Assembly: GCA_020429395.1 (NCBI GenBank)
Contig: JAGQLL010000012.1
Span: forward strand, 1-37,588
Direction: 5' to 3'
DNA length: 37,588 nucleotides
DNA from: Candidatus Dojkabacteria bacterium
GTDB lineage: Bacteria > Patescibacteriota > Dojkabacteria > B142 > OLB20
Below, piece by piece: positions 1-37,588 of this stretch. The first letter of the stretch is position 1, and each line of letters begins with the position of its first letter. The notes beneath the pieces were generated by a model that saw only the letters and a list, made by a program, of their open reading frames with translations, made no database searches and was not told the origin of the DNA. Both the position numbers and the translations under genes were made by a program.

Positions 1-2490
1 ATGTTAGAAGGTGGTGGCTTCACAAACGACACAACACCTACACTAAATTTCACTCTATCTGCACCGGACACGGGTACACCACTTTCGTATAACCTGCAAA
101 TCCTCAAAGACGCTGTGCTAATTATTGACTATTCTTCAGAAGAAGATATCCAAGGTATTAGGAATTTCACGGTAGGTCAAGCTTCTGGATTAGGTACTTA
201 CAACAATGGTTATGGTTCTGAAAGTCAAACATTACAAGAAGGAGAGTACACTTGGAGAGTTATGGCTACGGGTTCAAGTGGTGATAGTTCGTGGGTAGAC
301 GCAAACAATGGTAACGTAGCTTTTACTATCGACACTCAGAGTCCAACTGAAGGTTCTGTTTTATACACAGATGGTTACTATACCCTCGCTTCCGTTCCAC
401 TGGTGTTAGATGATGGATTAGATCCAGCTGGTATCAATACTTCTACTAGATTAATAGAAAGAAGCAGTGCTACCCTGACATCAGATGTGTGTTCAACTTT
501 TGGGACTTTTGAGGAAATAACCCCAACTGGTACTTATCCAAATCTTATAGATAATTCCGTAACTTCAGCTAATTGTTATCAATACAGATACACTGTTTCT
601 GATAATGCGACAAATGAAGTGACCTACACATCTGCGAACATTGCCAAAATCGCTGTAGATGCTCCTCCTGCACCAGGTGTCCCACAAAGTGAAACTCCCA
701 CATTCACTCTTGTACAGGAATGGGTTTGGGATGCAGCAGTTGATACCGTGTCTGGCATAGCTCAGTATGTTTGGAGAGTGGTTGACGAATTCGACAATAC
801 AGTAGATAGCGGAGTTTCAGCCACATTAAATGCAACAACTAATCTGGGAGTCGGAGTATACACTTTCTTTGTCAGCGCATTAAACAATGCGGGTCTTCTA
901 AGTGACGAGAGTTTTGCAAACATTACAATAGAACCAACTCCAACTAACACACCTAATCCCACACCAACAGAAACGCCAGTTCCAACTGCAACTAATACTC
1001 CTATACCAACAAGTACGAACACACCAGTTCCGGCTCCTACATCTACACCAGTTCCAACAGCAACAAACACTCCGATTCCTACCTCGACAAATATACCAGT
1101 TCCGACAACTATCCCTACTCTCGCTCCAACTAGCGCACTTGTTATAAATCCAACGCTAACACCTACTTTGGTGACGGCTATCCCGAGCACTACTCCAATA
1201 TTTGTATCAGATACTTTGACACCGACCGATATTGTTCTCACACAAACACCAACAACAAATCCTGAAGAATTTCTCGACAGTCCCACACCTACAACAAACA
1301 CTTCTGATTCAAATGACGGAGGGTTCTTTAGTGATTTTTCACCCAAAAATTCGTATGCAATGCCTGAAGAATCAGTTGTAAATCATCCAATAGTAAAATC
1401 AGTTGCAAAAAGTATTACAACTAGGTTAAATCAGCTATCTATCGACTCCTCTCCTCTAGTTCCAATTGTAGAAACACCATTAATTGTGGCAGAGGCGATT
1501 AAGCCAATTACAGACAATGTAAATTATTTCATGTCACTTAGATTTGTAGGTGAGAATACAGCCTTAGCCGGAATCTCTACTACAAACTTATTGGCTTACG
1601 TAGCTCCAGCCATTGTAACTGCCATATCTCAACCTAGGATTTTGTTCCATGCGCTAACCTGGTTCTGGAAAAGAAAATCAAAACAACCTTGGGGTATTGT
1701 TTTTGATAAAAGCACTGGCGCACCTGTCGCTTTTGCCAGAATAATTCTTACCCAAGAAGGCAACACTGTATCTACGCAAACTACAGATCTTCAGGGTAAA
1801 TATGGTTTTTCGGCTAATAAAGGGAAATATCAACTCTACATATCACATTCAGATTATTTAGATTTTGTCTCTGATATCGAAGTAGGATATGATGGGGAAA
1901 TTATCTCCAAAGATTTCGAAGTTTCCGCCAAATCACGAGATGATGTCAATTCTGGTATTAGATGGATATTTTATAGACTAAAAAAACAAATTGCTAAAAA
2001 CCTATTCATACTAAACACCACTTTGTTCTCTATTGGATTTGTTTATACTTTATTCGCCATTACGAACCACCTTACTGTTATAAACTACGTAATTCTTTCA
2101 CTCTACATATTCCAATTCATACTTATGTTCGTATTCTACTTCTTTAAAGACAAAGAATCTGGACAAGTTATAGATATCGCATCTGGGCTACCGGTCTCTG
2201 GGGCAATTGTTCGAATATTTGATGAAGAAAGACAGATTGATATAGCCATAACTGATGCCCAGGGCAGGTATTCTTTCATATTGGAGCCTAATACTTATTT
2301 CATCAAAGCTTCAGCTAATGGATATGTGTTCCCTTCTGATGATAAACCAAACATTGTACGGGACAAATTAGGCGGAAAATTGCTTAAATTTACAATACAA
2401 GACAAGCAAAGAGTTAACATTAAAATATATTTAAGAAGATTTGCATCATTAAACGCAAATAACCAAGCCATTTTGTCTCCATTTAGCTAG
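1..2490 (+). CDS. Giant surface protein, 5' partial: Ig-like repeats, Pro/Thr stalk, membrane-anchored C-terminal module
   Basis: The frame is open from base 1 and the first residues read like the middle of an Ig-like/fibronectin-type repeat, so the true start lies upstream of the window. Residues 1-310 are beta-rich extracellular repeats. Residues 312-440 are a Pro/Thr-rich stalk of repeated TNTP/PTPT units. A motif FSPKNSYAMPEE follows at about 447, then a hydrophobic stretch (about 520-545), a first carboxypeptidase-regulatory-like beta domain (about 564-640), two membrane helices (about 667-715) and a second such domain (about 721-800). It ends in AILSPFS. The same C-terminal module of about 380 residues closes the next gene, so the two are tandem paralogues. 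Likely a cell-surface adhesin or stalk protein; the ligand is unknown. The last two beta domains may face the cytoplasm, depending on the number of membrane passes. Confidence 0.8.
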   Translation: MLEGGGFTNDTTPTLNFTLSAPDTGTPLSYNLQILKDAVLIIDYSSEEDIQGIRNFTVGQASGLGTYNNGYGSESQTLQEGEYTWRVMATGSSGDSSWVDANNGNVAFTIDTQSPTEGSVLYTDGYYTLASVPLVLDDGLDPAGINTSTRLIERSSATLTSDVCSTFGTFEEITPTGTYPNLIDNSVTSANCYQYRYTVSDNATNEVTYTSANIAKIAVDAPPAPGVPQSETPTFTLVQEWVWDAAVDTVSGIAQYVWRVVDEFDNTVDSGVSATLNATTNLGVGVYTFFVSALNNAGLLSDESFANITIEPTPTNTPNPTPTETPVPTATNTPIPTSTNTPVPAPTSTPVPTATNTPIPTSTNIPVPTTIPTLAPTSALVINPTLTPTLVTAIPSTTPIFVSDTLTPTDIVLTQTPTTNPEEFLDSPTPTTNTSDSNDGGFFSDFSPKNSYAMPEESVVNHPIVKSVAKSITTRLNQLSIDSSPLVPIVETPLIVAEAIKPITDNVNYFMSLRFVGENTALAGISTTNLLAYVAPAIVTAISQPRILFHALTWFWKRKSKQPWGIVFDKSTGAPVAFARIILTQEGNTVSTQTTDLQGKYGFSANKGKYQLYISHSDYLDFVSDIEVGYDGEIISKDFEVSAKSRDDVNSGIRWIFYRLKKQIAKNLFILNTTLFSIGFVYTLFAITNHLTVINYVILSLYIFQFILMFVFYFFKDKESGQVIDIASGLPVSGAIVRIFDEERQIDIAITDAQGRYSFILEPNTYFIKASANGYVFPSDDKPNIVRDKLGGKLLKFTIQDKQRVNIKIYLRRFASLNANNQAILSPFS

Positions 2491-2551
2491 TCTCTGCTTT
2501 CGCTAATAGTCGTTTTAGTCTATGATATTAGAGTATGTATACATAAACTAG

Positions 2552-5500
2552 ATGACTAATAAAATCGTCCTAATTGACGACAATTTTGCTATACGGCAAG
2601 TAATCAAGATATTTCTGACGCGTTTATCGCGTAATAATTCCTTTGATATAAACATTTTTTCAACCGATAACGGTGTTGAAGGACTTGGTTATGTATACAT
2701 TACAAATCCCAACATAGTTATAGTAGACACAACTCTACCTAAATATTCAGGGAGGGAAGTTTTGGACTACTTCGTACAAAACCCTAAGTTTCAAGAAAGT
2801 GGTATAAACGTAATAGTTCTTCATGAAGAGAAGGAATCGGATCTTAAACTTCCAAGTAATTTTCATATAATTAGTAAGAACCAAAAAGGTTCGTTCAGTT
2901 TGATATCGAAGACCATTGACGAAATTTTTAAAACTTCTGAATCAGGGAACTCCCGAAAACTAATTGATAAAATCGGTAATTTTATTCTTATCAACGGTAA
3001 TAAAGATGATTTATTAAACAAAGGACTTACTGGTAAAGCACTTTTTAATTCACTGTTCAACAGATTAAAATGGATCTGGTTAGAGTTCACAAGTAGTATA
3101 GCGTTGACATTATTACTATTACTCTATGGTAAACCAACCGACGAAAATATTACTCAACAAGATTTAGATAAAAAAGCATTTCGTTCCAAATACTACCCTA
3201 CTCTTGCCGTAACATTTATCTCTTCAATAATAATATTAATTAATTTCGGATTATTTGTAGGCTCCCAACTTCCCTTGTTTCGCAACCAACAGCAAGGGAC
3301 GACAGCACTTTCTACATTTGTTGTAGATAGCATAACAGACTCAAGTGATTTCCTAGTGGGTGATGGGTATTGTGACACGGACGATTCAATAGGAGATGGA
3401 CCTTGTACACTCAGAGCTGCAATAGAAGAGGCAAATTCTATTGCGGGAGTTGATTATGTTGATTTTAATATATCGGGAACTGGACCTTTTACCATCAACC
3501 TCACTCAAAACTTACCACAAATAATATCACCTATAATCATTGATGGAACTTCCCAAAGCACTTCATCTTGTGGTGATTGGGCTCTTCAAGTTGAAATCAA
3601 TGGTGGCAATTTATATGAAGGTTTTTCTCTAAATTCAGGAGCTGGAGATAGTGTAATACAAGGTTTAGTGATGAACGGAATGCTAAATCACTCGATCTTT
3701 GCAGAAGGTATAAGTAATCTGGAAATTCTATGCAATGTCTTTGATTTCGAACCTGATGGTACAACTTCAATTCCATCCGACTCGAGGGCTATTCATTTGC
3801 AGAATTCCATTGGCAATATCACTATAGGTGATACTACAACAGGCGGAAATCTAATAGGCTCGAGGCTGGACAAAAGAAGTATAGAAATATTACAAACTAC
3901 AACCTCGTCCTCTCCTGTCATTGATATTGAAAACAACTACATCGGAGTTGAAAAATCCGGACAAAATGCCCCAGAGAATCTAAGTGGACTTTCTCATGTA
4001 TACATAAGTGGCGATGATATTAATTCTTCATATCCCGTCGTCAATTTTGGTGGAGCAAATACTTTATTACAAGATGAGTGTTCAGGATCTTGTAACATTG
4101 TCGCTTGTAGTACAGGCGAAACACCATCCATATTTCTCTCCAAGACCGGAACAAGTACCATACGAGGGAACAACTTGGGAGTCAAAAAAACTGGAACTTC
4201 ATCACTCACCTACCTTGGTACTACTTCTTGTATTAATAATGCTCCAGGTTCAAGTGGAGTCGAAATAACACAACCAAAAGGCAATGTCCTTATTGGAGGG
4301 ATTCTTACTTCTCAAAGAAACATTATTGCAGGATTTGGTTATCACGGATTAATATATGACGATCCTGATGCTGCTGTTTCCTTAATTATCAATAATAATA
4401 TATTTGGAACCGATATAGATGCTACGGAAAGTTTGGGCAATGCAGGAAGTAATATATTTTTTCTCGATGGAGTGTCTACCATTGAAAACAATATTATATC
4501 CGGAGTTACTTTACTTGGAGATGTGGATGCGGCTGGTCTAATAATATCTACAGAAAACACTAATTCTTCTATCGAAGTTTTCGGGAATTACATCGGGACA
4601 AATACTTCACTAATAACAAATTTAGGTAATCGAGACGCAGGAATATTAGTTGATAGTGGCAGTGTGGGCAGTATAAATATTGGAAAAATAGACGAAATTC
4701 CAAACTATATAAAATATAATCAGTACTTTGGTATCACGATTGATCAATCTAACTCAGCTGTTAATATTATAAATAACATTATCGAAGAAAATATCGGGCA
4801 CGGGATATACTTTTATAGATCTAACGAAACTTCAGACACGAGTATCATTAGTAACAACATTATAAAAAATACCAAAGGATTAAATAATATTAACTCCTTT
4901 GGACATGGTTTTGCTTCATATACTAGTAATAATATTACACTTTCAGACAATCTTTTCTGTCATGATGATCCTGATGCCCAAAATTTCGATTATCCAAGTG
5001 CAGTGTTCATGGAAAATGGTAATACTGGAATTCTTTTTGATGGCAATTCTATCCAAAGTCAATATACTTCGGGATTTGTCGTACCCTGGAGTGATACTGG
5101 CATAAGCATAATCAATAGCAATTTCCACACGTCTCCACAACCAGGAGTTGATTTAGGATTAGATCCGACTCTTGGAATTTATCCAGGTACCACAGCAAAT
5201 GATGCAGGAGATAATGACCTTGGACCGAACAATTTCCAAAACTATCCCGAAATCACATCCGTCAATGACGAAACTATCAACTACAGTTTAGATACACTCG
5301 CTGGCGATTATTTAGTAGAATTTCATATTCCAAATGAGGACCCAGTCTGCGGTCAGGGTAGTAGCCTAGTTTGCACAACTACAATCACACATACTGGTAG
5401 TGGTACTCAAGATTTCTCACTTAACTGCCCTGCACTTCCCTCTAGACCTTACGATTTAGCAGCAATAACCACAAAAGTTTTAGGGGTTGACCAATACGGA

Positions 5501-6940
5501 GACACGTCAGAACTTAGTCCAATCACCACAGTAACTAACCCCACACCGACACCCACAGCGACGTCAGTACCAGCACCAACTACAATTATTCCTACCAACA
5601 CATCTACACCATTACTACCGACAAATGCACCCAGCAATCCCAACCCTACGACAATTCAAAATACTGTTACACCTACAACGATTTCATCGTCTCCTACAGT
5701 ACTTGCCACTACCACCCCTACTTTGATATTCACGCCAACACAAGACGTTACTCCTACTCAGGTTTCAACAGGATTCTTTGATGATTTTTCGCCAGGTAGC
5801 TCATATGCGTTGCCCGAAAGTTCATTACTTAATCATCCTGTCGTTAAATCTAAGTTTATGGATATTGTAGATTTCATAAAAACAAATCTTGATCCAACAA
5901 CAATCTCAGGAAAATTTCTCGACGTTGGCATTATAATTACTGATTTTACCAATCCAATTTATGACAGTATAAATTATTTACTATCACTACAATTCATAGG
6001 AGAACAGATAGCGATAACAAGCGTAACCGCTATCAATGTATTTGCCCTGGCCACACCTTTAATTTTGACATTCATCTCTGAACCACACATATTTTATTTC
6101 GCCTTCTTTTGGATTTGGAAAAAGAACAAACCACCAACATGGGGAGTTGTATTAGATAAAGTTACTAAAATGCCCGTAGCTTTTGCAAGAATAATTTTAA
6201 CCCAAGATGGTAAAACAATAAATACATACACAACTGACCTTCAAGGCAGATATGGACTTGATGCGAAAAAGGGCATTTATAAGGTATTTGTAATGCATTC
6301 CGAATACATTGACGAGTCTAGAGAAATTGTAGTAAAAAACGACGGGGAAATCCTGGTACTTGATTTTCAAATGAATCCAAGATTCCATGATGAGCTCCAA
6401 AAAAGCTTTAAATGGTGGCTTTATTCTTCAAAGATTTTTCTTAGAAAAAACCTATTCGTTTTAAACACAATAGTTTTCTCCGCTGGATTTGTATATACAT
6501 TGTTCGCAATCACAAATTCCTTCTCGGTAATAAATTACGCGATCTTGATGCTTTATATCATTCAAATTCTTATGATAATAATCTTTAATGCCATGAAAGA
6601 GAAGAATCTAGGACAAGTCATCGATATAAACTCTAATGAACCAGTGAAAGGTGCTGTCGTACGACTCTTCGACGAAACAAAACAAATTGATGTCACCATT
6701 ACAGATAATGAAGGACGCTACTCATTTATTGTAGATCCTGGAACTTATTATATAAAAGTGAATGGTGATGGATTTAAATTCCCTTTCAAGGATGACTCAA
6801 ATATTGTTGTAAATAGTGTCGGAGATAAATTACTGAAATTCACAACACAAGACTCACAAAAGATTTCTCTAAAACTTTACGTGCAAGGATATTTAAATAT
6901 GGCCATTAGAAAGAATGAAATACTTTCACCATTCACTTAA
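2552..6940 (+). CDS. Giant protein: receiver-like domain, membrane segments, CSLREA/beta-helix ectodomain, stalk, C-terminal anchor module
   Basis: 1462 residues. Residues 1-125 look like a response-regulator receiver domain: acidic pair D9/D10, phospho-acceptor D59 in IVIVDTTLPKYSG, and K109, but L90/H91 where Thr/Ser is usual. Two hydrophobic segments follow (about 178-196 and 217-240). A CSLREA-like motif (GPCTLRAAIEEAN, about 283) opens a long right-handed parallel beta-helix (to about 850) rich in NNI/GN turns. A Thr/Pro stalk (about 997-1065) leads to FSPGSSYALPES and the same C-terminal module as the preceding gene (two carboxypeptidase-regulatory-like domains around paired membrane helices). 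It starts 61 bp after the upstream paralogue, with no clear Shine-Dalgarno, and its stop overlaps the convergent cysS stop. Two hydrophobic segments between receiver and beta-helix make topology ambiguous: for the receiver to be inside and the helix outside, one must not cross. Function is unknown. Confidence 0.85.
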   Translation: MTNKIVLIDDNFAIRQVIKIFLTRLSRNNSFDINIFSTDNGVEGLGYVYITNPNIVIVDTTLPKYSGREVLDYFVQNPKFQESGINVIVLHEEKESDLKLPSNFHIISKNQKGSFSLISKTIDEIFKTSESGNSRKLIDKIGNFILINGNKDDLLNKGLTGKALFNSLFNRLKWIWLEFTSSIALTLLLLLYGKPTDENITQQDLDKKAFRSKYYPTLAVTFISSIIILINFGLFVGSQLPLFRNQQQGTTALSTFVVDSITDSSDFLVGDGYCDTDDSIGDGPCTLRAAIEEANSIAGVDYVDFNISGTGPFTINLTQNLPQIISPIIIDGTSQSTSSCGDWALQVEINGGNLYEGFSLNSGAGDSVIQGLVMNGMLNHSIFAEGISNLEILCNVFDFEPDGTTSIPSDSRAIHLQNSIGNITIGDTTTGGNLIGSRLDKRSIEILQTTTSSSPVIDIENNYIGVEKSGQNAPENLSGLSHVYISGDDINSSYPVVNFGGANTLLQDECSGSCNIVACSTGETPSIFLSKTGTSTIRGNNLGVKKTGTSSLTYLGTTSCINNAPGSSGVEITQPKGNVLIGGILTSQRNIIAGFGYHGLIYDDPDAAVSLIINNNIFGTDIDATESLGNAGSNIFFLDGVSTIENNIISGVTLLGDVDAAGLIISTENTNSSIEVFGNYIGTNTSLITNLGNRDAGILVDSGSVGSINIGKIDEIPNYIKYNQYFGITIDQSNSAVNIINNIIEENIGHGIYFYRSNETSDTSIISNNIIKNTKGLNNINSFGHGFASYTSNNITLSDNLFCHDDPDAQNFDYPSAVFMENGNTGILFDGNSIQSQYTSGFVVPWSDTGISIINSNFHTSPQPGVDLGLDPTLGIYPGTTANDAGDNDLGPNNFQNYPEITSVNDETINYSLDTLAGDYLVEFHIPNEDPVCGQGSSLVCTTTITHTGSGTQDFSLNCPALPSRPYDLAAITTKVLGVDQYGDTSELSPITTVTNPTPTPTATSVPAPTTIIPTNTSTPLLPTNAPSNPNPTTIQNTVTPTTISSSPTVLATTTPTLIFTPTQDVTPTQVSTGFFDDFSPGSSYALPESSLLNHPVVKSKFMDIVDFIKTNLDPTTISGKFLDVGIIITDFTNPIYDSINYLLSLQFIGEQIAITSVTAINVFALATPLILTFISEPHIFYFAFFWIWKKNKPPTWGVVLDKVTKMPVAFARIILTQDGKTINTYTTDLQGRYGLDAKKGIYKVFVMHSEYIDESREIVVKNDGEILVLDFQMNPRFHDELQKSFKWWLYSSKIFLRKNLFVLNTIVFSAGFVYTLFAITNSFSVINYAILMLYIIQILMIIIFNAMKEKNLGQVIDINSNEPVKGAVVRLFDETKQIDVTITDNEGRYSFIVDPGTYYIKVNGDGFKFPFKDDSNIVVNSVGDKLLKFTTQDSQKISLKLYVQGYLNMAIRKNEILSPFT

Positions 6941-8355
6941 TTGACAACTCTCTGACCTTCTGGCGTGTCTTCGATAACAACAGCAAATTCTTCCTTCAGT
7001 CTATCTCTAAGTTCATCAGACTCTGTCCAATTTCCTAACTTCCTGGCTAATTGCCTTTTCTCTATCAGCTCTTGAGCAAGCGGATCGATTTCGACTTTTA
7101 AAATACCTAGAAGATTAAGTCCTAGGACTTGATCAAAATCCTTCACAGTTGCTAACTTGTCTTCATCTTTTGTTTCTGACTTTACTAATTCCCACAACAA
7201 AGCTAATGCTTCAGGAATATTAAAATCATTCTCTAGTGCTCGAACAAATCTTTGTTTATAAAGCTCCGCAATTTCTCCTTTGTTTTCCACATCTTGGAGT
7301 TGATTGACTTGTTTTTTCAATCTTTTGTATGATTGATTTGCACCTTCCAAAGCATCCCATGTGAAATTTTGCTTGGATCGATAATGTGCATTTAGGAAGA
7401 AATACCTCAAAACAATTGGTTCGAAACCTTTCTCCATAATGTCGTCAAGTATGTATGCAGTCCCTTCTGATTTACTCATTTTCTTTCCATCGATTAATAG
7501 ATGTTCATTATGTAACCAGTAATTCACAAATTTAACTTCATTTGCTGATTCACTTTGTGCAATTTCATTCGTATGATGAATAGAAATATGTTCCACACCT
7601 CCCATATGGAAATCTATTGTCTTACCGAGTAATTCACCTGCCATTGCGCTACATTCAATATGCCAGCCTGGTATTCCCTCTCCATTTTCAACTTCACTAG
7701 AATGAAATGGTGATGGCCAATATTGAAGAGCAGTTTTATGAGCACCAGTTTTGAAAAACCAAAGTGCAAAATCATGAGGACTTCTTTTGTCGGGATCGTT
7801 CACATCGCCTTTGCCACTCCCAGATTTATTCTTTTCTAAAATCTGCCCACTTAAATCCGTGTAATTCGGAAATTTTGAAACCTCAAAGTAGACAGCTTTG
7901 TTTGTTTCGTAGGCAAAGCCCTTTTTGATGAGCTCGCTAATTAATTCTTGCATTTGCTCGATATAACTACTTGCTACAGGTTTATGATCCGGCTCCAGAA
8001 TGTTCAATGCAGAGGTATGGGCTTCAAATGAGTCTATATATTTCTTCGCTATAACTTGAGGATCCAAATTTTCTCTCTTAGATGCCTTCTCCATTCTATC
8101 TTCCCCTGAGTCAGCGTCTCCTATGTTGTCCCCTGTGAGATGTCCTACGTCTGTATAATTGCGTACAAATGTGACATCGTACTCAAGATAATTCAGACTT
8201 CTTCTAATCAAATCTGCCAAAGTCATACCTCTCATATTTCCAATATGTTGAACCCAATAAACTGTAGGACCACAATGATAAAAAGTTACCTTATTTGGGT
8301 TAATTGATTTAAACTCTTCGAGACTTTTTGTCAATGTGTTATATACCTTCAACAT
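6937..8355 (-). CDS. cysS: Cysteinyl-tRNA synthetase
   Basis: Class I synthetase charging tRNA-Cys in the cytoplasm. 472 residues, the usual CysRS length, including the helical C-terminal region, so it is a true CysRS rather than the shorter ligase MshC. Zinc-ligand C28 lies in HCGPTVYWVQHIGN, whose HIGN (37-40) is the HIGH signature. GWHIECSAMA and HISIHHTNE carry further zinc-site and active-site residues. KMSKS is at 292-296. It lies 16 bp downstream of the PIG-L gene on the same strand and both follow a T-box leader with a UGC specifier, so expression should rise when tRNA-Cys is uncharged. Its stop codon shares TTAA with the stop of the convergent giant gene. Confidence 0.97.
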   Translation of the reverse strand: MLKVYNTLTKSLEEFKSINPNKVTFYHCGPTVYWVQHIGNMRGMTLADLIRRSLNYLEYDVTFVRNYTDVGHLTGDNIGDADSGEDRMEKASKRENLDPQVIAKKYIDSFEAHTSALNILEPDHKPVASSYIEQMQELISELIKKGFAYETNKAVYFEVSKFPNYTDLSGQILEKNKSGSGKGDVNDPDKRSPHDFALWFFKTGAHKTALQYWPSPFHSSEVENGEGIPGWHIECSAMAGELLGKTIDFHMGGVEHISIHHTNEIAQSESANEVKFVNYWLHNEHLLIDGKKMSKSEGTAYILDDIMEKGFEPIVLRYFFLNAHYRSKQNFTWDALEGANQSYKRLKKQVNQLQDVENKGEIAELYKQRFVRALENDFNIPEALALLWELVKSETKDEDKLATVKDFDQVLGLNLLGILKVEIDPLAQELIEKRQLARKLGNWTESDELRDRLKEEFAVVIEDTPEGQRVVN

Positions 8356-8371
8356 TCGATTGAATTAATAA

Positions 8372-9163
8372 TTAATATTTGTCTGTGTAGTATTCGTTAG
8401 TTAATAATATCATTATTAACCAAAGAGGTTTTCCCTGACCAAGATTTTGGGATTTGTATTGTTTGCATGCCTTATATTTTGAGGTAATAAAACTTAAAAT
8501 TGGAAGTCTCGTAGTAGGCAAAGCCTGCACCACTTCCCTGCCATTTGCCATATGAAATGGAAGTTTTATTGTTTTTAGCACTCTTTTTGTCAATGTTTTA
8601 TACAATACCTTGATATTTGGATGTTTCTCCTTGACCAATTGATGAACAATCTGAGTGAGCGCTACATGATCAGGATGGCCATAAAGTCCGGCTCTTTCGT
8701 AAGTCAAAATAATATCAGGTTGAAATGTTTTTAATTCCTGATTTAATTTTTTAAATATCAGATCCTTCTCATCTTCCACTTTCCCATCGTGAAAATCCCA
8801 CATTTCAAACTTTTCACAACCCAGTGCTTTCAGTGCTTTTTTATATTCCTTCTCTCTAATTTCTGCAAGTTCAGTTTCAGACACTTTAAATATTTCATCA
8901 CCCTTTTCTCCCTTTGTTACGCATATATGTTTTAGCTCTACTTCTTTATCTCTCGAATATTTCGAAATAAAACCACCAGAGAGCATAGTTTCATCATCTG
9001 GGTGAGGGTCGATTGCGAGAATTTTGATCTTTCCCTTTTTTCTAGTCAACTTCCAAAGATCAAGTTTTGGTAATCTAATTTCATTTACCCAATACAATGC
9101 AATCTGTAGACAGACAAAACCCAGGACAGATACTCCTAGTAATATCTTGACTGTTGTCGCCAT
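8372..9163 (-). CDS. PIG-L/LmbE-family zinc N-deacetylase, membrane-anchored
   Basis: 263 residues. An N-terminal hydrophobic segment (about 5-27) suggests membrane anchoring, followed by the PIG-L fold. The family signature DPHPDDE is at 52-58 and GHPDHVAL at 162-169, giving likely zinc ligands H54, D57 and H166 and the general base D56. The family removes acetyl groups from N-acetylglucosaminyl substrates: GlcNAc-inositol (MshB), GlcNAc-malate (BshB), GlcNAc-PI and others. The substrate here is unknown. It is the first gene after the cysteine T-box and precedes cysS, which suggests, but does not prove, a link to cysteine or low-molecular-weight thiol metabolism. The basic C-terminus is somewhat shorter and less conserved than the core. 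Confidence 0.9.
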   Translation of the reverse strand: MATTVKILLGVSVLGFVCLQIALYWVNEIRLPKLDLWKLTRKKGKIKILAIDPHPDDETMLSGGFISKYSRDKEVELKHICVTKGEKGDEIFKVSETELAEIREKEYKKALKALGCEKFEMWDFHDGKVEDEKDLIFKKLNQELKTFQPDIILTYERAGLYGHPDHVALTQIVHQLVKEKHPNIKVLYKTLTKRVLKTIKLPFHMANGREVVQALPTTRLPILSFITSKYKACKQYKSQNLGQGKPLWLIMILLTNEYYTDKY

Positions 9164-9181
9164 TGAATTAATATAAAAAAT

Positions 9182-9218
9182 AAAAAGACCCTGTTATTGT
9201 TTTAGAACAATTACAGGG
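9182..9218 (-). terminator. Intrinsic terminator of the T-box leader
   Basis: On the minus strand, CCCTGT-AATTGTT and AACAAT-AACAGGG form a long hairpin (9218 to 9189) followed by TC and then TTTTT and further T residues before the PIG-L start at 9163. Its 5' arm is the 3' arm of the antiterminator, as expected for T-box attenuation. Confidence 0.93.
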
Positions 9219-9335
9219 CCTCTTAGCAAGATGCGGTCCCACCTGTGGTTTAACTCAAGGTGAATATTAGATTGTTGCAATTTCGGCAGATACTGTCTGT
9301 CTCAGGTGCCGGTTCCCAACGATTCCGGCTTTCTT
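9182..9335 (-). promoter_or_regulatory. T-box leader (Cys specifier) of the PIG-L-cysS operon
   Basis: Read on the minus strand, the leader ends with a textbook T-box antiterminator. ACAGG (5') pairs with CCTGT (3'), enclosing the 7-nt bulge TGGGACC (within 9233-9243) that contacts the tRNA acceptor end, then a second helix GCATCTT/AAGAGGC with one A-G mismatch. The 3' strand CCCTGT is also the 5' arm of the terminator hairpin, so the two folds exclude each other. Upstream, CGGCA/TGCCG closes an internal loop whose 3' strand reads GAA-AT-TGC-A. TGC at 9279-9277 is the likely specifier (Cys). The fourth bulge base G can wobble with the U73 discriminator expected for tRNA-Cys. Stem I is short, with no obvious distal double T-loop module. 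Uncharged tRNA-Cys should permit read-through. Confidence 0.92.
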
Positions 9336-9350
9336 GTTATAATTATATCA
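9335..9350. promoter_or_regulatory. Overlapping divergent extended -10 promoters
   Basis: The near-palindrome TGTTATAATTATATCA carries an extended -10 on each strand. On the plus strand it is TG-T-TATAAT (9335-9343), serving the YkgJ-like gene at 9374. On the minus strand it is TG-A-TATAAT (9350-9342), serving the T-box leader, whose transcript would begin near 9335. No good -35 box is visible for either. The overlap means that both promoters can hardly be occupied at once. Confidence 0.65.
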
Positions 9351-9373
9351 GATTAATTTTATTTGGGAAGTTT

Positions 9374-9787
9374 ATGTCAATCGAGAACCCATGTTTGACA
9401 AAATGTAGTGCTGCTTGTTGTATAGGCGAAGGTGGGTGGATTACATTCCAAAGAAGTGATGCGTCTATCACCCCAAAGCAGATTAAAAATTTTGAGGTAG
9501 CATTAAAGGAGAATGGCACACCCTATAATGTAATACATACATTCGCTTCAATAATATTTAAGAACTGGGTCAGTCCTGAAGGCATTATGTTTAAAGGAAG
9601 ATGTCCATTTCTTACAACAGAAAACCTTTGCAGTATATACGAAAGCACAGAAAGACCTATTGGATGTTATATTGCTAAACCAGGTGCGAAAACATGCAAC
9701 AAAGCCAGGAGTAATCATGGTTTCGACCCTTTACCAATCTCAACGTCAACGATTATCCCTATGAGTGATATCAACATATCTGTTTAA
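9374..9787 (+). CDS. YkgJ-like cysteine-cluster protein
   Basis: 137 residues from the ATG at 9374. An in-frame ATG at 9260 exists, but it lies inside the T-box region and upstream of the predicted promoter, so I reject it. The N-terminus has C7, C11, C15 and C16 (PCLTKCSAACC), and the second half has GRCPFL, NLC, IGCYIAKPGAKTC, the spaced-cysteine pattern of the YkgJ/UPF0153 family, thought to bind zinc or an Fe-S cluster. The biochemical role of the family is not established. It is convergent with comF and the two share a TTAA stop overlap. Confidence 0.7.
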   Translation: MSIENPCLTKCSAACCIGEGGWITFQRSDASITPKQIKNFEVALKENGTPYNVIHTFASIIFKNWVSPEGIMFKGRCPFLTTENLCSIYESTERPIGCYIAKPGAKTCNKARSNHGFDPLPISTSTIIPMSDINISV

Positions 9788-10443
9788 TCACCCCTCGCAA
9801 AAACCAACCCATAGACTTTTTCTACCCCTGCATTTTTAAGCACTTTTGCACACTCTTCTAGGGTACTTCCACTTGTCATCACATCATCTACAAGCAATAC
9901 TGATTTGTAATTGATTTGATGTTTTAGTTCAAACACGTCTTTTAGATTTTTAATCCTCTCTTCCCTATTTAAGCTTACTTGCGATTTGGTGTTTTTTGTT
10001 CTCCTTATACAGTTATCAACTCTAGCTGAAACTGCCTTGGAAAGTAATTCTGCTTGATTGAAACCCCTGTAGTTTTCTTTGAATTTATGGAGTGGTACCG
10101 GTATTGCCACCTCATAATTGATATCATATTCTAATAATTTCCTCTTCATTAATAAGCCAATCTCTGCAGAAAGCGCAAAGTAGAGATTGTACTTCATCTC
10201 CTCGATGAGAATCTTGGCATATTTGTTGTAATGAGCAACAACGATAACCCCATCTAAATTGGTTTTTCTCAGACATTTAGAATGTACCATTTCTATGGGA
10301 GAGTCTGCATGACATACATGACAAAATTGTGTTTTATAATATTCAAGTTTTTGATTTTTACATTCATCACAAAGGAGTGTTTTTTGCGTATCACAAAAAA
10401 CACACATTCTAGGGAAGAAGAGGTCTATCAAAAGTGCAAGCAT
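9784..10443 (-). CDS. comF: ComF family protein (phosphoribosyltransferase fold)
   Basis: 219 residues. The N-terminus carries two cysteine pairs (C14/C17, C25/C28) and then C41/C44, the zinc-finger region typical of ComF. The C-terminal half is a type I phosphoribosyltransferase fold with the PRPP loop LLVDDVMTSGST (about 183-194) and a PVPLHKFKENYRGFNQAELL segment, both hallmarks of the family. ComF is required for natural transformation in several bacteria, probably acting on incoming single-stranded DNA in the cytoplasm. Together with the pilus genes near 22 kb it suggests DNA uptake, although the comEA/comEC genes are not in this window. The gene is monocistronic and convergent with the YkgJ-like gene. 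Confidence 0.92.
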   Translation of the reverse strand: MLALLIDLFFPRMCVFCDTQKTLLCDECKNQKLEYYKTQFCHVCHADSPIEMVHSKCLRKTNLDGVIVVAHYNKYAKILIEEMKYNLYFALSAEIGLLMKRKLLEYDINYEVAIPVPLHKFKENYRGFNQAELLSKAVSARVDNCIRRTKNTKSQVSLNREERIKNLKDVFELKHQINYKSVLLVDDVMTSGSTLEECAKVLKNAGVEKVYGLVFARGD

Positions 10444-10519
10444 ATTAATAAGTCACTTAACCAGCCGATTAGCGGTGTTTTAACAATTTATACATTATAT
10501 TTATGATGATTTCCTGAAT

Positions 10520-10528
10520 TTATCCACA
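10520..10528 (+). promoter_or_regulatory. Perfect DnaA box in the comF/ROK divergent intergenic region
   Basis: TTATCCACA matches the strong DnaA-box consensus exactly. The 193-bp intergenic region 10444-10636 between divergent comF and the ROK gene holds this single box and AT-rich sequence. No box cluster or AT-rich unwinding tract is seen here, so it is not an origin. A chance match is possible in AT-rich DNA. Confidence 0.35.
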
Positions 10529-10636
10529 TTTCCAATTTTCTAATCTTACGAAACCCTCAGCCGACCTTACCATCAAATTTGTGCTATTTACACATGCTCC
10601 AGCAATGGTTATTATGTATTAATCAGAGACAAAGTT

Positions 10637-11476
10637 ATGTATATAGCAATTGATGTTGGCGGAACGAAAACCGCTTTTGCAAAAATTGACAAACTAGACA
10701 AACCTACCATAAGTGGTAAAGAAACTATCTCAACGCCCCAAACCTATGATGAGGCTATCGTTAAAATCTACAGTCAAATTGAAAAGTTTAGTAAGTGGCA
10801 AAAAGTAGAAGGTATTTCCATAGCGCTACCTGGAAGCGTTAGTAATGAAAAGATTGAGCTTCTCACAAACCTGCCTGATTGGAATCACAAACCCCTTCTA
10901 GAGGATGTATCGAAGAAGTTTAAAACAAAAGTGATTATGAGAAATGATGCTGTTGCAACTGCACGAGCCGAGAGGTATTTCGGACTTGCGAAAAACGAAA
11001 ACAGGTATTTATATTGCATTATCGGGACAGGATTTGGTGCTACTTACGTTCACAGAGTTGGTGATAAATTTTTGGAACTGCCTCTAGAGCCAGAGTACAT
11101 GATCGTAAATTCACACGGCACGCATAGAAACCATTTTCACACACCAGGACTGCTTGGAGCATATGCAACCGGAGCTGTAATACAAGAAAAAACGGGGATA
11201 CATTCACTAGCAAGCCTTGAAGATAGTGACCCGATTTGGGACGAGATGGTACAATACCTTGGAATTGGTTTGAATAACCTTATCACACTCTTTAAACCAC
11301 CTGTAATTATTTTCTCGGGTGGTATAATAGTGCACAGAAAATTCTTATTAAAATTATTACGCATGGAACTAGCTAAATATGTAGAATACTTGCCTCAGCC
11401 AAATCTTAAAATAACAGAATTTGGTGATGACGCAAGTCTTTATGGAGCTATTTCATTGCTTTACGAATTACAATAA
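10637..11476 (+). CDS. ROK-family sugar kinase (glucokinase-like), zinc motif altered
   Basis: 279 residues of the ROK fold. The phosphate-binding loop AIDVGGTKTAFAKI is at 4-17, catalytic D104 in MRNDAVATAR, and the second phosphate motif IIGTGFGA is at 128-135. Family members phosphorylate glucose, ManNAc, GlcNAc and related sugars or act as transcriptional repressors. There is no DNA-binding domain here, so a kinase is likely. The usual zinc signature (His, then CxCGxxGCxE) is replaced by HGTHRNHFHTPGLLGAYATG (160-179). The first His is kept, the cysteines are gone and extra histidines appear. Its stop overlaps the valS start (TAATG), which suggests translational coupling. Confidence 0.85.
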   Translation: MYIAIDVGGTKTAFAKIDKLDKPTISGKETISTPQTYDEAIVKIYSQIEKFSKWQKVEGISIALPGSVSNEKIELLTNLPDWNHKPLLEDVSKKFKTKVIMRNDAVATARAERYFGLAKNENRYLYCIIGTGFGATYVHRVGDKFLELPLEPEYMIVNSHGTHRNHFHTPGLLGAYATGAVIQEKTGIHSLASLEDSDPIWDEMVQYLGIGLNNLITLFKPPVIIFSGGIIVHRKFLLKLLRMELAKYVEYLPQPNLKITEFGDDASLYGAISLLYELQ

Positions 11477-14400
11477 TGCTTCCCAAAGGACCATATCAAC
11501 CACAATCGACCGAGGAAGAGATTTTAGCTTTTTGGCTAGAGAATAATTTCTATTCACCTGAATACAAATCTGAGAAAAAATTATCAACTAGCAACCAACC
11601 TGATAGAGAGACTTTTTCAATAGTTCTCCCACCACCAAATGCAAATGGTAATCTTCACCTTGGCCATATGTCAGGATATGCATACCAAGACTTGATGGGT
11701 AGATACAATCGGATGAAAGGCAAAAAAGTTTTACTCTTGCCTGGCAAAGACCATGCCGGTATTTTGACCGAGGTAGTTTTTGAAAAAGAACTTGAAAAAG
11801 AAGGCTTATCCAAAAAAGCTTTAGGGAGAGAAGAATTTTATAAACGTTGTTATGATTTCTGTATTAAGAACTCCGAGAATGCTCGAAGGCAGGAAAAAAA
11901 TATCGGTTTATCTGCAGATTTCGATAGAGAATTATTCACACTTGAGCCGAAAATCGTTGACGAGGTATTAAAAGCTTTCGAGTTAATGTATGAGGACAAA
12001 CTCGTCTACCGTGATAAAAGAATTATAAATTGGTGTCCTAGATGTCAGTCTGCTCTTGCCGATATCGATACTGAGTTCAAAGACTCGCAGTCCCCTTTTT
12101 ATTATTTTAAATATGCTTTCACTGAACCCGAAACTGATGCTATTAGATTAAAAAACGAATTTAACGGAAAAGTTATAGAATGGGATTTTGAAAGAAATTC
12201 AACAAAAGAAGGATCAGACAGATTGCCTTTTTCTTTTGGTAACTATCAAAATTTTGAAATAATTGGCATCGGATATGGCGATGAGCAAAAAGGCAAACTT
12301 TCAGGTAAAGTGATTGGTATTCAAATGAGACTGGATAAAAATTTCAGATTAGTAGTTTTAAATCAGGAGACAGAAATCGATATTAAGCATGAGTTAGATA
12401 AAATTTTCCTTTTTGAAATACAACACTATGCAGGTGCACATATAATTCTATTTGATGAATATAGCGAGGATCGGTTCTACACAAATGGCTTTATTTTAGG
12501 AACCGTTCGACCCGAAACCAAATTTGGTGATACTGCACTCGCAGTTGATCCAGACGATAAAAGATATAAAGAGTTTGTTGGAAAAGAGTTTGAAGTTAGG
12601 ACATTACTTGGTACATCTAAAATAAACGTTATATCCGATAACGCTGTCGATGAAAGTTTCGGAACAGGCATGGTTAAAGTCACTCCAGCACATTCTCCAG
12701 AAGATTGGGACATAGCAAAACGTCATCCAGACGAGGCATTCCCTGAGAAGCAAGTGATAGACTTCAACGGTAAAATGAATCACTTAGCCGGTAAATATCA
12801 AGGTTTGTCTGTAAAAGAAGCACGTAAAGCGATGCTAGAGGATATGAAATCAGCAGGAATGCTTGTTTACTTGGACGAAAATTATACAAATAGAATTAGA
12901 ATTTGTGAAAGGTGCAAATACCCAATAGAACCGCTCATTTCTTATCAATGGTTTGTCGACACAGAACCATTAAAGAGTGAAGCAAAAAGACTTGTTGAGG
13001 AAGGATTTACCGACATCATGCCAGAAGGTAAAAAGAAAACCTATATGCAATGGATGGAAAGTAAAGAAGACTGGTGCATCACCAGACAACTTTGGTGGGG
13101 TTATCGAGTTCCAGTCTGGTACAAGGGTGAACACTCACAGTACATCACCGAAACTGGTGAAGTGAAAGAAAAAATCGGAGATAAAATTATAAATAATCCA
13201 GAAGATTATAATGGTCTAATCTATGTTGGACATGATAATCCCAACAGCCGGAAGACTTACTTTATCCCTGGTAAACATGGTTATATGTCTCGGAAAATAT
13301 TTCCTGAAATTGCAGAAAAGTATCCGAATACAATTACAGTACAAGTTGAGAACATTGATGAACCATCTCAAGAGGACTATGCCAATGGTCTCAAAGACTA
13401 TGATTTAAAGAATTCAGTTATCATTGCACATTCGATGGGTTGTCCTGCCATTATTAATTATATCTCTGAAAATAATACTCCAATTGAAAAACTGGTATTA
13501 ATTGCACCAAAATTAATTTTTAAAGAAAAAGATAGAGCCAAGAGATACACTAAAATGCTCGAAGATTTGAGACTTGATAAACTTGAGACTTTGGTAAAGG
13601 AATTAGTGATAATTTATTCTGATAATGACGAGCATGTGACTCTAGAGGATATAAGCGAATCAATTAAAAAACAATTACCATATGCCAAGTATGTTTTACA
13701 AAAAGATGCAGATCATTTTGCAACTCCAGAACTTGATATATTCCCGGAATATTTATGGGAAGTAATTAAGGATAATGGAAACCAACTAAATATCTCCGTT
13801 CTCCGACATGGAGAGACCGAGTACAACAAACTAGGTAAATTCCATGGAATAACTGACATTGAACTAAACGAGACTGGACGAGAACAAGCTCACGAAGCAA
13901 AGGAAAAACTCGGAGCACATTATGATGTGATAATAAGCTCCCCGTTAAAAAGAGCGAGGCAAACCGCGGAAATTGTTAATGAGAAACTCGGTTTGAAAAT
14001 CATAGAAAACGATTTACTCAAAGAAAGAGATTTCGGCAACTTGGAAGGTCTAACATGGGAAGAATTTTCCGAGCAATACCCTAATGAAGCATCAAAAAAT
14101 CATATAGATTTCCAACCGGAACTTGAAAAAGGAGAACGAATTGAAGACGTTGAGAAAAGATTAAGGGAATTTATTAACTGGCTCAAAACTTCAGGCTATA
14201 AAAATCCTTTAATAGTCACACATGCAGGCGTAATCAGAGTTATTGAAAGAAAATTAAATAATCTGACTCCAGAACAATCACGAGAGAATGATCCAAAAAA
14301 TCTAGAACTAAGAAACTATAAACTTAGCGCAGCCGAATGGGTACAAGATGAAGATGTGCTTGATACTTGGTTTTCATCCGGACAATGGCCATACTTAACA

Positions 14401-15231
14401 TTGATGGTTAAGGAAGGTGATTTTAACGAATTCTACCCTTCCCAAGTTATGGAAACTGGTTGGGACATTTTATTATTCTGGGTAACCAGAATGATGTTAC
14501 TTAATCCTTATAGAGCCAAGAAATTAAATCCAAAAAGAACTGATGAACAAATCGTTCCATTCAAAAGTGTATATCTTCATGGCTTGGTTCTAGATAAAAA
14601 TGGTATCAAGATGAGTAAATCGAAAGGAAATGGAATAGATCCTTTTGAAATGATGCAAAAATATGGGACAGATGCTTTGAGATATAGTTTTATTAAAGGT
14701 AATTCAGCTGGGCAAAATTATCGTCTATATGAAGAAAAAGTTTCCTCCAATCGTAATTTCTGCAATAAAATCTGGAACGCATCAAAATTCGTACTTTTCA
14801 ATATTGAAGATTGTGGAGAAAAGTTGATCAACACAAATCAGACTGAGCTAAATTTTACTCAGGAAGATAAAGATATGCTGGAACAAATCGACAAACTTGC
14901 TGTTGAAACAACAAGAAGATTAGACGAATTTAAATTCGGAATCGCAGCAGATGAACTTTATGAGTCATTCTGGCATTATTTCGCCGATGTTTACCTGGAA
15001 AAAATTAAAACAAGGCTTTACACAAAAGATCGTGATGGAAACGCGATAAACACTTCTGAAGAAGAAATGAAATCAAGATTTAGTGCTCAATGGTTAATTC
15101 TATATTCCCTTGAGACATATCTTAAACTGCTACATCCTTTCATTCCGTTTCTCACCGAGAAAATCTGGCAGTCATTACCCAAAAGAGAAGAAGAGTCGGA
15201 ATCAATAATGTATAGTGAATGGCCTGTATAA
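11476..15231 (+). CDS. valS: Valyl-tRNA synthetase with inserted serine-hydrolase and histidine-phosphatase domains
   Basis: 1251 residues, against roughly 860-950 for a usual ValRS. Class I signatures are intact: HLGH at 61-64 (after PPPNANGN) and KMSKS at 1045-1049. The zinc-like pair WCPRC (186-190), GTVRPETKFGDTA (342-354), the CP1 editing segment GTGMVKVTPAHSPEDW (396-411), RQLWWGYRVPVWY (537-549) and DVLDTWFSSGQWP (960-972) are all ValRS motifs. Between WWG..P.WY and DVLDTWFSS a usual enzyme has about 50 residues. Here there are about 410, holding an alpha/beta hydrolase and a histidine phosphatase (separate entries). A further insertion of about 115 residues precedes TVRPET. In the editing site, the position equivalent to T. 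thermophilus D276 is S407, whereas K270, T272 and D279 are kept (K401, T403, D410). The protein ends just after the anticodon-binding domain, without the C-terminal coiled coil. The frame is intact throughout. Confidence 0.95.
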   Translation: MLPKGPYQPQSTEEEILAFWLENNFYSPEYKSEKKLSTSNQPDRETFSIVLPPPNANGNLHLGHMSGYAYQDLMGRYNRMKGKKVLLLPGKDHAGILTEVVFEKELEKEGLSKKALGREEFYKRCYDFCIKNSENARRQEKNIGLSADFDRELFTLEPKIVDEVLKAFELMYEDKLVYRDKRIINWCPRCQSALADIDTEFKDSQSPFYYFKYAFTEPETDAIRLKNEFNGKVIEWDFERNSTKEGSDRLPFSFGNYQNFEIIGIGYGDEQKGKLSGKVIGIQMRLDKNFRLVVLNQETEIDIKHELDKIFLFEIQHYAGAHIILFDEYSEDRFYTNGFILGTVRPETKFGDTALAVDPDDKRYKEFVGKEFEVRTLLGTSKINVISDNAVDESFGTGMVKVTPAHSPEDWDIAKRHPDEAFPEKQVIDFNGKMNHLAGKYQGLSVKEARKAMLEDMKSAGMLVYLDENYTNRIRICERCKYPIEPLISYQWFVDTEPLKSEAKRLVEEGFTDIMPEGKKKTYMQWMESKEDWCITRQLWWGYRVPVWYKGEHSQYITETGEVKEKIGDKIINNPEDYNGLIYVGHDNPNSRKTYFIPGKHGYMSRKIFPEIAEKYPNTITVQVENIDEPSQEDYANGLKDYDLKNSVIIAHSMGCPAIINYISENNTPIEKLVLIAPKLIFKEKDRAKRYTKMLEDLRLDKLETLVKELVIIYSDNDEHVTLEDISESIKKQLPYAKYVLQKDADHFATPELDIFPEYLWEVIKDNGNQLNISVLRHGETEYNKLGKFHGITDIELNETGREQAHEAKEKLGAHYDVIISSPLKRARQTAEIVNEKLGLKIIENDLLKERDFGNLEGLTWEEFSEQYPNEASKNHIDFQPELEKGERIEDVEKRLREFINWLKTSGYKNPLIVTHAGVIRVIERKLNNLTPEQSRENDPKNLELRNYKLSAAEWVQDEDVLDTWFSSGQWPYLTLMVKEGDFNEFYPSQVMETGWDILLFWVTRMMLLNPYRAKKLNPKRTDEQIVPFKSVYLHGLVLDKNGIKMSKSKGNGIDPFEMMQKYGTDALRYSFIKGNSAGQNYRLYEEKVSSNRNFCNKIWNASKFVLFNIEDCGEKLINTNQTELNFTQEDKDMLEQIDKLAVETTRRLDEFKFGIAADELYESFWHYFADVYLEKIKTRLYTKDRDGNAINTSEEEMKSRFSAQWLILYSLETYLKLLHPFIPFLTEKIWQSLPKREEESESIMYSEWPV
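12127..12471 (+). other. Unrecognised ~115-residue insertion in the ValRS editing-domain region
   Basis: ValRS residues about 218-332. A usual ValRS passes from the YYIKYPL strand to the TTRPETMLGDTAV strand within about 10-15 residues. Here a charged, beta-rich segment intervenes, with FEIIGIGYGDEQKGKLSGKV, an LRLVVLN-type strand and FEIQHYAGAHIILFDEY. I recognise no family in it. It sits where CP1 leaves the catalytic core, so it could sit next to the editing site or the tRNA CCA end. Confidence 0.7.
13243..13773 (+). other. RBBP9-like alpha/beta serine hydrolase domain inserted in ValRS
   Basis: ValRS residues about 590-766. The domain begins KTYFIPGKHGYMSRKIFPEI, with an RBBP9/YdeN-style opening strand and loop. 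The nucleophile elbow is AHSMGC with S653, and the following helix is PAIINYISENN. The strand LVLIAPKL follows, then YSDNDEHV with D718 as the likely acid and KDADHF with H747 as the likely base. All three triad residues are present, so the domain is probably active. The RBBP9/DUF1234 family comprises small serine hydrolases whose natural substrates are mostly unknown. Confidence 0.85.
13789..14280 (+). other. Histidine phosphatase (phosphoglycerate-mutase-like) domain inserted in ValRS
   Basis: ValRS residues about 772-935. The signature LRHGETEYN gives R777 and the phospho-acceptor H778. SSPLKRARQTAE (821-832) gives the second arginine R828. LLKERDFGNLEG supplies the acid E850 and VTHAGVIR supplies the second histidine H916. 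The full catalytic set (two Arg, two His, Glu) is conserved, so a working phosphatase is expected. Members hydrolyse many phosphomonoesters; the substrate cannot be read from the sequence. The domain returns directly to the ValRS motif DVLDTWFSS about 25 residues later. Confidence 0.92.
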
Positions 15232-15263
15232 TTTTTAATATTCTTGAGATCAGAACGAGGAGA

Positions 15264-16214
15264 TTACTTTGAGACCAGTACATCATCATCCTTAACCTCT
15301 TCAACCATTCTTTCCAAATTTGTAACAATTTGTGAAAGTTTAGGAGAATTATTTTCAATACCAACATGCGATTCCATTTCAACTCTAATCTCGTGATTTT
15401 TTAAATTAAACCTTTTTAGAACTGCGAGTTTATCGGGGACATTTTTTAATTCATTTTTAATCAAATCAATTACCTCTTCGAAACGAATCACACCCATCGC
15501 ATCATCTCCGTCTAGTGGCAATGTGAATCTATCCTGGACAAATACTCCTGCAAAATTATCCACTATTTTCAGGTTGAGCTTTTTACTATTCAAATCCGCT
15601 TCCACTCTATCGTTATCTAGTTCAGTATATGAATAATCTTCAAGCATTGAACCTTCTCCATCAAACATAAAATATTTGAAAACCTTTATGGAAACAGAAT
15701 TTTTGGTTGAACTCATCCTGAGAAAATTTTGTTCCCACAAGTTTGAAACTTCTTCTGACTGTGCGATTAGAATATACACACTTTCCTCAGGATTTGATGT
15801 ATCAACCACAATCCACTTGACCACTACATTACTATCAAGAAGTTCATATCTCAGTCTTACCTGAAGAAACTCATTGAGATGCTTTACTAGGTCGATGTAA
15901 GTAACTAGTCTGGACCAGTTGTGATTTATTGTTAATTTCTGATCAAGAATATTTGTAATAGTGTCAATTCTGCCTAATGATTGGGTTGTAGAAACTATGT
16001 CTTTATCAAAAAAAGCATCGGGAATATCATTGGAATTTTGATTAACAACCCATCTTTGTTCTTTGCAAAGATTAATAATCATACCTTCTGTATCAGTCAC
16101 CGTCTCGTTTGGAAAAATATTTAACTGTTCTAACTTTTTTACCCTTTCTCTAGTTTGTTTTGTTCTATCCAATTGTGGAGTTTCATCGATACTATTCAGT
16201 CTGTCCATTATCAA
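15264..16214 (-). CDS. Protein of unknown function downstream of tatD
   Basis: 316 residues and soluble, with no signal peptide or membrane helix. The first 35 residues are polar and helical (a TKQTRERVKKLEQ stretch). The middle is mixed alpha/beta with a repeated acidic/hydrophobic pattern (KWIVVDTSNPEESVYILIAQ), and the last 100 residues contain FTLPLDGDDAMGVIRFEEVI and an acidic C-terminus. I recognise no family. The start overlaps the end of tatD by 23 bp. A second Met two codons later is also possible. The order metG-tatD-this gene on one strand, with an 11-bp gap and an overlap, suggests one operon. The gene is convergent with valS, 32 bp away. Confidence 0.75.
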   Translation of the reverse strand: MIMDRLNSIDETPQLDRTKQTRERVKKLEQLNIFPNETVTDTEGMIINLCKEQRWVVNQNSNDIPDAFFDKDIVSTTQSLGRIDTITNILDQKLTINHNWSRLVTYIDLVKHLNEFLQVRLRYELLDSNVVVKWIVVDTSNPEESVYILIAQSEEVSNLWEQNFLRMSSTKNSVSIKVFKYFMFDGEGSMLEDYSYTELDNDRVEADLNSKKLNLKIVDNFAGVFVQDRFTLPLDGDDAMGVIRFEEVIDLIKNELKNVPDKLAVLKRFNLKNHEIRVEMESHVGIENNSPKLSQIVTNLERMVEEVKDDDVLVSK

Positions 16215-17052
16215 GATAATCGTATATTAATTTAATATTTGCTGGTTCATTAATTTTAGTCTTTGAGCCACGTGGTTGCAAAAAAGGAGCATCGGTTTCT
16301 AGAAAGACACAGTTTTTATATAAATCAAGGGGAGAATTAATTTCTCCAGCTACCCCTTGCACGCAAGCCCTCAGTTCTAGGGCTGATTTATAAGTTACAA
16401 TTCCGTTAATACCTATGGCAAAACCATTCTCAATTGCAATTTTTGCCTCAGAAAGATTTCCGGTAAATGAGTGGAAAATTCCAAACAAATCCAACCCACT
16501 CATATTGATTAACTCTAAACATTTATCGAGCGAATCTCTATGATGCATTGTTAGTGGCAATTTGTATGTACTCGAAATCTGAAGTTGACCAACAAATAGT
16601 TTCTTTTGCAGATATTTGCTTTTCTCTTTTTCCTCGGTAGATAAGTCATGCTTTTCTATCCAATAATAATCAAGTCCACATTCACCTATCATTAACACAT
16701 TGTCCTTATTTTCTTCCACAAGAGAATCTAATTCATTCAGAAGTTGATCAACCTTTTTCTCATCAATACTTTCGTCATACAAATCAGAACCAAGAACAAC
16801 GACCTCTGGATCGATACCCACAGTTGGAAAGATTATTTCAGGATATTTCTTATGTTTTTGCAGGGTATTTCGGGATGTTACAAGATCAACAGCTACATCA
16901 ACTATAAAATTTACTCCATTATTTTGGGCTCTTTTAACTGCATATTCGAGTTCGTCCTCTGACAAACCCATCAAATGTGTATGGGTATCGAAAAGTGAAT
17001 CTACATTTCCAAATTTATCCTCGAAGTACTTGAGTAACTTAGTATTTTTCAT
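16192..17052 (-). CDS. tatD: TatD-family metal-dependent hydrolase
   Basis: 286 residues, a TIM-barrel amidohydrolase-like fold. All the TatD metal ligands are visible: H24 and H26 (FDTHTHL), E124 (MIGECGLDYYW), H170/H171 (TMHHRD), H194 (GIFHSFTG) and D254 (FLETDAPFLQP). The closing RGSKTKINEPANI matches the family's RG...N.P segment. TatD enzymes are DNases, 3'-5' exonucleases or D-aminoacyl-tRNA deacylases, depending on the member. The gene lies 11 bp after metG, an arrangement also known from other bacteria (metS-yabD in Bacillus). Confidence 0.93.
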   Translation of the reverse strand: MKNTKLLKYFEDKFGNVDSLFDTHTHLMGLSEDELEYAVKRAQNNGVNFIVDVAVDLVTSRNTLQKHKKYPEIIFPTVGIDPEVVVLGSDLYDESIDEKKVDQLLNELDSLVEENKDNVLMIGECGLDYYWIEKHDLSTEEKEKSKYLQKKLFVGQLQISSTYKLPLTMHHRDSLDKCLELINMSGLDLFGIFHSFTGNLSEAKIAIENGFAIGINGIVTYKSALELRACVQGVAGEINSPLDLYKNCVFLETDAPFLQPRGSKTKINEPANIKLIYDYLDNGQTE

Positions 17053-17063
17053 TTACATCGCAA

Positions 17064-18845
17064 TTAATCAGAATTGTCTTTCTCGGCAAGAACTTTTTCG
17101 GGGTCTAGTTTGTTAAATAGGAGTTCAATTTCCGCTAGTTTAATTTCGTTCAGAACTTTGTGGTTTGAGTTTGTCCATAAGTCACTTCCAACTTTCGTTG
17201 AGACTACATCAACATTCAATAATTTCATGATTTTGTTTGATGTTTCAGGTAAAAACGGATAAATCAAAATTCCCAGATCGTAAATCAAATTCACTAAGTT
17301 CATAAGAATCACTTTTGCTTCATTTTCATCTTCTTTAATCATTTGCCAAACTTTCATTTGATCAAAGTATACATTTCCTTTCCTCGAAAGCTCCATAATC
17401 TCATCAAAAGCTTTCACAATCCAAGGTCCATTTTGAAATTCTTCTTCATCAACTGCATTTGCAAAACCTGATAAATAACCAGACACTCTTTCGAAAGTCA
17501 TACTGCTTGATAATGCACCTGTTGGCAAAATCTGTTCAACTTCAATTTCCCCACTAAATTTGTTCTGAATAAATGTCAAAGTCCTATTTACTAAATTTCC
17601 CAAATTGGCTACTAATTCATTATTCACAGACGCAACAAAATCTTCCCAAGTGAAGTTTCCTTCTTTATTCTCTGGCAAATTTCGAGCGATATAGTACCTT
17701 ACTAGATCTACTCCGTATTTTTCTGCGATTACCTTTGAGTCTATTGTCCAATTTCTGCTTTTACTAAATTTTTTGCCTTCGTAGTTAAGAAATTTATTTA
17801 CAACCACATATTTAGGTAATTGGTAACCATCATTTAATCCCATCAATTGACCTGGCCACATCAATGCATGAAAAACGAGATTGTCCTGTCCCATAAAGTT
17901 GTAAATGACAGAATCAGGTCTTTTCCACCAATCTTCCCAATTTCGACTTTGACCATCCTCTCTTTTGAAAATCGTATCTGGAGTACCTTCTTCCATCTCG
18001 CACCATGCCCTCGTAGCAGAGAGATATCCAATCACAGCCTCAAACCATACGTAAATGTGCTTTCCAGTAAAATCTTTTAATTGTTTGCTTTCATCACGTT
18101 TTTTGATTTCCTCAATTGGCAAATCAATACTCCAATCCATATCTCTTGTTATTGCCCTTCTCTGCAAACCTTCTTTTAGCCAGCCATTTGCTTCGTTCCA
18201 GACCCATTTTTTCCAATTTCCTTTATTTGCATCAAGGTATTCGCGCAATTGTGGCTCTAATTTCTCAAAATTCAAGAAGTAATGTTCTGTATCTTTCAAA
18301 GTAACTTTTGAACCTGTTAATTTACTGACTGGATCAATGAGTTCTCCATCTTTCAGCCATCTCCCGCAACTTTCACACTGGTCGCTTCTTTGGTTGCTTG
18401 CATTACAATAAGGACAAGTTCCTTCGACATATCTATCCGGAAGGAATTGTTTGTCATCGATAGAATAGTATTGTTGCATCACACCTTTTTCAATATAGTC
18501 ATTGTCCAACAATTTGAGAAAAAGCTCGTGAACGACTTCTTTGTGTTTTTGAGTAGTTGTCTTTGTATACAAATTGTAATCCAATCCGTACATTCTGAAG
18601 AGTTCTAAATCTTTTTTATGGTAAATATCTACTACCTCTTCAGGTCTCAATCCTTTTTTATCAGCTTCAACTGTGATTGGCGTACCATAGCAGTCAGAAC
18701 CAGAAACCATAAGCACATCATCTCCTCTCAGTCGATGAAATCTCGCAATAATATCTGCTGGGAGTAAATATCCGCCTAAATGACCAACGTGAATATCACC
18801 ATTTACATATGGCCACGCTACTCCGATAAGTACTTTTTTACTCAT
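17064..18845 (-). CDS. metG: Methionyl-tRNA synthetase
   Basis: 593 residues. Class I MetRS with HVGH at 19-22 (AWPYVNGDIHVGHLGGY), the zinc knuckle CPYCNASNQRSDQCESCG, HIYVWFEAVIGYLSA, and the KFSKS form of the KMSKS loop at 359-363. The two CxxC pairs point to the MetG1/E. coli-like type with one zinc. The anticodon-binding helical domain (about 395-540) is present, but the C-terminal tRNA-binding (Trbp111/EMAP-like) domain that many MetRS carry is absent. First gene of the metG-tatD-unknown unit. Confidence 0.97.
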   Translation of the reverse strand: MSKKVLIGVAWPYVNGDIHVGHLGGYLLPADIIARFHRLRGDDVLMVSGSDCYGTPITVEADKKGLRPEEVVDIYHKKDLELFRMYGLDYNLYTKTTTQKHKEVVHELFLKLLDNDYIEKGVMQQYYSIDDKQFLPDRYVEGTCPYCNASNQRSDQCESCGRWLKDGELIDPVSKLTGSKVTLKDTEHYFLNFEKLEPQLREYLDANKGNWKKWVWNEANGWLKEGLQRRAITRDMDWSIDLPIEEIKKRDESKQLKDFTGKHIYVWFEAVIGYLSATRAWCEMEEGTPDTIFKREDGQSRNWEDWWKRPDSVIYNFMGQDNLVFHALMWPGQLMGLNDGYQLPKYVVVNKFLNYEGKKFSKSRNWTIDSKVIAEKYGVDLVRYYIARNLPENKEGNFTWEDFVASVNNELVANLGNLVNRTLTFIQNKFSGEIEVEQILPTGALSSSMTFERVSGYLSGFANAVDEEEFQNGPWIVKAFDEIMELSRKGNVYFDQMKVWQMIKEDENEAKVILMNLVNLIYDLGILIYPFLPETSNKIMKLLNVDVVSTKVGSDLWTNSNHKVLNEIKLAEIELLFNKLDPEKVLAEKDNSD

Positions 18846-18936
18846 GATGTTTCAAAATGATAGTCGATTATAGCAAATTGAAGTATATAGCACCTCATCA
18901 GATTTAATGATTTTACACATTGGAAGGTCCTTGAAA

Positions 18937-19422
18937 TCACTCTTTTGCCTTCTTTTTAATATTTGTATTAAAGACAACTTCAACGGTTGCTAATAGTACA
19001 CCTGTTATCATAATAGTATACCACTCCAATGCGCCCATCAGTCGCAGACCAGCGAAGGCGAAAATCAAGAAGTACAGCATTATACCTCTCCGGATTGCAG
19101 GCCTAAGCCTTGGGGACTCCAATATGCTTCTGAAGAATAATTTATCAATAAAAAGGTGTATTGAGGTAAAAAGAGAAATCACGAAACCAGCCATAATCAA
19201 TATCCATGCAGTCAAAATTTCGGCATCCAAGAACTCCCATACAATCCCGAGTTCAATACTCCTTTTTATGACTTCAAGAAGTTCTTCTTCTTCGGTAATT
19301 CCATACCTTTGGATAATATTGTTTAATCCATCATTTTCAAATGGAGAATAATTAGCACTAATAAACAGTAATAATGCCCCAAAGAAAATCGCAATCAGTA
19401 GGGAGAGCAGACCCCTTCGCAT
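18937..19422 (-). CDS. Small integral membrane protein, unknown
   Basis: 161 residues. A signal-like N-terminal helix (about 5-22) is followed by an extracytoplasmic acidic segment (about 25-65), a helix (about 68-90), a basic loop, two more helices (about 108-128 and 133-150) and a Lys-rich tail KKKAKE. I recognise no family. It lies 14 bp downstream of the permuted DsbA-like gene on the same strand, so the two are probably co-transcribed. A role beside it, for example in electron supply, is possible, but no cysteine pair is present, which argues against a DsbB/VKOR-type partner. Confidence 0.75.
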   Translation of the reverse strand: MRRGLLSLLIAIFFGALLLFISANYSPFENDGLNNIIQRYGITEEEELLEVIKRSIELGIVWEFLDAEILTAWILIMAGFVISLFTSIHLFIDKLFFRSILESPRLRPAIRRGIMLYFLIFAFAGLRLMGALEWYTIMITGVLLATVEVVFNTNIKKKAKE

Positions 19423-19436
19423 TTTATGAGTATGTT

Positions 19437-20375
19437 TTAGTTAATTTCAAATAGTTTGTCGTGATACTCGAAATATTTCCCTTGATCGCCTGCACATCTA
19501 GCAGCATTTGATGCGAAACGAGCATTTGGATGAATGCTCTCAAGAGGAAAATCACGATAAATATATCTTGCTTTACCTGTATCTACAAATTTTTCTTTTG
19601 CTTCAACCAAAATATCATTTGCAAAACTTTGACAGTATGGACACTCATAATCACTAAATTCCATCATAACAATCTCTCCATCCCCTTGTGTAAGACCATC
19701 GCCAACACTAAGTTTCTGAACGACATATTCCGTATTTACGTTGGTTGTTTGTTCGTTAATATATGTTGTAACCGCTGAATCAAGAGCTTCACCTGTAAGC
19801 GCACCTCCTTCTGCTGATGCATAGTACTCACGAACCTGTGGTTCATACTCTTTCAAGCTATTTTTTAAGTAATCAGTCCAGTACTTATTCACCGATGCAA
19901 TATCTTCGCTTTCAAGTTTTCCAACAAGTGTTTCCAATTCTTGCACACGAATACCACCTACATAGAAGCCATCGAATTCGTCTCCCTTTCCTTTTCCTAT
20001 GTAAAATGATGGTGTTCCCTGTACTCCGTATGTCTCACCAGCTGATAATTCTTTGTCTATTACGTCAAAATATTTTTCTCCTTCAACACATTCTTGGAAT
20101 TTTTCTAAATCCAAATCCAAACTTTGTGCATATTGATCATAACAAGCATCTCCAAAACGGTTCTCTCCGGTACATTCTCCCGCTACTTCTGCTGTAGTTT
20201 CTCCGTCGTCCTTAGAGTCTAGGGAAATACCATTCCCAGAGAAAAAAATCACGATGGAAATCAAAACACCTCCTAATAAAATACTACCTGCATTAATTAG
20301 CACTTTTGAACTGGCGGGCTTTTTATTTTTTTTTGGAGTTTTTACAACTGCTGATTCTATCTTTTCTTTTGCCAT
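19437..20375 (-). CDS. Membrane-anchored DsbA-like thioredoxin-fold protein with circularly permuted halves
   Basis: 312 residues. A basic N-terminus and one membrane helix (about 25-46) precede an extracytoplasmic domain. Residues 76-153 match the C-terminal half of a DsbA/Thioredoxin_4 domain: YAQSLDLDLEKFQECVEGEKY, then GVQGTPSFYIGKG with the cis-Pro loop (117-129) and FYVGGIRVQELETLV. After a helical linker (about 154-215), residues 217-312 match the N-terminal half: IVMMEFSDYECPYCQSF with active-site CPYC (245-248), YRDFPLESIHPNA, AARCAGDQGKYFEYHDKLFE. The protein stops exactly where the usual domain would continue into YA..LGLD. Nothing downstream of the stop encodes the missing half, so the order is inverted. 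Further cysteines are C68, C78, C96 and C294. Probable role: disulfide formation in surface proteins. Confidence 0.85.
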   Translation of the reverse strand: MAKEKIESAVVKTPKKNKKPASSKVLINAGSILLGGVLISIVIFFSGNGISLDSKDDGETTAEVAGECTGENRFGDACYDQYAQSLDLDLEKFQECVEGEKYFDVIDKELSAGETYGVQGTPSFYIGKGKGDEFDGFYVGGIRVQELETLVGKLESEDIASVNKYWTDYLKNSLKEYEPQVREYYASAEGGALTGEALDSAVTTYINEQTTNVNTEYVVQKLSVGDGLTQGDGEIVMMEFSDYECPYCQSFANDILVEAKEKFVDTGKARYIYRDFPLESIHPNARFASNAARCAGDQGKYFEYHDKLFEIN

Positions 20376-20404
20376 ATTATTTTTATAAATGTTTTATTAC
20401 TATA

Positions 20405-21355
20405 TCATAAATTATCGTAAGTCTGCTTCAGAAGCAACGCATCATACTCTAGTATTGGGCTCTCACATACTAGAAAACCCCCCACTTTTTTATCTTTGAG
20501 TACCTGCAACAATTCTCTCCATTTGAAACCCGAATCGAATGTTTTCCCCTTCTCTTCGAGTTTTTTAAATTCTGAGTCCAGCCCCTCAATCATAATCCCC
20601 TCGGAATTGTATTCTTCTACTGATTGAAGAAATGTTAAATGATTTTTTTCTCCTTTATCTCCATAGTTAATTGCAGATACGTGCATATGTAGTTGATTGA
20701 GGAATTCTTTTCCCAAATACTTTTCTACCAAACTTAGTATTTCATCGAATTTCTCATAACCATTAAATTCGCCATTGGACCTTGCGTATTTATGCGCAAA
20801 ATCTATGCAAAGTTTAAGATTAAATTCTTTTAATTCATCTGCAAGTTTCACTAATTCTTCAATATCTCCAAACTGTGTGGGTTTTCCCGTGAGTTCTGGA
20901 GCAATACATATCTCTCTTAAATTTACAGGATGGTCTTTAAATTTATCTTTTTCAAACTCCTTAAAGATTTTTTCAAAAGCAGATTTTACTTGTGAATATA
21001 CCTCTCCTTTTTCTTTTTTTTGATAGAAGGCAGGATGAAATGTCACACTTCTCGCTCCGCACAAACCACCAATGTAAATCGAATCGGTGATGTATTTAAT
21101 ACTTCCATAGAATTTTCTATTATCGTCTGAAGCTAAATTTATGTAATAAGGACCATGAATTGTAAGCTCGATTTCAGCGGATTTCCTAGCTTCATTTACT
21201 TTTTTCGCGCTCTCTTCGGTCATTTTTACCCCGTGAACAAATTCTATTTCCATCAAGTCTAGATTAAGTTCTTTGACTCTCTCTATGCCCGAAATACTAT
21301 TGTTTTTCTCTGATGTCAGTGGAACTCCACCAACACCAATATTCAGTTTAGTCAT
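20405..21355 (-). CDS. Endonuclease IV-like TIM-barrel (AP endonuclease family 2)
   Basis: 316 residues of the xylose-isomerase-like/Nfo TIM barrel. Likely metal ligands lie in the right order: H67 (TIHGPYYINLAS), H107 (VTFHPAFY), E154 (IAPELTGKPTQFG), D185 and H188 (CIDFAHKYAR), H223/H225 (LHMHVSAINYG), H239 and E298 (LVCESP). These match the trinuclear zinc site of endonuclease IV, which cleaves DNA 5' to abasic sites. It is longer and more divergent than E. coli Nfo, so the activity is inferred. It stands between the DsbA-like gene and the pilus genes on the same strand with short spacers. Confidence 0.8.
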   Translation of the reverse strand: MTKLNIGVGGVPLTSEKNNSISGIERVKELNLDLMEIEFVHGVKMTEESAKKVNEARKSAEIELTIHGPYYINLASDDNRKFYGSIKYITDSIYIGGLCGARSVTFHPAFYQKKEKGEVYSQVKSAFEKIFKEFEKDKFKDHPVNLREICIAPELTGKPTQFGDIEELVKLADELKEFNLKLCIDFAHKYARSNGEFNGYEKFDEILSLVEKYLGKEFLNQLHMHVSAINYGDKGEKNHLTFLQSVEEYNSEGIMIEGLDSEFKKLEEKGKTFDSGFKWRELLQVLKDKKVGGFLVCESPILEYDALLLKQTYDNL

Positions 21356-21386
21356 AAATGGAAAGATGGGAATTTATAGTGATATT

Positions 21387-21614
21387 TTAATCTAAAGCAC
21401 TATCTTGTATCAAAATATTTCCTTCTAAAACTTTCATAGTTTGAAGTTTTTCGACACCGAGGTCTGCAGGAATTGGTTTATCATCAATCCTTTTAACCAG
21501 ATCCACATTTTGACCCGTAATAGATGTGTAAAATTGATATGCAATAAAAACCAGCACTTCAAGGAAACCAATTAATACCATTGTATACCAGGTTTTCTCA
21601 CTCTGTAACATCAT
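21387..21614 (-). CDS. Small single-pass membrane protein of the pilus operon
   Basis: 75 residues. One membrane helix (about 9-28) is followed by a short polar extracytoplasmic part that ends MKVLEGNILIQDSALD. Its start overlaps the end of pilO by 17 bp, so it is translated with the pilus genes. The position fits PilP, but it is far shorter and lacks the PilP beta domain. I do not assign a family. Confidence 0.65.
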   Translation of the reverse strand: MMLQSEKTWYTMVLIGFLEVLVFIAYQFYTSITGQNVDLVKRIDDKPIPADLGVEKLQTMKVLEGNILIQDSALD

Positions 21615-22227
21615 CGTAATAGTAATAATTAATTTTCGCTATTAATAGTGAATCCCCTCTTATTATAGGGAGACTTTGACTTCGTACGTCTTTTGTTCCA
21701 AATACAAGGCTCTCAACAACAAATGGCATGGGGAAAGATTCCATCTTCTTCATAAATTCTCCAAGTGTTGGAATGTTGCCTTGTACACTAATTGTTAACG
21801 GAACTTGTTTTAATCTAGATTTAGTCTCAACGTCAGAAGCAATTTTTGTGACTGAATCCTCTCCAAAATCAGCACTGACCAAATACGAGTTACTTTGTCT
21901 AGCCATTTCTCCAAGGTTAGCTAATATGTATTCGTCATTTCTCTTGGAAGGAAGAGATGACTCTAAAAAGGCTATTTGTGATTGAGACTGTTCTTCTTGT
22001 ACAAGTAAATCTTTTGTGTTCTTCTCTTTTTGGGTAAGGGCTTCAAGATAATCTCTTCTAACATTATTTTGTGCAATTTTATCTGTAATCGATTTTACTG
22101 CAGGGACTATAGCGAAGACCAACATTATTGTGACAGTAATCAAGGTGATTATTGCAATAAAATAGGTTTTACCTTGTTTGGTATCTAGGTAATCTCTAAG
22201 TTGTGCTGTACTTGTTTTTATCTCCAT
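21598..22227 (-). CDS. pilO: Type IV pilus alignment protein PilO-like
   Basis: 209 residues. One N-terminal membrane helix (about 21-45), a coiled-coil helix (about 48-95, rich in Gln/Glu), then a ferredoxin-like domain with the PilO-type segment VPLTISVQGNIPTLGEFMKKM followed by FVVESLVFG. PilO pairs with PilN in the inner-membrane alignment complex of type IV pili. Its start shares TAATG with the pilN stop, which indicates coupling. Confidence 0.82.
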   Translation of the reverse strand: MEIKTSTAQLRDYLDTKQGKTYFIAIITLITVTIMLVFAIVPAVKSITDKIAQNNVRRDYLEALTQKEKNTKDLLVQEEQSQSQIAFLESSLPSKRNDEYILANLGEMARQSNSYLVSADFGEDSVTKIASDVETKSRLKQVPLTISVQGNIPTLGEFMKKMESFPMPFVVESLVFGTKDVRSQSLPIIRGDSLLIAKINYYYYDDVTE

Positions 22228-22787
22228 TAGAAAAGGACCTCACTTCTCATGGGTAAATTATTTAGATTCGTTTTAATTGTAAAGCTATCAGTATCGGTTC
22301 CCTGAGATTCAATATTCAGTAGTTCGGTCTTTGTGAACAAACTTGAGTTTTTAAATCCACTTTCAATATCTTCTATTGCCTGAGCATCAGCAAATCCTTT
22401 GATTGTGACCTCGTTATTTAATATTTGCACACTAAGTTCTTGCACATTGACCGGTACAATCTTGGTGATTTCTAGATAAACGTTACTGTAGTATGGGGTA
22501 TCCTTCCACAATTGTTCATAGAGTCCGATCCTGTCTTGTGTAGATCGTAACCTCATTTCACTTTCCTGTAAGACGGACATTATTTCCTCTTTTGAGGCTA
22601 TGTCTTTGTTGAGATTCTTGAACTGTAAGTCAACGACTACCCGAAAGCCGAATGCTACCACAATGATCAGTTCCACAAAAACCATAATAGCTCTGGCTGT
22701 TGTTGTAGTCCACCTGTAGAGCTTCGTCCACATAGTTTGTGGTTCTACCTGAGTTTTTAGGAGATTAAAGCCTTTTTTTTGGACCAT
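22227..22787 (-). CDS. pilN: Type IV pilus assembly protein PilN-like
   Basis: 186 residues. A short cytoplasmic N-terminus containing FNLLK (the PilM-binding INLLP-type motif), one membrane helix (about 33-53), a coiled coil (about 55-90) and a ferredoxin-like domain with VNVQELSVQILNNEVTIKGFA, the typical PilN strand-helix segment. No pilM gene stands directly upstream; the neighbour there is an FkbM methyltransferase after a 76-bp gap that shows nothing else. The order pilN-pilO-small protein fits a type IV pilus used for twitching or DNA uptake. Confidence 0.82.
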   Translation of the reverse strand: MVQKKGFNLLKTQVEPQTMWTKLYRWTTTTARAIMVFVELIIVVAFGFRVVVDLQFKNLNKDIASKEEIMSVLQESEMRLRSTQDRIGLYEQLWKDTPYYSNVYLEITKIVPVNVQELSVQILNNEVTIKGFADAQAIEDIESGFKNSSLFTKTELLNIESQGTDTDSFTIKTNLNNLPMRSEVLF

Positions 22788-22863
22788 GACTGGGCAGTCG
22801 AATAATATTTGCTATCAGTATAACGAATTTCGTGATAAAAGTAGAACAAATTCGTAGATCACT

Positions 22864-23652
22864 TTAAATCTTTTTCACTAAAACATCTACTGCTCTCTGT
22901 CCTTGTTTGTAATCACCCATTGCAATCAATTTGAAATTATTCTGTCCACATATTAGTTCGAGAATTTTTAAATATCCTTCTCTTTCCAGTTCAATTTCTA
23001 CTAAAAGATATTCGAACTTGTCGATTACATTAATACCACTCTGCAATACATTGTATTCCGAGCCCTCAGTATCAATTTTTAATAAATGGAACTCCCCTTT
23101 AACTTCATCTGAAACAAATTTACTCAATGTAATTGAAGGGACTTTTATTTTTTGATTTTGTTTCCTGGAATCATCTGGAAATAATGAGTTCAGTTGTGTA
23201 CTTATTTCTGAGATATACAATTCGACATCTTTTTTGTTAGTTATCGCATATTGAAAATTTTGGTTATGAGGGAAATTCTTCTTTAGAATTTCGAAAGTAG
23301 TCTGAAATGGCTCCACGCTAGCAACTTTTTTTGCATTGATAATTTTTTCAAGAAAAAAGGCAAATTCCCCCGCATGCGCTCCAATATCCAAAACACTAAT
23401 ATCCTCGGGTAAATATTTTTTTAGGAAAATATTATCAACAATTACTCTTTGCAAGCCAACATAACCGTACTTATTGGGGAAAGTGAATTCCTTCCCTAGA
23501 AATTTCCCGTGATTACTTTTGTTTACTCCAAATACCCTGAAAATAAAATACAAGTATTTCTTAATAATTAGATTGATTCTATCTAGTAAGCTAATCTCGT
23601 TTATTAACAAGAATTTAATATCTAGATTGAGGGATTCTTTTATCAAGTTCAT
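22864..23652 (-). CDS. FkbM-family methyltransferase
   Basis: 262 residues. A SAM-binding Rossmann fold with motif I VLDIGAHAGEFAFFLEK (about 89-105), the acidic second strand VASVEPFQTTFEIL, and the family segment HLLKIDTEGSEYNVLQSG near 205-222. FkbM enzymes O-methylate sugars or polyketides; the N-terminal 80 residues here are Lys/Ile-rich and less conserved. It abuts the upstream gene (stop and start adjacent), which suggests an operon with the anchored protein at 23653. Probably modifies surface glycans (inference). Confidence 0.88.
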   Translation of the reverse strand: MNLIKESLNLDIKFLLINEISLLDRINLIIKKYLYFIFRVFGVNKSNHGKFLGKEFTFPNKYGYVGLQRVIVDNIFLKKYLPEDISVLDIGAHAGEFAFFLEKIINAKKVASVEPFQTTFEILKKNFPHNQNFQYAITNKKDVELYISEISTQLNSLFPDDSRKQNQKIKVPSITLSKFVSDEVKGEFHLLKIDTEGSEYNVLQSGINVIDKFEYLLVEIELEREGYLKILELICGQNNFKLIAMGDYKQGQRAVDVLVKKI

Positions 23653-24594
23653 TTATTCAAAACTCTCAATAAGTAAATAGTCTTCACAATCACAACTTAG
23701 ACCTCTACATAATATTTTTTCAGTATCATAGATTGCATTTATTTTCACACTCTGACCAAGTAGGTTCCTATTTTGGAAAAGTGGATAATCGTTTCCATCT
23801 CCCGGGGTAATACTTCGAAGTAAAAGTGAACTATTACTCGATCTCAAATATGAGCCTTCAATTTTAAGATAATAACCATCTGGACACTGAGGTTTGCCCG
23901 CACCCTCTCCCGTTACTATTGTTCCTTCTGCTTCAAAACGATCTGTCTTGTATTCGAACGTTCCAATTACATTTAGAAATTCGAGGAACATTTCACTTGT
24001 CTCCGCGGTTTCGTTTGTTAAGGAATAAGTCGTGAAAATAAAGATATATTCTTCTTTCATCAGATAATTACGAATCACTACTTTGTCATCTTCGACAATT
24101 TTCTCTTTTCGCCTAATCACTTCTGCATCCTGATCGATTTTGTAGATATTCGACCACTCCACAATTACTGCTGGCAATCCAGCGTTTGCAGTAGCATTCT
24201 CAATATCTAAAGATAATACATAATCGTCTACAGTTTCATAATTATGCTGAACTGCTCTCACACCCAGGGAGCTTTCATCGTCTGCAATGAATAAAACATC
24301 ATCTTCTGGTGCATCGTATTCGATTTCCCAAGATTGTTGAAAATCAAACTTATAAAGATATCCTCTATCAATATATTTAATCCATCTATTTGATGTATCA
24401 ATAATAGTTGGTGTTAATCCTATAATTGAAGTTGGAGTCGGCGCTGTATCTGACTTTTCTTTTTTATCAAATAATCCTCCACCAAGTCGAGAAACAAGTA
24501 AAAATATTCCAATACACAACAATGTGAGAAGAATTACCACTGCAATTGCAAGTTTAATGAACATGGCCTTAGCTTTTTGTGCTCCTTCGTCCAT
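23653..24594 (-). CDS. Membrane-anchored extracytoplasmic protein, unknown
   Basis: 313 residues. Short cytoplasmic N-terminus, one membrane helix (about 12-33), a Lys/Asp and Pro/Thr linker (TAPTPTSIIGLTPT), then an extracytoplasmic domain. Residues about 65-205 (YKFDFQQSWEIEYD, a mid-domain KEKIVEDDKVVIRNYL, FIFTTYSLTNET) resemble small PsbP/Mog1-like surface domains common in Patescibacteria. The last 80 residues are a separate small beta domain with CPDG and a CRGLSCDCED cluster. Unknown function. It is upstream of, and adjacent to, the FkbM gene. Confidence 0.75.
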   Translation of the reverse strand: MDEGAQKAKAMFIKLAIAVVILLTLLCIGIFLLVSRLGGGLFDKKEKSDTAPTPTSIIGLTPTIIDTSNRWIKYIDRGYLYKFDFQQSWEIEYDAPEDDVLFIADDESSLGVRAVQHNYETVDDYVLSLDIENATANAGLPAVIVEWSNIYKIDQDAEVIRRKEKIVEDDKVVIRNYLMKEEYIFIFTTYSLTNETAETSEMFLEFLNVIGTFEYKTDRFEAEGTIVTGEGAGKPQCPDGYYLKIEGSYLRSSNSSLLLRSITPGDGNDYPLFQNRNLLGQSVKINAIYDTEKILCRGLSCDCEDYLLIESFE

Positions 24595-24600
24595 AGTTTT

Positions 24601-25062
24601 CTAAATTAATTTCGAATATGAAATATTTATATCTACTGTTGACAATATCTGTGGGAGTGATTTAAGAACGTAACTCAAATCATCGTCTTCACCAAATTCA
24701 AAATTTGTTAAATCTCCAGGTGAAACCCACTTATACTCTGAATGTTCTGAACTGAGTTTTATCTCACCATCAGCTCTACATAAATATATATTACGATATA
24801 TTGTTAAATTACCAGAAAGTTTACCCTCAAATTTTGAACTTGTTAAGGTACAAATTATTTTATGTAGTTCTAATCCAACCTCTTCTTTGATTTCTCTTGT
24901 TAATGCTTCAATCAATGTCTCATCATTATCAAGTTTTCCTCCGGGAACATCCCATTTTTCAATATAAATAAGTTCTTTATCACGTTTAATAATAAGGATT
25001 TTCCCCGCATCATTTATGATAAGTGCTTTTTGTCCGAAAATTACATTATTGAAGGTATTCAT
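24601..25062 (-). CDS. Nudix hydrolase
   Basis: 153 residues. The Nudix box is complete: GGKLDNDETLIEALTREIKE with EEVGL following, i.e. G-x5-E-x7-RE-x2-EE-x-G. It is preceded by WDVPGG, the usual approach. The family hydrolyses nucleoside diphosphates linked to another moiety; the substrate cannot be deduced. 52-bp upstream and 6-bp downstream spacing keeps it in the same minus-strand run as the deformylase. Confidence 0.92.
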   Translation of the reverse strand: MNTFNNVIFGQKALIINDAGKILIIKRDKELIYIEKWDVPGGKLDNDETLIEALTREIKEEVGLELHKIICTLTSSKFEGKLSGNLTIYRNIYLCRADGEIKLSSEHSEYKWVSPGDLTNFEFGEDDDLSYVLKSLPQILSTVDINISYSKLI

Positions 25063-25114
25063 TTTTAAATGACAGTTTTGTTAAGTAATTATAGCTTATT
25101 GCGATATCTTTGTA

Positions 25115-25645
25115 TCAACTCAATAAACTTCTTCTATATTCTTCGGAGCTCATCGCTTTTGACCAATCACTTACTTTCTCTATAAATTCTATATTATTAA
25201 GATGGTCGACTTCGTGCTGAATCACCCTAGCCAACAATCCCTCAGCTTCCAATGTGAATTCTTTTCCATTAATATTCTTTGCACAAATTTCTATTTTATT
25301 AGATCTAATTACTGGTGCAAATAACTTTGAATATGCTACGCTCCCGCAGCCTTCATATGATTCTTCCATTTCTTCTGAATAGTATATAATCTCTGGATTA
25401 ATATATACTCTTAATGGATCCGGTTTTAGAGGATTTCTAAATTTAGTTTTTCTTACTTCGGTTACAAAAACACGAAAACTCCCTCCAATTTGATTTGCTG
25501 CTAATCCCACTAATTCATGAATATACAATGTATCCTTCAAATCTTTAACTAATCCTAATAATTCTGAATCACTAAAATCCTTGACTAAATTTAATTTCTG
25601 TTTGAAGTGTGGGTCACCAATTTGTTTTAAATCCTTTATTATCAT
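25115..25645 (-). CDS. def: Peptide deformylase
   Basis: 176 residues. Removes the formyl group from nascent N-terminal Met, with a metal held by C100, H144 and H148. Three family motifs are visible: GLAANQIG (47-54, with Q52), EGCGS (98-102) and QHEVDHL (143-149, with catalytic E145). Motif 2 has Gly where EGCLS has Leu, a substitution next to the metal-binding Cys. Its start overlaps the ydcF-like stop in ATGA, so it is translationally coupled. Confidence 0.93.
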   Translation of the reverse strand: MIIKDLKQIGDPHFKQKLNLVKDFSDSELLGLVKDLKDTLYIHELVGLAANQIGGSFRVFVTEVRKTKFRNPLKPDPLRVYINPEIIYYSEEMEESYEGCGSVAYSKLFAPVIRSNKIEICAKNINGKEFTLEAEGLLARVIQHEVDHLNNIEFIEKVSDWSKAMSSEEYRRSLLS

Positions 25646-26355
25646 TTATCTGTCTGATGACTAATTGTTATCGGCAAATCCTTCATCAAATGTTTGTCGT
25701 AGCCTAGTTTGATGAGTTCAATGTATGCTTTTTCCGTTTCTTTCGGAATTTCCTGAAATATCTGATATCCCAATTTAGGATAATTTATTATTCGCTGGAT
25801 ATCTCCAACCATAATGTTAATTATTAAATCCTTTTCGACAATTTTTCCAACATATTCGTCATAAGTATATGGTGCTGATGTGACAATTAACCTGGTCGAA
25901 CTGTCAGGCCAGTAGTTCTTAAATGTTGCATATGCTCTTCTTTCCATTGAAGGTTTGTGGACCAAGAGCACCTTTTTGGGCAATAGATTCATGTTTTTCA
26001 ATACTTCATATGAAAATAATACATTTTCACCAGAGTTACTTGATTTGGTTTCCATTATAATTGATTCTTCCGGTACTCCATTTTCAATAGCAACCTCTGC
26101 ATATTTCTCTGCCTCGGAATCTTTTCCCCAATCTGTTTTCTGGATATTTTGACTATCATGGATAGATAAGTTCGTAGCATTACCACCTGAAATTAGAATT
26201 CGCGGTGCAAATTTCTCTTTGAATAATTTAGCACAATAAGCAGGAACAGAAAGATCAATTGATGTAAAACAAAAAATTATATCTGCAGATTCTAGAACTT
26301 GGTTTAAATGATGGTAATCCCACAGTTTTTTGGCGAGTAAATCGATATTATTCAT
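25642..26355 (-). CDS. YdcF/SanA-family (DUF218) protein
   Basis: 237 residues. Rossmann-like DUF218 fold with ILISGGNATN (about 53-62), the acidic/Ser turn WGKDSEAEKYAEVA, METKSSNSGENVLFSYE (about 101-117) and VLLVHKPSMERRAYATF, all in the family's order. Unlike SanA/ElyC there is no membrane helix, so it is cytoplasmic, as is E. coli YdcF. The family is poorly characterised (SAM binding has been reported for YdcF). First gene of the ydcF-def pair. Confidence 0.87.
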   Translation of the reverse strand: MNNIDLLAKKLWDYHHLNQVLESADIIFCFTSIDLSVPAYCAKLFKEKFAPRILISGGNATNLSIHDSQNIQKTDWGKDSEAEKYAEVAIENGVPEESIIMETKSSNSGENVLFSYEVLKNMNLLPKKVLLVHKPSMERRAYATFKNYWPDSSTRLIVTSAPYTYDEYVGKIVEKDLIINIMVGDIQRIINYPKLGYQIFQEIPKETEKAYIELIKLGYDKHLMKDLPITISHQTDK

Positions 26356-26397
26356 AATTGATTTCTTATCTTTGATTTTAGCTTATTTTTAAAACAT

Positions 26398-26425
26398 AAA
26401 AAAGGAGCTCCGTTAGGAGCTCCTT
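26398..26425 (-). terminator. Intrinsic terminator after the secreted Ig-like gene
   Basis: On the minus strand, AAGGAGCTCC and GGAGCTCCTT form a 10-bp stem with a TAAC loop, followed by a T-run. It lies 17 bp past the stop at 26443 and separates this gene from the ydcF-def unit. Confidence 0.93.
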
Positions 26426-26442
26426 AAAATCGTTTTGATTTA

Positions 26443-27141
26443 TTACTTTATTGTTATATTCTGGACTGCAGTTCCTTTTACGACTTTGTTAGCATATTCA
26501 ACTCTCAGATTAAGAGTTTCGCTACATTTTCCTTTTGATTTCGCTATTTTACCCCATTTACTTGTCGCTGTGAATGATTCTCCAGAACCTTTACATACAC
26601 CGCTAGAAGTTCTTTTCCAATTAATTACATTAAAATTCATTGGTCCAGAATAAGTTGATTCTAACCAAAATATCTCACCTACTTTTGCAGTGGTTGGACC
26701 AGAAATCATCACTGAAACATTCTCGACAGGAAGTATATTAACTGTATCAGTTACACTTCCAGGAACAATTACACCATCCCCAATTTCACCGCCAACGATT
26801 TGACCTTTGTATAGAGCTTCTCCGTCAACTGAAATTACACAATTACCAACTTTTTTTGTTGGAATTCTTTTGCTTGTATACCATGTATTTGTTGTTGTGG
26901 TTGACTTTTTACCACATACATTCCAATTCCATGTATAAGAATCGGCATTCATAGCATTGAAGAATTTAGCTTCTATTGATACTTTATCTCCCTTGGCTAC
27001 GACTTCTGGTCTTTCTAGACTAATACTATAACCAACTGTTTTTTTATAGTTCGTATAAGCTTCGACTTTATTAATTCCAAGAAATGGAATCGTTATTAAG
27101 ACCAAAGCGATAATTGCTGCTTGTATTTTTAACAATTTCAT
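26443..27141 (-). CDS. Secreted Ig-like protein with signal peptide, unknown
   Basis: 232 residues. A signal peptide (basic KLLKIQ, hydrophobic IIALVLITIPFLG, then a VEAY cleavage region around 25-30). The mature part has two Ig-like beta domains: about 35-135 with WNWNVCGKK and NCVISVDGEAL, and about 140-232 with NFNVINWKRTSSGVCKGSG. Each has one pair of cysteines that could form a disulfide. Monocistronic, with its own extended -10 promoter and a strong terminator, so probably well expressed. No membrane anchor is seen after the signal peptide, so it may be released or processed to the surface. Ligand unknown. Confidence 0.8.
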   Translation of the reverse strand: MKLLKIQAAIIALVLITIPFLGINKVEAYTNYKKTVGYSISLERPEVVAKGDKVSIEAKFFNAMNADSYTWNWNVCGKKSTTTTNTWYTSKRIPTKKVGNCVISVDGEALYKGQIVGGEIGDGVIVPGSVTDTVNILPVENVSVMISGPTTAKVGEIFWLESTYSGPMNFNVINWKRTSSGVCKGSGESFTATSKWGKIAKSKGKCSETLNLRVEYANKVVKGTAVQNITIK

Positions 27142-27176
27142 AATAAATAAATAATAAATAAATTAACTATATATAT

Positions 27177-27185
27177 ATTATATAC
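27177..27185 (-). promoter_or_regulatory. Extended -10 promoter of the secreted Ig-like gene
   Basis: TG-G-TATAAT on the minus strand (27185 to 27177). A start near 27170 would give a short T-rich leader (TTAATTTATTTATTATTT) with no Shine-Dalgarno before the ATG at 27141. Confidence 0.55.
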
Positions 27186-27246
27186 CAGATGTTGCTTTTT
27201 GTGTTATAAAAAATTCTTTTGTATTATTAAACATATTTATATACAA

Positions 27247-27837
27247 ATGCTAACTTTTTCATTATTCTGGTTTTTAGTTGCCATTAGCATCGCAATCTTT
27301 GAAATAGAGCTTGAAGGTAAATATGGATGGGCAGAGAAAAGTGCTACCTGGAGTCGAAAGTTTATGCCTCCGAAAGCATTCAGATTGTTTGCAGGGGCAA
27401 GAGTGCTGACTGGTTATCATATATTTTTGAATATCTTCTTGTTTCTATTTATGCACTCTCCCTTCTTCTTCGGTATGGAGTTTACAATAATTGCTGAATT
27501 AAAATTATTAGCAATTTATTTAGTATGGACAATGTTTTGGGATTTCCTTTGGTTTATTCTAAATCCTTACTACGGATGGTCTAAATTCGCACCAAAAGCT
27601 GTTTGGTGGTTTGGAGAAGAACCTTGGATTATGAATAAGTTGCCAGTCAAATACTTCGTTCAGATTGGTGTGAGTTTATCATTGATTCTTCTCGCGGTAT
27701 TTCTAGGAGCAGAAAATCGAATTATAGTAGATCATTTTATTATGATTTTTTTGTTTATTCTTTTCACTGCTTTAACGCACTTTCTTATTCGCCCTTCATT
27801 TCACAAATATTATTGGGCACTCCACAAGAGAATCTAG
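27247..27837 (+). CDS. Tryptophan-rich multi-pass membrane protein, unknown
   Basis: 196 residues from the ATG at 27247. An in-frame ATG at 27199 adds 16 residues but overlaps the likely promoter region, so I prefer the inner start. About five membrane helices: 1-17, 52-72, 77-97, 130-150 and 157-177. Conserved-looking aromatic segments include YGWAEKSATWSRK, FWDFLWFILNPYYGWS, VWWFGEEPW and HKYYWALHKR. I recognise no family. It is convergent with heliorhodopsin, and the two stops share CTAG, so a link to retinal biology is possible but unsupported. Confidence 0.8.
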   Translation: MLTFSLFWFLVAISIAIFEIELEGKYGWAEKSATWSRKFMPPKAFRLFAGARVLTGYHIFLNIFLFLFMHSPFFFGMEFTIIAELKLLAIYLVWTMFWDFLWFILNPYYGWSKFAPKAVWWFGEEPWIMNKLPVKYFVQIGVSLSLILLAVFLGAENRIIVDHFIMIFLFILFTALTHFLIRPSFHKYYWALHKRI

Positions 27838-28613
27838 CGTAATGTTCCACTCCATACTTGCCAAGCCAAAAGTGATTTTGCAACTAAACTAAGCGCAATA
27901 TAGACAACTTCTCCGAATAAATAATTCTTCCATCTGCCGACTCTCTTATATTGAAGAATCATATTGATTGCAAAGACATTAAAGAACACGAGTAAAGATA
28001 TGAAAATTCCGTATACGAAGTTCGGTACTACTGCCAGTTCATTTGTATTTTGAACAGCTCCGTAGAAATACCAAGCCATAACTACCCACGGAACTGCTCC
28101 TGCAATACACCCATATATAAAAGCAGTCCAATCAGTCTTAGCAGTGGTTTGATTATGCAATTCCATCATATATCCAAATAGAATCATCATCATATTCAAG
28201 AAAAACAATAAAATCAGACTTGGTAAATCATACATACCCACTAATATTCCAATAATTACAATCATCCACGATGAACTAAAAGCGTATTCAATCCATCTCG
28301 CATAGTTCGCGCCTTTTTTGAGATTTTCAACATATTTTGGGAAATAAACTGTCCCGATTACGAAGTGTGCAATTGCTGACATGAAAAGAAATCCAGCCAC
28401 ACTATAACCTAGTGGAAGATTTAAAATTACTTCTTTTTCTTGCAGTACTTGCATGGCTTTTGTATCAAATTTCAAAAACTCAGTTGTGAGTTTTGCTGTA
28501 GTATCGTTACTTACAATCACCATCAGAATACCTTGTATAAGGTGCAGAAAACCCATGACTATGTTATACGTTTTTAGTCTTCGAAATGTTTGTGGAGAAT
28601 CTGTTAGTTTCAT
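27834..28613 (-). CDS. Heliorhodopsin
   Basis: 259 residues, seven predicted membrane helices. The retinal-binding helix 7 reads SLVAKSLLAWQVWSGTL, with Schiff-base Lys K246 in the heliorhodopsin-specific LxAKSLLAWQxxxGTL context. Helix 3 begins RWIEYAFSSSWM, with counterion E109 (E107 in heliorhodopsin 48C12), and helices 1 and 2 carry H24 and H83 (H23 and H80 in 48C12). The cytoplasm-facing N-terminus distinguishes the family from type 1 rhodopsins. The retinal lysine and counterion are intact, so photoactivity is likely if retinal is available. No retinal-synthesis gene is in the window; scavenged retinal is possible. Convergent with the 27247 gene; a weak minus-strand promoter lies about 30 bp upstream. 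Confidence 0.96.
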   Translation of the reverse strand: MKLTDSPQTFRRLKTYNIVMGFLHLIQGILMVIVSNDTTAKLTTEFLKFDTKAMQVLQEKEVILNLPLGYSVAGFLFMSAIAHFVIGTVYFPKYVENLKKGANYARWIEYAFSSSWMIVIIGILVGMYDLPSLILLFFLNMMMILFGYMMELHNQTTAKTDWTAFIYGCIAGAVPWVVMAWYFYGAVQNTNELAVVPNFVYGIFISLLVFFNVFAINMILQYKRVGRWKNYLFGEVVYIALSLVAKSLLAWQVWSGTLR

Positions 28614-28643
28614 ATAAAAAATAATAATGAATTATATTTGTAT

Positions 28644-28649
28644 ATTATA
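28644..28649 (-). promoter_or_regulatory. Possible -10 box of the heliorhodopsin gene
   Basis: TATAAT on the minus strand, with TGTTGT about 17 bp upstream as a weak -35. Transcription from near 28637 would leave a leader of about 24 nt before the ATG at 28613. Confidence 0.4.
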
Positions 28650-28733
28650 ATATTCATGAGGGTAGGACAACACACAATCTAATAGCCTCTAAAGTGTATC
28701 AAACATAAGTCTTTCAGAATTTATTGATAGATG

Positions 28734-28835
28734 GCGCCCCTGATGTCTTCCCGTGGTTTAACCACTGGAACCCGTTCATACTTTTGTGCGACTGAGAGGA
28801 TATACGGGACTCCAGGGTCAAGCCCTGGAGAGACA
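28734..28835 (+). repeat. GC-rich multi-hairpin element, copy 1 (B-A form)
   Basis: This intergenic stretch (28614-28870) holds no gene. A type B hairpin, CCCGTGG/CCACTGG with a TTTAA loop (one mismatch), is preceded by CCCCTGATGTCTT. About 35 bp later a type A hairpin, CTCCAGGG/CCCTGGAG with a TCAAG loop (perfect 8 bp), is preceded by TATACGGGA and followed by AGAC. Order, spacing and flanking sequence match copies 2 and 3. The first A hairpin present in those copies is missing here. The strand is unproven. Confidence 0.75.
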
Positions 28836-28870
28836 GTGGAGGTGGCCGCTACTTTTCGTTTAGGCTTTCT

Positions 28871-29326
28871 TTAAGTAGATTTCAAATTATGATATTTATC
28901 CAAAACACTAATTTCCCTTTTTAAGAAGTACTCTATGTCATCCATCCCCAATAACTCTTCAATCGTGAACCACTCAACTTCAGAAGTCTCTTCTAGCGGC
29001 TCAGCTTCGCCTGATTTCCAATGAGTGAAGAAGGTTAAACCAACGACAGAAGATCCATCAGACCTTTTAAAGGTATTATTGAATAATAACTCAATTTCAT
29101 TTGTAATTTCTAATCCCACTTCTTCAAAAATCTCACGCTTTAATGTTTTCTGCAGAATATCTATTGTATCTTCATCATTTTCAACTTTTCCACCAGGAAG
29201 CGACCAGGCTCCTGGCATATGGAGTTCTTCCATACTCCTTCTAGCCAATAAATACCTGTCGCCTTTCTTCACCCAAGCTTTGACGGCTACTATGTGAAAT
29301 TTTGCATTATCCTTTGTTTTCATCAT
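28871..29326 (-). CDS. Nudix hydrolase
   Basis: 151 residues, starting at a double Met. The core WSLPGGKVENDEDT precedes a Nudix helix LKREIFEEVGL. The segment between the first Gly pair and REIFEE is about three residues longer than the canonical G-x5-E-x7 spacing, but the catalytic RE...EE..G is intact. WSLPGG and the preceding LLARRSMEELHMPGAW resemble NTP pyrophosphohydrolases of the MutT group. The start overlaps the stop of the 29326-29616 gene in TAATG, so the two are coupled. Substrate unknown. Confidence 0.9.
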   Translation of the reverse strand: MMKTKDNAKFHIVAVKAWVKKGDRYLLARRSMEELHMPGAWSLPGGKVENDEDTIDILQKTLKREIFEEVGLEITNEIELLFNNTFKRSDGSSVVGLTFFTHWKSGEAEPLEETSEVEWFTIEELLGMDDIEYFLKREISVLDKYHNLKST

Positions 29327-29616
29327 TAGTAGTCTTCATTTTTATTATCACCTTTTTTCCAACCCCATCTCCATTTGGACGAAGGACCTTTCTTTTTAGA
29401 TATGAATAACAACAATATGGTCATTGTGATAATGAGAAAGTCTTGGATAAACATATAATTAAATCTCTCAGATTCGATTTTATCAGAGAAATACACAACA
29501 ATCAATGAGAGCAAAACAACATAAACAATCAAGACAAACCATCCTTCTTTACTTGAAGGCACCCATCCATAACCGTATCTTTTTCTTTTAAACCAGAATT
29601 TATTTTCGTTTTTCAT
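29326..29616 (-). CDS. Small two-helix membrane protein, unknown
   Basis: 96 residues. A basic, aromatic N-terminus (FWFKRKRYGYGWVPSSKEGW) is followed by two membrane helices (about 26-45 and 57-75) and a Lys/Trp-rich tail (KWRWGWKKG). Both ends should be cytoplasmic. I recognise no family. It is translationally coupled to the following Nudix gene. Confidence 0.75.
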   Translation of the reverse strand: MKNENKFWFKRKRYGYGWVPSSKEGWFVLIVYVVLLSLIVVYFSDKIESERFNYMFIQDFLIITMTILLLFISKKKGPSSKWRWGWKKGDNKNEDY

Positions 29617-29684
29617 TTTGAGAAGACTATTTATTATTTAATTATACTGCAAATGGTATATGTATGAATAGATGATTTAGAGAG

Positions 29685-29856
29685 TATACGGGACTCCGCG
29701 GTCCCTCCCTTCCGGCAGGACAAGTTAACCGCGGAGTGACGCAGAGAGTCCAAGCCCCTGAGGTCTTCCCGTGGCTTGACCACGGGATCTCGTAGGTCCT
29801 ATAAGTTCATGTGAGAAGAAAAATGGGACTCCGTGCTTAAAGCACGGAGAGACGCG
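29685..29856 (+). repeat. GC-rich multi-hairpin element, copy 2 (A-B-A form)
   Basis: Three hairpins. A1: CTCCGCGGT (29694-29702)/ACCGCGGAG (29728-29736), 9 bp with a 25-nt loop. B: CCCGTGG/CCACGGG (29768-29786), loop CTTGA. A2: CTCCGTGC/GCACGGAG (29829-29849), loop TTAAA. Each A hairpin sits between GGGA and (A/T)GAC. GC-rich in an AT-rich genome. It lies between the small membrane gene and the zincin gene, ending just past the zincin stop; 29617-29863 holds no gene. Confidence 0.8.
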
Positions 29857-29863
29857 GGGGCAG

Positions 29864-30250
29864 TCAATATCCAACACCTCTCTTCTTCTCAGCTTCACGG
29901 ACTTCATCCTCATTCATTCCGAAGTGGTGGGCGATTTCATGCCAGACTGTGTTTTTCACAATTTCACGCATTCTTTCTGGATCACCTTGAGTAGCATTTT
30001 GTATGGGACCTTGGAAAACCGTAATTCTATCGGGCATGGCCATTGCGTACCCTGAGCCTCTTTTCGTCAACGGAACACCTTCGTATAGACCGAACAAAGT
30101 CCATCCTGCTCGTAGATTTATTTTTCTTTGTTGCTCCATGCTTGGATATGGTGAGACAAATATGGCAACATTGTCTAATTTCTGCCTAAACTCAAGTGGG
30201 ATTTGCTCTATTCCTTGTTCTACAAGTTTTTCGAATTCTGACTGATTCAT
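29864..30250 (-). CDS. Minimal zincin metallopeptidase (DUF1025-like)
   Basis: 128 residues from the Met at 30250. A longer start at 30271 adds seven residues, but the family typically begins with a segment like MNQSEFEKLVEQG, and a GGGAG lies 12 nt before the inner start. The zinc motif HEIAHHFGMNEDEV carries HExxHxxGM near residue 104, preceded by a typical TVW strand. ITVFQGPIQ and the helix ERMREIVKNTV are family hallmarks. Members are small, presumably cytoplasmic, neutral zinc metallopeptidases of unknown substrate. Confidence 0.88.
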   Translation of the reverse strand: MNQSEFEKLVEQGIEQIPLEFRQKLDNVAIFVSPYPSMEQQRKINLRAGWTLFGLYEGVPLTKRGSGYAMAMPDRITVFQGPIQNATQGDPERMREIVKNTVWHEIAHHFGMNEDEVREAEKKRGVGY

Positions 30251-30312
30251 GGATATTGATAACTCCCTCATTTTAACATGAGTTATATCATTGCCTTGAT
30301 TTCTCTAAATTC

Positions 30313-30555
30313 CTATTTTTTATTTCTATCGAAGAAATATAACGTGGAGAAGAACCAAACTTGTGGGGATAGTATTAATAGCATTATATATACTGTGGTT
30401 AAAACTGTACTGGTCTGCACTTGGTCAAACTCTCTGATATCACCCATAAATACTTTAACAAAAGGAGTCGAGATAAAATATATAAGACAAAATATCACAA
30501 CCATAAGAACACCAAAACCAGCCGATTCAAAAAAATTTAGAACCTTACTAGACAT
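30313..30555 (-). CDS. Small two-helix membrane protein, unknown
   Basis: 80 residues. Two membrane helices (about 12-35 and 49-73) separated by an acidic loop GDIREFDQVQTS, with a basic C-terminal tail DRNKK. No family recognised. It stands alone in the accessory stretch, 62 bp upstream of the zincin start on the same strand. Confidence 0.6.
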   Translation of the reverse strand: MSSKVLNFFESAGFGVLMVVIFCLIYFISTPFVKVFMGDIREFDQVQTSTVLTTVYIMLLILSPQVWFFSTLYFFDRNKK

Positions 30556-30680
30556 TTTATAAAATTTAAAAGTAAATTAAATATTACCATATAAATTAAT
30601 TCTCATACGAGCCAACCTTTTTCACACTTTAATTCTCTATAGAATAAATGTAGTTAAATCACTTATCTCGAAGAGTTGAA

Positions 30681-31583
30681 TTAGAGAGGAACGGGACCAG
30701 GCCCTGGTCTGTATAGTTTAAACTCATTGATACAACCAGGTATAGAATAATCCAACTCTTCATAAATCATTGAATTATCTATAAAATTTTCCCACTCTTC
30801 CATTAATAATTTTAATTTAGATTCATATTCTGCTTTGGTTTCGGAGGGCAATAATTGAAGGGGACAATAATATAATGTAGAGTCGTTAATTAAATTTTCT
30901 TTAGAGATTCTTATCTGGAAGTTTGCTAAGGCCCCTTCATCATTTAATCCCAGCTTTCCTAATACTTGACCAGCTTTAACCTTTTCACCTTCAGATACTT
31001 GCAAGTCCAAAACACCAGAATAATATATTTGATAAATGTCGTTATAAGATAATATTAATGTATAATTCGAACTAATCATATCGAAAGAAATATCACGTAC
31101 TTCACTATCCAATGCTGCTATTACATCTGTTCCCGGTTCGAGAAAATCAAAAGAAAGAGAATAGTTATAATTATATTCTTTTACTTCTCCAAAAGAACTA
31201 ATTGGTTTGCGGTCATCTTTGGGTTGTTCGAACCTGAAAGCACCAGCCATTAAAGTAGCAGGATCGAAGGCTTCGAAATCAATTGGGGCAATTCCTAAAT
31301 TTGAGAGTATGGGAGGACTAGACTCAATAAATTTTTCACAATTGTTAATTATCCAATAGTATCCTTCCTCGCCTACTATGTAAGCCCCACCTATCCAATC
31401 TGCAGATATATTTTTCCCAGACACTTTCAATGTATAAGGACATGTATGATACTGCAAAGACTCGAATGCTGTTTGTGGATTCTTAATATCTTTGTTGGTG
31501 CTGTTGAAATATACGAAGAGTATGTAAAATAAACCAAATATAAATAATAAGAATAACAACTTGAGTTTAACGAAGTGTTTCAT
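30681..31583 (-). CDS. Anchored protein with a degenerate M23 (LytM)-like domain
   Basis: 300 residues. A basic N-terminus and one membrane helix (about 8-27). The domain at about 143-230 follows the M23 pattern: FDFLEPGTDVIAALDSEVRD, YTLILSY, then VSEGEKVKAGQVLGKLGLND and NFQIRIS. M23 peptidases carry the zinc ligands H..D and HxH. Here HxGID becomes SLSFDF (D146 kept, His lost), YaHL becomes YYSGV, and HLHFE becomes FQIRIS, so no histidine ligand remains. It is therefore a pseudo-enzyme or cell-wall-binding domain. It contains C48, C82, C238 and C283. Confidence 0.72.
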   Translation of the reverse strand: MKHFVKLKLLFLLFIFGLFYILFVYFNSTNKDIKNPQTAFESLQYHTCPYTLKVSGKNISADWIGGAYIVGEEGYYWIINNCEKFIESSPPILSNLGIAPIDFEAFDPATLMAGAFRFEQPKDDRKPISSFGEVKEYNYNYSLSFDFLEPGTDVIAALDSEVRDISFDMISSNYTLILSYNDIYQIYYSGVLDLQVSEGEKVKAGQVLGKLGLNDEGALANFQIRISKENLINDSTLYYCPLQLLPSETKAEYESKLKLLMEEWENFIDNSMIYEELDYSIPGCINEFKLYRPGPGPVPL

Positions 31584-31736
31584 GTTATTTTTACCTAACT
31601 ATATAAGAAATTAAATTAACTAATATTTCTATATTCATAAATTATGATAATTAAGTATCACTAAGATGTCTAGCGAAACAACTTGCAGTCATGGGAGTAC
31701 TCTTGAAGATTATTTTTTAGAATTTTGTCTGTAGAA

Positions 31737-32243
31737 TTATATTTCTATGAGTCTATACTCCTCCACCTGACTTTTTTCGCTACCAAATAAAAATACTCCT
31801 TCGAAGCTCTTCCCTGCGAAGAGCAAGTCTAGCCAATATTTATTATCACTAAACATATTTTCTCTGGGAATTTCATCCAGATTGAACCAGATTGGTTTTA
31901 TAACTTCACTTTCTTCAGGTTTACCAGACCATTTTGTGATTAAGTAAAAATGTCCCTCCATATCCCATTGAGGATTATGTGGGTTAATATATTTCAGTTG
32001 TCCAAATTTCTGATATTTAGTAACCTTGACTCCAATTTCTTCTAATATTTCTCTTTCTAAACATTCATCTGTCGATTCTTCCCCATCTACCTTCCCCCCA
32101 ATACCAGCATAAAGGTCCTTTCCCAAATCGTTTGAGACTTTCTTTCGTTTTCCAAGTAATACCTTTCCGTCTTTCACCATAAATCCCGCTACAGCTTGAA
32201 CGTAGTTCAAATCTTTTTTTAAATATTCGTCTATTTTTGTCAT
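31737..32243 (-). CDS. Nudix hydrolase, MTH1/NUDT1-like
   Basis: 168 residues. A perfect Nudix box: GGKVDGEESTDECLEREILE followed by EIGV. The C-terminal segment NMFSDNKYWLDLLFAGKSFE then GVFLFG matches the human MTH1 sequence around MWPDDSYWFPLLL and KFHGYFKF, which is specific to that subgroup. MTH1 hydrolyses oxidised purine nucleotides such as 8-oxo-dGTP, so nucleotide-pool sanitation is likely. It is divergent from the RHH fusion gene at 32321. Confidence 0.92.
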   Translation of the reverse strand: MTKIDEYLKKDLNYVQAVAGFMVKDGKVLLGKRKKVSNDLGKDLYAGIGGKVDGEESTDECLEREILEEIGVKVTKYQKFGQLKYINPHNPQWDMEGHFYLITKWSGKPEESEVIKPIWFNLDEIPRENMFSDNKYWLDLLFAGKSFEGVFLFGSEKSQVEEYRLIEI

Positions 32244-32261
32244 TAAATTTTATTAATTAGT

Positions 32262-32319
32262 TTGATTATAAAATATTAAAATCGTAAAATATATGCACAT
32301 TATGCACATTTTATCCACA
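32262..32319 (+). promoter_or_regulatory. Promoter and direct-repeat operator of the RHH-fusion gene
   Basis: -35 TTGATT (32262-32267), a 17-bp spacer and -10 TAAAAT (32285-32290) are followed at once by three related units: ATATGCACAT, TATGCACAT and TTATCCACAT (32291-32320), which run into the ATG at 32321. The repeats overlap the likely transcription start. RHH repressors bind such short direct repeats. Two units, TTATGCACA (32300-32308) and TTATCCACA (32311-32319), also match the DnaA-box consensus, so DnaA is an alternative binder. Confidence 0.65.
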
Positions 32320-32320
32320 T

Positions 32321-32926
32321 ATGAAAATATACTTTACCGCTTCTACTGCGGAGTTTAACAAATACAAGAAAACATACTTCGCAATAAGAGATTATTTAGT
32401 GCAAGAAAATCACACCTTAACAAGAGATTGGCTAAAACATACTGGAGAGAGGATAAAGGAGGGAGACTTGAATGTCAGCGATATTAAAAAGATTTACAAT
32501 AAATGTGTATTGGCAATTAATCAGGCACAATTAGTTATTATCGAAGATACCGTCTCGAATTTTAGTACAGGTCATCAAATAACCCTAGCCCTCCAGAAAC
32601 AAAAGCCTACCCTCGTTCTATGGCAAGGCAAGAAACATAGATATTTTAATCAAATGTTTATCCACGGAATTGATTCTGAACATTTAGAAATTGCTCAGTA
32701 CAAACCAACAAATTTAGAGACAATCATTAATACATTTATAAATAAATATCAGGATTATAATAATAAAACTCGATTTAATTTGGTTTTAAACCAATATGAA
32801 AGGAATTATCTAGATTGGGTGCAATTCAACCGTGCGACAAGTAGGACGAAAATAATTAAAAATGCTCTAAAGGAAAAAATTGATGAGGATGATGAATATA
32901 AAAATTATTTGAGTCGAATTAATTAA
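32321..32926 (+). CDS. Nucleoside 2-deoxyribosyltransferase-like protein fused to a ribbon-helix-helix domain
   Basis: 201 residues. Residues 1-110 have a Rossmann-like NDT/DUF4406-type fold: KIYFTASTAEF, AIRDYLVQENHTL, a long polar helix, AQLVIIEDTVSNFSTGHQIT with E75 followed by the STGHQ motif, then KPTLVLW. Residues about 152-190 (FNLVLNQYERNYLDWVQF, then NRATSRTKIIKNALKEKI) look like a ribbon-helix-helix DNA-binding domain. Together this resembles a nucleotide-hydrolysing or nucleotide-sensing regulator. The three direct repeats just before its start are a likely autoregulatory site. Catalytic activity and substrate cannot be deduced. Confidence 0.75.
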   Translation: MKIYFTASTAEFNKYKKTYFAIRDYLVQENHTLTRDWLKHTGERIKEGDLNVSDIKKIYNKCVLAINQAQLVIIEDTVSNFSTGHQITLALQKQKPTLVLWQGKKHRYFNQMFIHGIDSEHLEIAQYKPTNLETIINTFINKYQDYNNKTRFNLVLNQYERNYLDWVQFNRATSRTKIIKNALKEKIDEDDEYKNYLSRIN

Positions 32927-33002
32927 TATATTGAGTCGTATGTTATTCCATATTTTAAATTAGGAATCCCCACGTTTCTATATTGCGTTTACGAGAATAA
33001 GC

Positions 33003-33164
33003 GAGACACCGCGGTCCCTCCCATTCGGCAGAGTAAATGAACCGCGGAGAGGAATAGAAATACCGACCCCGAGGTCATCCCGTGGCTAGACCACGGGATC
33101 CCGCTAGTCCTACAAGTGCGATTGCTCAGGAATACGTGTCTCTGTGCTTAACGCACGGAGAGAC
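33003..33164 (+). repeat. GC-rich multi-hairpin element, copy 3 (A-B-A form)
   Basis: A1: CCGCGGT (33009-33015)/ACCGCGG (33041-33047). B: CCCGTGG/CCACGGG (33079-33097), loop CTAGA. A2: CTCTGTGC/GCACGGAG (33140-33160), loop TTAAC, with one T-G pair. The T-G pair is a wobble on the plus strand but an A-C mismatch on the minus, which mildly favours plus-strand transcription. Loops and stems differ from copy 2, but the pairing is kept. The whole gene-free stretch 32927-33241 holds this element and little else. Confidence 0.8.
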
Positions 33165-33241
33165 AAGCAGTATCTTCCCGTTTTACTTATAAAGTGATAT
33201 AGTACAATCAAATTCCATATTTAATCTATTATTGACGATAG

Positions 33242-33973
33242 ATGAGAAAATCCTTAACAGTCCTCCTAATTTTAGTTGTCCTCCTTTCGGTCGGGGGTGT
33301 TCTAGCTCTAGCTTATTTCGGAATTATTCCAATGCCTGGGGATCTTTTCAATGTTACAAAACCAAAAGATCTAGGAGTAACATTTACCGAAGAAGACTTT
33401 AACGACTTCATGGAGAAATCCGAGTCACAAATACTTCCTTTTGAGGAAGCACCTGCAGAATTACAAACAGGACCTGGTGTGGTCTTCACCTCTCCTAAAG
33501 CGTATGACATGTCATTCACAAGTAGCGAAATTTCAGCAAGGATAAATTACTCGAAGTGGTCGTCTATGCCCGTAGAGAATGTACAAGTGAAATTCTCTGA
33601 TGGTGGAATTATTGAAGTTTCAGGCAATCTTGTTTCAGGCAAATTAAAGAATTTTGCAAGTATCGCTGGATATGGCGGATACTCAGAGGAGAATGTTGAC
33701 AAAGGATTAAATTGGATTGAAAAGTTGGGTGCGAATCCATCCTTTTATTTAAAAGCAAAAACAGAGATAACGAATAATGAATTAAATCTGGATACACAGT
33801 CAATAGAGATTAATCGATTAGGACTTCCAGCCGATCAAGCCAACAAGGCCTTAATTATAGCCACAGAAACTATTTTGAAGAGTGTCACTGGCCTAGATAC
33901 TGAAAAATTAACAATTACTGATAATGCATACAACTTTAAGGGCAACGCACCAAGTCTAATTTACAGTAAGTAA
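33242..33973 (+). CDS. Anchored extracytoplasmic protein, unknown
   Basis: 243 residues. An N-terminal membrane helix (about 5-26) ahead of a soluble domain about 45-243. The domain has alternating beta strands and amphipathic helices, including FTEEDFNDFMEKSE, ISARINYSKW, a VQVKFSDGGIIEVSGNLVSG beta hairpin and a Leu/Asn-rich C-terminal half. The layout recalls lipid-binding TULIP/AsmA-like surface domains, but I do not assign a family. No lipobox is visible. A possible extended -10, TG-A-TATAGT (33195-33203), precedes it, with a leader of about 32 nt. Confidence 0.75.
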   Translation: MRKSLTVLLILVVLLSVGGVLALAYFGIIPMPGDLFNVTKPKDLGVTFTEEDFNDFMEKSESQILPFEEAPAELQTGPGVVFTSPKAYDMSFTSSEISARINYSKWSSMPVENVQVKFSDGGIIEVSGNLVSGKLKNFASIAGYGGYSEENVDKGLNWIEKLGANPSFYLKAKTEITNNELNLDTQSIEINRLGLPADQANKALIIATETILKSVTGLDTEKLTITDNAYNFKGNAPSLIYSK

Positions 33974-34035
33974 GCATATTTATCGCATTTAGTAGTTATT
34001 TTTACTATACTTTAGTATTAATAATTAATTCTAAA

Positions 34036-34797
34036 ATGAGAAAATATTTAATCGTCATCATTCCCTTAGTTTTCATTGGATTTTCCTTGATATTTGTGGG
34101 TTTATACTACGGTTACAGACAATTTTCAATCTCAAGGATTGATAGTTTTGATGAATGTGTCGAGTGGAAATTTCCTATTATGGATATTTATCCTCCGCAA
34201 TGCATGACTCCAGACGGGAGAACTTTTGTAGACACATCAGTGCCCCCGGTTTCACCCCTACCATTACCTACAAGCGAGATTCAAGTATATAATCCACTTC
34301 CTGACCAATATATCCAAAGTCCCCTTGATATTAATGGGGAAGCACCTGGAAACTGGTTTTGGGAAGGTTCATTTAGAGTTATACTGACTGATATTGATGG
34401 TAACGAAATAAGTTCAGCTATAGTAACCACAACCGATGGTGCAGAATGGATGACAGAAGAATCCGTCCCATTTGAAGCTACATTGGAGTTTGAAAGCGAA
34501 AACTTACCTGATACTGGAATTCTTGTTTTTGAAAAAGCAAATCCATCCGCCCTTCCAATTATGGACAAAAAGGAAGAAATCCCAGTAATATTCAAAACCA
34601 AAGAAGCTAAAGATGGTTGTGTAATTGGTGGTTGTAGCGGACAAGTCTGCTCGGATGAGGATGTAATCACAGATTGCGCTTACAGAGAATATTACGTTTG
34701 TTATGCAAATGCCCAATGCGAGAGACAAATAAATGGGGAATGCGGGTGGACAATGACAAACGAACTCCAACAATGTCTCTCTGAGAAAGCAGAATAA
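34036..34797 (+). CDS. Anchored protein with Gmad2 and eight-cysteine domains
   Basis: 253 residues. A membrane helix (about 4-27), then FDECVEWKFPIMDIYPPQC and TPDGRTFVD (38-66), a short domain frequent in Patescibacteria. Residues about 83-188 are a Gmad2-type Ig-like domain (VYNPLPDQYIQSPLDINGEA, WFWEGSFRVILTD). The C-terminus has eight cysteines (195, 200, 205, 214, 222, 228, 236, 247) in the spacing of the eight-cysteine cluster found in bacterial secreted proteins. An even number and clustering suggest disulfides, and the DsbA-like protein could form them. Function unknown. It is convergent with the HD gene, with abutting stops. Confidence 0.83.
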   Translation: MRKYLIVIIPLVFIGFSLIFVGLYYGYRQFSISRIDSFDECVEWKFPIMDIYPPQCMTPDGRTFVDTSVPPVSPLPLPTSEIQVYNPLPDQYIQSPLDINGEAPGNWFWEGSFRVILTDIDGNEISSAIVTTTDGAEWMTEESVPFEATLEFESENLPDTGILVFEKANPSALPIMDKKEEIPVIFKTKEAKDGCVIGGCSGQVCSDEDVITDCAYREYYVCYANAQCERQINGECGWTMTNELQQCLSEKAE

Positions 34798-35382
34798 TTA
34801 TTTATCTTTCGAATGCACATGGAGAATTGTCATGGCATTTTCATATTTATCCTGTACAAGCACTTTCGCACTATCATCTGTAATCCTATTAAACATCCAA
34901 TCCAATTTTTCTTTCACCTTCTGATAGCCGTACTCATGAACTTTTTTTGTTACGAAATGTTCTACATTGGTTTCAAAAAAACTCATACTATCAGCATCTT
35001 TTAGTAAATTTTGATCCGAATTTCCCCCAACTTCATGTTTCGAAATTAGCATATATACTCTCTCGATCAGCCTCTCTTGTGCGCCTATACTTCTCAAAAA
35101 TTCTGCTGTTATTCGTGCACCCTCTTCTTGATGATATTTCAGGTGATCTTCACCTGTGAATCCAGTCTTTTTAATTTCATTCAATGGTTTTTTGCTATTA
35201 GAACCTCTTTCAATATCGTGTGCAATTGCAGAGATCAGAAGAGCCTCATCTGCATCTGGTTTTAGGAATTTCACAAATTCAACAGTTTTCAAAAGATGTG
35301 GAATGCCTCCTTCATCACCATTCTTTGTAAACGTGTCGATTACATATTTTTCAACTTGTGGATAGTATTCGAGTTTTATCAT
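34798..35382 (-). CDS. HD-domain phosphohydrolase
   Basis: 194 residues. HD fold with PHLLKTVEF (H29) and AIAHDIERG (H55-D56) supplying the His...His-Asp metal ligands, and HEVGGN in the C-terminal half. Such small HD proteins are phosphomonoesterases or nucleotide hydrolases; the substrate is unknown. Its start overlaps the end of the MFS transporter gene by 32 bp on the same strand, so the two form an operon. Confidence 0.85.
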   Translation of the reverse strand: MIKLEYYPQVEKYVIDTFTKNGDEGGIPHLLKTVEFVKFLKPDADEALLISAIAHDIERGSNSKKPLNEIKKTGFTGEDHLKYHQEEGARITAEFLRSIGAQERLIERVYMLISKHEVGGNSDQNLLKDADSMSFFETNVEHFVTKKVHEYGYQKVKEKLDWMFNRITDDSAKVLVQDKYENAMTILHVHSKDK

Positions 35383-36544
35383 GTCTTTTTACTTTAAGTA
35401 ATAGGTACGAAAGTGGGACTACAAAGATTAATGTCATTATCCCTAAAACACTATACATCCCACCAATTTCATACCTTTCGATTACAAATCCTGAAATCCC
35501 AACCAAAGACAGGTAGACGAACCCTATAAGGAGGCTCATTACCGATATTGCAGTTGCACGCACCTTTGATTCGAACATTTTGTTTGTAATTGGAGCCAAG
35601 AATATCCACCTTCCAGTTGTTGTAAGCAAAGCAAGAGCGAAAAATGGTACTCCATACCACCCAGTCAAGAAAGTTCCAGGAAGAAATGCAATTACCATTG
35701 CTATAGGGAAAATTATCACTTTGAATCTATCGCTGAATTTTACCTTTTTCAATAAGAAAGCAAATAAAAACACATTGATTAACCTAGAACCTCCTTGTAT
35801 AAATCCTCTTTCAGCATCATTGAAACCCAATCCGACTACAAAAAAAGAACCAAAGTACAAAGCATTTGTCCAAGTAATTCCTCCTACTGCAACATAGAAA
35901 AGTGTCGTGTAGGTAGTAAGTTTATCTTTAAATACCTCTTTGAAACCACGTTCTATCTGTTTAACGTAATTCTTAACTGAGAACTTCTCTGAATCAATAT
36001 GTGGTTCTATATAGAAATACGAAATAATTGCACCTACAATTAAGGATATTCCATAAAAGATAAAAGGCAAATAGATATTAACTACATAAAGTAGTCCACC
36101 TAAAATAGTTGCTGTGATAAGACCCACTTGATAGATTATGTTCCCTTTAGAGAAAACTTTTTCGAAATCTCGAGAGTCCTTCTCTTTGAAGGTGTCATAA
36201 ATTATTGCCTCTTCTGCTCCGGAACGGAAAGAATCGCTAATTCCCAAGAGAACACCCAAAATGATGAAGTACAAGAATGTGTCACCAAATGGTATCAATA
36301 TGTAACTCAGGCCACCCAAAACAAAAGAAATTAAGATAGTTGTACGCCTTCCTAACAAATCAGCCAAAGCACCACTTGGAAGTTCAAAAAGCATTTGAAC
36401 TGCAAAGGTAATACCATTTATCAATGCAATCTGAGCAGGACTAAATAATCGCAAATAAAATACAACCCAAATAGGAATGGAAAAAATTAAGGCATGAGAG
36501 AATTGTGTAAGATAAAAAACTTTTGTATTGCGCTCAATCATCAA
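35351..36544 (-). CDS. Major facilitator superfamily transporter
   Basis: 397 residues and about twelve membrane helices. The loop 2-3 motif LPSGALADLLGRRTTILISF is the MFS signature (G-x-LaD-x-x-GRk). The second half keeps a KMFESKVRATAISVMSL motif-A-like segment. The substrate is not evident; drug/proton antiporters of the DHA group look similar. The gene begins at a double Met, and the HD gene follows with a 32-bp overlap. Confidence 0.9.
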   Translation of the reverse strand: MMIERNTKVFYLTQFSHALIFSIPIWVVFYLRLFSPAQIALINGITFAVQMLFELPSGALADLLGRRTTILISFVLGGLSYILIPFGDTFLYFIILGVLLGISDSFRSGAEEAIIYDTFKEKDSRDFEKVFSKGNIIYQVGLITATILGGLLYVVNIYLPFIFYGISLIVGAIISYFYIEPHIDSEKFSVKNYVKQIERGFKEVFKDKLTTYTTLFYVAVGGITWTNALYFGSFFVVGLGFNDAERGFIQGGSRLINVFLFAFLLKKVKFSDRFKVIIFPIAMVIAFLPGTFLTGWYGVPFFALALLTTTGRWIFLAPITNKMFESKVRATAISVMSLLIGFVYLSLVGISGFVIERYEIGGMYSVLGIMTLIFVVPLSYLLLKVKRHDKTRILSTS

Positions 36545-36591
36545 TAAACGAAATTATCGCAAATTGTCGCACTAAGAGAAGTTTTTGGCAA

Positions 36592-36617
36592 TAAAAAAGC
36601 CCCCCACTTGGAGGGCT
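36592..36617 (-). terminator. Intrinsic terminator after the YggT-like gene
   Basis: AGCCCTCC/GGGGGGCT stem with a 4-nt loop, T-rich on the minus strand. The plus strand also reads a T7 run after the stem, so it may be bidirectional. It separates the YggT-like gene from the MFS gene. Confidence 0.9.
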
Positions 36618-36635
36618 AATTTTTTTAATTCGGCT

Positions 36636-37046
36636 TTAGACTTGTTCTACATTTCTTTTGGATAATATCCTCAAAAAACTCGTGACTATGAAAGCCAACA
36701 AATAGTAGAACCCTATTGCAACCACACCTGCTGTATCAAAGAATGATCCAGACTCTGAGGGTGAAGGAAATATTCCTCTAAATGGCGCAACAAATAGATT
36801 TGTAAGGCTATAAATAAAACTTACAATTCCCTGTGGGTTCGCACCCAGCAGATAGAATAAGACTCTGAGTACTATTAAAATTACAATCAGGTGAGTAATA
36901 TACCAAATAACTTGATTAAATTTTGCTAAAGCAAACTCATCCTCAGCTAAACCATTCTCTCTAACAACATGTTGTCTTTTAGTAACAGTACCTGATATTG
37001 GATCATGGGTACGGCTCGTTTCAACACGTGTATTTACTTCGTTCAT
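36636..37046 (-). CDS. YggT-family-like membrane protein
   Basis: 136 residues. A polar N-terminus of about 40 residues, then a helix (about 45-70), and the YggT signature YSLTNLFVAPFRGIFPS with FFDTAGVVAIGFYYL, followed by a final helix (about 108-128). YggT proteins are linked to membrane and cell-division functions, for example in chloroplast and cyanobacterial cells; the exact role here is unknown. It is followed by a strong terminator. Confidence 0.85.
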   Translation of the reverse strand: MNEVNTRVETSRTHDPISGTVTKRQHVVRENGLAEDEFALAKFNQVIWYITHLIVILIVLRVLFYLLGANPQGIVSFIYSLTNLFVAPFRGIFPSPSESGSFFDTAGVVAIGFYYLLAFIVTSFLRILSKRNVEQV

Positions 37047-37087
37047 TTTAATTGTTTAATAAATATATAAGTAAATGAGTTTTCCAA

Positions 37088-37336
37088 TTATTTTTTTACT
37101 GCTTTTACGATTCCAAGAAGTATAACTGCACCTAGAACTGCTACAACAATACTGTATAAGTTAAACCCCGTTACACCTTGTCCCCCTAAGAAGCTCATTA
37201 CAAGTCCTCCGATAAGTGCACCTAAAATACCTACTATGATATCTCCTACCATACCTTGGCTACCATCTGTTTTCATTATTACAGACGCAATCCAACCAGC
37301 TATAAGACCGATTACTATGAATACTATGATTCCCAT
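37088..37336 (-). CDS. GlsB/YeaQ/YmgE-family (transglycosylase-associated) small membrane protein
   Basis: 82 residues with three glycine-rich membrane helices. The family pattern is visible: IVFIVIGLIAGWIASVIMK, then GMVGDIIVGILGALIGG, and a last helix YSIVVAVLGAVILLGIVK. These proteins are associated with stress responses and their molecular function is unknown. It lies 41 bp before the YggT-like gene and the two probably form one unit. The leader upstream is T-rich with no Shine-Dalgarno, as for the secreted gene at 27141. Confidence 0.92.
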   Translation of the reverse strand: MGIIVFIVIGLIAGWIASVIMKTDGSQGMVGDIIVGILGALIGGLVMSFLGGQGVTGFNLYSIVVAVLGAVILLGIVKAVKK

Positions 37337-37432
37337 AAAATAAATTTAATAAATAAATTAATGAACATATAATAACCGTGTACCATATTTATTGTATGAA
37401 GGAATCATTAAAGTTTTGTAAATTCGATTGAT

Positions 37433-37462
37433 TTGTGAGAATGTGTTGGGTGTTGATATAAT
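37433..37462 (+). promoter_or_regulatory. Promoter of tRNA-Ser
   Basis: -35 TTGTGA (37433-37438), 18-bp spacer, and an extended -10 TG-A-TATAAT (37454-37462). A start near 37469 leaves a 35-nt leader before the tRNA. The stretch 37337-37503 shows nothing else. Confidence 0.6.
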
Positions 37463-37503
37463 TGAGGACTTGATTGAAAAGATTTCAGAAAAAAATACTA
37501 AAC

Positions 37504-37588
37504 GGAGAGGTGGCTGAGTGGTCGAAAGCGCTTCACTGCTAACGAAGTGTCCTTTACCGGACCGCAGGTTCGAATCCTGTCCTCTCCG
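37504..37588 (+). tRNA. tRNA-Ser (GCU anticodon)
   Basis: A class II tRNA with a long variable arm. The acceptor GGAGAGG pairs with CCTCTCC, then the G73 discriminator expected for serine. Anticodon GCT is at 37538-37540 in the loop CTGCTAA. The anticodon stem CTTCA/CGAAG has an A-C mismatch at its closing pair. The T loop is GTTCGAATC. CCA, if encoded, lies beyond the window. It reads AGC/AGU codons. Confidence 0.96.

Follow-up and report, generated by a model that had tools for sequence, protein, structure and literature searches.

A natural circularly permuted, membrane-anchored DsbA-like protein in Candidatus Dojkabacteria, with permuted relatives across Patescibacteria

The 37,588-nt window (the whole stretch of DNA analyzed here) carries a Candidatus Dojkabacteria gene for a DsbA-like protein in which the C-terminal half of the catalytic domain precedes the N-terminal half. 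The reversed order, its conservation, a confident fold resembling that of engineered permuted DsbA (1UN2), the retention of key residues, and the position of the break, in a loop that can be cut in E. coli DsbA, are shown or strongly supported. Very probably the protein acts outside the cytoplasm as a membrane-anchored thiol-disulfide oxidoreductase of the DsbA/Thioredoxin_4 kind, with a single circularly permuted catalytic domain, its activity being inferred.

The open reading frame (19437..20375, minus strand, stop included) encodes 312 amino acids from ATG to stop. In Pfam, positions 15 to 88 of the Thioredoxin_4 profile (PF13462) match residues 235 to 310 (E = 5e-24) and positions 124 to 188 of the DSBA profile (PF01323) match residues 78 to 149 (E = 5e-11), with both halves exceeding the family cut-offs (85.8 versus 23.2 bits and 43.2 versus 25.6 bits). 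The solved structure 7UNN also aligns in reversed pieces, chain residues 84 to 161 with residues 232 to 311 of the query and chain residues 176 to 226 with residues 79 to 128. These alignments bear out the preliminary description, which had placed the C-terminal half of a DsbA domain before the N-terminal half, and each motif named there is present in the order given: YAQSLDLDLEKFQ from residue 82, GVQGTPSFYIG with the cis-Pro P122, CPYC at residues 245 to 248, and YRDFPLESIHPNARFASNAA. Its claim that the downstream DNA holds no continuation likewise stood, as 14 bases after the stop codon (19437-19439) an unrelated gene, encoding a 161-aa membrane protein, begins with its ATG (19422). The canonical half order expected of a DsbA-like family member is thus not met, and because the halves are reversed we refer to the protein as a permuted DsbA and not as a normal DsbA-like or Thioredoxin_4 member.

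All features of the protein lie on the minus strand. The anchor helix that the preliminary description had put at the new N-terminus corresponds to hydrophobic residues ~25 to 45 (20241..20303) after a Lys-rich start; it rests on the sequence and on an aligned hydrophobic stretch in every ortholog, model confidence being low here. The C-terminal half of the fold (residues 79 to 156; 19908..20141), delimited by the DSBA profile and the model, is predicted to consist of helices 76-85, 90-98, and 103-115, strands 123-130 and 133-138, and a closing helix 144-156, with the cis-Pro loop (GTPS; P122 at 20010..20012) at the strands; it also bears the structural cysteine C96 (20088..20090). Residues 157 to 219 (19719..19907), previously described as a helical linker of about 60 residues, were modeled as a two-helix hairpin (helices 159-186 and 195-216, pLDDT of ~95 in the 30-row model described below) leading from the old C-terminus to the old N-terminus. 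The N-terminal half (residues 220 to 312; 19440..19718), supported by the Thioredoxin_4 match and the model, comprises predicted strands 220-223, 228-230, and 235-241, helix 246-264, strand 269-275, and helices 285-296 and 301-308. Its catalytic CPYC (19632..19643) stands between strand 235-241 and helix 246-264, so that, as in the family, a CxxC opens helix 1 and the cis-Pro is in the opposite half, with C245, C248, and P122 all invariant among the orthologs. C294 (19494..19496), the partner of C96, is also in this half and is likewise invariant.

AlphaFold2 supplied with the five orthologs alone returned a model with a pLDDT of 68.5 and a pTM of 0.61. With a 30-row alignment, in which normal relatives were added to the orthologs with their N-half and C-half on separate rows, these values rose to 85.3 and 0.78, and residues 65 to 312 were confident, mostly above 90. 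The contacts between the halves in that model rest on five full-length rows and the network; adding further trimmed C-half pieces (A6) degraded the alignment, and that version was left out. The order of elements was identical in both models. In Foldseek searches of 350,542 PDB chains, 1UN2 ranked 7th with the first model and 1st with the second, matching over 237 and 239 columns with a TM score of 0.50 by target length, whereas unpermuted DsbAs covered ~86 columns of the model, one half only. No match reached an E value of 0.001, and the rmsd to 1UN2 was large (10 to 11 Å), which we attribute to the extra hairpin and to the low-identity placement of the halves in the model. The preliminary description would have been refuted by a model of two separate truncated, unpaired domains; this was ruled out, as the model is one domain and its best PDB match is 1UN2. 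A thioredoxin fold with inserted helices is therefore present, in the predicted structure only. In an alignment with DsbA of E. coli MG1655, the new C-terminus corresponds to mature residue ~96 and the core of the C-half starts at 108, so the natural break (E. coli residues 96 to 108) brackets the T99/Q100 site of the engineered protein. The halves are swapped and yet appear to form a normal DsbA shape, as far as a model can indicate; pairing between two molecules is not excluded.

We asked of a natural permutant that its order be conserved in independent genomes and that unpermuted homologs exist with the fold preserved. Both points are met, preservation of the fold by the model and Foldseek. 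Full-length orthologs with the same order were found in four further genomes of Candidatus Dojkabacteria/WS6, namely, G001 (JAJTYI; 79% identity), G002 (JAGQLK; 41%), G007 (JAFGMG; 30%), and G004 (JYNZ; 27%). These and the window's protein, together designated type A, share six invariant cysteines (C68, C78, C96, C245, C248, and C294). Where the locus extends far enough, each type A gene is followed by a gene for a 160- to 185-aa membrane protein and then by a MetRS gene (inferred from sequence, without a Pfam run), and an AP-endonuclease-like gene precedes it except in G004. The search of relatives proposed earlier thus recovered the same order in four genomes, and the type A locus yielded no unpermuted ancestor, which was also sought: the position is vacant in both G006 and G008, where the endonuclease-like gene is directly followed by the membrane protein gene, and no DsbA gene lies upstream of the membrane protein gene in G003 and G005.

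The following gene in the window (18937..19422, minus strand), encoding the 161-aa membrane protein, is a conserved neighbor: it adjoins every type A gene, was kept in 10/10 genomes of the order, has MetRS as its neighbor in most, and also occurs in genomes without the permuted gene. It was considered as a redox partner and rejected, as it has no cysteines and no Pfam match and exists where the permuted gene does not; as far as is known, it is not part of the enzyme. Elsewhere in the window, positions 11476-15231 (plus strand) encode a 1,251-aa valyl-tRNA synthetase-like protein with a Ser_hydrolase domain (residues 596 to 733) and a histidine phosphatase domain (residues 775 to 956) both inserted into the class I synthetase domain. 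Positions 1-6940 (plus strand) encode two large proteins with Thr/Pro-rich linkers, the first with carboxypeptidase-regulatory-like domains and the second similar to it C-terminally.

Across Patescibacteria, which are bacteria with tiny genomes, 40 permuted DsbAs were read out. A class-wide search with three permuted queries and half-domain profiles gave 68 proteins, 17 permuted (in 13 of 86 genomes) and 51 normal, and a permuted-order profile run across the phylum added 23 permuted proteins from 23 genomes, each confirmed on reading. Since loci were picked by their best match to permuted queries, the counts of permuted and normal proteins are not frequencies. Every permuted protein with a complete N-terminus has the architecture anchor, C-half, N-half. 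The linker between the halves varies from 5 to 79 residues (5 to 45 outside type A), and the long helical hairpin occurs only in type A. The break is shifted onward by one helix in L207, L212, and L223, where the new C-terminus bears the start of the next helix (e.g., LTSYKKAATELGLK). The permuted DsbA gene of another Patescibacteria family (L206, 1219-2208) is immediately preceded by a glutaredoxin gene. Among the best 80 relatives from a contig search, only four Dojkabacteria proteins had the C-N order; the rest were N-C or Chloroflexi tandem proteins. In a small control with 28 named genomes from outside Patescibacteria, long multidomain tandem open reading frames were the sole source of permuted-order matches.

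The catalytic residues are retained regardless of order: none of the 39 permuted or 103 normal proteins lacks a catalytic cysteine or the cis-Pro, which is thus found in 142/142 of the large set. The structural cysteine pair, with one member in each half (the columns of C96 and C294), was complete in 116 of these 142 proteins, absent in 26, and one-sided in none. The same co-occurrence is seen when normal and permuted proteins are tested on their own (Fisher p = 1e-21 and 3e-7, values inflated by related sequences). As the pair is always either complete or missing, the two halves, whichever comes first, seem to be constrained as a single domain.

How often the order changed was inferred from trees in which the halves were set in canonical order. 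The class tree (67 proteins) required 8 order changes, at least 4 of them forced by well-supported (starred) branches, and a single origin was found in no bootstrap tree. The phylum tree (142 proteins) gave 17 changes (bootstrap range, 15 to 18), at least 8 of them forced, its bootstrap being not fully settled. These changes lump gains and losses, and any loss would amount to permuting the domain again. In a quick tree, the permuted L206 was sister to the normal L229 (SH-aLRT, 99). For two sister paralogs of type A, the neighborhood is informative as well: the N-half of type B permuted proteins is 67 to 62% identical to the normal L015, L014, and L012, and an Hsp20-like gene lies downstream both of type B permuted genes and of the normal L014 and L012; a 186-aa gene lies downstream of the type C permuted L018 and of the normal L019 and L016. 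Types B and C thus share their loci with unpermuted orthologs, and the order therefore changed in place. A fusion of halves from different paralogs was rejected, as in the recent cases (L042, L206, L018, L007, and L054) both halves point to the same normal relatives and one gene was therefore rearranged; the halves of type A give only weak, mixed relationship signals, because type A is old.

These trees bear directly on the alternative of a single ancient permutation that was propagated through paralogy, transfer, and gene conversion. The permuted label does cluster on the tree beyond chance, long branches exist, and a clade of L018 with the short f6 group was not rejected (p = 0.18). However, placing all permuted proteins of the class tree in one clade cost 202 log-likelihood units (p-AU = 3e-44), constrained clades of types A and B (p = 0.004) and of type B with L054 and L067 (p = 0.03) also fared badly, and the changes forced on the phylum tree, the sister pair L206/L229, the shared loci of types B and C, and the break displaced by one helix in three proteins all argue against it. 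We thus regard a single permutation with later spread as highly improbable; a single origin is rejected on the class tree, and the trees support several independent origins, their exact number being uncertain.

The remaining alternatives concern the protein itself. The window's genome is a fragmented metagenome-assembled genome of 109 contigs, which leaves formal room for an assembly error, frameshift, or pseudogene. However, a gene split in this way, which would have refuted the preliminary description, would not recur with the same order at the same locus in four other genomes, and the open frames in the independent JAJTYI, JAGQLK, JAFGMG, and JYNZ records and the strongly conserved catalytic residues make this explanation scarcely conceivable. 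It is improbable, though less readily dismissed, that the halves are exchanged between two chains, giving a domain-swapped dimer from a permuted chain and no permuted monomer: L018, L086, and L093 have only 5 to 8 profile-unaligned residues between the halves and could be strained, and the model covers one chain only. By its title, engineered 1UN2 keeps the global fold, and the old termini can therefore be joined; moreover, the structural cysteine pair co-occurs alike in permuted and normal proteins. A DsbA fold serving mainly as an isomerase, a reductase, or a carrier for special substrates, and not as a general thiol oxidase, is unlikely but deserves to be kept in mind, given that several DsbA-like paralogs per genome suggest specialization and that the active-site dipeptide varies in some permuted members (CNYC, CARC, and CIHC). 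Against it, CPYC or CPFC is found in 31/39 permuted proteins, and DsbB homologs are present in the order.

By structure, the closest known system is E. coli DsbA(Q100T99), a circular permutant obtained by engineering (1UN2; Manjasetty et al. 2004 and Hennecke et al. 1999, as cited in PMC2213659 and PMC12667903). The window's protein resembles it in the order of the halves and in the break (96 to 108 versus 99/100), and 1UN2 is the best structural match of the model, but 1UN2 was made in the laboratory from a soluble parent, whereas the protein described here is natural and membrane anchored, has a 63-residue hairpin, and is of Thioredoxin_4-type sequence. By sequence, Wolbachia alpha-DsbA1 (3F4R), Bacillus subtilis BdbD (3EU3), and Corynebacterium diphtheriae DsbA/TsdA (4PWO and 7UNN) are closest and share the CxxC and the cis-Pro, but they have the normal half order and each fits the model over one half only. 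The unpermuted anchored DsbAs of Patescibacteria (e.g., L014, L015, and L019) belong to the same family and share the N-terminal anchor, but not the order, and they occupy the loci orthologous to those of the two permuted paralogs. In PMC2213659, PMC3281007, PMC2395249, and PMC12667903, permuted DsbA is cited or mentioned as an engineered protein only, and PMC3091736 remarks in general terms, citing Qi and Grishin, that permuted members occur among thioredoxin-like folds. The literature searched, coverage of which was incomplete, contained no natural permuted DsbA, so that not found does not mean unknown.

With respect to origin, we hypothesize that the domain downstream of the anchor was duplicated in frame and that the leading N-half and the trailing C-half were then lost. 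Tandem DsbA proteins of Chloroflexi (N-C-N-C or N-C-N-C-N-C; L118, L119, L121, L122, L127, L134, L139, L160, and L161) contain the internal C-N succession, i.e., the type of intermediate that such a route needs; unlike the window's protein, they consist of complete domains and none is permuted. No tandem-duplication intermediate was seen among the Patescibacteria proteins read, tandem forms occurring only in other phyla. By analogy with VKOR and DsbB, for which natural circular permutation via gene duplication and deletion has been proposed (PMC4555120), and given that the tandem proteins make it plausible, duplication and truncation are the likely origin. VKOR and DsbB likewise form a disulfide-forming system, but they are four-helix membrane quinone reductases related by one ancient event, and they are not DsbA.

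In the chain as predicted, the anchor is followed by the old C-half with its cis-Pro loop, the helical hairpin, and the old N-half with its CPYC, and the usual CxxC/cis-Pro disulfide exchange would be kept, presumably outside the cytoplasmic membrane. As a direct topological consequence, the anchor enters at the helical cap instead of at the start of the first strand; because of this, the active-site face may be reoriented relative to the membrane and an inferred quinone-linked partner, although the functional meaning of this entry is a hypothesis. Genes for a DsbB/BdbC-like protein are present in G001, G004, G005, G007, and G008, genomes of the order that include the same genus, and none was detected in the genome to which the window belongs, which is 88.5% complete. 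Proteins of ~80 residues resembling VKOR, matching the first half of the family profile, occur in genomes with permuted DsbAs (G000:C2:225-428, L269; G001:C4:213894-214118, L270; and G007:C7:50789-50989, L267) and are possibly half-size VKORs or split genes. Our best reading is that recurrent duplication and truncation produced a functional thiol oxidase, now tethered via its helical cap, its activity being untested. Beyond this, we tentatively suggest, with not quite even confidence, that Patescibacteria permuted anchored DsbA ~8 to 17 times, always behind the anchor and within one stretch of the cap, because entry through the cap turns the active site toward a membrane partner or substrate.

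Permutation of DsbA has previously been known as a laboratory construct for folding studies, and nature uses the same break, repeatedly in one phylum. The finding is also a warning that domain annotations of Patescibacteria genomes conceal reversed domains. Permuted and unpermuted orthologs at one locus offer a direct view of how genes permute in place, and such same-locus pairs allow one to ask whether the new topology was selected, for re-tethering, or merely tolerated. These natural before-and-after pairs are available as a test of the re-tethering hypothesis.
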